64,000 nucleotides of DNA from Naegleria lovaniensis (Eukaryota; Heterolobosea; Eutetramitea; Acrasida; Naegleriidae): the NCBI RefSeq assembly GCF_003324165.1, contig NW_025407825.1, forward strand, positions 682,001-746,000. The letters run 5' to 3'. Below the pieces are notes generated by a model. It was not told where the DNA came from. It did not search any database and saw only the letters and a list, made by a program, of their open reading frames with translations. The position numbers were made by a program, and so were the translations under genes. Below, in pieces: positions 1 to 64,000 of the stretch (position 1 is its first letter; the number at the start of each line of letters is the position of its first letter).

Positions 1-558
1 ACTACCCTGTGAATTTCCACCAGGTGTGTATTCAGAGTGAAACGTAAATGTCAATAATTGATCTCCAAAAAGTTCAGAATCGTCATAACTATATCTATGG
101 AGGCCACCTCTAGAATGAACAGAAAATCCATTGGATGAGAGTGAATAAATTCGTTCTTTTTGAATAATCATTTGTTTGATATCGTAATTTGGCTCAAAAG
201 CACGAAAAGAGCAATACTTGTCCATTGAAGGGTAATGATATCCAGTGATTCTACCATTAGATGATCCAGTCCAAATGCATTCATCATAATTGTCAGCCAC
301 GACCACTCGGTTGTCTTCTGATGTCTCAACTGAACTGAGTTGAATCCAATCCATACCATTTGATGAGGTCGTTCTTGCAGAATATGGATTTGATGAGTAT
401 CCTTGTTGATAAGTCATCATATAAGGATACGATGATGCTTGTTGTGAATAGTAGGATCCATACGATCCGCCTTGAGTAGCCGATCGGCTGGGAGAATTGT
501 TATACTTCTTTCCATAATAATTGCTGTTTCTTGTCGGAGATTGATTATTAAAATACAT
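1..558 (-). CDS. PAN2: PAN2 deadenylase subunit, N-terminal part (cut by window edge)
   Basis: The frame opens at an ATG at 558 and stays open for 186 codons to base 1, so the rest of the gene lies outside. Residues 1-75 are low complexity (Ser, Tyr, Gly, Gln). The region after them follows the start of the PAN2 WD40 domain: DECIWTGSSNGRITGYHYP, then an aromatic-Ser-Phe step (KYCSF), an isoleucine/glutamine step and SRGGLHRY. PAN2 is the catalytic subunit of the PAN2-PAN3 complex, which trims mRNA poly(A) tails in the cytoplasm; the nuclease domain is not in view. The gene is divergent from the cyclase-like receptor at 1244. The assignment rests on the order of short motifs in one WD40 blade region, so a different WD40 protein is possible. 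Confidence 0.72.
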   Translation of the reverse strand, partial: MYFNNQSPTRNSNYYGKKYNNSPSRSATQGGSYGSYYSQQASSYPYMMTYQQGYSSNPYSARTTSSNGMDWIQLSSVETSEDNRVVVADNYDECIWTGSSNGRITGYHYPSMDKYCSFRAFEPNYDIKQMIIQKERIYSLSSNGFSVHSRGGLHRYSYDDSELFGDQLLTFTFHSEYTPGGNSQGS

Positions 559-1243
559 TGTCAATGATTAGAAATCACTGAGATGAAGATGATCGGATCT
601 ACTAGTATGTTTGTGTTTAATTTGTTGAAAATAGGTTATTCTATATATTTTCACAATCTAAAACCTCTTTCTCTCCGATCCAATCTGAAGTGGTTTTATA
701 AATTGGCAAATGATGATCCAATATAAACAAAAATTGATGATGCAACTGTTAACGATACACTGCGATGCTGATGATGAATCAATCAATTTTCCCAATCGAT
801 CATAATTATTTTTTGTGTTGTTGGACCTGTTGCCGCCAAAAACAAACCGTTACACAACAAATTCCCAAAAGCCAAAATGAAGGTTTAACCATCCAATAAC
901 ACACTCAATGAATCCATCATCATCGTGATTTGAATAATTCCAACAGTTCATCTTCTCTCAGTTCTGTTTATAAAAATCATCAGCACGGTTAGAGAGATTT
1001 TGATATCTCTGTTCATGTTCCCGCAAGTGTAAATGGCAATCCAAAACGTTGCTGTTGCTAATTATGATTGTCATTACAGGTCAAAGTCAAAACAAAACGA
1101 TCATCATCATCTTCATCACCAGGCCGTTGTTGAACATTGAGAACACACGAGAGATCTAGTACAAAAGCCTCTCATGCAAACATCAACATCATCATCTGAC
1201 CTTTAAAGTTACATCAGAGTCGCTAACAACGGATCATCAAAAG
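559..1243. other. divergent intergenic region
   Basis: AT-rich spacer between two genes transcribed away from each other, so it should hold both promoters. It contains many short CAT/ATG triplet tracts. I see no open frame, RNA gene or defined repeat element. Confidence 0.6.
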
Positions 1244-4200
1244 ATGACAACATCATCAAATCCCAACCACCACCACAACAACAACAATATAGGAACGAAA
1301 AACAATCGAGTGCTTCCGAGCCTCACCGTTCAATTATTCCAACCCGAAGAATCATCCTCACAACAATTACAACCACCGCTTTCATCCTCACGGAGAGTAC
1401 CATCCTCACAGGGTCTTTTTCCTTCCAGTACTTCATCCTCACAACGATCTTCTTCATCTTCTCTTTCTCCATCTCTCAATAATAACAACACCAGCACAAC
1501 AACAAGCACTACGGTACCATCGCGAGCCAGAAGAAGCTCCTTCTCTGCACCTATACCAGCCAATGGAATTATCAACCTCAATCAACCACCTCCTCCATTG
1601 TTTGTTCCAATAAGGTCGTCCATCAATGCACCTTCTCATCCTCACTTTTTAAAAACCACTCCTTCCGATCGAAGTATTCATTCAGCAGCTGTACTGAGTA
1701 GTTATCGAGAGGGAGGTGGTGGCGTTGGAGGTGGAACTAAGGATGTAATCAATGATAAGGAATCGATCAGCTCGAGTGAAGAATCTACCATGTTGGAATA
1801 CGGAGGATATATGATTTTAAATTGTTTATGGAGAATGTTTTCTTCGATCAAGTTTTTCCTGATATTGCTGCTTTGTGGAAGTGTCGTTATTAGCGTCTTG
1901 GTGTTATCTGCAGTGTGGTTGGGTTCACTATTGCCTTCGATTTATGGTTTTAGTACAAGTGTCAAAGCTTTGGAATCTGACAAGCTGGCTTCGTATATTC
2001 AACAAACAATAGGAAATGTTGTGCGGATATCTGCTGCTGCAAAAAGTCAATTGACGGCAACACTCGACTATTCGAATAAGACCTGGGTTGAAAAACAAAT
2101 GTATGCAATTTTCAAATCAGAAATGCAATTTCAGGCTGGTTTAACAACTACGACTTTTATTGGAGATGATATTGGTAAGTAATGGGAATGAGTCATTCAC
2201 TATTCGAGTCTCACATTTACTTACCTTAATCTTTTCAAATATAGGTACATGTTATGGAATATTTTCTTGGAATGGCATGCCTGCATTGATTGATGCAAAT
2301 CTCGTCGATCAGAAATTATATTATTGTAAAGACTTTGAGACCCATGACGATTATTGTCATCGAAATTCAACACCAGACGCTATACTTTCGCCGTTTGATT
2401 TGAGCATCATTGTTGAAATTGGAAACAAGTTTGCAGGAAGACCAGCATTCACACCATCCTATACTGACAAAACATTGCCTCAATATGCTTTCTTGAGTCT
2501 TATCAACAGTTGGAAACTTCCTACACCAGTGAATGGGAATAATTTTAAATATTACTTTGGATATGACCTTTCTGTTGGATCCATTTCTAATTATTTGAAA
2601 AAGTTCTCGGAATCTGATGAACTAGGGTCAAGGAGTATGGTCGTTGAGGCTGACTCCAATTATATTGTTGCGTTTGATAGGGACGTACCTTTTGTGACAT
2701 GGGATGCCACTGGAAACTCGAAGCGATTAGACCTTTCCTCACTAGAAGATCCAGTCATGACCGGTGTTGTTCAAAACATTAAGAACAAGTATCCTGTCTT
2801 GAAAGAGATTCGATGCAATCAAAAAGTATCTTTTTCAGGGTCCAAAGGCATGTTTATCAGTATTCAAAGACTCTGTACGGATTACAACATTGACTGGTTT
2901 ATTGTATACGCTGTTCCAAATTGGAGCTTTATATCCTCAGCTGCAATCGGAGTTTGCTCTGCAATGGCTGCCTCTATCATTATTGTGATCATCAGCACCT
3001 CAATTGGAATATTTCTCTCTCACAAAGTTGTTTCACCATTTTACGATTTGATCTATCTTTTTGACACTGTTTCAGATATGGATCTGGATAAAATTGAAAT
3101 CAACTTTAGCAGATTTGCGGAAGTCAGACATTTGCAACATACGTTCCTCTTCATGGTACATCGAATGAAGCAGTACAGATGTTTTATTCCACCTCACCTC
3201 ATTGCTCAAATTGAAGGATCAGGTGAGGAGCAAGAGCTTCAACAAATGGATTCAGCAACTGAAGGTAGTGTCACAAAAGGTTCTAACACCTCCACAAACA
3301 GTATACATGATGTTGTTCCGCAAAAACCTTCAAAGCCAGTCCTCAATCGAACCATGACAATGACTGACAGAAAAAAGAAATTTTCATCAACACGTAATTT
3401 ATTTGCTCTACACTTGGAGCACAAGATGATCACTATGGTTTCAATTTTCATGGAAGGGCTTAACGAACTTATTCAAGAAGCACCAGCACGAGATGTTCTT
3501 CAATTACTTTCTGACGTGTTTGATCAGCTGAATGCTATCATAAAAACACGAGGTGGTTCTCTCATTGGAACCGAGAATGATGTTATCAATTTGGCATATA
3601 ATGCTGTCACAAACTTACCTCGTCATGAAAAAGTAGCTGTGTCTACAGCTCAAGTTACGATCGAAAAGTTGACAAAATTTAAAGCACTGAAATGGAAAAA
3701 TCTTGATTGTTGGAGACGATATTCACACTTGATGGATGCTCTCAAATTTAGAGTTGCTGTTTGCTCTCAATTAAGCCATTGTGGTAATATTGGTAATTCT
3801 GAGATGAAGCACTTTACAATAATGAGCAGCTTAAAACACAACAACGAGTTAATGCTTGAAACTGCAAAGAGATTGGATTTAGAAATTGTAATGTCAGAGA
3901 GAGTGAGCATTCAGATCGACCAATTCATGATGCGATATGTTGACACTCAAGAAATGATTGATGACTCTGCATACACATCTCCACTATTCATGGATGAGCA
4001 AACTCATGCCAGTTCCAAGGTTTCCACCAAAATTTATGAACTAGGAGAAAGTACAGCTGTCAAAGAAGGTATGTTTTTGTTTTTTAATATTGAGATTTTT
4101 TCAAAACATTTCTCAAACTATTTTCATTGTAATTCATACATCCCACAATAATTAGACGAGTGGATGTATGAACTAGCAGACCAAGAAAAGAAAGGTCGAT

Positions 4201-4388
4201 GGGCTTTGTACAATAAGGCCTGTGATTATTATTTTCAAGGAGAGTATGGAGAAGCAATTTCTCATTTTGAAGCCTTTCTTCACAAGCACAGCAGTTCTGG
4301 AACCACTGCAGCGGATAAGCCAGCACAATATTTACTCGGTAGATGTAGAAGTTTATTGGATCAGCATTCTCTTTCTTCTGGTTTGTAA
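1244..4388 (+). CDS. two-pass receptor with degenerate class III cyclase domain and TPR-like tail
   Basis: Three exons (1244-2174, 2245-4068, 4156-4388) joined by GT-AG introns of 70 and 87 bases give 995 residues in one frame. Residues 1-200 are Ser/Asn/Pro-rich; a membrane segment lies near 203-228, an extracellular sensor-like region (Cache-type size, with Cys) at about 229-540, a second membrane segment near 541-567, and a HAMP-like linker after it. Residues about 700-865 follow a class III nucleotide cyclase fold: KMITMVSIF aligns with the metal-binding strand, TRGGSLIGTENDVINLAYNA with the GDG hairpin, and GNIGNSEMKHFTI with the GNIGS...YTVIG strand. The aspartates that bind metal are missing, so I infer a pseudo-cyclase or regulatory partner. 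The last exon (YNKACDYYFQGEYGEAISHF) is the short TPR-like tail seen at the end of many protist cyclases. Confidence 0.8.
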
Positions 4389-4911
4389 AATATTGGACTT
4401 GATCTCGAACTTACTACAAACCAATAAGTGCGAGAAACATACTTGGTGGAATTGGTGGAAGAGTATTTTAATATCACTCTGTTGTTGGTGCGTTTTGATT
4501 GGCTGGCTGTAAAAATCCAAAAAATTGAACACCGAGCAGGAAGCCAGTAACCTCTTTTCTTTGATTTGATTGCAGTACGATCACTCATTCTTGCTCATTA
4601 ACGAATAGAATGAGTATGTCTTTGAGTTCCTCCAACACTAATTGGAGTTGTCAAGTTGTGGTTGAGTTTTATTGATCTCTCACTCTTTGTTGAAATCTGA
4701 CAGATGGGAATTCCAAGAATAAACTCCAAAAGAAATGTGTTCATTTAAATTAGGCAGCAACAATTAAAGTGATGTGCTATTTGGGCTATCCACAACGACA
4801 AGTCAATCCACAATTTGTCATTCCCTCTTCGACCACAGCTGTGATCAAGTAACAAAGATTTTGTTTTCAAAGATCTCACATCGGAATTTGAAAAAATCGG
4901 AATCAAAAAAA
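4389..4911 (+). other. spacer and 5' leader upstream of calnexin
   Basis: AT-rich spacer between two genes on the same strand. The calnexin frame can be extended in phase to an ATG at 4774, but the 46 extra residues do not resemble a signal peptide. The start at 4912 is directly preceded by an A-run and gives a good signal sequence. Nothing else is recognised. Confidence 0.5.
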
Positions 4912-6660
4912 ATGTTTCGCAATAAGCCTTCTTCCCTCTCGTTGACTATATTTCTGCTTGTGTTCATCGGAATCTTCCTTGTGATTTCATCTTTAGAATT
5001 CGGATCCGAATCATCATCAAGGAGTAATTTCCTTGTTAAAGCCTCAAGCAAGGCGGAAGATGTTACAGTAACAACCTCTGCAGATGAGGAACCAACTTTT
5101 GATGAAACCTCATCCTCTTCTTCCTCATTTGGAAAATTACAAGAGGAAGTAACAACATATACAGCTCCATCCGTTCCAAATCATGATGTATTGTTTTTTG
5201 ATAATTTTAATGAAGAGCCTTTTGGATCAGGCCGATGGGTGAAGAGTAAAGATTCCAAATACGTCAATCAACCAGTCGAGTGGACTGGAGCAACCGGAAA
5301 GGTTGTTGCTTTTGCTGGAGATAAAGGCTTGTTAATGAAGCAAGCTGGACAACACTATGGTGTTGCATCAAGAATTACTCCTCCTATTGATAATGAGAAT
5401 AAGGATTTAATTGTTCAATATGAAGTTAAATTTGATAGCAAATTGTCGTGTGGAGGTGCTTATATTAAATTATTGGATGATTCCAAGATTACAAGTTTGG
5501 AACAATTAAACAATGACTCTCCATATATTATCATGTTTGGGCCTGATTTGTGTGGTGCCAATAATAAGGTTCATTTCATTTTAAGACATTTTAATCCAAA
5601 GAGTAATACTTGGGAGGAGAAACATTTGAAGGATGCTCCAGCTATTAAGAATGACGAGTTGTCTCATCTCTACACACTTATTGTCAGGAAGGATAATACT
5701 TTTGAAATCAAGATTGACGGTGAGACTGCAAGAAAGGGTTCCTTGTTCGAAGAATTTGACCCATCCATTGTGCCACCAAAAGAAATTGATGACCCTACTG
5801 ATTCAAAACCAAAAGATTGGGTCGATGAAGAGTTCATGGATGATCCTGAAGCCAAAAAGCCAGAAGATTGGGATGAAACACTTCCAGAATTTATTCCAGA
5901 TCCTGAGGATAAGATGCCAAAAGATTGGTTACCAAATGAACCAGAATACATTCCAGATCCAGAGGCAAGAAAACCATCAGAATGGGATGAAGACGAGGAC
6001 GGCAAGTGGGAAGCACCAACCATTAGAAACCCCAAGTGTGAGCAACACGGCTGTGGAAAATGGGAACCTCGTCTCATTAAGAATCCAAACTACAAAGGTA
6101 AATGGGTTCCTCCAAAGGTTAAAAATCCTCTCTACAAGGGTCCATGGAGTCCAAGAAAGATCCCTAATCCAAACTACTTTGAAGACAAACAACCATCGAA
6201 TTTATCTCAAAAGATTGGAGCAGTTTTTATTGAAATTTGGACCATGCAACAAAATACCTTCTTTGACAACTTCTTAATGACACATAATGAAAATGTGGCT
6301 CAGGAATATGCCACAAAAACATGGAAGAAGAAGTTTGAAATTGAAAAGGAGAAAAAGTCGAAACTTGTAGAAAACACTGAGTCAAGCTCGTCATGGAGCG
6401 GTATCACTCAACAAGTGATTGAAAAAGCACAGGAACTTGTTAAGGATTATCCTATTCCAGTCATTGCAGGTACTATTGTGGTTATTTTACTTTCTACAAT
6501 TCCATTCTGTTTGCTCATGAGAGGAGATGACGATGAGGACAAGGTGACAAAAATCACTAAACCCAATGTAACCTCTGGTGAAGACAAGCAAGGCGACAAG
6601 GATGTCACAACAACAGCTGGTGATGAAAAGGAAGAGGCTGACCCCAATTTGAGAAACTAA
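4912..6660 (+). CDS. calnexin, ER lectin chaperone
   Basis: Single exon, 582 residues from the ATG at 4912. An N-terminal hydrophobic signal (about residues 10-30) is followed by an acidic/Ser-rich stretch and a luminal legume-lectin-like domain (DVLFFDNFNEEPFGSGRWV onward). The P-domain at about 290-425 has four DP(D/E)xxxPxDW-type repeats (for example DPEAKKPEDWDE) and then the paired repeats GKWEAP, GKWEPRLIKNPNYKGKW and NPLYKGPW. A single membrane segment lies at about 512-536 (PVIAGTIVVILLSTIPF) with an acidic cytosolic tail of about 45 residues. This full order is that of calnexin rather than soluble calreticulin: it retains monoglucosylated glycoproteins in the ER during folding. A consensus ER-retrieval motif is not obvious at the extreme C-terminus (ADPNLRN). 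Confidence 0.96.
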   Translation: MFRNKPSSLSLTIFLLVFIGIFLVISSLEFGSESSSRSNFLVKASSKAEDVTVTTSADEEPTFDETSSSSSSFGKLQEEVTTYTAPSVPNHDVLFFDNFNEEPFGSGRWVKSKDSKYVNQPVEWTGATGKVVAFAGDKGLLMKQAGQHYGVASRITPPIDNENKDLIVQYEVKFDSKLSCGGAYIKLLDDSKITSLEQLNNDSPYIIMFGPDLCGANNKVHFILRHFNPKSNTWEEKHLKDAPAIKNDELSHLYTLIVRKDNTFEIKIDGETARKGSLFEEFDPSIVPPKEIDDPTDSKPKDWVDEEFMDDPEAKKPEDWDETLPEFIPDPEDKMPKDWLPNEPEYIPDPEARKPSEWDEDEDGKWEAPTIRNPKCEQHGCGKWEPRLIKNPNYKGKWVPPKVKNPLYKGPWSPRKIPNPNYFEDKQPSNLSQKIGAVFIEIWTMQQNTFFDNFLMTHNENVAQEYATKTWKKKFEIEKEKKSKLVENTESSSSWSGITQQVIEKAQELVKDYPIPVIAGTIVVILLSTIPFCLLMRGDDDEDKVTKITKPNVTSGEDKQGDKDVTTTAGDEKEEADPNLRN

Positions 6661-6722
6661 CCTTCCGAATGCACTGTAGTAGTTTTGTTAATTAATAAAC
6701 TTTGTGTCACCAAGTTATGTAT

Positions 6723-9136
6723 TTATTCGTCACAAATTCGGTTAACGAGCCCATAGAGTTCCAATCCTGCCATCGATAGATAATTGTTATTTGATGAGTT
6801 ATTTCCTGTTTGTGTAATTCTGAAATATTGGTAATAGTTGCCATTTGCTTCAATGTCCCAAGATCCAGTAGACCCTTTTAGATTTAATGTAGTGTCATTA
6901 CTATGCACCAGAAGGTCCACATATGTGACACCGTCCACACTTGCACTGAGAGTCCAGTATCTTAAAGCCTCTCCATCTCTAGACATGGTATGTCTCAACG
7001 TATATTTTGTTGGCATAATTTTGAGAGTTTCAAACTTGAGGTTAATTTGGGTGTTGGCCTTTCCCACAAGATTGCACTTTGCTGGTTCATGACTAATTAA
7101 ATCTTGTGCTTTGCCGACTTCGTAACTTGCAGACGCGCTCACCGTCATTAATCTATTTGATTAACAATAATGTGAGAAAATGAACATGTGAAGTATGAAC
7201 AAGATGGAATTCAGTTAACTTTCAAAACATACCCTCTATCAATAGGATTCACATACGTCTCTTGGCTGTAATTGGTTCCCAGCCAGTACAAAATTCCATT
7301 CGTATCAAAATCTTTCTCATAAATAAATACACGATTCTTTCTTGGTCTGAGACTGTAAACACTTTCATCGACTTTCTTTCCCTCAAGTCTTCCGACTCTG
7401 GCCCATAGAGCCTCCAAAATATCTTCTTTAGAAATGAATAGTGGGTCTTGTTTGAGTTTTGTTAAAAGTTGAACACTCAAATAAGTATAACGGACACATT
7501 TGAAAATTTCCTTCTTTTGCTCCTCTGTGAGCGTGTCCTTGTTGTGTTCAACATATTTGCATGCAATATCATAGACTTGATCCTCGTCCCTAATATAAAG
7601 CTCATCGTATTTCAACAACTCTACAAAAGAGGAAGGTAAAATATCAAAAATAATATTGGAAGATGTGGAAGTCAGAAGGAAATGAAAGTTAAATGCAAGT
7701 GCTTGGGAACATCGTATCGATTGTTCACGTAACTCTTCGCCTCGAGCGTCGCAATGCTTCAAATATTTGATGGCCAAATTCAAGTCAAGAGATTTAGACT
7801 CTGTTGCTGCATTAATCATTTGTTTAAATAATTCAATGTTTTCCATAGCGTTAAATTCCTTGATAAATTGTTCTACAATGTTAGAAACAATCTTAACTCT
7901 TAACTCATTTACATTGCTCTTCATGTTTTTGTTTCCAATAACGGAGAAGAAAATATCAAGGGGAATTTTTTGGGAAGTGTCATCGCTCGAGGTTTTGAAC
8001 ACCTTGTCTACAAATTTTCCATGTAAAGTGTCAAAGTGAAATGCAATGGAATCAACACAAATGCTCTTGATAGCACTGTCATTGGACTGAATGGCAGAAT
8101 TCAAAATATCAAAAACATTATCCTCGTTCACGTAGGCTACCAAAAAGTTTTCAACCTCACATTTGAGTGGAGAAATGTCTAGCAGGTTAGCTATCAACTT
8201 TAGGGACACCACATTGAATTGTGTTATTTCGATCTTTCCAGTGTAAAGAAATTCTATTTTGAATAACCCACAAAATTGAAAATATGTGACATGGTACATT
8301 GACATATGTTGTCAAATTAATTGATTTGCTGTAATATATATGACACACTTACCAATCACAAATGGAAATACTTCATCCAAATTGCACAATTCCATGCTAG
8401 GTGTCTTGTCATCAATGACGTGAACTTGCATTGTGGGGTCGTTCGAGAAAACTTGTCTAAAGTATCCAGATCGATAACAAATGATCAATTTGTGAACACG
8501 ATACTCTTTGGAACGACAAATCACTGTTGCATCAGTAAACAGTCCCGATTGATAATACTCTAAAAATCCGTCCAAAAACAATCCTGGAATTACTTTTGCC
8601 TGCTCCAACACCTCCAAAGGAACCATGTTTTTAGGTGCAGTGTTGGTGATGTCAGTGGATGTAGTTGTAGAATCAGTAGTGGTGCTATTGGCCAAATCGT
8701 CAGTTGTTGGCTGTGTTTTGTATTTAGAAAAGAGTTCCAATGATGGATCTACTTGGATCAGTGGTTTGTACTTTTCCAAAGACTTGTCATAATTTGGAGC
8801 TACAGTCAAAGCATACAAATTGGAATGTTGTCCTCTCTTCTTCTTTTTCTTGATGGTTGTGCTCGTACCATTCAAAGTGTTACCAAACAGATCACCGAGG
8901 ATAGCGACTGATGATCCATCATCAGTGGTGTCGTTGCTACTGACATCACCAACAACGTTGTTATTATTATTATTGATGAGATCAATTGTGGATGATCCGT
9001 TGTTGTTATCATCTCCACTACTCTGATTTGTTGTTTGTGTAGATGAAGAGGCCATTGGAACTGTTCCGTTGTTATTGTTGCTCTCTTCCGAAGATGAAAA
9101 TTTCTTTTCCTTTTCTTCTTCCAACAATGAAATCAT
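6723..9136 (-). CDS. BTB-BACK protein with C-terminal discoidin-like domain
   Basis: Three exons on the minus strand (9136-8353, 8253-7233, 7152-6723) with introns of 99 and 80 bases give 744 residues. Residues 1-185 are low complexity (Ser, Asn, Thr). The BTB/POZ domain spans about 190-300: TDATVICRSKEYRVHKLII, then FPFVIEFLYTGKIEI across the first splice junction, which supports the join. A BACK-type helical region follows (about 310-500). The last exon encodes a beta-rich domain with DGEALRYWTLSASVDG and YYQYFRITQTG, like F5/8 type C (discoidin) domains; BTB-BACK-discoidin order is known from BTBD9-like proteins. BTB-BACK proteins usually bring substrates to Cullin-3 ubiquitin ligases; that role here is inference. 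The start codon follows an A-run. Confidence 0.85.
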
Positions 9137-9419
9137 TTTTTTGTGCTAAATTTGCTTCCGAAGGCCATTAGAGAGAGAAGTTCAAAACAATGTTTCGTTC
9201 ATACTTGAATGATCATAGATAAGCAACATCTAATGGATTTTTGCAGCAATTCTGACTTCAATTTGAACATTATTTTGATTGTTCGAACAACAAATCCGTT
9301 GGGGAAGTTGTCCAGACAAAAAAAATAGACGCAACAGCACTCATTAAAATCCAAAGCTGAATTGCTCGAAATCTTCAACACGTTTCTGCTCTTTGAACCA
9401 CAACAACAACAACATTAAA

Positions 9420-11555
9420 ATGAGTGATATGAATAGCAGTAACTCATCGGGTTCGTTGCAAGGATCCACCGGAGGAGGAGTAGAAGCAAATTCTACTCCA
9501 ACCAACAAGTCCTCACCCACAACCAATAATAATACCACATCATCATCATCAAATATGTCCGATAAAGTTAAAGTAAAAGTGGTGGACGTAATTTATGAAG
9601 TACAAACACGAAAGATGTTCGGTGAATTTACTATTCCTTCCGAAGGTAATTGGAGAAGCTCAAATTCAAGTCCCCTGTCTAAAGATGCTATTGAAAAGAA
9701 GGCTCTTAATGACGGTTGGAAGTATTTAACAAAAGACTGGATTAATGAAGGAGAAGATTCATGGGAATATGCGAATGAATGGCATGATGACCAAAAACAT
9801 TGGTCTCATGCTTTTGGCCCTTTTGATTTTGTGAGAAGAAAAAAGTGGACCAAAGCACGAGTTAAGCACGTAGAACAATCTGAGGCAGAAAAATTAGTGA
9901 AAGAACATGGAGAATTATCGTCAATTATTGAAAAGGACGAAACCTCAAAAATAATTTATCAGGAGTTTAACGAATTGAAACAGAAATTGGAGCAAAATTG
10001 TTCCACCGTGACGCAACAAACACAAAAACCAAACATTTTATTGTTGGGAGGAAGCGGAAGTGGTAAAAGCTCTCTTGTGAATGCAGTGTTTGGAAAAAGC
10101 TTGGCGGAAATTGGTGAAGGTAAACCAATCACACAACGGTATACTAAATATACTGGTGAGCACAGTCCTGTAGTCATTTACGACAGCAGAGGTATTGAAC
10201 ATGGCTACATTCAAGATGGGTTTGTTGCCGATACAAGACGATTTTTCAAGAAAATTAGACAAGAAGAAAGCTTGGCAAAACATGTTCATGTGGTGTGGTA
10301 TGTCATTGACTTGACACAGGCAAGATTCCAACCTTTTGAGGCAGAATTCTGTAAAGAAGAGCTGAAAGGAATTCCAATTATTTTTGTTTTAAACAAAGCA
10401 GATGCTGTCAAGGATAACGTCCGAGATATCATGATTGAAACGATTGCTAACTTCAATTTACCAAACTGTATCGGAATTTACCCAACAGTTGCTTGCTGCA
10501 AAAATTTTGATGCTAAAGAGTGTCCTAGCTGTAATTCTCCAAAGATTAGAAAGAGACTTAAGGCTGGTACATGTACAATCATGTGCAAAGAATGCAATTA
10601 TACCGTCACGCTCGAAAAAACAATGGGTATCGAGCAGTTATCGCGGTCAACCATGACAGTTTTGCCAGATCTTGTTAAGAGCGTTTTTGTCAATGCACAA
10701 CAATCTTCGACCTTAGGAAAAGAGGTGGCAGCAAAGAACATTATTTTGGAACACTGTAAGGACGTATCATTGACAAAATTTGAAAAGGCCAAGTCTCGAC
10801 TTGTTGCTTTAATTGCTAAACTTGTGACACACTATCAAGTAGACTCATTACATTCTCTCATTCACAAGAAAATGGTTAGCAGATTTGAGAAATTCTACAG
10901 AGAGCAAGGTTTCAATAAGAGATTTGGTTTATTTATGAATGATTTCTTCAGCAGTAAGCGCGAGACACACGCTGAAGTGTTCTTACTCGCTGCAGGAGTT
11001 GAGATTTGCCAAGTAATTATCAAATTCAAACAGGCAGCCATTGCAAATGCACTCAAGAATTTTGAAACTCAAGTCTCACAAGAAATTGAAAAAGAAAAAC
11101 AAGCAGGAGTCATGCCAATGCAAAATAATGTGACTGTTGTGACCGATCCTAAAAAGACAGCCTCCTATGCATCGATCCACGATTTGGAAGAAGAGGAAGA
11201 AGAGACAGACCTTGCTCTCGACAAGCTCATTGCCAATATTCATTTCACTTTGGATAGTAACATTGTCGATTTAGTGTCTGATGAATTGAGAAAAGTGAAA
11301 AGTCCACAACGATATCTAGAATTACTCAAATTCGATGGCAACTGCCAATTCAAATTACCAGAGAAGAAAATGGAAGTTGTGCAAGAGGAAGAATTACACA
11401 TTCCACTCTACGTTTATCAAAAAGCTAAAGATGATGTTGCCACTTCAACAACAGAAACAAACAACTCTTCGACCACTTCACAACAACCTCAACCTACCCA
11501 ACCCACCCCTTCCTCTTCATCATCCTCAACCACTGAAACTCCAGCCAATAAATAG
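9420..11555 (+). CDS. DysF-domain GTPase with inserted zinc ribbon
   Basis: Single exon, 711 residues from the ATG at 9420 (the in-phase upstream TTG at 9393 is rejected as start). Residues about 45-150 look like a dysferlin/peroxin DysF domain: YEVQTRKMFGEFTIP, DSWEYANEWHDD and FDFVRRKKWTKARV. A TRAFAC-type G domain follows: G1 GGSGSGKSS near 209, a G2 threonine candidate, G3 DSRG near 254 and G4 NKAD near 326. Directly after G4 a small insertion carries CPSC and, 20 residues later, CKEC, which should bind zinc. The C-terminal third is helical with an acidic patch and ends in a Thr/Ser/Pro/Gln-rich tail. DysF domains occur in membrane-repair, peroxisome and autophagy proteins, so a role at membranes is inferred. 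I know no named family with this order. Confidence 0.8.
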   Translation: MSDMNSSNSSGSLQGSTGGGVEANSTPTNKSSPTTNNNTTSSSSNMSDKVKVKVVDVIYEVQTRKMFGEFTIPSEGNWRSSNSSPLSKDAIEKKALNDGWKYLTKDWINEGEDSWEYANEWHDDQKHWSHAFGPFDFVRRKKWTKARVKHVEQSEAEKLVKEHGELSSIIEKDETSKIIYQEFNELKQKLEQNCSTVTQQTQKPNILLLGGSGSGKSSLVNAVFGKSLAEIGEGKPITQRYTKYTGEHSPVVIYDSRGIEHGYIQDGFVADTRRFFKKIRQEESLAKHVHVVWYVIDLTQARFQPFEAEFCKEELKGIPIIFVLNKADAVKDNVRDIMIETIANFNLPNCIGIYPTVACCKNFDAKECPSCNSPKIRKRLKAGTCTIMCKECNYTVTLEKTMGIEQLSRSTMTVLPDLVKSVFVNAQQSSTLGKEVAAKNIILEHCKDVSLTKFEKAKSRLVALIAKLVTHYQVDSLHSLIHKKMVSRFEKFYREQGFNKRFGLFMNDFFSSKRETHAEVFLLAAGVEICQVIIKFKQAAIANALKNFETQVSQEIEKEKQAGVMPMQNNVTVVTDPKKTASYASIHDLEEEEEETDLALDKLIANIHFTLDSNIVDLVSDELRKVKSPQRYLELLKFDGNCQFKLPEKKMEVVQEEELHIPLYVYQKAKDDVATSTTETNNSSTTSQQPQPTQPTPSSSSSSTTETPANK

Positions 11556-11735
11556 GCTGCTCTTTTATGCCTAAATCAACTTGGTCCAATCTTTTTTCAG
11601 GGCTGAAGCAAAAGATTGTCTATTACTTTGTAGTGAAACTCAAGGCACCTTTTGACGGGTTCTCCTGTGGGTCTGATAAAAAGGAACGCTCCACTGTTTT
11701 CAAAATCACCTTTCGCAAGCTCAAAGGAGAAAAAA

Positions 11736-11853
11736 GGCTACAGCACTGCAGGTTCCCAAGTAGTCTCCAACCTCAGTACTGGTGCCGCTCGACGATGCTT
11801 AACTTCTCAAATCGGACGGGATGAGGTGCATTCATCGTGATATGGCCGTAGCC
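11736..11853 (-). rRNA. 5S ribosomal RNA
   Basis: 118 bases on the minus strand. The ends GGCTACGGC and GCTGTAGCC pair as the terminal helix, and the interior carries the conserved loop-A/helix-III block GAGAAGTTAAGCATCGTCGA, the usual place of the internal pol III promoter, followed by GTACTGAGGTTGGAGACTAC and TGGGAACC as in other eukaryotic 5S RNAs. A run of six T on the transcribed strand starts directly at the 3' end (11735 downwards), a pol III terminator. It is one copy in an intergenic region, not an array. Confidence 0.93.
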
Positions 11854-12186
11854 ATTCAAAATCTAATTGTCCTTCTTTTAATCTGTTTGTTGATAAAATG
11901 TTGGACGCAAAGGATACAGATTGTCGTGGTTGGCGTTTATCAATAAAACAAGTGGTGAACGATCACCTTTTGAATCGGTGCTTTTTCTTAAGAATAGAAC
12001 TTCAGCTCCTTTAGATATAATGCTTTAAGGATTCGTTAACTGCTGTTGATAACTTATGAGGTCGGAGCGTCAGGTGCACTGACTCTTTGCTTAACCAAAG
12101 ATATCTCATTGATAATAACGGTGAGGAATGTCTATTCAATAATTTTTGGACTTGGCTAATTTTCTAATCAACCTTATCCCCAACGT
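11854..12186. other. non-coding stretch with possible structured RNA
   Basis: No protein frame of note. Bases 11889-11899 and 11938-11948 can pair over 11 positions (TTGTTGATAAA with TTTATCAATAA, one G-U pair), and CACC/GGTG pairs at about 11966-11982 just before a T-run. A hairpin GTCAG-GTGCA-CTGAC lies near 12069-12083, and a sequence resembling an Sm site (AATTTTTGG) near 12142. I cannot match these to a known RNA. Confidence 0.3.
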
Positions 12187-12282
12187 TTATTCAAATTTGT
12201 CCACTCTAACTGTTAGAGCTGAGATTTCTTCCTTGAGAGCTGAGTTTTCTTCTTGTAGACATGAGATTTCTTCTTGGAGAGT
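12187..12282 (-). CDS. candidate terminal exon: leucine-zipper coiled coil from 21-bp repeats
   Basis: On the minus strand a splice acceptor (a C/T-rich stretch and then CTTGACAG) is followed by 31 codons and a stop. The peptide has leucines at residues 2, 9, 16 and 23 (LQEEISCLQEENSALKEE in the core), a perfect heptad pattern. The DNA is three diverged copies of a 21-bp unit, which explains the regularity. A TGA lies in frame just before the acceptor, so the piece is only coding if spliced. I found no convincing upstream exon; the 329-residue gene at 12626 does not join in phase. It may be the last exon of an unresolved gene or a relic. Confidence 0.3.
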   Translation of the reverse strand, partial: TLQEEISCLQEENSALKEEISALTVRVDKFE

Positions 12283-12625
12283 CTGTCAAGATCCGGAAAA
12301 GAAAAAATGTAAAAAATGACCAAAACCACAATTCCTGCCGCGGAAGCATTTGCGTCCAGTTGTTGATGGTAACATCATCCCTCCGATCATCACTTTAAGT
12401 TATTCATTTCTGCGACGCTGGCTCCTGACCACGGAATCGGAGTCATGTTACTATATAGGATGATAGAACATGATCTGCCTGGCATACCGTCGCCGATGTA
12501 AAGCAACACCTTTCAAGTCGGCTTCGATGCCTTGCAACAATGGTTCAATTTTTAAACTTTTTCAAAGAAGGAAGATGTGGTCAATAAGAAGTCCACATTG
12601 TCCATTTATTTACAAATTTTGCTTA
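12283..12625. other. unassigned spacer, locally GC-richer
   Basis: Bases about 12335-12540 are richer in G and C than the surrounding spacers and contain short minus-strand open pieces, none with a start, stop and splice pattern that I can support. An uncharacterised RNA or upstream exon of the zipper piece at 12187-12282 is possible. Confidence 0.25.
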
Positions 12626-13615
12626 CTATTTACAAATTTCTTTTGAGGGTGCTGTTTGTGGATCGTCATGCATCAATTTTCTCTTCTTATCCGATGAGTT
12701 TGAAATGTCAACAAATGAAATCTCCTCGTCCATCTCACAAGGTGAATAGCGACACGGGTAAGCATGTTCTAACTTTCCTACACATAGTACAAAATCCATC
12801 TTGTTGTGAAAGCCATACTTTTTTCTCAATTCATCCAATTCTTCACTCTCAATATGCAAGAAAAAACACTTTTCATAATCAACATAATGAGGAGCAAAAG
12901 TGACCAAACCTGAGAATTTGAAATTAATTTTTCTGAGCTTGTCTTGAGGTTGTAATTCAAACATTAGAAAACTACCAATATATTGCACGAGTTCATCAGG
13001 TAACAAGGTTGCAAATTGAGATCTCTTGAAATAGGTGAACATTAACAAGTGTTGAAGTTTGTTCTCTCGCACTTGTTCAGTCATATCCTTGGTATATTCC
13101 AAATAGCTTAAATTGCTATATTTATAGATGATATCCAGAGGAGACAATTTGGTTGTTGGTGAACTGTTACGACTTAAATAATTGACCTTCTTGTCCAATT
13201 CAAAGAATCCTCTCTGCCACTCGAGATGACTGATCACTGTGATATGTGTAGGCAATGAAAAGAATCGACAATCTGTACCGAGTGTGTAGCCATCGCCAAA
13301 ATAATTGTAATTCTGAAAAAGAGGTTTTAACAGCAAGTTTCTATTCTCAGAATTTTGAAAGATGGATTTGAGTGGCTTCGACGGTATGGAAACGAACACA
13401 TGACCCCAATTCGCTTCTCCAAGATGATTCGGTCGTTGACAAACATGTCCCGAATTTCGAACTTGTTCATCCAATTGTTGTTTCAACTCACATGGAAGTG
13501 AATACGTGATACAGGTTTTTAGGGACTCGATCTGATAAGGTGGAGAGTGTGGAGGACCGTATGGAGGAGAACTTGGGAGGTAGTATGGTGTTGTGGGAGA
13601 ATAACTATAAGACAT
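12626..13615 (-). CDS. protein of unknown function with Pro/Tyr-rich N-terminus
   Basis: Single exon, 329 residues; the ATG at 13615 follows an A-run. I do not recognise the family. Residues 1-30 are Ser/Pro/Tyr-rich (SPPYGPPHSPPYQ). The middle is a globular, aromatic-rich domain without clear motifs. Residues around 205-220 (LLPDELVQYIGSFLMF) look like the first helices of an F-box, but off the usual N-terminal position. Near the C-terminus lies a basic patch (DKKRKLMHDD) that could act as nuclear signal. It is followed on the same strand by the 5S gene and preceded by the myosin-like gene 197 bases upstream. Confidence 0.75.
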   Translation of the reverse strand: MSYSYSPTTPYYLPSSPPYGPPHSPPYQIESLKTCITYSLPCELKQQLDEQVRNSGHVCQRPNHLGEANWGHVFVSIPSKPLKSIFQNSENRNLLLKPLFQNYNYFGDGYTLGTDCRFFSLPTHITVISHLEWQRGFFELDKKVNYLSRNSSPTTKLSPLDIIYKYSNLSYLEYTKDMTEQVRENKLQHLLMFTYFKRSQFATLLPDELVQYIGSFLMFELQPQDKLRKINFKFSGLVTFAPHYVDYEKCFFLHIESEELDELRKKYGFHNKMDFVLCVGKLEHAYPCRYSPCEMDEEISFVDISNSSDKKRKLMHDDPQTAPSKEICK

Positions 13616-13812
13616 TTTTTTGTGTGTTGTGATCTATTTTCACAATCTTCACAAATTTCAAGTGATTCATGACAGCGAGTGAGGAGGAATGTGTGCACAA
13701 GAAACCCCGCGTGGGTATCCAATGCCAAATGGCACTGTTCAGCTGAAATGATAAAAACGCATACAGCTTCACAACATAGGTTAAATTTTAACCCTTTGTT
13801 AAGCAAGAAGGT

Positions 13813-16611
13813 TTATTGACGTAAATTCGAAAAGTGTGAATACAACAATGACTCATGTGCTGGTTTGAGAAAAACCATGGTCTTTCCAAGTTTGAAATCA
13901 GTATTTTCAGACCATTTGTGCTCTTCCAATAACTTTTTAGCAGCTTGTTTCAAGTCACCACTCATACCACTTGGTGCGCAAAATCTTTTCACAAATTGTG
14001 AATATGGAATTTTGGAAGCAAAACTCTTTCTTGCCAATCGAATCATGTCATTAATGGAATAATTTCTTAATTGTTTCAAAATTAATTTTTCGTTCAAGGA
14101 CGATGCTGATGTTCGTAAGCAATAAATGACATGCATTTCCGTGTGCTTCAATTGCTCCAATTGTTTCTCTAAATTTTCTCGATGGACATCCATGACAAAT
14201 TGAACGCCAGTAGACTTGGTATCATGATGCTGACTAGTTAAGAGAGTGGTGTAAATGCTTTGAACAATGGAATTCTTGGAAGATTTTGAGAGAAATTCTT
14301 TGGTATGTGTGGACATGGAATCTGAAGGTAACAATGCTTTTTGGAACCAATTCGTGACTTTGTAAGTGACTTTTCCATTGAAATGAGTGAGTGACATTTC
14401 CATATCAGCAAGATTGGGTTTGAATAGTTGTGCCTCTTGTTTGGAGGCATTATTATTGTCAGAGGTCTGATTCGATTGTTGTTGTTGTTGATGTTGCTGT
14501 TGTTGATCTGCCAAGGATAATTTCGAGAGTTCACTAATGATCATTCCTTCATCAGATCCTCTAAACATGCTGAGTGCTTGATTCTTAATGACACTAAACA
14601 CTCCATCCTTTTCATCTTCTAAAAATTTTACAAGTTTGGATGGAACAGAACAAGTGGCTGAAAATTCCATCCATTTCCATCCAATTTCTTCTTTCTGGTA
14701 CACATCTTGTGCATTCTTGAAGAGTTGTTCATTCACCAAATCTCTCAATTTTTCATTCGAATAATTTTGAACTAGTTGTTCGAGAGAGTTAAATTTCACA
14801 CCTCTGGCAGCATCGACACCTGTTGCAAGACTTTCAAAACCAACTCCAATGTCGAAAAGTGAAATTTCAAGTAATGGTTCTTCTTTGTTCTCAGGAGATT
14901 TCAAAATTTCATTCATGCGTGACACAATCCATTGTACCAATCCTTCATAGAGAGTCATAATGATTAAATCCTTATTGTGATTTGCTTGTACAGCATCTGC
15001 AAAGGTTTCCATCAAGTTCGAGTTGACGCTGACTTTTGGTTTCACAATCGTGTTGAACAATTCTAGTTCATCGACGCCCAATAATTTGATCGTTCTATTA
15101 AAGGAAGATTTCGAAGAATCGGAGAGAATCGCCAAACGATCATTCTCGTCCTTTCGATTCTCATTTTCAATAAAATCACAATTGAGTAAATGAAGAAGGG
15201 CACACAAAATTTTTGTGACATCTCCAATTTCCTTCTCTGTAAATCCAATATTCTTCATTGAATTTTGAATAATTGAAAATGTTAATTTTCCAGCCTGATG
15301 ATGATCCTTATCAAGTAATTGTGTCAACTTGTACTTTTCTTTTAAAGTTGCATCTGCCATTAATTGATAAAACACATGAAAATTGTGAATGAATTGATCT
15401 GGATTCATCTTTTCCACATAGGTCGAACTTGAATCCACCAATTTTTCCATGACTCTCACTAGGGAACGAGTGACTTGTAAATTCACACATTCCACATACG
15501 CTCCACACACCTTAATTGGAAATGAATGGCCTTCCTTATCATTATTCAATAATTGTAAATGAATATTCCTTGTCACTCGACTACTACATTTACTTTGCTC
15601 AGTACTAGAATTGGTAAATGCTTCTAACACTCGAATGACATCCAAGACTCGACTCATCATCTTACTATTGGTCAATTCTGCAAAATCTTCCAACATTTGA
15701 ACCAAAGTGGTTGACTTTCCACTCGCACTGTCTCCTAGCACAACAATGGATTGATTCTGTTGTGTGGTTACTAAATGATTCAATAAATACGCACTCTTGA
15801 ATTTTGTCGATGAGGAATTCTCGTCATGTTCTCGACGAGTGACACCATGGTGTGACGAAGAATGATGATTCCATGAAAGAGTAGACAACATGGCAACTCC
15901 TCCACAATCTGTGAAAATCAATCCATCATTTCCTCGATTCTGATCCTTATGGTTGGAATTTCTTCTCTCTTCTCCTAAACGACTTTTTAAATAATAAATC
16001 AAACATGGTTCACTGACATTGGTCAATTGTGTCAAATCTTGTAACTTGTTCATACTCGGAGGATTCATAAACATGACATCCATCACTGGTAATTGAATCA
16101 CCAAAGATGATGAACTACTACTACCACTTGATGTGTTCTTTAATCCTTGTGGAATTTGATTTGGTAAAATTTCAACATTTACCAAATTTCCATTTCGTTC
16201 CAATAATTTTCCAATGACATAAAGTGAATCTCCATCCTTTGATTTTGCAAATGATGATTTGGATAACTTGTTTGGAGGAATTTGACTCTTTTCAACCCAA
16301 ACATGATTTTTACTAAATTCTTGTTCCGTGATGAGTTGAGAAAAGAGATTTTGTTTTGATGATGATGACACTGAGGATTTAGTCAATGTAGTATTGGATC
16401 CAATCGTTGTTGATTGAGAGGAAGAAGCAGTTTTGAAAATGGGATGAGCTTTGGATCGTTCACGGAGAGAATTGGTTTCACGACTGACAAGATCATCGTC
16501 ATCAAGAGTTTGAGTTTTTTGAAGAATTTTCTTTCGGGTGGTTGTTGTGGGAGATGGAGTGGGTAAGTTGGTGTTGTTGGAAGCAGATGACGAAGGAGGT
16601 GTGGATGACAT
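13813..16611 (-). CDS. highly divergent myosin motor-domain protein
   Basis: Single exon, 932 residues, start after an A-run. Motifs occur in myosin order: a P-loop GDSASGKST near residue 292 (myosins have GESGAGKT), NFHVFYQLMAD near 405 (RNFHIFYQLL in myosins), LFDIGVGFE near 587 (switch II DIxGFE), FNSLEQLVQNYSNEKL just after it (the relay region SFEQLCINYANEKL), and a converter-like end LKQLRNYSINDMIRLARKSF then GKTMVFLKP. The switch I NxxSSRxGK is not intact; only SSRVTRNIH is near its place. There is no IQ motif or tail, and the protein ends just after the motor. I infer that ATP hydrolysis is weakened or lost. Residues 1-60 and 735-770 are Ser/Thr/Gln-rich inserts. Confidence 0.85.
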   Translation of the reverse strand: MSSTPPSSSASNNTNLPTPSPTTTTRKKILQKTQTLDDDDLVSRETNSLRERSKAHPIFKTASSSQSTTIGSNTTLTKSSVSSSSKQNLFSQLITEQEFSKNHVWVEKSQIPPNKLSKSSFAKSKDGDSLYVIGKLLERNGNLVNVEILPNQIPQGLKNTSSGSSSSSSLVIQLPVMDVMFMNPPSMNKLQDLTQLTNVSEPCLIYYLKSRLGEERRNSNHKDQNRGNDGLIFTDCGGVAMLSTLSWNHHSSSHHGVTRREHDENSSSTKFKSAYLLNHLVTTQQNQSIVVLGDSASGKSTTLVQMLEDFAELTNSKMMSRVLDVIRVLEAFTNSSTEQSKCSSRVTRNIHLQLLNNDKEGHSFPIKVCGAYVECVNLQVTRSLVRVMEKLVDSSSTYVEKMNPDQFIHNFHVFYQLMADATLKEKYKLTQLLDKDHHQAGKLTFSIIQNSMKNIGFTEKEIGDVTKILCALLHLLNCDFIENENRKDENDRLAILSDSSKSSFNRTIKLLGVDELELFNTIVKPKVSVNSNLMETFADAVQANHNKDLIIMTLYEGLVQWIVSRMNEILKSPENKEEPLLEISLFDIGVGFESLATGVDAARGVKFNSLEQLVQNYSNEKLRDLVNEQLFKNAQDVYQKEEIGWKWMEFSATCSVPSKLVKFLEDEKDGVFSVIKNQALSMFRGSDEGMIISELSKLSLADQQQQHQQQQQSNQTSDNNNASKQEAQLFKPNLADMEMSLTHFNGKVTYKVTNWFQKALLPSDSMSTHTKEFLSKSSKNSIVQSIYTTLLTSQHHDTKSTGVQFVMDVHRENLEKQLEQLKHTEMHVIYCLRTSASSLNEKLILKQLRNYSINDMIRLARKSFASKIPYSQFVKRFCAPSGMSGDLKQAAKKLLEEHKWSENTDFKLGKTMVFLKPAHESLLYSHFSNLRQ

Positions 16612-16943
16612 TTTTTTTTTGATGTGTTGTTGACAGTTGACGTTTGCAGTACTCCACTGACCTTATTAGAAGTACTAAAACAACTGGTTTTAACAATGCC
16701 TATTACTGTCATCAAGTGTAAGGTCGTATCCATTGGGTGCTTTGAGGAGTGATGTATATATCATAAAAGAGCTCATGGATATAATGGAACACAAAATTAA
16801 AGGTATTTCGATTCATTTTGGACTTGTGCTTTAGATTGCCTGAACAGTGACCATTCAGGAATGTTCATCATATCCTTTCAAGACGTTCTCACACATTGGC
16901 CTTGAAACAAACCTTAACAAATTTCAGAGAGCACTCAACAATT
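16612..16943. other. intergenic spacer
   Basis: Holds the promoter side of the myosin-like gene and the 3' flank region of neighbouring genes. No open frame, RNA gene or repeat recognised. Confidence 0.5.
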
Positions 16944-18026
16944 CTATAGGAATGGAGTTACATGACCAAATAATTTTCGTTCTCCCTTCACAGTATCCAT
17001 GATTTGCATCCAAACGACTTTAGAATTGAAAGAACACTGCTCTGGATGGAACATGTCGTCCAATTGAAACATGTAGCAATAAATACATAAAAAGTGTGAT
17101 AATATTCCAAATACAGAAATTAAATGCCACCAAGCATGTGAAAAGGGTATCACACCGTCTCCATTTAAAAACACAAATCCAAATGAAAAACAAGCTGCTC
17201 CAAAAAAGAGACCAATATACGCTTCTAATGGCACATGAATGAACATGGATTGAGGAATTCCAAGCAATGCAATCCATCCCATAATATTAAACAATGTTGC
17301 ATTACTAATCTGTTGTAAATATCGTCCTTCTGAAAATGCCTTAATTAATCCACAACACGCTAACATCCAAACAGCGATGGTTAACAACCTTCCCCAAAAA
17401 TTCCACACTCCAAGTTGAATGACCATCAAAAAAGGTGTATAACATGCAGCAATAAATAAATAAATGGTTGCGTAATCTACAATTCGGAACCAATACGTCT
17501 GTGTTGAGAATTTTCCATAAATTAAACACATGACATGATATAATGTTGAAACCATAAACAATGCAAGTAAAGAAATACAATATAAACAAGCTGCTATCCA
17601 TTCATCTCTCGTATTTACAACTTGCACAAATAATTTGTAAAATAAATAAACAAAACCAGGAAATGGTAATCCATGAGTGAGAATATTCGCAATTTCTTCT
17701 AACATGGATGGTTCATAATCTTCTGAATTTAATGAATCTGGAAATGAATTCATAAAAATTCTACACATTGGACAAATCACTTGAGGCTTATTTTGATAGA
17801 GAATATCATCGGCTAATTTAAATTTTTTAATCTTGGAATGATGATGATGAGAAGGATGATTTGAATCTCGTTCTGTACATGAATGAATGTGTGTTAGTCT
17901 TGAAGATTTTGAATCCTTGTTGTTGAGAGTGTTCTGGTCGTGATCGGAATGATCTTGATCGGGAATGAAAGATTTCCTTACAGTTGATAAATTTCGTTTT
18001 TTCATTTTTTTGAAATAACATTTCAT
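16944..18026 (-). CDS. PAQR/hemolysin III family seven-pass membrane protein
   Basis: Single exon, 360 residues. Residues 1-110 are a His/Ser/Lys-rich cytosolic region. From about 110 the PAQR signature appears: EIANILTHGLPFPGF, STLYHVMC (Ser and His of the first metal-binding motif), VDYATIYLFIAACYTPF (the conserved Asp in the third membrane segment) and HAWWHLISVFGI (the HxxxH motif). About seven hydrophobic segments lie between 115 and 335. The three conserved His, the Ser and the Asp form the zinc site in adiponectin-receptor relatives, where it supports a ceramidase-like activity; the substrate here is unknown. The gene is divergent from the F-box/LRR gene with only 131 bases between starts. 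Confidence 0.93.
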   Translation of the reverse strand: MKCYFKKMKKRNLSTVRKSFIPDQDHSDHDQNTLNNKDSKSSRLTHIHSCTERDSNHPSHHHHSKIKKFKLADDILYQNKPQVICPMCRIFMNSFPDSLNSEDYEPSMLEEIANILTHGLPFPGFVYLFYKLFVQVVNTRDEWIAACLYCISLLALFMVSTLYHVMCLIYGKFSTQTYWFRIVDYATIYLFIAACYTPFLMVIQLGVWNFWGRLLTIAVWMLACCGLIKAFSEGRYLQQISNATLFNIMGWIALLGIPQSMFIHVPLEAYIGLFFGAACFSFGFVFLNGDGVIPFSHAWWHLISVFGILSHFLCIYCYMFQLDDMFHPEQCSFNSKVVWMQIMDTVKGERKLFGHVTPFL

Positions 18027-18157
18027 TGAATTAAATAAATATTAAATTTTGATTCATTGAAAGATTATTATTGGATTGAATGTGACTTGTATTCTTAAAG
18101 CATGAAAACATTCATCATGACATTCCAAAGTTATGAACTTGTTCCGTTACAAAAAAA

Positions 18158-19834
18158 ATGTTCAAAAAGTTGTCCATATTTGTCACTCAACTCTTTCATC
18201 ACAATCGTTTGCAGCATGCGGTTGAAAACAATCATGATCCTTTCATGCTTCAACAAGATACATTGTGTTCGGAACACGTTCGAGAAGGTTCGATCATCAT
18301 TCCGAGTGACATGATTTTTCACATGTATCAATTTCTCGATTGGAAATTTATAATTTCCGTGTGTTCGAAAGTTTCGAAAAGATGGTATTTGAAATCTTTA
18401 GAAATTCCTATTGCCTTGGATTTGAGCGAATGCAAAGAACCATTTACTTTGAAATATTTTTCGAATTCTGTTTTGGATTTGTTGAGACATTTGACATTGA
18501 AATGTAGAAATCGATGGACGGAATTAAATTTGAAAGCATGTCGAGTGGCGTATGAAGGTGCTGCTTGTATTGCATCGAGTCCTTTTATGAGAAATTTAAC
18601 ATTTTTAAATTTACAAAATAACGATTTGGGAAATGAAGGAATTCGTCTCATTGTCAACAGTGAAAATTCGAAACATTTGACAGGTCTCGTTTTAACTCAG
18701 AATCATTTTGGGTATAGTGGAATTTCAGCCATTGCAACAAGTGAGAATTTGAAACAATTACAAACTCTTCATTTAGGTCATAATAACATTGAAAGTGAAG
18801 GATTAATGGCAATATGTGACAGCAGTGTTTTGAAACATTTAACCTCCCTGGATTTGAGTTACAATTCCATTGGCAGTGAAATTGACATTCAACGCTTGTC
18901 CAACAGTTCCATTTTTTCACATTTAACAGAATTGAATTTGAGTGGAAATCGAATCTATTCCCAGCATGTGAAATTCATTGCTTCTAGTCCAATTCTAAAG
19001 AATTTACGAACACTTGACATTGGTGATAATTTTTTGGTCTCCGATGGTGCTCAATTCATTGCACAAGGAACTTGTTTTCAGAATTTACAAACCTTAAAAT
19101 TGAGCATGAATAACATTCAAAATGAAGGAGTTCAATACCTTTCTGAAAAGATGCAACATTTGACGTGGCTTGATTTGAGTGAAAATAATTTGGACGATCG
19201 AGGTATCATTTCTTTGGCCAATCAAGAAACGTCGCGTATGAAAAATTTGACAGCTCTCTTTTTGGAAAAGAATTACATTCTCGCTCATGGAATTGCTGCC
19301 ATAGCACACAATGTGCACTTGTCTCAACAAGTTCAAATACTAAATGTATCTGAGAATTTTATTCGATTGGAAGGCATACAAGTCTTGTGTGAACACATGA
19401 AACACTTGACAAGTCTCCATGTGAGTGGATGCATGATTGGAGATGCAGGAATTGAATGCATTTCATTGAGTGAGAATTTAACAACCTTAACTTGTCTTAA
19501 TATTTCTTTCAATGACATTGGAACAGAAGGTGCCATGTCATTGGCTTCGAGTCATGTATTGACACGTTTGAAACAACTCGAAATTTCTCATAATCATGTT
19601 GGATTTTATGGAGCCAATGCCATTGCCACGAGTCCATTGTTGAAAGTGAATTTGGAACGTTTGGAAATTTCTGGAAATTGTATTGGAGTGGAAGGTGAAA
19701 AAATTATTCGAGAGCAATGTGTGAATTTGAAGGGATTTCATGTACAGGAACGAAGATCTTTTGAGGAATATGATATGTATGAGGATGATGATTTGGATGA
19801 ATTACTTGAAAGTGACACATCGTCAGATCATTAA
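18158..19834 (+). CDS. F-box-like protein with ribonuclease-inhibitor-type leucine-rich repeats
   Basis: Single exon, 558 residues, ATG directly after an A-run. Residues about 45-80 (IPSDMIFHMYQFLDWKFII) look like an F-box. From about 85 to 520 there are some fifteen repeats of about 24-28 residues of the form LTxLxLSxNxIGxEGxxxIxxS, the pattern of the ribonuclease-inhibitor class, which alternates beta strand and helix. The C-terminus is acidic (EEYDMYEDDDLDELLES). F-box/LRR proteins serve as substrate receptors of SCF ubiquitin ligases; that role is inferred. Large families of such LRR proteins are common in amoebae. Confidence 0.88.
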   Translation: MFKKLSIFVTQLFHHNRLQHAVENNHDPFMLQQDTLCSEHVREGSIIIPSDMIFHMYQFLDWKFIISVCSKVSKRWYLKSLEIPIALDLSECKEPFTLKYFSNSVLDLLRHLTLKCRNRWTELNLKACRVAYEGAACIASSPFMRNLTFLNLQNNDLGNEGIRLIVNSENSKHLTGLVLTQNHFGYSGISAIATSENLKQLQTLHLGHNNIESEGLMAICDSSVLKHLTSLDLSYNSIGSEIDIQRLSNSSIFSHLTELNLSGNRIYSQHVKFIASSPILKNLRTLDIGDNFLVSDGAQFIAQGTCFQNLQTLKLSMNNIQNEGVQYLSEKMQHLTWLDLSENNLDDRGIISLANQETSRMKNLTALFLEKNYILAHGIAAIAHNVHLSQQVQILNVSENFIRLEGIQVLCEHMKHLTSLHVSGCMIGDAGIECISLSENLTTLTCLNISFNDIGTEGAMSLASSHVLTRLKQLEISHNHVGFYGANAIATSPLLKVNLERLEISGNCIGVEGEKIIREQCVNLKGFHVQERRSFEEYDMYEDDDLDELLESDTSSDH

Positions 19835-20001
19835 TTTTTTGACACTTTATGTTCAACATGTTTGGACATTGAAATTATTAAGCGAGTAAACTCGTATGAT
19901 GAATGACGTACGACATCGTTTGGTGAACCCTGTTTGAAAACTGCGCCATTGCTAGTCGGACTTGCAAGTTGCTGCGTGTGAAAAGTACTTGAATTTAACA
20001 C
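19831..20001 (-). CDS. small candidate ORF, unknown
   Basis: 56 codons from an ATG at 20001 to a stop next to the end of the LRR gene, on the opposite strand. The peptide has two SP motifs (LASPTSNG, KQGSPNDV) and a helical C-terminal half (EFTRLIISMSKHVEH). It fills the only space between the LRR gene and the methyltransferase gene, whose start is 82 bases away and divergent. No family is recognised; chance is a real alternative. Confidence 0.28.
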   Translation of the reverse strand: MLNSSTFHTQQLASPTSNGAVFKQGSPNDVVRHSSYEFTRLIISMSKHVEHKVSKN

Positions 20002-20083
20002 CATGTTTTTGATTCGTTGTTTTTGTTCAATCAGAAAAAAAATCAAGAACCATTCATTAATAATACTGAAATAACAATCATCA

Positions 20084-20981
20084 ATGAAACCTTCGTTTGT
20101 GTGTGATCCTGCAGTGTTGGAATATGTTCGTCAAATATGTGTTAGAGAAACGAAAGAACAGATTGATTTGAGAGAGGAAACTCGTGAAAAGATGGGAAGG
20201 TAAGTATTTAAAGACAATTCATAGGTGATTTATTGATTGGGTTGATGCGTGTGTTGTGATTTTCATTGATTCTATGGTCCTGTCACTTGTCATAGCCGAT
20301 ATGTCATGGTCAGTGCTCCAGAACAAATGCAACTCTTGCAAATCCTTCTCAAACTCATCGGAGCCAAGAATATTTTGGAAATTGGATGTTTCACAGGTTA
20401 TGGTTCTTTATGTTTTGCATTGGCCACTCAAGACACGGGAGCAAAAATTACAACTTTGGATGTGAGTGAAGAATTTGTTCAAATTGGAAGAAAATATTGG
20501 AAACAAGCTGGAGTGGAGGATCGAATTGAGGTAGTGATTCAACCAGCTTTGGAATCTTTGGAGGAATTGAAGAAGGAAAAGAAGGAATTTGATTTTATTT
20601 ATGTGGATGCTGACAAGTGTTGAGATGATTTGACATGAAAATTCATGAGAATGGATTTCAATATTGAAAATATTGGTAATAGATTGAATTATCCAAAGTA
20701 TTTGGAATATGCCTATGATTTGGTGAGACAAAATGGATAAGTTGTGATTGACAATACTTTGAGACATGGAAATGGTAAGTTAATTTTGTGTGGGCTCGCA
20801 ATAATTTGAACATTGTTTTTCACACTCACAATTATTGAAATGTACAGTGATTAATGAACAAGATCAGTCTGAAGACATCCTAGCAATTCGTCAAACCAAT
20901 AACATGTGTCGAGACGATCAACGGTGGGACGTGGCCATGGAAACTATTGCTGACGGTGTTACTTTCCTCAGAAAGAAGTAA
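20084..20981 (+). pseudogene. class I O-methyltransferase (CCoAOMT-like) with one in-frame TAA
   Basis: Four exons (20084-20199, 20296-20616, 20683-20774, 20848-20981) give 221 codons, the normal size of cation-dependent O-methyltransferases. Seen in order: the N-terminal helix region, MVSAPEQMQLLQILLKLIG, the SAM-binding motif KNILEIGCFTGYGSL, TTLDVSEEF, the metal-site DFIYVDADKLNYPKYLEY, VVIDNTLRHGNV and the terminal ADGVTFLRKK. The second intron (66 bases) has the weaker donor GTGTTG but restores the DADK-NYxKY motif exactly. At 20738-20740 the expected RQNG(L/G)VVIDN reads RQNG-stop-VVIDN. The stop would remove the last beta strands. One base change from TTA explains it; a sequencing error is equally possible. 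Exons and splice sites are otherwise intact, so loss, if real, is recent. Confidence 0.75.
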
Positions 20982-21034
20982 TAAAATCTAATTTGTTCAT
21001 GGTAAATCCGTAATAAAATGCAAAATATAAAATT

Positions 21035-21107
21035 TGGACTTGCCGGGTATCGATCCCGGTACCCCTTCCATGCTAAGGAAATATTCTACCATGTGAACTA
21101 CAAGCCC
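21035..21107 (-). tRNA. tRNA-Ala, anticodon AGC
   Basis: 73 bases on the minus strand including the discriminator A. The acceptor arms GGGCTTG and CAAGTCC pair with the G3-U70 wobble that marks alanine tRNAs. The anticodon loop is TTAGCAT (AGC), the T-arm is ACCGGGATCGATACCCGG, and the D-arm is AGTTCACATGGTAGAAT. No intron and no encoded CCA. A TTTT run follows the 3' end. Confidence 0.96.
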
Positions 21108-21739
21108 TTACTTTCTCTTTAACCGAAATCCTTTTTCACATTATAATTTTGAATCAATTAGTCTTGGCTCTCGGTGAACATTAAAACAAACCCTCACAAC
21201 TTCTTTTCTCAATTCTTCACTTCAATTGAAAGATATATATATTCATTGTTCTTCAATGCCAAAACATGAATTCCTTATCAGAACAAACGAGATCACACTA
21301 ACTGATGCTCACATCAAAAAACCCCTATCATTTGTTTTTCCATTCGTCTATTTCTTCGTCATTGTGAACAAACGATTCCAACATTGCTTGTTCAGTATGT
21401 ACAAGGAAGTTCCAACTGCGAGCATCCAATAGATGAATTTGTCTTTGTGGTTGTAAATTGTAATTCAGACGTTTTAGGTCGTGTTAACTTTTTTAACCAC
21501 CAAATAGATTTTGCATTAAAAAAAATTTGATTATGTTCATTGTGGGGCAGAGTTCCGTTCTCTTCGAAATAAGATCTTGCTGCAGAACAAATACTGAGCT
21601 ATTACTGCCGATCCAATCTCCTTGTGTATTGTTTCATTCAACCAACGTAACCAACTGGGAATAGAGTCCATCTTTGATTCCAATCTGATCTCATCTTGAA
21701 TTGATCAAACTATTAAATAATATATAAATAATATTAACG
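21108..21739. other. intergenic spacer
   Basis: Lies between tRNA-Ala and the CNOT1-like gene. It contains AT-rich tracts and an A-run at about 21520. No supported gene; the plus-strand open stretch at 21226-21432 has no recognisable content. Confidence 0.5.
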
Positions 21740-22501
21740 ATGAAGAATCATTTGCCATCATCATCCACTTCCCATTCCTCTGGAAAGAGTACATCTACTA
21801 CAACGAGCTCCAACAAACAGCAGCCTAGTACCAACAATGGTGCTGCTTTAAGCCAATTATTCAAACAATATGGTTATTACTCTACGTGCAATAGCAATGC
21901 TGTAAGAGTCTTGCTTCAAAAGCACGGAGCCATCTCTGATCATCAAATGGCTCAATTGTTGGGCATGATGGCCATGTTCAAAACAGGCTTGAATACTCCC
22001 TCTCTTGATCTGTTGGAACAATTGGATCATGGAATTACCAAAATGAAAAGTATGACAGAGGGTTCCAAAGGAGAGGACGTTGCTGTTACCTGTTCATCTT
22101 TGGAGGACATGCCAGCTCCAACCACATGGAACTTGTCCTGTTTTTCTGAAGTGCTCAAGGAGAAAAAATTGAAGCTTAAATGGAAAGATATCATTCGGAG
22201 ATTGGACTATGACAAGTTGAAAATTCAGAATGTGAAAAGCTTGGAATTGATTGTTAAGGTTCACAAAGATGTAGTGGGTGTCAAGATGCCGATATCATAC
22301 TTATTGAATGAGAAGTGGAATAACCAAGAAGCTCAACTACAATTAGTGAGATTGGCCTTAGAAGGAAGAACCTCCAAACAAACTCCGTTGAATGATCTCA
22401 TTGATTACAATGTGAAAAATGTGGATAACTTGAGCGAATTCATTTCTGATCACTTGGTTCAAAAGTTAAAGGAAATTAATTCTGCAACTGTTCAACAGTG
22501 A
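21740..22501 (+). CDS. stand-alone CNOT1-like HEAT-domain protein
   Basis: Single exon, 253 residues. After a Ser/Thr-rich N-terminus (1-35) the sequence follows an internal helical segment of CNOT1, the scaffold of the CCR4-NOT deadenylase: QYGYYSTCNSNAVRVLL, ISDHQMAQLLGMMAMF, then TTWNLSCFSEVLKEKKLKLK and WKDIIRRLDYDKLKI, matching the TWNVEVFAQVLKELNPKLNWKEV type region of animal CNOT1. CNOT1 itself is about 2,000 residues; here the frame ends with a stop after this domain and the next gene lies 77 bases on. It may be a free regulatory copy, a partial gene duplication, or a diverged subunit. The family match is by remembered motif order. Confidence 0.72.
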   Translation: MKNHLPSSSTSHSSGKSTSTTTSSNKQQPSTNNGAALSQLFKQYGYYSTCNSNAVRVLLQKHGAISDHQMAQLLGMMAMFKTGLNTPSLDLLEQLDHGITKMKSMTEGSKGEDVAVTCSSLEDMPAPTTWNLSCFSEVLKEKKLKLKWKDIIRRLDYDKLKIQNVKSLELIVKVHKDVVGVKMPISYLLNEKWNNQEAQLQLVRLALEGRTSKQTPLNDLIDYNVKNVDNLSEFISDHLVQKLKEINSATVQQ

Positions 22502-22578
22502 TTGAATGTTGTGTGTATTTGTTAAATATCCAACTAAATTCTCCATCTATTATGAGTCCAAACTTCTAAAATAGAGCC

Positions 22579-24082
22579 TTAAGAGTTAAAAATCGAATGA
22601 ATGGCATTTCCTAGGTTTTCAAGAGAGACATGCTGTTGTGCTCCAGTGTCCAGATTTTTCAAAAGAACTTGCTGTTTCACATACTCCTCGTCTCCAATGA
22701 TGCAGCTCAGCAAACACTTGTTTGATTGAGCGTGCTTCAATTGTTTTGATAAGTTTCCCTTCTCCAAATAGTTCACAGTAAAGCCTTGGGAACGAAGTTG
22801 TTGAGAAATATTCAATGCAAATCGTGCCAAATCATCTTCGCTCACTCCATGGGTACTTTCTGTTCCTCGAATAACAGCAACAAAAACTTTTGGCAAGAAT
22901 TGAGAGAATGGTTGTGTTTTGTTTTTTTCGAGTTCTTCCATGAGAATGGTGAGTCTTTCAATACCACTTGCCCATCTGATCCGATGGGGTTTAAAAAATA
23001 ATAAGTATGTGCATTAAATGATTTCATTCGACTTGTCAAATTTCGTGTTCTTTCGAAGGAAATATCACTTACCCTACTGCTGGAATCATGTTTGGTGAGC
23101 CCAACTGCTTTGCAAGGGTGTCATATCGCCCTCCAGCTAAAATTGTTGACTTGGCTCCAATATTTGTACTTTTAAATTCAAAGGTAGTGTGAGTATAGTA
23201 ATCTAGACCTCGTATCAGAGAAGGATTAATCACGTAAGGAATATTTAACCACGATAGCCCTTTCAGAACATTTTCAAATCTTATTCTGTTTTGTTCGCTT
23301 TGAAACTGTTGTAATTGAGGCATTCCGTGATTTTTAATGGCGTCCTCAATGAGAGCCTCATCTTGTTTTGAGTCCAGAATTCTCCACACTCTTCTTGGGT
23401 TATTTTCTTTGATGGCCATATCAATACGATCCCGTGTATCTTGAGAGAAGACAAAAGCATGTTTCTCTTGTTCAGTATTTGATTTTTCGACTTGTCTAAA
23501 AAACAAATCCAAATGATTACGAATAAATTTCAATAATTCGATTTGATAAGCCTCTCTCTCCTCTAAAGTTCCAATACTATTAATTTCTAATGTGAATAAA
23601 TCAGTTCTACCATCCAAAACTCCACTCAAAAATTGAAAAGCCAATTCCAATGACTCCAAATCTGACTGGTAATGGTCCGACCCTAAACATTCCACTCCAA
23701 ATTGATGGAATTGTCGTTGTCTACCCTTCTGTGGCCTTTCATATCTAAACATTGGTCCATAATAATAAATACGCTGTTTATACGACAAACTATTCTCAAT
23801 AATACTTCTCATAATGGAGGCTGTATTTTCAGGTCTCAAGCATAACTTATTTCCTTCCGACGGATCCCTTGCTGCCAATAAAAACATTTCTTTCGAAATA
23901 ATGTCTGTGTCAGTTCCGAGTGTTCTCTCAAAAAGCCTTCGCTCTTCCACTATCGGAGTTTGCATAAATTGATAATCAAAAGTCTTACAAATTTTCTCTC
24001 CTACACGAACTATTTTCTGATAGCAATTCGTAGAAAAGGATGATGGCAGAAAATCAGCCATTCCCTTTACCACTTTGGCCAT
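22579..24082 (-). CDS. histidyl-tRNA synthetase, bacterial type
   Basis: Two exons (24082-23073, 22975-22579) with a 97-base intron give 468 residues. The class II motifs are intact: motif 1 region GMADFLPSSFSTNC onward, motif 2 YYGPMFRYERPQKGRQRQFH, the histidine signatures RGLDYYTHTTFEF and LAGGRYDTLAKQLG, and motif 3 PAVGWASGIERL, which is formed across the splice junction and so confirms it. The C-terminal anticodon-binding domain follows. The enzyme charges tRNA-His with histidine. Length and signature wording (RGLDYYTxTxFEF, short N-terminus) are of the bacterial/organellar type rather than the eukaryotic cytosolic one, suggesting organelle use or bacterial ancestry. No clear mitochondrial presequence is seen on this model; the ATG follows an A-run. 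Confidence 0.95.
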
Positions 24083-24230
24083 TTTTTCGAATTTTGTGTT
24101 TATTTGAAAATCTATTCTGAGTACTCAACAATTGGACCAATACAACATGTTGTTTCATGGATAGCAACACAATCTTTGATCAACAATTATTGAATGCCAA
24201 GTGCATGAAGTAAAGAAGATTATGTGTGTG

Positions 24231-24650
24231 TTAAAAGATTGGCTCTGGATTACAGGAACATGTTTGACATCCAGTATTTCGATCTCGTTTGTAGCCATAT
24301 TTACAAGCGATCAAACACTTGTACACTGGACAAGGTTTTTGCACTGGAGGAGGATTACAGGTACATCCTTTCTGACAACCATACTTGTCTTTGGCATAAC
24401 CATGCTTGCACGGCACGAAACAGTAGAAAGTTGGACATTTTCTTTGCTTCAAACAGGTACAGGTTGGACATCCATATTCATTGACTTTGTAACCATATTC
24501 ACAGGCTCTCATACATCGGAATACTGGACAAGGACGACCAGGTGGCTTTGCAATCGAGAGACCTTGGGTTGAGCTTGTTAAGAATAGACAAGTTACGGCC
24601 AGAAGAAGAGCCAATAGACAAGCAAACGAAGAGTTGAATGATCTCACCAT
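24231..24650 (-). CDS. secreted antistasin-like cysteine-rich protein
   Basis: Single exon, 139 residues from the ATG at 24650. Residues 1-30 are a signal peptide (LLALLLAVTCLFLTSS). Three repeats of about 30 residues follow, each CPxxxCxxxCxxGYxxDxxGCxxCxC (for example CPVFRCMRACEYGYKVNEYG). The cysteine spacing fits the antistasin family, small disulphide domains found in leech and hydra proteins, where several block serine proteases. Whether this one inhibits proteases is inference, and other small disulphide folds are possible. The start region lies within one arm of an inverted repeat (24654-24697 pairs with 25020-25073). Confidence 0.82.
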   Translation of the reverse strand: MVRSFNSSFACLLALLLAVTCLFLTSSTQGLSIAKPPGRPCPVFRCMRACEYGYKVNEYGCPTCTCLKQRKCPTFYCFVPCKHGYAKDKYGCQKGCTCNPPPVQKPCPVYKCLIACKYGYKRDRNTGCQTCSCNPEPIF

Positions 24651-25178
24651 TTTATGGCGGCGCAATTGGTACTAGAAACCTGTCAGATATTCGTCAATCC
24701 CACGTCAGCTGATTTGAGTAAACTACAAAGGAATCAAAAATAAAATGAGTGAGTCTCTTCCTGATTGGTTTGCAAGGGTTTGAAGAACCCAAGCAACTTG
24801 GGTTCTTACTGCAACAACAGACAAACTGAAACGAAATTTTGAGGCCATAGGACGTTGCACCATTATTCGCTTCAGCTGAAGCTTGAAAAACAACAGCGTG
24901 CCAACGAACAGCTCACGGAAGACAGATCCTTGCTAGCACCCTAAACCAGAACTATTACCAATTCTACTGCATGACATTCAACGAATAAATTTTTTTATGC
25001 TTTCATATTCATTTTTGACTTGACGAATATCTGACAGGTTTTTAGTGCGCTTCAACGTCGGATGCGCCGCCATATTGAAATTTGGGGTTTCGTGGCGTCT
25101 CATTTTGAGGCCCATTCATGTTGATAATGCGAGGACTTGAATGATTCGTCCAAAATTATAATCTGAAGGTGTGGTTAT
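24651..25178. other. spacer holding a long inverted repeat
   Basis: Bases 24654-24697 recur inverted and diverged at 25020-25073 (shared blocks TTGACGAATATCTGACAGGT and GCGCCGCCAT, with a short extra stretch in the right arm). About 320 bases without a recognisable gene lie between the arms. Confidence 0.55.
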
Positions 25179-25186
25179 TGAAGTGC
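25179..25186. repeat. left target-site duplication
   Basis: TGAAGTGC, directly before the CAGGG end of the element at 25187-26184. The identical 8 bases follow the element at 26185-26192. Confidence 0.88.
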
Positions 25187-26184
25187 CAGGGAGGGTGAGC
25201 CAAAGCGTAGGCAACCAGCCTATACCCAACCATTCTTGGCGACGTTGACGAACTCAAGTGTCATCACGAAAATAAACATCTCCAACCAAAAAAAATGCCT
25301 ACAGCAAACAAAACGTTCTGGCAGAAGCTGAGTGATCAACACAACCACAATGCTCCCGATATTCGTTCAACTGCTTCAATAATGCCGTCAGTAAAGAAAA
25401 GAGTTTATTTTGAAGATCAACCGTTCATGGTTGAAAATATTACACCAGCTACTAATGTTAGTTATGAAGAGTGCTATTCCGAACTGAAATACGTTTGCAG
25501 AGGTATAAATCGGAACAATTATTCTAAATTATTAACAGGAAAACAAATTTATAATTGCGATTATGACATAATTGGCGTTATTCGAGACGAACTCACCTTA
25601 GAATCAGCATGTTGTTCAAAATATTGTAGTATTTTTCAAAATCAGTGTCGTCAATGTAGTGAATTGGAGCAATTGCACCACTTAAACTCCGATCAACAAT
25701 TTACTATTGTTCTACTATGCAAAAAAACTTGCTTGGAAAAAAGGGATTAGAAAACCACTTTAGAGAAAAAGTATGTGGCTCTCTTCCCGGAATAGCACAT
25801 AATGCCGTTGTGGATGTGCTTATGTTGTATGATTTGCTGTTGTCGAAGTTTGGGAACGATCAAGAAATTGTGAAGGCCATCGGAAAAGCAGAATGTACAA
25901 CAATAGACGACTAGGAATTCCACTGATGGTTTGTTCAGTTCGATGAATTGTTTTCTCTGTTTCCTACTCTGGTTTGCGTGTTGTTTTGTTGAAGTGAAGA
26001 AACTTGCTGATGTGGTTGTGTTGATCACTCAGCTTCTGCCAGAACGTTTTGTTTGCTGTAGGCATTTTTTTTGGTTGGAGATGTTTATTTTCGTGATGAC
26101 ACTTGAGTTCGTCAACGTCGCCAAGAATGGTTGGGTATAGGCTGGTTGCCTACGAAGCTTTTTCTATCTGGCTCACCCTCCCTG
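25187..26184. mobile_element. 998-bp hAT-like element with long terminal inverted repeats
   Basis: The ends are CAGGGAGGGTGAGCCA on both strands, and identical 8-bp direct repeats flank the element; both traits fit the hAT superfamily of cut-and-paste transposons. The inverted arms are long: 25187-25349 and 26011-26184, nearly identical apart from about a dozen extra bases in the right arm close to its end. The arms include an A-run, a start codon and about 18 codons, so both ends can start the same N-terminal peptide in opposite directions. The central part carries one broken reading frame (see 25295-25914). No transposase is seen, so the element is probably non-autonomous. Confidence 0.85.
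25295..25914 (+). pseudogene. frame-broken ORF inside the hAT-like element
   Basis: A frame of 151 codons starts at 25295 inside the left inverted arm, after an A-run, and stops at 25750. A second frame overlaps it (25717-25914, 65 codons) and looks like its continuation, so a frameshift in the A-runs at 25718-25745 is likely. The first part is Cys/His-rich (CCSKYC, CRQC, HHL) and might bind metal. The second part has PGIAHNAVVDVLMLYDLLL, which resembles the last motif (HxAxxDxxxxxxLL) of DEDDh exonucleases, but the earlier acidic motifs are absent. No function is claimed. The right arm repeats the first codons and then runs into a stop. Confidence 0.45.
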
Positions 26185-26192
26185 TGAAGTGC
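26185..26192. repeat. right target-site duplication
   Basis: TGAAGTGC, identical to 25179-25186, directly after the element's CCCTG end. Confidence 0.88.
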
Positions 26193-26574
26193 AGTGAATG
26201 GTATTCAAATCGTCGAATCACTTTTTTTTAAGTAATGACACAAGTGGTTAACAAATTCAAACATGTAACCAATTGCAAGTTGCAGCTTTCACGAACATGT
26301 TACCAACAGATCATCACTGATATGTAAAATCTGAAACGAGATCCACCAAAACGAACCAATGTATACTGAACTAATATCCCCTCTCTCTATTCAAACTCTA
26401 ACCATAACAATGAGAGAAACGTTATTTCTCGTTATCACAAGGAATTGGGTGATTTGACAGAAGAAAAAATTTTGACTTGCTGAGCCGTTCTCTCTCTCGT
26501 TCCATCCAAAAACACAATTTCCGTTTCGTCGTGCCCGAGAGTATACTCACAATTTTATCATCATCATCATCACC
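26193..26574 (+). other. spacer and promoter side of the SAM/LRAT-like gene
   Basis: AT-rich. A CAT triplet tract precedes the start codon at 26575. No other gene or repeat recognised. Confidence 0.5.
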
Positions 26575-28875
26575 ATGAAGAATTTATTCAAGAGCAAGAC
26601 TACTACCAAGGTCAATTTGGAAGAGATTGCTATCAAGGATTGGACCAGTGAGAATTTTAAACAATGGCTCACTGATCAAGCCTATGATAAAAAGTCAGTT
26701 ATTGCACGTAGGTATTTGTTTATGATGATTGAGTTTGATTTGAACCGTTGATGATGATGGCAATGGTGTTTGATGATGTAATTTGGTTTTTAAACATCGG
26801 ATAACAAATATTGATCTCTTGTTTAAACAATGAATTGAACTGTGTTTTTGAACACAAATAATCTTTGATTCCCTGCATACAATGGTTGATGGTATACGAT
26901 TGTTGTGGAATTATGCTAAAATTCTAATTGTTGTCGATAATGTCAACAATAACAACAATAACACATCATTCACTGGTCATGGTTTTTGCACTCACGACAG
27001 CTCTCGTAAAACAACAATTTGATGGAGGTTCAATCATTAACTTCAAGGTTGAAGATCTCACTGAAGCTGGTATTGCCAAAGGAAGCGCTCTTTCAATCTT
27101 TAACAAAATTGAAGAGCTGAAGAAGAAACAAATTCAAACAGGTCTCTTGGCTGACACTTCAGGTGCTTCCATTGTACAATTACCAACAAGTGCCACTACT
27201 TCGAACACTACAACCACACCACAAAGAACGTCCATTCCTCAACAAACACCTGTCACTCCTTCAACCACAACAACAAACAACACCACAACAACAAATCAAG
27301 GTGGTGACGATGATGAAAGGGATGACTATTCCTCTGACTATGCCGGTAAATATAAAGAAATTTTGAGCAATCCAAACAAGAAGACTGAAGAGGAAGAGGA
27401 GGATGACAAGGAATTGGCTCGTGATTTGGAAAATCGTCCTACTTCATCTTTACCAACTACAACATCATCAGGGTCTTATCTTCCAACGGCCAGTAAGAGC
27501 AGCTCTACTTCAGTACAATCTTTCAATCAAGTACCAGAAGCACCAATGTGGAACCTTGACGATTTCTCCTTCAACCAAAGACAAAGTAAGTGTTTATCAA
27601 AATTCACGTGTCACTGACTAATTTATTTTCCTGATTTGGAAACTCACAAATGCTACCTGACGAGAACAGACTTTGATTTTTGCCTTCAAAAATTGGACAA
27701 TCTACGTGCACAATATGATACTAATATTATTAACACAATTTGCCAAAACTTGGTTTTCCCTGAGAGATTCCGTTACAAGTACCTCAACCCACAACGTTTA
27801 CCAATTTATGAAAACAAAAAGAAGAATGAATCATTCATGAAAGTCAAGATGGTGGTGACGGAAATGGGTGACGGTGCTGCTCACAGATTTGTACGAAGAT
27901 TTGGTTCAATGTTTAAGAACTCAACTATTCAACAAATGGAATACGGAATGGTAAGTTGAGCTCAGAATTTTCAATTTGTGACACGGTTAATATTGCTTAT
28001 TCCAATAATACATAGTTCCACACTGCTTTAATTATTGGCCCATGGTATATCGAGGTAAGTTAATTGAAAACTGTACCACCTATTTTTTTAATGAACATTA
28101 TTGAAATATATCTATCACACCTAACAACTATTTGAATTCTTTGACATGTTGCACTTGCCTACTTCCTACTTTACCATAGTGGGGAGATTCATCAATTGCC
28201 GTTGTAAGAAGCAAATCTAGTTCTAAGGCTGTTTTTGCAGTTGACGTTACTAAAATTGTTGGATTGGAAAATGTTGCAAAGGCCATCGATAAAACTGCTT
28301 CCATTTGCGCTCACTGGAATGCACACAAGACCTATGACAACAAGTCCTGTAACTGCCAACACTTTGCAACTGCTGTTTTGGAATATCTTGGTCTTAGACA
28401 AGACTTTGAAAATAATATTAAGGGACCAATGCGTGTTTATATGGATCGTCTGAAAAACGACGGTGTCTGTGACATGAGATACCACCTTGAACCAACCATT
28501 AAGGACGTGATCGTGAACAGTGATTGTAGCGAGGAATTGAAAAAGTTTGCCAGTGGAAAGTCTGTCACTTTCAAGACACATAAAATGTTGGACGAATTTG
28601 TGGCCACTATTCAAAAACACAAGCCACTCTATTTCGATGCTGCAGGAAAGTATGACTACATGTTACTCAAATCATTTGACAGAGCTTTCTGGCTTCGTAG
28701 CCAATCCTCAAAAGAGGCAAACAATCCTGATGTTCACGCATGGACTGCAGAGAACGGAGATGTTTTGTGTCCTTTCAATGCCAGTATTGGTTCAGAAGTT
28801 AACAACACCATTGTTGGTAAAGATTATGAAGTCGAAGATGTCAAGATTCCACTCCCTGTTTTCAGAAAGAAGTAA
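26575..28875 (+). CDS. SAM-domain protein with C-terminal LRAT/NlpC-P60-like domain
   Basis: Five exons (26575-26707, 27001-27585, 27670-27950, 28016-28054, 28180-28875) give 577 residues; the phases agree throughout. Exons 1-2 encode a SAM-like domain: IKDWTSENFKQWLTDQAYD, then FDGGSIINFKVEDLTEAGI, and SIFNKIEELKKKQ. A Thr/Ser/Gln-rich linker follows. The second half starts from LQKLDNLRAQYD and includes FHTALIIGPWYIEWGD (candidate catalytic His) and SCNCQHFATAVLEYLG (candidate catalytic Cys), in the His-before-Cys order of the permuted papain-like fold of LRAT-type enzymes. Those enzymes are acyltransferases, hydrolases or peptidases; the reaction here is unknown. The 293-base first intron is long for this genome. 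Confidence 0.78.
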
Positions 28876-29048
28876 ACCTGTGTATCAGTATTAAATTGAG
28901 GTAAATGGTTGATGATTGTAAAACATTTTGTGAGACGAAAATCTATGGATGTCGAAAAGTGCATAGTTTCTTCCATGTCCACGACCGCTATCCGAAAATA
29001 ATTTGGACACGCCATGTGGATGTGTGAATTTCAAGCTAGCGACAAAAA

Positions 29049-31073
29049 ATGCACTGTTCATCAGGCTCGCTCTTTGTGATGCTTCCTGTGTTGTGGTTAT
29101 TGCACTTGGCAATAAACAATTTCGCCTTGATTCATGCCATACCATTGAAACCTGGGACGGAACCCACACCCCTCTATAAATGTTCTCAAGTTGAATTCTC
29201 AATGGTACATGATCAAAACGATCATTTTACAATCCTTCCTCCCGAATGGAAATCTGCTCTAGACCTTTTTTCATTACATCCTCATGTAAAGCCTTTCATC
29301 GATACCTCAAAGCGAGTTTCCATCATATTTGCATTAAAACCCAATCATGAAGAATGGCTACGCAAAGCCTTTCATCAAGTCAGTGATCCTTCCTCCCCTC
29401 AATTCCGACACTATTATTCCATGAAGGAAATTGAACAATACACCAAGCCTCGAAATGCTCATGTTCAACTCGTTTTGAAATACATTCGAGAAGTGTTACC
29501 TTCTGAGGATATCATTCTTCAACGAATTTCTCATCATGAGAATTTCATTCAGGTGCAACTTCCGATCCGAGTCGTGAATGAATGTTTTCAAGCGAACATG
29601 ATGCCGTTTATTCATGAAACAACGAAACGAGTGGTGTATCGTTCCGTGAATGGTTATTCCATTCCTCAAGTGTTGAGAGAGGTACTTGATGAAATTATTG
29701 GCATTCATCAATTTCCAATCTTGCCTCAACAAGCTGCACTCAAAAAGTTGGATGCATCTTCTTCGTCGCCCTATATTACGAATCCTCCATCGATTTGGAA
29801 AAGATATAATATTACACTGCCAATGGTAACAAGTCCTAAAAACAAGCAATCAGTGGCTTCCTTTTTGGAACAATATGTGTTGCCTCAAGATTTACAACAA
29901 TTTCAACAATTGTTTAAATTACCTCAAATGACACCGACGATTATTGGACCTAATGATCCTAAAGAACCAGGGTTTGAGGCTACTCTGGATATTCAATATG
30001 TACGTTCTTTTGCTTTATTAAGAACATTGTTATTTGCGAATGAATGATTTAAATGCTTTTGACAATTGACACTTGTAGATCATGGCTGTGGGTTATTTAG
30101 TGAACACCTCGATTAATTCCATCAAATACAGCGATGACGACGATGAGCCGTTCATTGATTGGGTACATCAAATACAATCTGAGGGTGACCAAGCTGCTTG
30201 GGTTCATTCCATTTCATATGGACAAGTCGAAAAATACGTCTCCAAGTCTTATCAAAGAATTATTGATACAGAATTTATGAAAATTGGTTTGAGTGGTAGA
30301 AGCATTCTCGTGGCCAGTGGAGATTTTGGAGCGAGATGTAGTTCTGACGGTTCCAAGTTTCAAGCAGAGTGGCCAACCTCGTCTCCTTTTGCAACAAGTA
30401 TTGGAGCTACAGAACCCGATGAAGCAGCAAAGGAAGTGAGTGGTAAGTGAATGCGTGAAACTTTTCAACAATTCATGAATATTTTCGTAAATTCAGTGAA
30501 ATGGAGTGGAGGTGGTTTTTCCGAGTCATATTCAATGCCTGAATATCAACAAGATGTTGTGAATGCTTATTTAAGGCAACCAAGCGTTCCTCCAAGAAGC
30601 TATTTTAATGACAAGGGTCGAGGTAGGTTGTTGAAGGTGTGTTTAACTTTAAACAGTGTGTCACAATCAATGGATGAACATGATAGCATACCCTGACATT
30701 AGTGCTGTTGGTGTAAATTATCAAATAATCCTTTCGGGACAGTTGAAAAATGTTTCTGGAACTAGTTGTAGCACACCATGCACTGCAGGAATAATTTCAT
30801 TGTTGAATGATCTTCGTTTCAAACGTAAGTGCTTTTTGGAGTTATTCTATTCTTGAACCATTTGCAGTGGGTAAAGCACCACTTGGATTCTTGAATCCTT
30901 GGCTTTACAAGGATGTCATCACTGTACCGGGAGCTCTGTTTGACATTACTCACGGCAACAATGCAGTGAGTCCTTGCCCTGGCTTTTCTGCTGTGCAAGG
31001 ATTTGATCCCATTAGTGGACTAGGTGTTTTAAATTTTGATGTTCTGCGGAGAGTTGCCATTACTTCACCTTAA
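29049..31073 (+). CDS. sedolisin (S53) protease, tripeptidyl-peptidase 1-like
   Basis: Five exons (29049-29999, 30079-30442, 30497-30622, 30687-30824, 30868-31073) give 594 residues. A signal peptide (about 7-30) is followed by the pro-kumamolisin propeptide (FHQVSDPSSPQFRHYYSMKE at about 105-125). The catalytic residues of S53 are present: Glu and Asp in PGFEATLDIQY near 311-315, Asp in the oxyanion part ASGDFGARC near 398, and Ser in VSGTSCSTP near 503. GRAYPDISAVG is formed across the third intron and PLGFLNPWLY after the fourth, both as in TPP1. S53 proteases are acid-activated and lysosomal or secreted; TPP1 removes tripeptides from N-termini. It probably works with the other lysosomal enzymes encoded nearby. 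Confidence 0.95.
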
Positions 31074-31079
31074 CGGCAC

Positions 31080-31216
31080 TTAATACAACAACTAAAATAC
31101 AAGTTATTATTTATTTATTGTGATGTGTGTCACAAAGCAACATTCAAATGAAAGTTAATAAATAAAAGGAATAATGATCACAATTGAAGTCATTGAAAGC
31201 TTGCTCGATGCAGTGG
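31080..31216. repeat. direct repeat, left copy: GH31 gene-end fragment
   Basis: A composite copy: 31080-31173 matches 34994-35092 and 31182-31216 (AATTGAAGTCATTGAAAGCT and on) matches 35281-35315 inside the GH31 coding region, with the piece between them deleted. It therefore includes a scrap of GH31 coding sequence. Confidence 0.82.
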
Positions 31217-31284
31217 AGGAAGAATATTGTCATCATTCAACGCTGTGAGAAGATATTAATGTGAATCTTCATCAAAATTGGTAC

Positions 31285-31353
31285 GGAAATATGGCTGACA
31301 AAAGCACATTTTAAAATAGAAGTCTCGAGAGGCCTTTTGTCAGCCATATTTCC
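31285..31353. repeat. perfect 20-bp inverted repeat
   Basis: GGAAATATGGCTGACAAAAG at 31285-31304 is exactly inverted at 31334-31353 with a 29-base spacer. It would form a stable hairpin in RNA or cruciform DNA. It may be a small MITE-like element or part of the end processing region of the convergent genes on either side. Confidence 0.85.
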
Positions 31354-31456
31354 AAAATGCTCTAGAAATTGCTAGCCAATTGCAATCAAATTTTCACTAT
31401 GTGCTAGGATGAGAGATTTCTTCTGCCCCTCGTTTAAGGAATTCTTTCTTGATATA

Positions 31457-31572
31457 TTTTTGAAAGCCCATAAAGTTGTAGATGATTGTATCTGTAATAG
31501 AAATTCTGACTTGTGCTTCAATGTATCTGTAACAGATGCAATCATTTATAACTTTATGGACTTTCAAAAAAA
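31457..31572. repeat. imperfect inverted repeat of about 37 bp
   Basis: The arms about 31457-31493 and 31532-31572 pair with a handful of mismatches (TTTTTGAAAG, CCATAAAGTT and ATGATTG are shared). The spacer is about 40 bases. No open frame. Confidence 0.75.
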
Positions 31573-31737
31573 TCAGAATTCCAGCACATTAATATCCTGA
31601 GTAAATGGTTTACCATCAGTTCTAAAAATATCAACCCAAAAGCCACATCTTGGAACATATGAAAGGGAGTGGAATAATTATCCCAATCATTTCTTCAAAT
31701 TTTTTCAACTCGCTTCTTGAATGTCTTTGTTGTCGTT

Positions 31738-34700
31738 CTAGAAAATTATTTCAGTTTCGTTAAGAATGTTGATCAATTTTGTTGCAATTCCTCTATTTGA
31801 AATCTCAGTTCGTATTATTCTCTGCATATCTTTCTTGTTTTTAAAACCTGTGGATGGTCGTGATTTCATCACATATTTTGCCATTTGTTCATCTAGTCTA
31901 GGAAAACTTTGTAACTCTGACGCATTCACCTCATTAATGTGAAGAATTTGTTTGCTACAAAAGAACTTCATGCTATCTGCAAAAATACCAAAATATTTTG
32001 CAAAGTTAGTCTTGTCAACGATAATTACATTGTCTGGAATGTTCTTAGGAAGGTCTGTAATAGGTTTTCCACTCATTATGACCGTAATATTTGTAGTCTT
32101 TGATTTCGTATTAAAGTACAATTTCTTATTCATTTCTATTTCAATAGAAATGTTTTCAAATGTTTCACTAGATTTTTTAGAGTCAGCCCATTTGCATTGA
32201 ATATGAAAAACTAGAATATCGTTAGGTGAGTCTTGTAATTTTAAACCAATTATTAACACATCCCCAGCTTGAGCAGAGGCTGCGTTTTTGATGATTGTAC
32301 AATCTGTAACCTTTGTTAAATCCAACAGACCATTAGTGGTATCAATTTTCTCATTCAAGGTACCTTGAATTTGATGTTTAGCGGTGCATTGTTTACAGTT
32401 TTGTATTTGTTTCAATGTGAGTTTAGCAGTTTTCTCTGACATGTTAGCAAATGGAAACAGCTCGTTCAATGATAAGTTTGATCTATTTGAAAGCAAATTA
32501 AAAAATAAATAAAGATAATCATGGACATGGTCTTCCCAAGAAAATCCACACACTTTTCTTTCAGTAGATAAAAATAACTTTTCAAAAATCGGTCGTAATT
32601 GCTGATCAATCATCGAGTACATCAATACTGGAGGATAGGTACAGGTAAAATTTGACGAATTATGGGCGAGGTCTAACATGATAAAGCCCAAATTTTCAGC
32701 GTCAGAGAAAGTGAAATTAATAGAGCGGATAATATTGTCCTTTTTGAGTACCGTTTGTCGAGTTAAAATATAGGCCACCAAATTTTGAGCAATATTGTTA
32801 TTCATGGTGAATGAGTATTTTTGTCTCAGATTAGATGCTGAAGTTTCATAGGCAGTCCGTGCTGTAGGTTCTGTTTGAGTTACATATTGCTCAAGATAAT
32901 ATTCTAAACCTCTTGGAAATCCAGAAAAGAGTCGCAAGTAATGTCTAAACTCAACATCGGTCCTCCAATTCCTCAGTTTAGGATGAGTGTTCGATAAATC
33001 ATCAATAACCGTAGCAACGTTCAGAGAAGACAGCAATGCATTAACTGGAACAAAAAGTGGAGTGTAAGTACTACCAAGCAGGTTTCTATGTAAAACGTTG
33101 TGATATGTGCCGGCTAATAACGGAAATAATCTCCAATAGTCGGGTTGTGGGTTTTGTAATAAACTGCCCAAATATGACATAAATGCACGCAAGGGGTTGT
33201 GTTGTTTTTCAGTATGATTAGTATCTATTTGATGAGCCTCATCAATCGCAACAAAGAAATCAATATTATCCTTCTCCAACAAACTGGTAATAGCACCCAA
33301 TACCTCATTCAGATCTAGTATTTGATTTTCAAAAGTAGCAACCCAATTGCTTACAATACCTAAGAAATTCTCTTTTTTTCCATTGATGTGACATATGAAT
33401 GAAAATACAATTCTAATAATAAATGATTGAGTAATGTCTAATTGTCTATCTTTTTCTGTTGCAGTGATGGCAGTACCATTTCCAAAAGAAACGAATAAAG
33501 GATAACAAGTAACCTGTTCTCTAAAATGTTTACGATATAAATTGAATCCAATCTCTTTCAGTAGCCTTGATTTACCTACACCTGGAGCTGCTGCAATGAA
33601 TGGAATTATAATGTTCTTTTTGTCCAAATCTAACCCTTTTTGATCAATTAGTGACGAATATTGCTTATAATTGTCAACAATAATCTTGGTACTTTGTTCT
33701 CTATCCACAAACGTAAAATTTGTTCCAAAACTGCTGAGTAAAATATTCGAAATAGATTCAATGTTAGAGATAGCTTTTGGTGGTGATGTTGTAAATTGTT
33801 GAATAAATTGTTGTATCTTCTTTTGTTTTGATTGCACTGTTTTCGATTTTCAGTTTGTACATTAATATTGTTATAATTATCCAAATTACATACGTTTCAA
33901 AGTGGTTGTCAATAATGGTACCTGTATCTTATCTTGTGCTATCAAGACAGATTTTACCCAATCCACTAAATGTTTGCCAGTAGATGAGTCAATTTCCATT
34001 CCGAGAACTTTTTTCACTAAATCGGCATCAGTTAATGCACTCCCATCTTGTTCACTTTTACACAATTCATATACAATCTTTGATAGAGATGAGCCATCAA
34101 ATCCTTTCTTGTACAATGGTTCAACTTGATCCATGGTTAAACCAGCACCGCCTTGTAGTGCAGATTGTACTTGGTTCTTGTCCCACAAACCAAAAAGCTT
34201 GGACATTAATGTATTGTTGACCCAATTCACAACAGTTTCACAAGCATCAGAAAGACGAGGATTAATCATGCCAGTATTGTCTTTGAATCTGCTTTGAAGT
34301 TTTTCAAGAGCATAATTGTAATTGTCTCTCTTGATATCTTCAACAATATTAGCAAGAGAGGTCCCTTTGAAACTGGCATCATATAAAGGCTTCACATCTT
34401 CAACGGTCAGTGATGCTCCGCCATCAAATTTCTTCATACAAAGCAGAGAAGCAACTTGTTGTGCTGTCCATTCCTCGTAATTGTTAAACGCAAGCACCAC
34501 GGATAGTTGATTGGAAGAATCGTTAACAGTTGGTTGTTGTGGTGGACTGACCGAAACACCACTGCTCTGATCCTTCAACAACCGTGCCAACATGTGGAAG
34601 GAACGTGATGTATTGTTATCATCAAATACAGTGGATTGGGAACATGTTGGATTGGTAGAATTATTGTTCTTCACGTATGCGGGCCCAGCACCACCAAAAA

Positions 34701-34812
34701 CTAATTTATCTGAAAACAATTTGGAGAAACAAGTTGAGATTGGTGATCCGCAAAGCGAGCCTTTAACTGCTGATGAAGTAGTGCGGCTCCAACGGAATAA
34801 ATGGCGTTTCAT
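31738..34812 (-). CDS. Crinkler-like protein: tandem SAM-like repeats, P-loop NTPase and nuclease-like domain
   Basis: Two exons (34812-33894, 33836-31738) with a 57-base intron (donor GTATGT, acceptor AAACAG) give 1005 residues. The N-terminus is basic and Ser/Cys-rich. Residues about 110-300 hold two related helical repeats (FDGGASLTVEDVKPLYDASF and QGGAGLTMDQVEPLYKKGFD, each then G(T/S)SLxxIV). A P-loop NTPase follows: Walker A AAPGVGKSRLLKE near 390 and Walker B FFVAIDEAHQI near 502. The C-terminal part has GDVLIIG and VFHIQCKW near 850, like the D...(E/Q)xK core of restriction-endonuclease-fold nucleases. A P-loop NTPase plus such a nuclease is typical of Crinkler-type proteins of oomycetes and other eukaryotes. 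The SAM-like head is unusual. Activity is inferred, not shown. Confidence 0.68.
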
Positions 34813-35121
34813 GGTGGGCTTATTTTTTCTTTTCGCTGACCTTTCTTCCTAACAGCGGATGAAAAAATTAAAGAATGAAATTTTAGTTTTCAAACTGTCT
34901 AACAAAAGTTAAAGTCAAATCGAAGAGTTCAATTCAAATAGTTTTTTCTTTTTTACAACAAGAAATAGGTAGAATAAGGCACGAGTGATAGCCTTAATAC
35001 AACAACTAAAATCTCCAACAAGTTATTATCTATTTATTGTGATGTGCGTCACAAAGCAACATTCAAATGAAAGTTAATAAATAAAAGGAATAGGCATGCA
35101 ACAAGGTCACTACGTGTCTCA
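34813..35121. other. spacer with the intact alpha-glucosidase 3' flank
   Basis: Contains 34994-35092, the counterpart of 31080-31173. The rest is AT-rich and without a gene. Confidence 0.6.
34994..35092. repeat. direct repeat, right copy (partner 31080-31173)
   Basis: Shares AATACAACAACTAAAAT, the block CACAAAGCAACATTCAAATG and AAAGTTAATAAATAAAAGGA with 31080-31173, in the same orientation. It lies just downstream of the GH31 stop codon. Confidence 0.85.
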
Positions 35122-35769
35122 TTAACAAGTCTCGAAAACAATCTTCCATGATGTAGACAAGCTCAATGATAAATTTTGAATGAATAATCGGCCAATATTT
35201 GACTCAAATCCATACCATGACCATGGCTGGCCATTCACACTCAATGAACAAATACTGCGACCCTGAACACCAAGGGTCATAATTGAAGTCATTGAAAGCT
35301 TGCTCGATTCAGTGTAACCATTCACAACAGGTGTTGCTTGAATCACATATTGGGAGGAAGAGGCACGCGTGGAGTTGAATGATATCATTGCATAATTTCC
35401 ACTCACAATGGAATCAATGGATTCTCCATCGTCTAAGAAGAGATAACCTTGAGCTTTTTGATTCGAATCCAAAGCAACTACTAAATTATAAGGATTGAAT
35501 TTCTGTTGGGCAGTACTCAAACCTGGTGTTTGTTTTGGAATAATGTATCCACCTCGAATATGAATTGGCATGGTATCCAATGGAGCATTAACATCAGCAT
35601 ATCCATCCGTTCCAGGAGACACTTGTTGACCTCCATAGTAATCATACCAAATCGACGAAGAAGGGAAATAAGCATGAACCATGGTCTGCTGGTAATACAA
35701 GACAGGTGACACGAGCAAAGCATCTCCAAACAAGAATTGTTCACTAATACTATATACTTGGGGAAGTGC

Positions 35770-38296
35770 CACTAATTACACTTTTTAGTTGCTGGAGGGG
35801 GTGGAGGCAATTTCATCGGTGAAACCGATGAAATTGCATCCCGCCTTCAGTTCCCACCAAAACTAAACGTTCAAATTTAATTAATTTAAAATAATAATTA
35901 TTATTAATAAAGTGAATAAATATTTACCTCATGTATGGCTTTAATAACAAGAACAAAACAAATGGTGAAACGTCAAACCTTACTCGCTCCAATCAAGAAA
36001 CAGATTCCAGTAGATTTTTACACAAGTGAAGAAAATCTTGACCAATATCAACTCTTCATGAATAGGTATTGCTTTCTCACAATGACAAGGCTTCAAATAA
36101 TTCCATCTCAAAAGCAAGCAATTCATTCAGCTGGAGCACGTTTGTATCAACAAATCAAAAACCACTCAGAACTTCTCGATGCAATTACTGATGTTCACTC
36201 AAACCTATTCACAACATCACATGAAGAATTCACAGTCCTATCTAAATCTGGTCGTGAATGGCTGGAGCAAAGGACTAGCAAGAGAGGTCGAGTTACAAAG
36301 CAAGACCAACTGCGTAAATCAATACAAGACCTTCAGTTACAAAGAAGTAACATACTTGAATTGAAATCCTCAACTCAGGATGAGGTGTTGTTGGCAGAAT
36401 ATGACAAACAATTGCAAGAACTGGACTTCAAAACACTTGACAAAAAGCAAGCGATTGCATATCTCGAAAGGAAAGCAGCTGAACAAAGGATCCGTAGACA
36501 CAACAGCAGCACGAACAAAATTGAAAAGAAGAGAGGACGTCCACGGAAAGCATCAGGAATGGCTCAAAGACTTCAAGCAGTAGTTGAAGGAACTGGTATT
36601 GCCTCTGCATCAGAGAGAAGAAGAGATTCATTTGTTCACACTCCTATGAACGGTGTTGATTTGGTTAAAGAAGCAAACGCTAAATTATCAGAAGAAGGAT
36701 TTCGTCCTTACAGCAGGTCTGGAATGTTACGGTATGTCGTTCCAAGGTGCAAAAGTAGTCGAGAGGGTAAACGACATGACTCTGAAGCTACTGTTAAACT
36801 TACCAAACCGTCAAACGACCTGACTGAGGAACATGTTGATCTACATGCTACCCATTCTCTCAACAAATACATCAAGCAGTTGTGTTGTCTATTGCCTGAA
36901 GAAAGTACAGCTATTTCTTTGGATGAAAAAGCGAAAATACCAACAAAAGGAGCGGCTGTATCGACATCAACACAAATAGCAATGACTTCCAGTAGCAAAG
37001 TTTCACTACCAGACCATGATTTTCCAAAAGGTAAAGAGAATTCAATCACTCCAAATGTTGCTGCATTGTTACGTGCGGTTGTTGGTGGTAATAACAGTCT
37101 TCGTTGGATGGTGGAAAAAGTGTATGTGAGAAGTAGTTCTAACGCCGAGTTTTTGAAGACCACTAGTCGAGATAAGGACAAGATGTTGTGTGATCTGGTT
37201 TTCTTCCTCGAGAAGCTGAAGGAAACCGGAAAGCTTCTTCCGTTATTTTTTTGTAACACTGACAACTGTGTAAACGTTGCTCCCCAGAACCGGAAGGTGC
37301 AGGTGAGGATGTTCTACGTATTCATTTGCTTCGACCTTGACGCTCTCATCCACACATCCTTTGCCGCAGGAGGTAGTAAGTACAATCGTGTTGAGCGATG
37401 TATGGCTCCGCTTTCAAAAGGCTTGGTGGGTGTTATTGATTTGGATGATGAAAGTTTTGCAAGCAAGCAACAGAATCATCATTCAGCTTTAATCAAACTC
37501 ACAAATATCTTCAACCAAAAGGGTGGCAAGGATGTACAGGCGTACTATGCTAGTGTATTCCAACAAGACCGTATTCGAGATTTACCTGGATGGCCATCTT
37601 TTGCTAGCATTGATGCTTTTTTGGAAGGAAAAGATATTACTGATTTGGAAGAAGAGAAGAAGGTGAAGGCAATACTTTTTAAACTCCACACACACTCAGA
37701 GCATGGTAATGGGTTGAACATCTTTTGTCTCCGCAAGTGCAATGATCCAAGTTGCTGTCCACCAAAAAGAGCAACTAAATATTGGGAATTGATGGAAAAG
37801 TTTGATGGTTTCATTCCATCTCCAATCCTCGATGAAAGTAATCCTGGTCATTATTTGTCGTTTGAAAAACGAAACAATGTGGAAGGAGTTAGAATGGATG
37901 AAGGGTTTCCGAGCGTTAAGGATGATGTCAAAACTTGTTCCCTTTGCGATCGTAGAGTCCACTCCGACATTGATTTAACGATTCACATGAAAGTGGTGCA
38001 CCCGAACAAAACCCAAAATCAGCTTGATGGTAGTCTTGACAAGGATGCACGAGTAAATCAAGTCGAGAAAACGCAGTTGGAAGGAAGGTCATTGTCTGCT
38101 CAGATAAACAGCATCGAAAGAAGGGCACAAGAGCAACCTTTGCGAGCTCGGGCAAAGAGACGCTTTTTGAACAAGTGATTCATTTTTAATTAATTAAATT
38201 AAAAATAAATAAAAATTATTTTGAAAAAAAAAATTTTAAATTTGAATTTAATTCCAAAAGCCAAACCCCCCTCCCCCCCATGTTCTGTAATTAGTG
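35770..38296. mobile_element. 2.5-kb DNA transposon inserted in the GH31 gene
   Basis: The ends are an 11-bp perfect inverted repeat, CACTAATTACA. G-rich tracts follow in the subterminal part of both ends on the outward-reading strand. A 14-bp palindrome with a 3-base loop (GCAATTTCATCGGT and its complement) lies at about 35814-35844. The flanks show GC on both sides, too short to be a sure target duplication; the three bases on each side differ. Inside is one long intact ORF, 35935-38178. The CACTA start recalls the EnSpm/CACTA superfamily, but the encoded protein does not resemble its usual transposase, so I leave the superfamily open. Confidence 0.85.
35935..38178 (+). CDS. DDE-like transposase with C-terminal C2H2 zinc finger
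   Basis: Single intact ORF, 747 residues, opposite in direction to the GH31 gene that hosts it. Residues 1-330 are basic and helical with an AT-hook-like KKRGRPRKASG near 200. The catalytic core shows three acidic positions in the expected order: AISLDEKAKIP near 325 (the DxKA type first strand), LFFCNTDNCVN near 440, and AAGGSKYNRVERCMAPLSKG near 485. A cluster CRKCNDPSCCPPKR near 605 and a classical finger CSLCDRRVHSDIDLTIHMKVVH (CxxC...HxxxxH, about 665-688) could bind zinc. I infer a cut-and-paste transposase. It is unbroken, so the element may still be active. Confidence 0.75.
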   Translation: MALITRTKQMVKRQTLLAPIKKQIPVDFYTSEENLDQYQLFMNRYCFLTMTRLQIIPSQKQAIHSAGARLYQQIKNHSELLDAITDVHSNLFTTSHEEFTVLSKSGREWLEQRTSKRGRVTKQDQLRKSIQDLQLQRSNILELKSSTQDEVLLAEYDKQLQELDFKTLDKKQAIAYLERKAAEQRIRRHNSSTNKIEKKRGRPRKASGMAQRLQAVVEGTGIASASERRRDSFVHTPMNGVDLVKEANAKLSEEGFRPYSRSGMLRYVVPRCKSSREGKRHDSEATVKLTKPSNDLTEEHVDLHATHSLNKYIKQLCCLLPEESTAISLDEKAKIPTKGAAVSTSTQIAMTSSSKVSLPDHDFPKGKENSITPNVAALLRAVVGGNNSLRWMVEKVYVRSSSNAEFLKTTSRDKDKMLCDLVFFLEKLKETGKLLPLFFCNTDNCVNVAPQNRKVQVRMFYVFICFDLDALIHTSFAAGGSKYNRVERCMAPLSKGLVGVIDLDDESFASKQQNHHSALIKLTNIFNQKGGKDVQAYYASVFQQDRIRDLPGWPSFASIDAFLEGKDITDLEEEKKVKAILFKLHTHSEHGNGLNIFCLRKCNDPSCCPPKRATKYWELMEKFDGFIPSPILDESNPGHYLSFEKRNNVEGVRMDEGFPSVKDDVKTCSLCDRRVHSDIDLTIHMKVVHPNKTQNQLDGSLDKDARVNQVEKTQLEGRSLSAQINSIERRAQEQPLRARAKRRFLNK

Positions 38297-40868
38297 GCTC
38301 CTCCCTTGCTTATCATATGGGAATGCAAAGAAGAGTGGTTTAGCGGCTACACCACCATTCATGTGAACCAATGCATGAGTGGTATAAATGTAAGGAAGTA
38401 ATGAATACCTGTTCAATAAGTATTTTCTTGAAATGTCAGTTGTTTGTTGATCAAATGCAAAAGGTTCTTGAGGTATGTTACCAATGGCATTGTGATTGCG
38501 ACTGAATGGATAGAGTGATCCTAATTGCATCCATCGAATTAAGAGCTCTTTTGTGGTATCACCATTGAAACCGCCAATATCTGAACCGACATGTGCAAAA
38601 CCAAACATACTATTCAAAAGAATGGACGCAATGGACGTTTTCATACTTTCGAATGTGCTGTCATTGTCTCCAGTCCAATGAGATACATAGTGACCACTTC
38701 CAGCAAAGCTACTTCTTGTTAACACAAAAGGTCTCTTGTTGTAATAGGTTTTTAGAGCTTCTGCTGTTGCTTTGGCTTCTAAAAACCCATACAAATTGTG
38801 AGCATTGTAGTGTGTAGTGGCACTCATTCTCGAATCCAAATCAATGGTTTTGTGGAAGAGTGGTTCATTGCTTGCTCCTGGAACAAATGGTGGATAATTA
38901 AGACTATTTTGATTTGGAATAAAGAAGTCTAAGGTTGCTGGTTCGTTCCTGTTGGCATGTAAGGGTGTGAGTAATGTAAACCATCATTCATGTGAAAGAG
39001 AGTTATTGCAAATTACAGTTTTAACAATTTTACACCATCAAATTCAATGTCAATCCAATATGACGACTACTTACATATCAATCCAAAGACCTCCAACTCC
39101 TGCAAGTGACAAAAATCCATGAATGAGTGGCTTCCAATATTGATCTTTACAAATTGGATTGGAAAAGTCAGGGAAATAGCAATTACCTGGCCATACAGTG
39201 TGATTCACATAACTATTTGAGGAGCCTTGCTTGATGAAAATACCAAGAGAAAGACCCAATTCATATGGCTCGTAACTGTTCTTTGTTAAATCCACAATAG
39301 GAATACCAGGATCTACAATGACCACATATTTCCTTCCTTTTTGCTTCAAATCATTGGTGACAAAGTTTCGAACGTCATTAATTGGAAAACGTGTTGGATC
39401 GAATGTGAAATCCCAATATTGATACATGTAATCAATGTCAGTCCACATGGCATCGAGTGGCAATTGATTGTTGTCATAACCTTGAACAACAGCCTTCACT
39501 TCATCCAAAGTTCGATAACCCCATCTACAAATTGAATCATTTAAGGGAATAGGGGTTGGTCAAAATCCCATTATTATCCAGAACGAGTCACGCATTGGCC
39601 AAATATGATGAGAAATTAATTTGAACATGCTTAAAAACAACCTACCTGCATTGATGGAAACCAAAAGCCCACATTGGTGGAAAATGTGGTTTTCCTATAA
39701 TGCTGTGGTATTGTTGAATAACATTCTCAGAGGATGGACCAAGGAAAAAGTAGAAATCCAAAACTCCACCAATCGTTTGATATTGCAAATATTTGGCAGA
39801 AGAGTGATACTCTGTTCTGATGCTCATAGCATTCGAGTTCAAAAGAAAAACTCCATGAGCTTCAGAATTTGGGGTGGCATAGAGATAGAATGGATGACTT
39901 CCATACAAGTTCATTTTCTCTGAATTTCCATTGCTAGGTGAGGGTTAACAATTAACAGATCGATCAAGGAGGAGAGTTTGAAAAATTAGTAAAAATCGGG
40001 TTTTGAACAAACAACACCACAACATGGTTAACAAGTTCATCCGTGCTACTGCAATCATTCATTCTATTACTTACTCATTGTTCCAAATGATAAATTCATT
40101 ATCAGTGATATTCAAACGGAAAGAATCAATGCGTTCTCCCAATCCATAAATATTTGGCTCTCCGCCATAATAATCTGGTGCAAGAGCTGTACCAATACTA
40201 ATGTACTGATCACTGAAAATGAAAGGTCTATTTGTGGTGTCAAAAATTGGTGCCGATTGTCCAACACTTCGACGTATGGTCAAATAGAATGGTTCTCCAA
40301 CCTTGGCGATTGTCACTTGATACTTATTTCCAACAGCTGACTTTTTCAAATTTGTCAAGTTTTCATTCAATACATATTTATCTGCCTGCCATCTCTTCTG
40401 ATCCTTGTCAGTGATTTTAATATGAACAATCGAATCAGTCATGTATGTGACAGTAAATAGCAATTGTGAGATATCATTTCCATAAGGTCCTCCAGTACCA
40501 TTCTTCAATTGCAAAATTCCACTCATTCCCGATGATGTATCAGATCTAGTCATGACAATATATTGGGAAGTGGGAATAGCCCAAGAGAATTTATATGGAT
40601 CATTTCTTTTCACTGTTTGGTCGTGATGAATATTATTTTCAGGTCGAGAAGTAATGACATTGGGTTCTCGTATGGTCCGATCATCAATTTTAATATTTCC
40701 GAATGTTGATGATGCACAAGCAACCACATGAATCATCAGAAGAATCATCGCAATGTTGATAAACAACCGTGATGAAACTGATCCCAACCCGCTGATACTT
40801 TCATACATTTTTTCTGGTTGTGTTGGCGAGGCAACAACAGGCAGCTGAGGCTGTTATTTCCTTTTTGA

Positions 40869-41655
40869 ATGAACATCTCGAAAAAAATTTGTGTTACAGA
40901 AATGTCGAATCTTACCAACGATTCTGTTGTAAATTCTGCAGACCTTGAAGGAAATCAGGCTCTGAATGCGCCCAATCGAATAGAGGAAGAGCCATTGAAA
41001 AGGAACATGAACGTTCCCATCATTTCTTTGACAAAGAGCAATCCGTTAAATCCGTTGAAAGCCTTAGTGGAGCTGGGGCACGTACAGAAAGAGGTAAGCC
41101 TTTCCACTTCGTTTCTGATGAGTTGGGAGCATAAAACATGAATCGTTGATACTATATGGTCAATAGATGATGTCAAATGAATTAGAGTTTGCTCGTATCG
41201 TTGAAGAAGATTTAAATCTTCGGAACCAGTTATTTGAAACTACACTTGAGCTCTCTCATCAAGTAGACTCGTTTATGGGGTTGTTTGAAACATTTATGTC
41301 TGAAAGGAATTTGAGGATGGAACATGAACATATCAGGAGGTCTTTATATGAATTATGCTCTAAAGAAGTTCAAACTGAGGCAACGTTAATGACAACCCTC
41401 AAAGAAGACATCAAAGAAAGAAAAGAAACAAAACCAAAGGAACCAATCTTAACGAAAGAAGCTGAAGATAATCATTTAGATCTGAAGGAATCCACATCTG
41501 CAAACCTTGGCACAACTCCTTCATTCCAGGCAACCCCTCCTCAGACGAAACAAGAAGAGGTTCGTTCGAATCCAATAATTGTTGACCTCCTTTTCTTAGA
41601 CATGAAAATAAGGTCCACCATGAAACAGGGGTTAAAACGTTCTTGGAATCAATGA
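40869..41655 (+). CDS. coiled-coil protein of unknown function
   Basis: Two exons (40869-41093, 41167-41655) with a 73-base intron give 237 residues; an alternative ATG at 40902 would remove 11. I do not recognise the family. The middle (EFARIVEEDLNLRNQLFETT and on to about 135) is strongly helical with heptad-like spacing; the C-terminal half is charged and Pro/Thr-rich. The start codon lies 61 bases from that of the divergent GH31 gene, so the two must share a promoter region. Confidence 0.68.
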
Positions 41656-41738
41656 AAGCATCAAATAAAACAACAAATCGTTGTTGACGCGGTTGTTGAT
41701 GGAAAGCTTTTGTAAAAAGAAAAAAAAATATTCTAAAA

Positions 41739-42083
41739 ATGAGTCAAATGCGTGCAGGTGCGTAAATTTTTCTGCTTGTGTTCGTTGGTCTGAAAGTACT
41801 CGGTCGTCATCATACCATGACATTGCTATTCATTCAACATCTAATATGAATACCGAATTTATGATTCTCGTTTTTCGGATTTTATTTGTTGTTGGACCGC
41901 TTCATCACGGCTTTGTTCAAAATAATCACTACTTTAGGTCTTACCACTAGACCATTCGGATCGTCTTTCTTGGGTTCATTGGTCAAATGCGGTGTTGTTG
42001 GTGGAGGTTTTATGGTTGCTTATGCTTTCATCTGCCCACCAGTTAGAAAGAAGATTTTCGGCGTCTTCTCTGCAAACAAGTAA
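41739..42083 (+). CDS. 54-residue single-pass membrane protein, two exons
   Basis: Exon 1 is only 19 bases (41739-41757), the ATG follows an A-run, the donor is GTGCGT; exon 2 is 41938-42083 after an acceptor ACTTTAG. The join gives MSQMRAGLTTRPFGSSFLG and then one membrane segment (LVKCGVVGGGFMVAYAFICPP) and a basic end (VRKKIFGVFSANK). Size, Gly-rich membrane segment and basic tail are like small subunits of mitochondrial membrane complexes, but I cannot name it. The exon 2 frame has no ATG of its own before the membrane segment, which supports the spliced start. Confidence 0.68.
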
Positions 42084-42393
42084 TTACCACTATGACATTA
42101 ATTCATCATCAAGGATTACATGGAACGATTTGGAAATATTTATCGGATTGTAACTCTTGATTGGAATTGTCAACAAATCCAGATAGGGATGAACATTTTG
42201 TTAAACCAAATTTCAACACATTTTCGAATAGGATTGTCATTAAACTGCTCACAATATTATTTACAATCGTTTTTTACCTGTACAACAAGACACTCTCGGA
42301 ATTGTGATAGGGTCATTCTTTGGATATCCAAGGCAACAAACACACATCAGGAAGACATCCAAATTAAAACTTTATCATCAGACACACAAAAAA
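42084..42393 (+). other. spacer upstream of the TPR gene
   Basis: AT-rich. The TPR gene frame extends in phase to an upstream ATG at 42304, but the ATG at 42394 after an A-run is the more likely start. Nothing else recognised. Confidence 0.45.
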
Positions 42394-44352
42394 ATGTCTT
42401 CTAGTCAATCACCCAAATCATCATCAGCCAGTTCTGACAAGTCATCTTCACAATCTCAAGAGAGTGTAGCCATTCGTTTTTTAAATGCAGTCATTGATTT
42501 CATGGCCAAGAATCCTCAATCACCTTCCGAGATTTATCAACTTCTCGCACAAACAGGATCTGTCTTGTTGTTACAATCCGAAGAATTTCCCAAATACATG
42601 ACTCGATACATTGAAAACAAATTCGAAGAGGCCGACAAGGAACACTCCAACAATGCTCTCAACAATTTTCAAGCCAAATATCAAATCGTGGTTCAACTTT
42701 TTAACTTGGCCACTTTTTTACAAAACGTTCGATTGCCTGCCATCTTACCTTTCATGTCTCCTGTATTGACACCTGAAGAACAACGAAAAGTAGAATTTAA
42801 ATTGGAGGGAGCACCACTTGTCAAGCAATATGATTTTCATCATTTTCAAGAAATTTCCATTGCCACTTTGGAATGTTTGTTACAATCGAATCGATCACCC
42901 ATTCAAACTGCCGATTATCGAGAAGCCAATCATTCCAACAACAAGACCAAAATTCCTCCTCATATTCTCAATGACGTGAGATTTTCATTAATGGCACCAA
43001 AAATTGAAATTCAATTAGCTTCTCTGTATTTACAACGATTGTATCATCCTTTTGAAGTTCTCAAAGATATGAATCATTTATCTGAACAACAACAACAACA
43101 ACAACAACAATTTCCTCCATTGTATACCCATAATCATGACAAATTCTATCGATCCAGTAATGATGACATTGCATTATATTATTTAAAAAGTGCTCTCAAT
43201 GTCATTACTCCACAAAATTCACCAGATGATTATGCCGTAGCTTATTCACAAATGGCACATCTTCTCAAACAAAAAAAGAAGTATGATGAAGCGATTAAGG
43301 CATTCCAGAAAGTATTGGAAGTGAGAAAAGTCACCGATTCGGATCCAACTAAATATGCTTCATTATGTATGAACATTGCAAACACATATCTTGCAAAAGA
43401 AGAAGAAGCATTTACTCGATTCAAAGAAGAATATTCATCTCACAAGGACGATATTGTTGTTAAATTATTTAAAGAATATTCCATTATTTTGAAAGAGAGC
43501 GTCTTGTTACACACTTCGAATTTAACAACGTGTCAAGAACAATGTGAAAAATTTGAACAAGTGTCCAAAGAATGGCTAAAATCCATCGATTGTGCTATTG
43601 AATGGTTTGGAAAGAGTGAACATGGTTTTAAACAACTCAAAAAACCACCTTCTCATGAAAAGAAGGAACTCTCAACACAAGATCAATACATTGGTCTCGT
43701 GAGTATTAATTTGGGATATGCACATCTTCTCAAGACTAAATTGTACATGCAAATCATTTCCAATTATGAATTGCTTTTGAAAACCAAAAATACACAAAAG
43801 AAGAATTTGAGTGAAACAATTAAGAAGGCAAAAACAAGTGCAGAGAATGGAATTGTTGTGTTAAAAACAGCTCTGGAAGTCATCAAACCAGATGTTCACG
43901 AAAAGGATTCGATACTTCAAAAAGTTCGTCATATGGGATCTGAATCATTTCCCAAATTGAATTTATATTTGGCAGAATGTTACATGTCTCTATATGTGTG
44001 TGATCGTTGGTGTTGTTTAGAAAATTCTGAAGCTATGAAAGAAGGAAATGAAAATCTCCATACTTATTTAGAAGAAGCAAGAACATGTTTAGATTTGGGA
44101 AGTTCTCTCTTCATGAAAAAAGAAATGAAAGATTGGAGAGTGAGATTGAATGTTTTACTTTTTGAAGTTTATTTCAAATCAAGTCATGGAAGTGAAACTC
44201 CAAAAGAGAAAAAGGAACAATTTTTGGAGAGGAGCATGACTGCTCTGAAAGAAGCTGTCAAAGATAAGGTTCAACAAGATGACGATGTTGTGACCTATGA
44301 TGTGGATAATTTTTTGAACAAGTATTTAGAGAGTTTGAGCTTGAGTGATTGA
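42394..44352 (+). CDS. TPR-containing protein, unknown role
   Basis: Single exon, 652 residues from the ATG at 42394. A Ser/Gln-rich N-terminus (1-30) is followed by a helical protein. A clear tetratricopeptide pair lies at about 250-345: DIALYYLKSALNVI, AVAYSQMAHLLKQKKKYDEA and IKAFQKVLEVRK, then YASLCMNIANTYLAKEEE. Later helical hairpins (SINLGYAHLLKTKLYMQII near 437; LNLYLAECYMSLYVCDRWCC near 535) look TPR-like too. A Gln tract (residues about 231-240) is the only other feature. TPR proteins act as protein-binding scaffolds; the partner is unknown. Confidence 0.8.
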   Translation: MSSSQSPKSSSASSDKSSSQSQESVAIRFLNAVIDFMAKNPQSPSEIYQLLAQTGSVLLLQSEEFPKYMTRYIENKFEEADKEHSNNALNNFQAKYQIVVQLFNLATFLQNVRLPAILPFMSPVLTPEEQRKVEFKLEGAPLVKQYDFHHFQEISIATLECLLQSNRSPIQTADYREANHSNNKTKIPPHILNDVRFSLMAPKIEIQLASLYLQRLYHPFEVLKDMNHLSEQQQQQQQQFPPLYTHNHDKFYRSSNDDIALYYLKSALNVITPQNSPDDYAVAYSQMAHLLKQKKKYDEAIKAFQKVLEVRKVTDSDPTKYASLCMNIANTYLAKEEEAFTRFKEEYSSHKDDIVVKLFKEYSIILKESVLLHTSNLTTCQEQCEKFEQVSKEWLKSIDCAIEWFGKSEHGFKQLKKPPSHEKKELSTQDQYIGLVSINLGYAHLLKTKLYMQIISNYELLLKTKNTQKKNLSETIKKAKTSAENGIVVLKTALEVIKPDVHEKDSILQKVRHMGSESFPKLNLYLAECYMSLYVCDRWCCLENSEAMKEGNENLHTYLEEARTCLDLGSSLFMKKEMKDWRVRLNVLLFEVYFKSSHGSETPKEKKEQFLERSMTALKEAVKDKVQQDDDVVTYDVDNFLNKYLESLSLSD

Positions 44353-44527
44353 CTTGATTGACTTGTTAATTTTAATCAAAATTGAAATGAACACCACACT
44401 CTGTTTTTTGTGAAATTTGTTGTGAACATTAATTCCACTAAAAAATAATCCAAATGGAATTTTACAATTCAAATACAACAGGTTTATTGATCATACAATT
44501 CGAATACAATATTCACACACACAATTT

Positions 44528-46703
44528 TTACACCAAAGGACCATACTTGGCAGTCCATGGAGAAGTTCCCATAGCCTTATCACTTTTTGGAATTCCAGTA
44601 TTTTCAGCAATAATATCAGCCAAAGTAACTCTTTCAATATCCCATTTCAATTCAGCACGAGCCCATCGTTGAGGATTATGGCTATAGAAACACTTATCTG
44701 CCTTCACATACTTGGCAAATTGATCCTTAATCAACAAAGTTCCCAATTCACCCAACAAGGAATCACCTCCATTGGTCTTCTTTTCAATCAAAATTCCCAA
44801 CCATGGTTCCAAATTCACCAAATTAGGACCAAAGAATTGAATCAATTTGTTTTGCAATTCTTCATTATCAGTAATTTGAGTGGCATTTTGAGGTTGCAAA
44901 CCCACAGCCTTACGAATGGTATTGTAATCTGGCAAACCCAAATCACGTCCACGTTGCATGTTACGAGCTGGTAAGTCAAGTCTTCCACGAATGACTTGTC
45001 TTAAACCATCGACGACTTTTTCATCCAAGTTGAATGAGTGATGCTTGATGATACCTCTCAAGAACATGTCATATTCCTCTGGACCAGCCATTAAGAGTGG
45101 ATAGGCGTTGAAGGCCAAATCGAATGGTAATTGAGGAACTTCAGTACCGTTGGCTGTGAATTTGTGAATACTGCAACCGACCATGCTGTGTCCGAAACGA
45201 TAGGCAGCAGTGGAAAATTCAACGCTGTAATGATTTCATGAAAAGTGTTAAATGTCAAGATTTTGATTTCAAAGCAAGTTCAATTGGATAACATTGTTTT
45301 GAAAAACTTACTTGGCAGTCACTCGAACATCTTCATCGTAATCCATTTCACATGGATTTGGTGATTGAGAACCCAACAATCTTGGCAAGTATTCATGATA
45401 TGTAATGTGTTGAATTTCAGCACAAACAATTGAACGAGCAGTTTGGAAAATCCATTCATCGACTTCGGACTGAGCCAACAACTCCTCGGAATGAGCAACT
45501 CCGAAACGTTGAGCAACGAGACGAGCCACTCGATTGTGTTCTCTCAACCACAATGTTTGCATGATGGAAATTGGAAGAGCTTCAGTGGCTCTGGTATCTC
45601 CCTATTGGTGTTTTAAGAATATTAAGATGATTTACCATAAATGGGAATATAAAAAAAATAATATTACTTACAGCAATGACAGTGTTGTTTCCTGCACCAA
45701 GATAGAACAATCCAGTGGTTGGATCCACTCGAGTCTTTGGCAAGAATTCTTGTCCATGAGCCAATTGATGTCTCAACAAACCGCCATTGAATTCTCTCAA
45801 CTCACGTGCACGTTGTAAATCACTACCGTACACTTGAGAACAGTCCATATAACCGGTAACGAAATTCACGGGACCAACGGGTTCGTTAGTGAACGTTGGC
45901 TTATTGGAGGCAAAAACGGCGCGAGTGAATGGTAAGGGAGTGGTCCAGACATCACCAGGAGGGACTTCAATATTGAGAGTTTCAGTGAATTTCAAACCAG
46001 TACCTAGATTATGAAGAAGTGGTTTGATAGAGTCGTTTTTGTTGTTGTTATTGTTGGTATTGTTATTGGTTGGTATAAAATGAAAGATTTCATTTGGGTG
46101 TCATATGAGATTGGCATGCGTGATGGAGTGGATATATTTGGAAGGAGACCAGAGGTCAGAGATTTCAATGGATATCATCATTATCAATTTCATCATCATT
46201 ATCATGGCCAACGATAATATCAATATTATCATCATCAATATAAATTGAATGTTATATAATTATATATAATTTTACAAAATTTCACACACACACACACCAC
46301 TACGAAATGATGACTTACCTTCAAAACTAATATCATGATCCACAAATTGTCCAAACGCATAAAACATGGCCGACAAATCATGATCATTACTTTCATCGCA
46401 TTGTCCTTGCTTATTGAACGCATTGGAAATGACACGAGCACTTGTGGCCAATCTTGGAGGCTCCTTCACTCCATCCAAATAGGCAGCTTTAGAGACTCTT
46501 ACTAATGGTTCACTGGTCATTCCCCACGTTGGATGTTTCTCATTGACACCAACGCCATCGTAATTGGATCCATAACAATTCGAGTAGATGGGACGAGAGA
46601 GTTTACGTAATGAACGGAGAGTGATGGGAGTGGAGAGAACGAGAGCAGCTGTTGAGGCGAGGAGGAAGGCTGCGAGAGCAACGACGAGTTGTTGTTGCTT
46701 CAT
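44528..46703 (-). CDS. secreted animal-type haem peroxidase (peroxinectin-like)
   Basis: Four exons (46703-46319, 46003-45672, 45601-45312, 45224-44528) with introns of 315, 70 and 87 bases give 567 residues. A signal peptide lies at about 5-25. The peroxidase-cyclooxygenase family signatures are in place: distal haem His in YAFGQFVDHDISFEG near 125, YMDCSQVYGSD near 183, LWLREHNRVARL near 258, the proximal His in AAYRFGHSMVGC near 347 (next to intron 3), and LPARNMQRGRDLGLPDYN near 422. Such enzymes use hydrogen peroxide to oxidise halides or phenols in secretory compartments; in amoebae they may act in phagosomes (inference). Confidence 0.94.
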
Positions 46704-47598
46704 CTTTACTATTTAGAGTGTTTTTTTTAGATGTGATTGTTGGCAGTTGAGTGAAATTGCTGTTCACAGCTTCGCAGGCTCGTTGTTACAAATTCACACA
46801 CAAAATCGAAGGGCAGCGCTGTTGCAATTTATCCTTAACGGCCTTCGAAGACAAAAAAAAATTGCACGTTCATAAAAAAGTCTTGTATTTTTCGAGCTTG
46901 GAGAATTCAAGTCAGCTGTCAATTTCCATTTTTCAAAATCAAAAATAGTCCACAACTTTAAAAGGAAAGAGTGCACTGGATGTGAAACAGTAATCTTTGA
47001 GAAGATAAAACGCAGGTCTACCATTTAATACCAAATACTTCTATCTTGGAATTCAATGACCTGACAATGAATTTATTGTAGATGTCGTCTTGATAAATAT
47101 TTATATTCGCGGTATTATGAATGCACTTTAATATAATTGAAACATGATGGAATGGAGAACTTGACACTATTATTAAGTGAACCTGACACTTCAATTTCTC
47201 ACTGTCAACCAATTTACAGTATTATCTAAAAGTTACAGTTTTATTGTTTCGAAGGTTATTTAAACTTTTTCAAACAATTCAGAAATGATTCCGCAATATT
47301 AGAAGGATCCCAACAATAAACCATTCACTTCAACACTCATCGCAGGGAAGTTAAAACAAAAAATATCAAAGCCATTGTAAGACAATCGTTTTTGTGGAAG
47401 AACACAATCGGAACAGTTGCAACATGAAACATCCCGAATAACAACACTCCTCAAAACTTTTCATTAAATTTTGGGATTGAAGTTAACCTCATGAGCTCAT
47501 GATCCAACTCTAATTTCGTTGTGTACAAGAGATGATTCAAAGAAATTGATCCATTTCAAATCGAAATCTTGGCACTCTCGAGAGAATTCACGTGGATC
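46704..47598. other. divergent intergenic region
   Basis: 895 bases between the peroxidase and the F-box-like gene, read away from each other. It is the longest gene-free spacer in the window outside the repeats. It has short AT-rich tracts and no supported open frame or RNA gene. Confidence 0.5.
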
Positions 47599-49794
47599 AT
47601 GATGATGAACCAACTTCATAGGGATTTAATTCTCTACCTTTTTGATTTTCTAATCATTCCTCCGAGAGACTTTGTGCATGTTTTTTCATTAAACCGCCAT
47701 TGGAGAGAATGTACGGAATTTAATGATGAATTTTGGGAGAGGCAATTAGGTGCCATGATGTATCTGTTGGATGATTCTTGGAGGAACTTAAAACAGGAAA
47801 CTGAATCATCACATCATACTAATCGTCATCGTAATCGTCGCTACTTGCTACACCTTAACTCTAAAAGGCTCACTTTGGACGAGTTTAGACGAACATACTT
47901 TTTCAAAGAACATGCAGGTTCTAAACGATCGTTGAGTATGATACAGACACATCCAGTGTTTGTGAAAGTTTTTGGAAAATTGAATCATGATATAGATGGT
48001 TGGATGGAAGAAAAATCAAGAATGAATGAAGGTTGTTTTGGGACTCATACGACACCACCAATGGGCCACCGGATGGAAAATGATTTGAGGTCTATGAAAT
48101 CTAAAAGACAAGTATCCATTCAATCAATGTTTATCTCAGCATTTGCACGAATTAAGGAGAAAGGATTGTCTTCAAATTTTTTCACAACTCGAATGGATAA
48201 GCAAATAGCATCTTGGGCTTTTGTGAGCGACCTTATTACCAGCTGTGAATATTTCAAATACTTTACTGATTTCGATTATTATAGAGAGTACATTTACACA
48301 GGTCTTCGTGTTTTTACTAAACCACAAATAGATAACTCTATTCCATGTTGGGAGTATATTTTAACATTAAGAACATTGACAAACAAGAGCGACATAATAT
48401 CACTACAACGAATGGTTTTTGATTGGGCCATTCTCAGACCGTACAAAAATGATCCATATACTGTCATTCTCAACTTTTTGCAATCCACTTCGGACATGCT
48501 TGCAAATTTTATGGACCGTGGAGAAGCTGAGACAGTATCACTACAAGTAGCTTTGAATTCTATTTTTGATGGTATTACTGATTATTTGAAATGCAAACTT
48601 TCAGTTGAAAGAAGAACCAACTTCATGAAAAATCTGATCTTTCATTTAATTCAGGGTAGTTTTAACAACTCCACCAGCTGCATGGCAATATCTATTTTTA
48701 AACAATTTAAACAATATTTTCAACCCAGTTACAGTGATCTCTTTCAACAACCATTGCACAAATATATACAAGTTAGAAGCAACTGGATTACTTCCTTTCC
48801 TGTTCCTACCATCAATACCGACAACCAATTATTATTGTTGGAATATTTCTTAAATTCACTTTCATTTTCGACAGAGTTCCTTCTCAAATTCACTCTAACT
48901 CGGAAGAATGGAGCAGCATTTGCCAAAATAGGATTTTTATATTATGCAAGTCCAAATGCAAAACCAACATGTGACTTTATCAAATACTCAAGGATTACGG
49001 ATGTAGATGATATAATTCGGACAGTCTTGGAGTGTCGTAAGGTGTACGAAAAATTTGGAAAAATGAAACGTTTTGAGAAAGATTTTGAACGAAGAGTCAA
49101 CGATTTATGTTTCAGTAACGATATAATAATGAAATTATTCAAGTTGCGAATAATTTCCAACTCCTTCAGAGACAATTATATCAAGGACATGTTATATTCT
49201 AATTGGAATCGAGACACAATTTCTGATTTTGATCACACATTAACAACCATATTGCAACAAACACAAACCATGCTCTCTGAGTACAACTTTCATGAAGAAA
49301 CAACCTGCACGAACAATTCCTTAGAACAGATCAAAATTCCATGCAATTACTTGACGGAACTTCATTTCGATTATTGGGAATTAAAAGAATCTGCGGAAAA
49401 ATTTCCCAAATCCATACTGAACCAAAAATCCATAGAATTTAAACGAGTAGGACACGATTGTTTATTTCAGTCTAACCCTGTGGGTTTACTCTTACTCAGT
49501 CTTCGAGTAGTAAAGAAGCACGACGCTGACGCCTTACAGAAAGCATTGAATCATGCATTCTTTACTCAGTTTTGGAATTCAACAGTGACAGTACCATATT
49601 TGTACGACTGTTTGTATCCACAACCTGTAGCCATTGGAAATGAAACGATCTATTGCAAGGAGAACTCGTATGGTGACGATTATTATCGTCGAGTGTATTT
49701 GAAAAAGATGACAGTGAAACAATTATTACAAGAGATTTTGGAACAGTCTCATATTCTTGAAAAGAAGAAAAAACCCAATACAACCTTGTATTAA
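47599..49794 (+). CDS. F-box-like protein with long unassigned helical region
   Basis: Single exon, 731 residues from the first ATG at 47599; the frame upstream starts only at a TTG. Residues about 3-50 (QLHRDLILYLFDFLIIPPRD, FVHVFSLNRHWRECTE) look like an F-box and its following helix. The rest is a long, mainly helical region rich in Phe, Tyr and Asn with no motif I can name. If the F-box is real, the protein would bind SKP1 and present substrates to a ubiquitin ligase. The gene is followed 126 bases on by the AlkB-like gene on the same strand. Confidence 0.75.
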   Translation: MMMNQLHRDLILYLFDFLIIPPRDFVHVFSLNRHWRECTEFNDEFWERQLGAMMYLLDDSWRNLKQETESSHHTNRHRNRRYLLHLNSKRLTLDEFRRTYFFKEHAGSKRSLSMIQTHPVFVKVFGKLNHDIDGWMEEKSRMNEGCFGTHTTPPMGHRMENDLRSMKSKRQVSIQSMFISAFARIKEKGLSSNFFTTRMDKQIASWAFVSDLITSCEYFKYFTDFDYYREYIYTGLRVFTKPQIDNSIPCWEYILTLRTLTNKSDIISLQRMVFDWAILRPYKNDPYTVILNFLQSTSDMLANFMDRGEAETVSLQVALNSIFDGITDYLKCKLSVERRTNFMKNLIFHLIQGSFNNSTSCMAISIFKQFKQYFQPSYSDLFQQPLHKYIQVRSNWITSFPVPTINTDNQLLLLEYFLNSLSFSTEFLLKFTLTRKNGAAFAKIGFLYYASPNAKPTCDFIKYSRITDVDDIIRTVLECRKVYEKFGKMKRFEKDFERRVNDLCFSNDIIMKLFKLRIISNSFRDNYIKDMLYSNWNRDTISDFDHTLTTILQQTQTMLSEYNFHEETTCTNNSLEQIKIPCNYLTELHFDYWELKESAEKFPKSILNQKSIEFKRVGHDCLFQSNPVGLLLLSLRVVKKHDADALQKALNHAFFTQFWNSTVTVPYLYDCLYPQPVAIGNETIYCKENSYGDDYYRRVYLKKMTVKQLLQEILEQSHILEKKKKPNTTLY

Positions 49795-49920
49795 TTACCA
49801 TTACATTGTTTTCCATGAAGAAACAATTTTTTAAAATTTTGACATTAGGTTGTGCAATTTCAAAATTTCACAAACCATTTCCAAACACTCGTCTTGAAAC
49901 AACCAAAAAATTGCAGCAAC

Positions 49921-50862
49921 ATGAATCATCAGACCTCTCATTCATCATCACGCTTTCGTGACGTTCCATATCAACAACTTTCGGGACTGTTTTACATTCG
50001 AAATTTTATTTCCAACGAGCAAGGTCAAGAACTTGTTTCGAACATGGATGGTTCCAGTTGCAGATTACATGAGAAGCAAGATGATCATGCGGAAGAAGAT
50101 GATGAATTTATGAATTTCAATGATGATACTAAATTGGAATCATCCTCGCTGTGGCAAACAGAGATCATGTCACGACGTACCCAACAATTTGGATATCATT
50201 TCGATTACTTTTCTGGAGGGTTGAAGAAAATGAATTCTGACAGTGAGGTGGTTACGAATGCATTGGGAATTCCGTTCTATTTACAATCACTTGTGGAACG
50301 AGTACAACAAGAGCATGAAAAGTTGAATATGGTTCAACGAACAACGAGCAATATTGTACATCAGCAACAATATGAGAAAACTCTTGAATTACCAATTTCA
50401 CAAATTATTCTTAATGAATATTGTGGACCTTATCAATATATTAAGAAGCATGTGGATTCTCTTCATTTTGGTCCTGTTGTTTCCATTGTGAGTTTATTAC
50501 AACCTTGTGTCATGATTTTATATGAGGCTTCCCAAGATGGCTTGCCCAATCAAGATTACAGTTCAAATGAGGATGTTAATGAAAAGAATGAGACAACAAG
50601 AACCTCACTACTGGATGTCAGCATTCCAATTAAAGAGTTAAAGACAACAGGAAACCGATCGAGTATTGTGTTGGAACCAAACTCATTGCTGATTTTGAGT
50701 GGACTTGCTCGTTACAGATGGAAGCATGAAGTGATTAGTTTGAAGGATTATGAAAAGCATGGATTTTCAGCGAAGGAAGTACTTGGTGCCGATGCCAATG
50801 AGGAATTGTATCGTAGAATTTCCATCACCATGAGATCGGTGCTGTCAACATCAGAAGAGTAA
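49921..50862 (+). CDS. AlkB-type 2-oxoglutarate/Fe(II) dioxygenase, ALKBH8-like
   Basis: Single exon, 313 residues from the ATG at 49921. The order is that of AlkB domains: SGLFYIRNFISNEQGQELV, the substrate lid SRRTQQFGYHFDYFSGGL, SQIILNEYCGPYQYIKKHVD (His and Asp of the iron triad), SIVSLLQPCVMILYE, then LLILSGLARYRWKHEV (third iron ligand, His) and YRRISITMRSVL (2-oxoglutarate arginines). The phrase QFGYHFDY is closest to ALKBH8, which modifies wobble uridine of tRNA; the RNA-recognition and methyltransferase domains of animal ALKBH8 are absent. The GPYQYIKKHVD loop keeps HxD but lacks the usual PGxGI. Insertions at about 40-70 and 205-230 are acidic. Confidence 0.88.
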   Translation: MNHQTSHSSSRFRDVPYQQLSGLFYIRNFISNEQGQELVSNMDGSSCRLHEKQDDHAEEDDEFMNFNDDTKLESSSLWQTEIMSRRTQQFGYHFDYFSGGLKKMNSDSEVVTNALGIPFYLQSLVERVQQEHEKLNMVQRTTSNIVHQQQYEKTLELPISQIILNEYCGPYQYIKKHVDSLHFGPVVSIVSLLQPCVMILYEASQDGLPNQDYSSNEDVNEKNETTRTSLLDVSIPIKELKTTGNRSSIVLEPNSLLILSGLARYRWKHEVISLKDYEKHGFSAKEVLGADANEELYRRISITMRSVLSTSEE

Positions 50863-50954
50863 TGATTTGTTTTCCGTTGAAGATCTCGTTCTTCCCTTGG
50901 AAAATGACTTTTTATTGAGGGTCAATAAATTTATCAATTGTTGAACATCCAAGA

Positions 50955-52133
50955 TCAATCAAGGATGAATGAGAAAAATAACACTAGAATGATGGGACAA
51001 ATGAAAAGTGTGAATATCATATCGAACTGGATTTGAGAACGATTTGGGAATGTTGTGTTTGTGAGGTTAGGAATGATGGAGTCCGTGGAAGAGGTAGCTG
51101 ATTGAGAATTGTCAGGCGCTGCAAACTCGCTCTCATCGTGCACGTTTTCTTTTCCTGACGAGAACTCGTGACAATTGTCGATCAATTGGGTTGTGAATAT
51201 TTCAGTAGAGTTTGTATGAGACTCTTTCTTGCAATTCAAATCCAATTGTTTTAAGGACGTCAAGAGAGCATCCAACTGTTCCTCAACCAGTTTCTTTTCA
51301 TGCATGACATTTTCCAATTGAGTTGTAAGCGTTTTCACTGTACATTCAAGAGCCTCGAGTCGTTTCTGTTGTTCATTCATATCCTTATTACTCCTTAGAT
51401 CATCCCTTTCGGAATTTAGTAATATGGAATCTTCTTGTTGTAATTTACTTTCATTCCAGTTACATTCTTGCACAAGGTTGTTGAAATTCAATGAATCTTC
51501 ACCATGTTGTGCCATCTCATGGTCCATGCTTCGATTCTCCTGACTGGAGATCTTGTTTTTGAGATGAGCCACCATTTTAAGGGGAAAGAGCAATACAGCA
51601 ACCAATACCAGAAGAGTTCTCTCAAAGAAGAGCCTCAACATTCTCTTCTTTTCAATTAGAGAGGATTCCTTACTTACATCCATCAGAGTAGATGATGGTT
51701 GTGTGGTTTTCATTGGACTAGTGAATGAGGAATGAGGCATCATTGGATCTACAATACATTCATTGAATTCTTCAAACAATGATCGTTGGATGGGAGTGGT
51801 GTTCTTGGTGGTGTTTTCATCGTATAATGAAGTGTTTCCGAATTTATTATCATCATCATGAAGTTGAGAAGGAGAGAATAATAACATGGTCGTTAAGGTA
51901 GAAGCTATCATCTCTCGAGCACGAGATGTAGTAGAACGGGAAGGTTGTTTTAAGGAGGAAGAGGGTGTTCTTGGAGGAGTTTTCATCGGATGATGAAGAG
52001 AAGGATGAAAAGAAGTACGGAGCGAGGATGAAGAGGATCGGATGGGTGAATTCATACAGTAGTGGAGCTTTGGGTCATCATGATGTTGCATCGAGAGATC
52101 ATGTAAATATTGAGGAGTATTGGGAGAATACAT
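50955..52133 (-). CDS. coiled-coil protein with tail anchor, unknown
   Basis: Single exon, 392 residues, start after an A-run. Residues 1-160 are Ser/Pro/Thr-rich and probably disordered, with TP and SP sites. A hydrophobic stretch lies near 173-192 (LLVLVAVLLFPLKMVAHL), a coiled coil near 235-300 (KRLEALECTVKTLTTQLENV and on), and the last 20 residues (FTLFICPIILVLFFSFILD) are a tail anchor. Such proteins often sit on ER, Golgi or mitochondrial membranes as tethers. No family recognised. It is convergent with the AlkB-like gene, 92 bases between stops. Confidence 0.75.
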   Translation of the reverse strand: MYSPNTPQYLHDLSMQHHDDPKLHYCMNSPIRSSSSSLRTSFHPSLHHPMKTPPRTPSSSLKQPSRSTTSRAREMIASTLTTMLLFSPSQLHDDDNKFGNTSLYDENTTKNTTPIQRSLFEEFNECIVDPMMPHSSFTSPMKTTQPSSTLMDVSKESSLIEKKRMLRLFFERTLLVLVAVLLFPLKMVAHLKNKISSQENRSMDHEMAQHGEDSLNFNNLVQECNWNESKLQQEDSILLNSERDDLRSNKDMNEQQKRLEALECTVKTLTTQLENVMHEKKLVEEQLDALLTSLKQLDLNCKKESHTNSTEIFTTQLIDNCHEFSSGKENVHDESEFAAPDNSQSATSSTDSIIPNLTNTTFPNRSQIQFDMIFTLFICPIILVLFFSFILD

Positions 52134-52292
52134 TTTTGTGATTTCAATGTGTGTTTGTTATTATAATAACAATGGAGTAGTAACGATTAGATGGATGAGA
52201 TTGGACATTGAGACTTTTTTTTTAATTTTCTGAAAAACAAATTCGTAACGGCTAGAAATTTCCAAAATAAAATCATTAAAGGAAAGTCCTTG

Positions 52293-55200
52293 TTATGACA
52301 ATTGAACACCAAGTGTCAGATGTAAAGTTGCATTGAGATTTGGTTGCTGCTGGGAGAAATGAGGATTCCCAACAAGATGTAACATATTTGTCAGTAAATA
52401 TTCCCATTCGTGTTGGGTATCAAATAAAATCCAATCGTTGTCTTGATCAAGATAATACCATTTCATGCAAGTGGGAGAATTTGAAAGTATGACTTGTGGC
52501 ATTTCGCTCAATGTAAATAAACTTGAGTAATGTGCAATTTGTTGAAGTGAAAACTTCCTCGAATATGTTTCTGATTCTGTGGTGTTGTTAAAAAATACCT
52601 TAATCAACATGTTCACTTGAATGTCATGACTGAGAATGCTCTCTATAAAAGTTGAGCTGATATCATTTTCTTTGATCATGCTCTTTTCAATAGGAAGGTG
52701 TGTTTGAATTGATGGATGCACATCCACGAACGAGGAAGGTTCTTGCAAGGATGATATTTCCTTTTCGCATTCTTTTGCATATTGTTGAACCTTCTCTAGC
52801 CACGTTTGAAGAGGCCTCTGTAAAAATCCACTCTCAATAACTTTACAAATTACTTCCCAGTTCATTCCACAATCTAATGCAACTGCACCAATAATTGCTT
52901 CAACCATATCGCTCACAATTTTGCCTTTCAATTTTTTGAAAGGAATGTAGAGAAGAGAGGCTAGTCCTGATGAATCTGCAATCTCTTCAAGAGAAGTGTT
53001 TTTCACAAATTGTGACTTGAAATCTGTCATTTCACTTTCGTTAAAATTAAAGTTTTCATAGAGTGTGCGGACAATGTATAAATCCAAGACAGCGTCTCCC
53101 ACAAACTCGAGTGTATCATTATTGGCATTGCCTCCCATGTTAGCTGAAGGGTGTAACAGGGACAAATAAGCATACAGAGGCTCTTTAAATTGGTACGAGA
53201 GCTTTTGTTGCAAGATATTCACTCGATCTTTCATGTCACCAACAAAGGTCTCAATTTTTTTCTTCAATTCTGCAGGGTTGTGCGAGAATAAAAAGCCGTC
53301 CCATGTAAAGCAGTCTCGTTCAATAATGCCCACATCCTTTAGGAATGTCACACCATATTGCATATCATTTTCACTAAGCGCTCCTGTTAAGCTTTCCATC
53401 ATGTTGGCTAAAAGTTTTTTACAACGCATGGCAGCGATTTGTTTTGATTTGGTGTAAGAAAATCCTGCAGCTTTGTGGTGATAATATTGTGTCTCAATGT
53501 AAAATTGTTGTAACCCAAATTTCTTGGCAACTATTTTAAGGTAGGCGTTGCTGACTTTGCCTTGGCGTTCATCATTGTAAAATTTCATTGCTTCGAATGG
53601 ATATTTGAGAACAATGTCCATTGTAGCAGCAAATTTAAGGATGCTGTCCCCCATGAATTCCAATCTTTCATAGTTAAAGTCCAAATTTTGGGACGATCTA
53701 TGAGTGATTGCTTTTCGTATTATGTCACTATCAACAGAGGCAGGAAGTTTGATAACTTCTCTCAAATCCTCAACAATGAGCAGCTGTTCTAACAGAGATA
53801 AAAAGCTTAATTCGTTACTGGTAGCGAAAACCAACCTGGAAAGATCATAATACTCAATGGAAAAGCATGTACTTCTGCAGAGCTCAGGTATTAGGCAAAC
53901 AGTATTGGTTCCTTTTCGCTCGGCTGAACATGTTAGTAATGGCTGTGAACAATCTGTCACAACCACTTTGTACTTTTGTTCACAATATTGTTTAAAGGTT
54001 TCTGATTTCTTTGTGTTGTTGAAACTTGAGAGAGGATTTCTACTTGAATCAACTCCTAGTATAAAGTAAGGGGATTTGTTATAGGTAGTGATGACGATCT
54101 TATCTGTTGGGATCGATTGGCCATTCTTCCAAATATCCAAAATTGAGGGTTCAGCCTGTGATATATCTTGAACATTTGTATGATCCTTACTGAAATCCGA
54201 CATAAATTGTCTCATAAAGTTCCAATCAATCCAACTATGATAATTAGATGATTCCGACGCTATCGTAGGAGTAATTAGATAAAATCTACCATCCTCTGTG
54301 TTGTACTTGTCACCCGACTTGAGTTTGCACAATATTTTGAAAAATAGCATGTGAAATCGTTGAAGAAGGAAAAACTCTTCTTCACTACATGTAAAAAAGC
54401 TCTTTGGATTGACGTTCAATTCTCCATAAACATTCTTAATTTTCATGGACCTTATGGGCTTCATTGGATGATAGGTTAAAATACCAAATGAAACGTTTGA
54501 AAAACTATTCAAGCACCCAGTCAGGTGGCTGAAGAACAATGTCACTCCCTCCGTTTGAAGTTTATGTGCTTGAGAATTTTCATTTCTTATGCAAGAGGGA
54601 ACATAGAAAGGCTCCATTTCTTCTTCATCACTTGAGAAAGTATCATCATCGGTTGCATTGTTTCCGTCGTCCTTATCATTTTCTTCATCATTGTCAACAA
54701 GTGGTATGGGGTTTGATGTGAGTATTTCTCGAAATTGTTCAACGGTGCAATAATCTAATGGTTCATCGAGGGTCTTTTCCAAATTTCTAATGACATTGTT
54801 ATGTTCAAAGTTTCCTTCTTCTGAAAATATAATGTAATGAGAATTTTGGAAACGAGCACGACCTTTAGATTGAAGATGCTCTTTGGTGGTGTTACATAAA
54901 TCGTATTGTATCACAAGGGAACATTTGGAAACATTAATACCCTCTTCACCTGTTTTTGTAGCAACCAACAGCTTGACTTTTCTTCTCGAAAAATCTTTCA
55001 CAACATCCTGTTGATTTTTCCTACTCATATTACTGACACCAACAAGTTCAGTGCAGTTGAGAGAATCGAATTCTGTGAAACATCTCAGAATTTTGGTAAG
55101 TGTTTTTACATGCACAATCTTTTCCACAAAGATGATACATTTTGCATTCTTCTCTCCAACAGTGTTCTTGTAAACATGCAACAGCTCAAAAAGGCGTTTA

Positions 55201-56261
55201 ACTTTCGAAGATAGGAAAGGTGAGGTTCTAATTTGTTCTATAGTTTCAAATCTAAACGATGAATCTCTTAGATTTTCTAAGCTACACTGTTTCTGCTCGA
55301 AAAGTCGATACCAATCTACAATTTCATCTTTACCGTATAAGTACTGGAAGGAAAACAATAGTCCTATTTCTCCCAAACAAGTGTACTCTTCTTCAATAAT
55401 GCTTTCATAGCTCATTAATGCACTATAGGATACACAAAATTGCTTCATAATTTGAATAGTTTCAATATTTTCACTTTTCTTGTAAGTGATAATGTGTTGA
55501 AATGGGTTTGTACTGTGAGCAAGCATCTCTTCCATGTGCTGTCTTGGGGCAATAACACACGAGTCGAGGTAAAATTCTAACTTGGTCTTTTTCAAATTTT
55601 GAGCATGTATGTCAACAACATTCTTATGGAGGGAATGAGAGGTTGGAGTGGCCGTCAAACCCAAAATCCTGGGCAGAGTAACAGACGTCACAATTTCTTC
55701 TTGCATAAACAAGAATTGTTCGTGCATCTCTGCATTCTCAATTCTGTTTTTGCGGGAATGGTAATATTTTCTCATGATCACTGTGTAGGGATGTTCTCCA
55801 ACAGCATGATGAGCTTCATCGAATACAAGTAGTTTGATATCGTTCATCGAAATGGTATCTGTATCAAGAGCATTTAGAAGAGATTGTGCCGTGCATACTA
55901 AGACATTCCATGTTTTTCCATTATCAATCACGAAATCTTTTTTCACCTTTACACGCGAACACTTTCGAGCAGAAAAGAACTCTGTCAAAGACTCTTGTTG
56001 CTGTTTCTTGAGGGCATTTGTTGGAACTATGAAAAATGTTTTTTGTGGGTCCAAGCGCTCAGCTGACGATGAGTGCTTGCTTGAAGAACTTCCACAAGCA
56101 CAAAGATCACTTTGAGCACAAAAATTGGCAGAATCTTGATGATAAAGTTGGTCAATGACGAGAGCAGCAATCAACGTCTTTCCACTTCCTGTTGGACAAA
56201 TACAGACGATATTTCTCTTGACGGCCTCGTTGGCCAATTCTATTTGATAATTCCGAGGCTT
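52293..56261 (-). CDS. Dicer ribonuclease with C-terminal PB1-like domain
   Basis: Single exon, 1322 residues from the first ATG at 56261 (RNYQIELANEA right after it is the RIG-I/Dicer Q-motif). Helicase: CPTGSGKT near 25, VFDEAHHAV near 150, LGLTATPT near 203, and the second lobe through QSKGRARFQ near 470. Platform and PAZ: FFLLQRFHMLFFKI near 625, IVITTYNKSPYFILGVD and KYKVVVTDCSQPLL near 720-778. RNase IIIa: YERLEFMGDSILKF near 867 and ANMMESLTGA near 951. RNase IIIb: NDTLEFVGDAVL near 1048 and SDMVEAIIGA near 1115. The last 110 residues contain LIKVFF, RKFSL and YYLDQDNDWILFDTQHEWEY, a PB1-like pattern, and no double-stranded-RNA-binding domain is seen. Dicer cuts long dsRNA into small RNAs for Argonaute. 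Confidence 0.95.
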   Translation of the reverse strand, partial: KPRNYQIELANEAVKRNIVCICPTGSGKTLIAALVIDQLYHQDSANFCAQSDLCACGSSSSKHSSSAERLDPQKTFFIVPTNALKKQQQESLTEFFSARKCSRVKVKKDFVIDNGKTWNVLVCTAQSLLNALDTDTISMNDIKLLVFDEAHHAVGEHPYTVIMRKYYHSRKNRIENAEMHEQFLFMQEEIVTSVTLPRILGLTATPTSHSLHKNVVDIHAQNLKKTKLEFYLDSCVIAPRQHMEEMLAHSTNPFQHIITYKKSENIETIQIMKQFCVSYSALMSYESIIEEEYTCLGEIGLLFSFQYLYGKDEIVDWYRLFEQKQCSLENLRDSSFRFETIEQIRTSPFLSSKVKRLFELLHVYKNTVGEKNAKCIIFVEKIVHVKTLTKILRCFTEFDSLNCTELVGVSNMSRKNQQDVVKDFSRRKVKLLVATKTGEEGINVSKCSLVIQYDLCNTTKEHLQSKGRARFQNSHYIIFSEEGNFEHNNVIRNLEKTLDEPLDYCTVEQFREILTSNPIPLVDNDEENDKDDGNNATDDDTFSSDEEEMEPFYVPSCIRNENSQAHKLQTEGVTLFFSHLTGCLNSFSNVSFGILTYHPMKPIRSMKIKNVYGELNVNPKSFFTCSEEEFFLLQRFHMLFFKILCKLKSGDKYNTEDGRFYLITPTIASESSNYHSWIDWNFMRQFMSDFSKDHTNVQDISQAEPSILDIWKNGQSIPTDKIVITTYNKSPYFILGVDSSRNPLSSFNNTKKSETFKQYCEQKYKVVVTDCSQPLLTCSAERKGTNTVCLIPELCRSTCFSIEYYDLSRLVFATSNELSFLSLLEQLLIVEDLREVIKLPASVDSDIIRKAITHRSSQNLDFNYERLEFMGDSILKFAATMDIVLKYPFEAMKFYNDERQGKVSNAYLKIVAKKFGLQQFYIETQYYHHKAAGFSYTKSKQIAAMRCKKLLANMMESLTGALSENDMQYGVTFLKDVGIIERDCFTWDGFLFSHNPAELKKKIETFVGDMKDRVNILQQKLSYQFKEPLYAYLSLLHPSANMGGNANNDTLEFVGDAVLDLYIVRTLYENFNFNESEMTDFKSQFVKNTSLEEIADSSGLASLLYIPFKKLKGKIVSDMVEAIIGAVALDCGMNWEVICKVIESGFLQRPLQTWLEKVQQYAKECEKEISSLQEPSSFVDVHPSIQTHLPIEKSMIKENDISSTFIESILSHDIQVNMLIKVFFNNTTESETYSRKFSLQQIAHYSSLFTLSEMPQVILSNSPTCMKWYYLDQDNDWILFDTQHEWEYLLTNMLHLVGNPHFSQQQPNLNATLHLTLGVQLS

Positions 56262-56552
56262 CATGAGTGCACAGTGAAACAGGAGACGTTTTTTGTTTTT
56301 TACAAGCCTTTTCAAAATTTGTGTTGGTTGAAAGTTTAAACTCGACTGTCGGGAGTGCGTTGGGAATTCTCAAGTAATTTACACGAGTACAACAATTGTA
56401 AAGAACAGGATATTCATGGAATTGTTTTTTGTAGATTGTGTGTATTTCCGATGAAGGGTCCTCTCTTCAACACTAGTCCAAGCACTCTGTTCAAATAATT
56501 GATTTGGCAATTTTTTGTTGGAATGTTCTTTTTGAAAAGCCTTTATTAAAAA

Positions 56553-57400
56553 ATGCAAAAAGAAGGATTGCCACAAGCAAAACCCACAACTGTTTTGGAA
56601 CCACTTGATTTAATCCGATTATCGCTTGATGAACAAGTGTACATTAAATTGAAAGGAGATCGTGAATTGAGAGGAGTTTTACATGTATGTGTGAATGGTG
56701 AGATATGATGATGATAATAATAATTTAAATATTATTTCGGATATTCAATCAAACGAAAATTATGAATCTATAATTTTAACAAATAATATTTTCGTTTATC
56801 GGAATGGCTTCAATGATGACGAAATTATTTCTGAATTTATTATGAACGGATATTTACATTGAACCTGTATCTCGGACGAATTTGGAACGAACCCATGTCA
56901 TTTTCGGAAACGTAAATTACCACGCGCCTACATACTACAACTCATGATGTCCAATGATGGCTTGGAATTTTCTTTGACATGCTGACAACAACTTCGAAAC
57001 AAACATAGGCATATGACCAACATTTAAACATGGTTCTTGGAAACGTGGAAGAAACTATTCATGAAATTGAAGTGAGTAAGGAAACTGAAGAACAACACAT
57101 CAAGGTAAGTAGAGCTCATCATTATGTGGAAATGGTTTGTTGCCAGCGATGGCCATACAATTGATTTCAACAATCAAATGTTCGTGTTTTGAACAATTCT
57201 AAAATTGTAAATCATGAAATTGTCGTTTGTGTCCATGATCAAAACCAAACCAATTGACAAATGGATCAATTACTCACACATCTAATCTTTTAAATACTAC
57301 ATCAAAATCCAAACAGACTACCAAAAGGAAAATAGGAATGCTGTTTGTTCGTGGAGATGGAGTGATTCTCGTTGTTAACTCTCAACTTCGGTCTCTATAA
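56553..57400 (+). CDS. LSM3: LSm3, U6/mRNA-decay Sm-like protein
   Basis: Three exons (56553-56684, 57009-57104, 57317-57400) with introns of 324 and 212 bases give 103 residues, the normal LSm3 length. [17 protein letters not shown] (Sm1), [16 protein letters not shown] (across intron 1) and [12 protein letters not shown] (Sm2) are nearly invariant LSm3 signatures. LSm3 is part of the LSm2-8 ring on U6 snRNA and the LSm1-7 ring in mRNA decapping. The gene has its start 291 bases from Dicer, divergent. Both introns are longer than most in this window. Confidence 0.97.
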
Positions 57401-57825
57401 GGCAATAACTCGTTTCTAAATGAAAGAAACGACCCTTGACACTAAATCAATGTTCTTTCTCAACATATTCTCTTCCTTATTTCAGTCTGATGGTGTTTTT
57501 TAACAAAGTTTGTGTCAGGCCTCAAAGTCGCCAAAATGCACCATATAAAAAAACTGACACCTGACATGATTGCAAAAAATTAAAAAAATTTAACGCTTCT
57601 TCATCACTCACTTGTCATCAACAAGTTTATTCCAACAATTTGTTGGTGATACAATTTCAAAAACATTGAGTTTGAAAACATTCATCATCAACGAACACAA
57701 TTGACACTCTAAATATTTGTTTAAATTGTTGCTGTTGATCCGGCAAGTAAACACCGAGATTGTGAGACCATCAAGAAAATCATCCATTCACGAGTTGTTT
57801 ATAATCACATAACCATCCTTGTAGT
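57401..57825. other. intergenic spacer
   Basis: Between LSm3 and the RhoGAP gene, same strand. It contains a TATAAAA-like run at about 57544 and AT-rich tracts. No gene recognised. Confidence 0.45.
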
Positions 57826-60436
57826 ATGGTGTTCGAAGGCCTTTTTGGAAGTAAGTATTGAAAAACGTTACGTGGTTGTTTTTAGATTCAGAAATGACGG
57901 CATCGTAATCAAATCGTAAAATACCATTTTGACATCAACCTCATGATGACTCTTCCCACGAAATCGCTTGAATCAAACATGAATACGTATTCATTATTCA
58001 TTGGAAAACCATCCTTGTCGTATGAAACACCATACGTTTCACATCTTCGTTGGAATGAAACTCATCATCGTCTGTTTTCATCTTCTGTGCTCTTTGTTCC
58101 ATGTTCCTCGTCTTCTTCATCATCACGACGTTGAACCAACCAATAACAACAACTTCATCCTCACTTCTTGGATATCCTTTGACTCTTTTCAATAACGATT
58201 TATTAACAACAAATTATCACCCTCTTTCTCTTACATCAACCACAAACGAACGACCATGATTCGACTTCTAACACTCTTCTCTCAACCGCAACTCACATCC
58301 TACTTTATATCCATCCAATTTGCACGTGAATGTCTTCTTCATGAACCGTTTGAATTAATCAACAACAACAACAAACAAACGACTACAGAAAAGAAAAAGG
58401 TCTTTGGTTTACCCCTCGACCAAGCCATCAAGGCTTCACCCATTTTCAACGGACTTCCATTCCCTCTCACGAAATGTGTCGATGCCGTTGAACGTTTTGC
58501 TCTCCACGAAGAGGGTATCTATCGAAGAGCTGGAGCCAAGAACGCTATTGAGGCTCTCGTTAAATTGTTTGACTCGGGCAAAGATCCAGAATTACAAAAT
58601 GAAGATCCCTACACGATTTGTTGTGTCGTGAAGGAGTACTTGAAAAAGCTTCCTGATCCTCTCACGACCTATGAGTTATATAATTCATTCATGGAATTGG
58701 GAAGAACGAGAAAGAATAAGACTCGTGAAGAGTCGGCCGAGATTATGAGAGCCTTGATTGAAAAGCTTCCCGACAACTCTCGTTATGTTCTTTATTTTGT
58801 GGTTAAGCATTTGCATGCTGTGGCTCAACATCATGACGAAAACAAGATGAGTATTACCAACTTGTCCATTGTGTTTGGTCCTACTCTATTCAGATCCACC
58901 AATACAAGTCCTACTGTGATGCTGGGAGATGTCTCTCACCAAGGTTACTGTGTGGATTTATTGATTCGAGAAGCCGACACAATCTTTAACTCAATTATTG
59001 TGAATAATAAGCAAGTGGCTGTGCTGGATGATCCATTGAGTGTGTCACCAGCTTCCAATGCTGTCTCTCCTACTTTTGAGCAATCAAAACGTGAGGAGGA
59101 TAATGCCATGAACGGTGGAGCTGCAACTACAGCCAATGCCTCAAATAGACATTCCAAGAGATTTTTCTCAATTGGTGGTCATCAAGCTCAAGACAAGAGA
59201 AAAGGACTCTCCTTGATAGAATTAAAGCTCTCTGATCAAGAGTCACCAGTACAAGCTGGAAGAGGATTATTCAGACCAGAAAGCACTCGAATTATATTTA
59301 CTGAGGACAAATCCAAGCAAGTGACATACACAACCGATGACATCACTCAAATTGTGAAGAGTATTATCGGAGAAAATTTGGAAGAGTCCGCCCATCGATC
59401 GTTTAAGAGATCGCTCAGTGATGGTAGTTCCATGTTGAGAGCTCCAAAGAAATCGGCATGGAAGAGCGAGACACCTGAAGATATTCAATCATTGAGTCCC
59501 ACTTCTGGTCGAAATAGAAGATCATCTGCTGTCGAGGAATACACAAAGGATTTGGATCATGCATCCGATATTACAACTGGCTCTAAGCTTGCAGACTTGA
59601 CCAACGATCCAAACAATAGCGCTCTCCAAAAACAAGAAAACGCCTGCTTGAAAAATAATCTAACAGAAGAAACTAAAAAGCAACTGGAAAGCGTTCCTGT
59701 AGATATTGTGAACAAACCACTTGAAAGTTTGAATAAGAGAATTGAGATAAGACGAAATGCCTCACGTGACATTTACAATGGCATAGATTTGACGAAAATT
59801 GATGAGAAATGGAACTCACAACAGCTCTATCTTGAAAAATCAATCATACGAGAGGAAATCAAGCACTTTGAAGAGTGTTACTTTAAGACTAACCCTTCGG
59901 CAAGCAAACTACCAAAAGAGGTCAAGGAACTGATCAGGCCGCTGTTTGAAAGATATAATCAAGCAAAAGACATTTACGAAATTTTTGTTTCGAATCGACA
60001 CGCCTATTCGTCACAAATGAGCACCGAATCTCCGCTGCATCAAGTTGTCATTTATCGATCGAACAATAACTTATCCATGAATACCAACCAAAATCGACAG
60101 AGCAATCCTTACTTGGGAGGAAGGAGGTCAATTTCTTTTTCGATACGAGGAACATCCACTCAAATCAAATCACCAGAATTCAAACAATTATTGCTTAAAA
60201 ACAAGCATTATTGCGAGTTGAAAAAGAAAAAGAAGGAGCTTCAAACAAAACTATTAGAATATGAAAAGAAATTTGAAAAAGACCACAACAGAAAGATGAA
60301 GTATTTAAGTGATTGGGCAGACATGCAGAGTGATTATGAGGAATACATGTCAATCAAGCAAAAGATGGACAATATTGTTTCAACTATTACTTCCTCGAAC
60401 AGCAAGATATCCTCTCCGCACGCAGGTGATGAGTAG
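57826..60436 (+). CDS. RhoGAP protein with FAM13-like C-terminal motif
   Basis: Proposed model: a 25-base first exon (57826-57850, donor GTAAGT) joined to 58389-60436 across a 538-base intron, 690 residues starting MVFEGLFGKKKKVFGLPLD, with agreeing phase. The alternative is an unspliced start at 58256, which adds 44 unremarkable residues before KKKVFG. The RhoGAP domain covers about 12-200: the arginine finger in EEGIYRRAG, VVKEYLKKLPDPL, and MSITNLSIVFGPTLF. It switches off Rho/Rac GTPases that drive actin. Residues about 475-540 (EKSIIREEIKHFEECYFKTN then ELIRPLFERYNQAK) match the short conserved C-terminal motif of FAM13 proteins. A coiled coil ends the protein. Confidence 0.9.
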
Positions 60437-61054
60437 AAATGCTTATCAACCCATAATGAGGACAATGTTGACAGTTATTTGTGCTCCAACTCTCTGGAAA
60501 CAAACTCATCATTGCTTCCCCTCTTATGGCTTGAATGTAGTTATCACTCCATCATTCTCGAGTGGCATTTGTTTACGGATAAGCCACTCTCATTCTAATT
60601 GTTGCATCAAACATTCAATTGGTCCAACACATTACTCCATGTGTAGTTTTGAATTACTCTCTCTTTTGAAATCCTTCTCCTCCTTACTTGTCCCATTTTT
60701 CTCACAATTTACACCTCTCTTCCAGTTTTCTCTCAAACAACAACAATAAATTATCAAAAACTTCATGATTTTCATCTCTTCGTTGGACTTGTTCATGCCT
60801 TAGCACTTGACATACTTTTGTTGTTGTTGAAACCTTGTGATATCCAAACTTTTTTAATAACGGCAACAAAATTAGAAAATTTACAGAAAAAATTTACAAT
60901 TTCATTGGCAGCACTATCGATTTTCTTTTGCAAATAAATAATACTGAGCGGATTCATTGTTTCATCATCAGATCATCAGTAGAGGGAGTTTTGTTGTAGT
61001 ATTAATTACATTGAAATAATATTTCGGATACAAGCAATCGGACATCATTATGGA
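60437..61054. other. intergenic spacer
   Basis: 618 bases between the RhoGAP gene and the cyclase gene, C/T-rich in the first third and AT-rich later. No supported gene, RNA or repeat. Confidence 0.45.
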
Positions 61055-64000
61055 ATGTTTGGCCAATTTCCGAAATTATTAAATGTAGAGCATCTGTCAG
61101 ACAGAGCGGCATCATCAGCAAGTGATGGAGAAACGTTGGACTTGGGTATAACAACATTGGAGGTTCCAAGACCTGGCTCCGAAGCATCTCAGATCTCGGA
61201 TAGAAGTGGTGCAGCAACACCCAATATAAGCGAGCAACGAGTGGCATCAAGACCCTCTTCTCGGAAAAGAGGAACCTCTAAAAGACCAAAATCTGGACAA
61301 TTGACAATCTCTTCAGAGGATGATCAGGTTGGATCAAGGTCTGGAAGTAAGCTGGATTTAATCATGAGCAACATGGAAGATTTTAAGGTACAAACTTTGG
61401 TTAAAGAACAACAGCTGGAACGAGAGCGAATGTTAAGAGCTCGAAAGGAAGAAGAATTATTAATGGCAAATCGAAACTTAATGGAAAAACTGAGGAGACA
61501 CGAAATTGAGGTAGAATTAATGAAGGGCCAATTAAAGAGAAGGAATGAATTACTAGATAATCAAAGAGAGTCATTCTATAAGGAATTGCTATTATTAAGG
61601 GAGGAACTGTTCAAGAAAAACGGAAACTCAAACTATGTGCCCACAGACTTTTCTCTATTTAATTGGACAAAAAAGAATAGATATGAGGATGAAATGGAGA
61701 AGGACAGCTATTCTCGCACAGAGGACATCATTGACACGGAGCATCGTACAAGTTCAATTGACACTGCGTCATATTTTGCTCTGAAAGAACAATCTAAAAA
61801 AGTGCAAGATACTTTAACAAACTTGAAAAATCTTGAATACAAGAGAAAACAAGAGCTAGAAAGACTTCAAAAAGAAAGAGAAGAAACAGAAAAGCTCAAG
61901 AAGAAGCTTGCAAAAAAAGCTAAGGAGTTACGAAAGAGTGCAGCAAAGGATAAAGAGGCTATTGTCAAACAAATTGACGCGGTAGTTGGTGAAGTGCACG
62001 ATCCTTCCGAAGACTTGTTTGCGTCTGTTGACGAACATGAATTATCGAACGAAGTTTCTCAAGAAACTGCTCAAAAAGCAGAGGAAGAGGTACCAAAGGA
62101 GGAAACACCCAAGCAAGAGCCTGAAAAGAGAGCTGCTACACCTAAAAAGCCATTGGAGGTTTTAGTTTTAAGTGACGATGAAGAAGAAACGCAATCAGAA
62201 GAAAAGGAAGAGATTTCATCAGTGGAACTACAACAAGTGACACCCAAGCTATTCGAGATGGATTTAAATAGAGATAGTTCTGATGAAACGCGGTTCGAAG
62301 ATTCCAAAGTAGAAATTGTCAAGAGCAACGAGCCACCAAAACCAGAAATTGAGATACCATCGTTTTTGAAGCAAGATCCAGTAGAAAAAAAGGAACAAGA
62401 GCAAAAAGAGTTGGAACATCTTCAATCAGAGGTTGTCGATTTTCAAAGCAAGTACAATGACTTAAAGTCCAAGATGAATACAGTACGGGCGAGGTTGATG
62501 TTTTACAAACAAGACAAGGAACAGAATTTAAAACCCAATGCCGAGGGACCTAAGGGCGATGTGACACTGGTATTCACCGATGTACAAGACTCTACCAGGT
62601 TATGGGAGCTCGACATGGACATAATGCAGCAATCAATCAAAGTTCATAATGACGTCATGCGGCAAGTATTGGATGAGACAGAGGGATTTGAAGTGAAAAC
62701 GGAAGGTGATGCAGTAAGTTGATTATTTCCTTTCATTTAGATCGATCTTACCGTGTTTACAAACCATGTAATGAATCAGTTCATGTGTGCATTCCACACA
62801 ACAGAGGATGCCATCGAGTTCGCTCTAAGGGCTCAAATAAGATTACTGGAAGCTGAATGGCCTGATCATTTGTACGACTTTGATCCAGGTCGAATCGAAA
62901 TGGATCCAGAAGACATCAAAAACATAGTATATAGAGGTCTTCGAGTTAGAATGGGTGTGCACGTGGGAAAACCGATCGTGGAGCGAGATCCAGTGACAGG
63001 TCGGTACGATTACTTTGGACCTGTTGTAAACAGAGCAGCTAGAGTTGAGGGCCAAGCTGCGGGCGGTCAGATTGTAATATCGAACGCTGTATGGGAGAAA
63101 ATTAAGGACAAGTTGGACACATTTTCAACTCAAATTTGGTCCAAGTATATGGGTGTTGTGAGTTTAAAGGGAATGGATGAAGCAGAGAACATTCGAACCA
63201 TTCTCCCCTATCAACTTAGAAACAGAAAGTTTCCAGAGGTTAAGGTTATTATTAATGAGCAAACAGGTTTAAAAGAGCTAGAGGAAAAGCAAGAAGAACC
63301 TTCCATTAAGCAGCTACAAAATCAGCTTCGACTGTTGAAAGCACAACACAACGGTCTCACACAAATGAAAGAGGCTGTTAAAGGAAAGATTCAATTCAAA
63401 ATTCGAATGCAAGCTCTGGAGAAAAGTTTAATGGAAAAAGATAGTGTCATACAGTTCTTGAAAGCCAAGATTGATAATCCAACTGGAATTGCTCTCGAAG
63501 AAATTGATGAAGTTATGAAAAGATACGACGAAATTAAGGCAGAGTACTTGGAAATGAAACAGTCCTATGATGACGCGTATGACATTTTTGAAGATGACAA
63601 CCAGCTCGAAGAAATGTTCAATGAAGTAACTGAAATGAAACATATCGTGCCCTTGACTACGGAATCAGATTCATCATGGTCACTACGGAAAACCAAGTAC
63701 GAAAACGAACTGGAACAAGTGCAAAACTTGATCAAGCAGCGAGAACGACGAATTTTGGACCTCAAGAAAACTCTAAAAGCATTACAAAGATTGCGTGAAC
63801 GACGATACAAATCTCCTTCGACAAAGAGAAATGGTGATCGAAGAAATCTTTCCAAAAACCGAGTCAATGCCACTAAGAAAAAGGATCCTAATGCAATGGA
63901 CGACTCGAACTCCCTTAAGCACAAACATGAACCTCTGCCCTCTACACAAACTCCAAAGACTGAAGACCCAATTCAATCCAAGAGCCCTATCAAAGACAAC
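61055..64000 (+). CDS. coiled-coil adenylate/guanylate cyclase (cut by window edge)
   Basis: Two exons in view (61055-62713, 62780-64000) with a 66-base intron; the frame is still open at base 64000, so 960 codons are seen and the end is missing. Residues 1-110 are Ser-rich; long coiled coils lie at about 110-185, 245-300 and 450-490. The class III cyclase domain spans about 505-710 with the metal aspartates kept: VTLVFTDVQDSTRLWE and KTEGDAFMCAF (formed across the intron), then YDYFGPVVNRAARVEGQAAG with the Asn and Arg of the active site. It should make cAMP or cGMP; the substrate-selecting residues cannot be read with confidence. More coiled coil and a basic tail follow. No membrane segment is seen, so it is probably soluble or cytoskeleton-bound. 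Confidence 0.92.

Follow-up and report, generated by a model that had tools for sequence, protein, structure and literature searches.

A very young, probably Zator-type transposon interrupts a GH31 gene of Naegleria lovaniensis

How did a complete DNA transposon come to lie in the reading frame of an otherwise undamaged GH31 alpha-glucosidase gene of Naegleria lovaniensis, and might the gene be freed of it precisely? We analysed the locus in a window of 64,000 nucleotides (C4:682001-746000) and searched a genome of 30.69 Mb in 97 contigs; the published assembly is described as 30.8 Mb in 111 contigs (PMC6125883). The original prediction had placed the ends of the element at CACTAATTACA and found no clear target duplication, which made its exact in-frame fit appear puzzling.

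Through BLAST of positions 35740-38330 against the whole genome, four further full copies were identified on contigs C9, C21, C24 and C25, and the element was 2545 bp in every full copy. The matches to the window spanned 35761-38305, the C9 copy reaching 38306 by one flanking base that agreed by chance. Thus the five full copies share DNA for nine bases outward of CACTAATTACA on each side, and GGGAAGTGC and GCTCCTCCC, the bases at the outside, are part of inverted repeats whose 20-nt arms are 90% complementary (GGGAAGTGCCACTAATTACA and GGGAGGAGCCACTAATTACA, Table 1). Because all five copies share these nine bases per end, and their aligned flanks diverge outward of them, the ends are 35761 and 38305; the genome-wide comparison of ends speaks against boundaries at 35770-38296. 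With the true ends, a perfect 3-bp target-site duplication was found in all five full copies, namely TTG in the window, TCT in C9, ACA in C21, AAT in C25 and ATA in C24. The insertion is a normal cut-and-paste event with a 3-bp target-site duplication, and the gene does, as predicted, contain an intact transposon, which carries a single long open frame.

Table 1. Positions of the transposon and of the interrupted GH31 gene in the window
Feature	Position	Strand	Basis
Severed GH31 C-terminal part (PF21365 and beyond)	35122..35760	-	Pfam domain and homologue matches
Target-site duplication TTG, left copy	35758..35760	.	direct repeat flanking element
Complete DNA transposon, 2545 bp	35761..38305	+	same extent in five full copies at different sites
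Left terminal inverted repeat	35761..35780	+	20 bp, 90% complementary to right end; in all five full copies
Palindrome near left end, 13-bp arms, 3-nt loop (35821-35823)	35808..35836	.	element 48-76
Transposase gene, 747 aa (738 aa from second ATG), no intron needed	35935..38178	+	open in all five copies
Codon D330, first catalytic acid (inferred)	36922..36924	+	invariant in alignment A2; end of first strand of predicted RNase-H-like fold
Codon D443, second catalytic acid (inferred)	37261..37263	+	invariant in A2; just past predicted strand 437-442
Codon E487, third catalytic acid (inferred)	37393..37395	+	nearly invariant in A2; on predicted helix 485-495
C2H2-like zinc finger (C668..H689)	37936..38001	+	weak Pfam zf-C2H2 matches below cut-off (C-terminal piece)
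Right terminal inverted repeat	38286..38305	-	20 bp; in all five full copies
Target-site duplication TTG, right copy	38306..38308	.	direct repeat flanking element
GH31 exon 4, broken at 3' side by element	38306..38948	-	in-frame stop 38293-38291 inside element
GH31 exon 3	39075..39524	-	AG before, GT after
GH31 exon 2	39646..39933	-	AG before, GT after
GH31 exon 1	40075..40808	-	start codon, GT donor

The copies in the window, C9 and C21 were identical over 2545 bp, and therefore the insertion is young, as had been proposed. The C24 and C25 copies share four base differences from the other three: GAA to TTC at 61-63, and C1581T, which is synonymous (GAC/GAT, D469). By these identities the family has jumped recently.

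The loop of the 29-bp palindrome reads GAA in the window, C9 and C21 copies and TTC, its inverse, in the C24 (L005) and C25 (L004) copies, so the change is an inversion of the 3-nt loop between two lineages of near-identical copies. As single-stranded DNA, the element's first 110 nt were predicted to form a strong fold (z = -6.2). Two lone left ends were also detected: one of 66 bp on C63 (L050), with ATT before it and ATT directly after, and one of 62 bp on C12 (L051), which follows GAA but has no clear duplication on its far side. In both, the break lies within the palindrome loop or just beyond it, and the next 1500 bp past them contain no 14-base word from either strand of the element. Most simply, such remnants would arise when excision is followed by gap repair that copies from the left end and is halted at the hairpin; they indicate that the family probably excised elsewhere in the past, and the ATT on both sides of the C63 remnant, the pattern that excision with interrupted gap repair should leave, is a hint in the same direction. 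A diverged relative (L019 / L053, C59:68659-69339, 45% identity) keeps transposase residues 8-228 in a 232-aa open frame and has no recognisable terminal repeats; it may be either an old relic or an N-terminal domain that has been captured.

When the element and one TTG were removed, the gene read YDKQ-VYSISEQF, with the true empty site, in gene sense, being TAT GAT AAG CAA GTA TAT AGC (YDKQVYS). The boundaries 35761-38305 thus imply an empty site without the GGGAGGAGC and GCACTTCCC bases, which a join across 35770-38296 would keep. That join retains nine bases of each repeat and the second TTG, that is 18 bp of repeat and 3 bp of duplication, and leaves seven extra codons (GRSALPQ) inside the protein. 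It was correctly predicted to rejoin the frame, since the leftover 21 bp make seven codons, but this is nothing special: the frame was kept by all three removal models tried (the predicted cut, the element only, the element with one duplication), and the apparent exact fit is an artefact of the boundaries. Therefore the frame cannot tell the models apart, whereas homologues can.

For this comparison the two sides of the insertion were aligned separately, matches ending at most 6 residues short of the junction were lengthened without gaps, and the residues between K (before the duplication codon) and V were counted. Among 40 PDB sequences listed, 33 were compared in 34 rows; 8cb1 and 5djw were omitted for a downstream match that begins well away from the junction, 2xvg, 5jou and 5zn6 for an upstream match that stops well before it, and 4xpr and 4xpo for their absence from the best 60 rows. 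All 34 rows (33 distinct but partly redundant GH31 sequences, including lysosomal alpha-glucosidase, maltase-glucoamylase, sucrase-isomaltase, neutral alpha-glucosidase AB, alpha-xylosidases and others) had one residue between K and V. The relatives compared were 119 of the 120 matches listed, from 4819 proteins over threshold, the truncated gene itself (P0122) being left out; one residue was counted in 105 (Naegleria gruberi among them), none in two, three in eight, four in two, five in one and seven in one, and the spacing of eight required by the predicted ends occurred in 0 of the 119. The nearest among those listed were N. gruberi (EK-S-TYTIEEQF), the metagenome protein P0124 (DK-N-TYTISEQF) and Willaertia magna (EQ-E-TYRIERQF).

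The flanking gene parts are intact, as the original prediction stated. With GT at the donor and AG at the acceptor sites, the four upstream exons join into a single open frame, and Pfam GH31 domains were found on both sides of the element. The motifs WIDMNE and HWTGD, which we take to be the nucleophile and acid/base regions, sit upstream of the insertion; the severed downstream part comprises 212 residues and carries the GH31 C-terminal domain PF21365. On entering the element, the reading frame gains GRSH and meets an in-frame stop at element nt 13-15 in gene sense. The public N. lovaniensis protein P0122 ('hypothetical protein C9374_009778' / Maltase, 709 aa) matched the gene (window 38306-40808) at 100% and ends exactly at this stop, so that its final four residues, GRSH, come from the transposon; this public entry is a transposon-truncated gene model. 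Six other genomic places had matches to the GH31 catalytic domain over the cut-off (C13, C19, C61, C17 and two on C6), some of them partial or with stops, so loss of the gene may be tolerated.

It is possible, though we consider it doubtful, that the site is heterozygous, with GH31 intact on the sister chromosome and the occupied allele represented in the assembly; this is compatible with a recent transposon insertion. The very young age of the insertion would suit it, as would the published 'final haploid assembly', which was made with a diploid-aware assembler (PMC6125883). Against it, no second copy of the flanking exon, exon 4, was found in the 97 contigs, although a collapsed assembly would hide one.

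Exact removal from RNA, like an intron, or from DNA, like a ciliate internal eliminated sequence, with the gene kept functional, had also been suggested and is very improbable. The undamaged rest of the gene and the in-frame empty site agree with it but are expected of any young insertion. In gene sense the element begins with GGG and ends with CCC, and its first GT, at nt 40, comes after the in-frame stop; within the exon no GT starts in the final 44 nt, and since the nearest exonic GTs lie 45-50 nt upstream, their use as donors would remove conserved codons. An RNA-spliced, introner-like transposon was accordingly rejected, there being no usable frame-restoring splice sites at the borders. 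The element's stop is also where the public protein ends, in a genome whose genes were predicted with RNAseq data, a genome-wide statement and not one on reads at this gene (PMC6125883), and the other full copies lie at different sites with different duplications.

For the transposase, the predicted DDE nature held. In alignment A2, which comprised 40 rows (the window transposase and 39 chosen from 120 listed, of 676 over threshold), D330 and D443 were invariant and E487 nearly so, and C668, C671 and H684 were at least 90% conserved. The predicted fold is RNase-H-like with a mariner-like catalytic core, and a structural match to Mos1 was found in a model of moderate confidence; about 200 N-terminal residues form a helical region in the predicted structure. 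NF033519 (ISAzo13) matched 21 and PF07592 matched 11 of the 40 aligned family members, among the best 25 of 42 Pfam families and the best 25 of 29 NCBIfam families. The window's own transposase matched neither model directly; its tie to the family is the protein P0002 (28% identity over 59%, E 1.1e-24).

Zator elements are described as having 3-bp target-site duplications and a transposase related to ISAzo13 (PMC10045372), with which they are also paired in PMC5718144, and as relatives of the IS630-Tc1-mariner group (PMC7386202). The element here is like them in its 3-bp duplications in all five full copies, in a transposase family related to ISAzo13 / TP36, to which its own protein is linked by P0002, and in a DDE triad within a predicted RNase-H-like fold with a mariner-like core; this filing as probably Zator rests on described traits. 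ISAzo13 insertion sequences likewise make 3-bp duplications (PMC10045372), and members of the present family match ISAzo13 models over the DDE domain, whereas this element has a eukaryotic host, the N-terminal helical region and a C-terminal zinc-finger-like motif. ISAzo13 is the bacterial counterpart of the Zator superfamily. The superfamily was reportedly defined by Bao et al. 2009, and in the literature searched no title or abstract start described a Zator element in Naegleria.

Tc1/mariner was rejected: it makes a TA target duplication (PMC7386202), unlike the varied 3-bp duplications here. Its member Mos1 has D as the third catalytic residue, unlike E487. PIF/Harbinger, whose target is the 3-bp TWA, was rejected as none of the five duplications is TWA.

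That the element is of the CACTA/EnSpm type, has CACTA at its ends and made either no duplication or one of 2 bp (GC), has practically no probability left: CACTAATTACA is perfectly repeated at both ends with GC adjoining it on both sides, but the ends are GGGAAGTGC.. and GGGAGGAGC.., CACTA begins only at base 10, the shared extent of the copies, the divergence of their flanks and the 3-bp duplications refute it, a 2-bp GC duplication would shift the ancestral gene out of frame, and the aligned transposase family matches ISAzo13 models with no other transposase model among the 25 families listed of 29 (NCBIfam).

The element is thus very probably a full-length, probably autonomous cut-and-paste transposon of the Zator kind (ISAzo13-related), recently inserted in exon 4 of the N. 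lovaniensis GH31 gene. The TTG duplication would have arisen when the transposase linked the GGG...CCC ends to target strands with a 3-bp stagger and repair filled the stagger in; the gene, as its sequence and the public protein show, now reads four codons into the element, stops and loses its C-terminal domain. Since the duplication is one codon, an excision leaving both TTG copies would stay in frame (QQ for Q), which follows from the sequence, no such event having been seen. We might speculate, quite tentatively, that an autonomous Zator is still jumping in Naegleria, that its one-codon duplication makes footprint excision frame-neutral, so that genes like this GH31 can revert, and that the palindrome 48-76 bp from the left end flips its loop between lineages, stalls gap repair and leaves short left-end scars.

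What looked like an exactly fitting and possibly self-removing insertion is replaced by an ordinary, well-bounded and very young cut-and-paste insertion. The public 709-aa N. lovaniensis 'Maltase' model should be used with caution, being a gene cut by a transposon, and the element could be of use as a candidate for an active transposon of Zator type in an amoeba.
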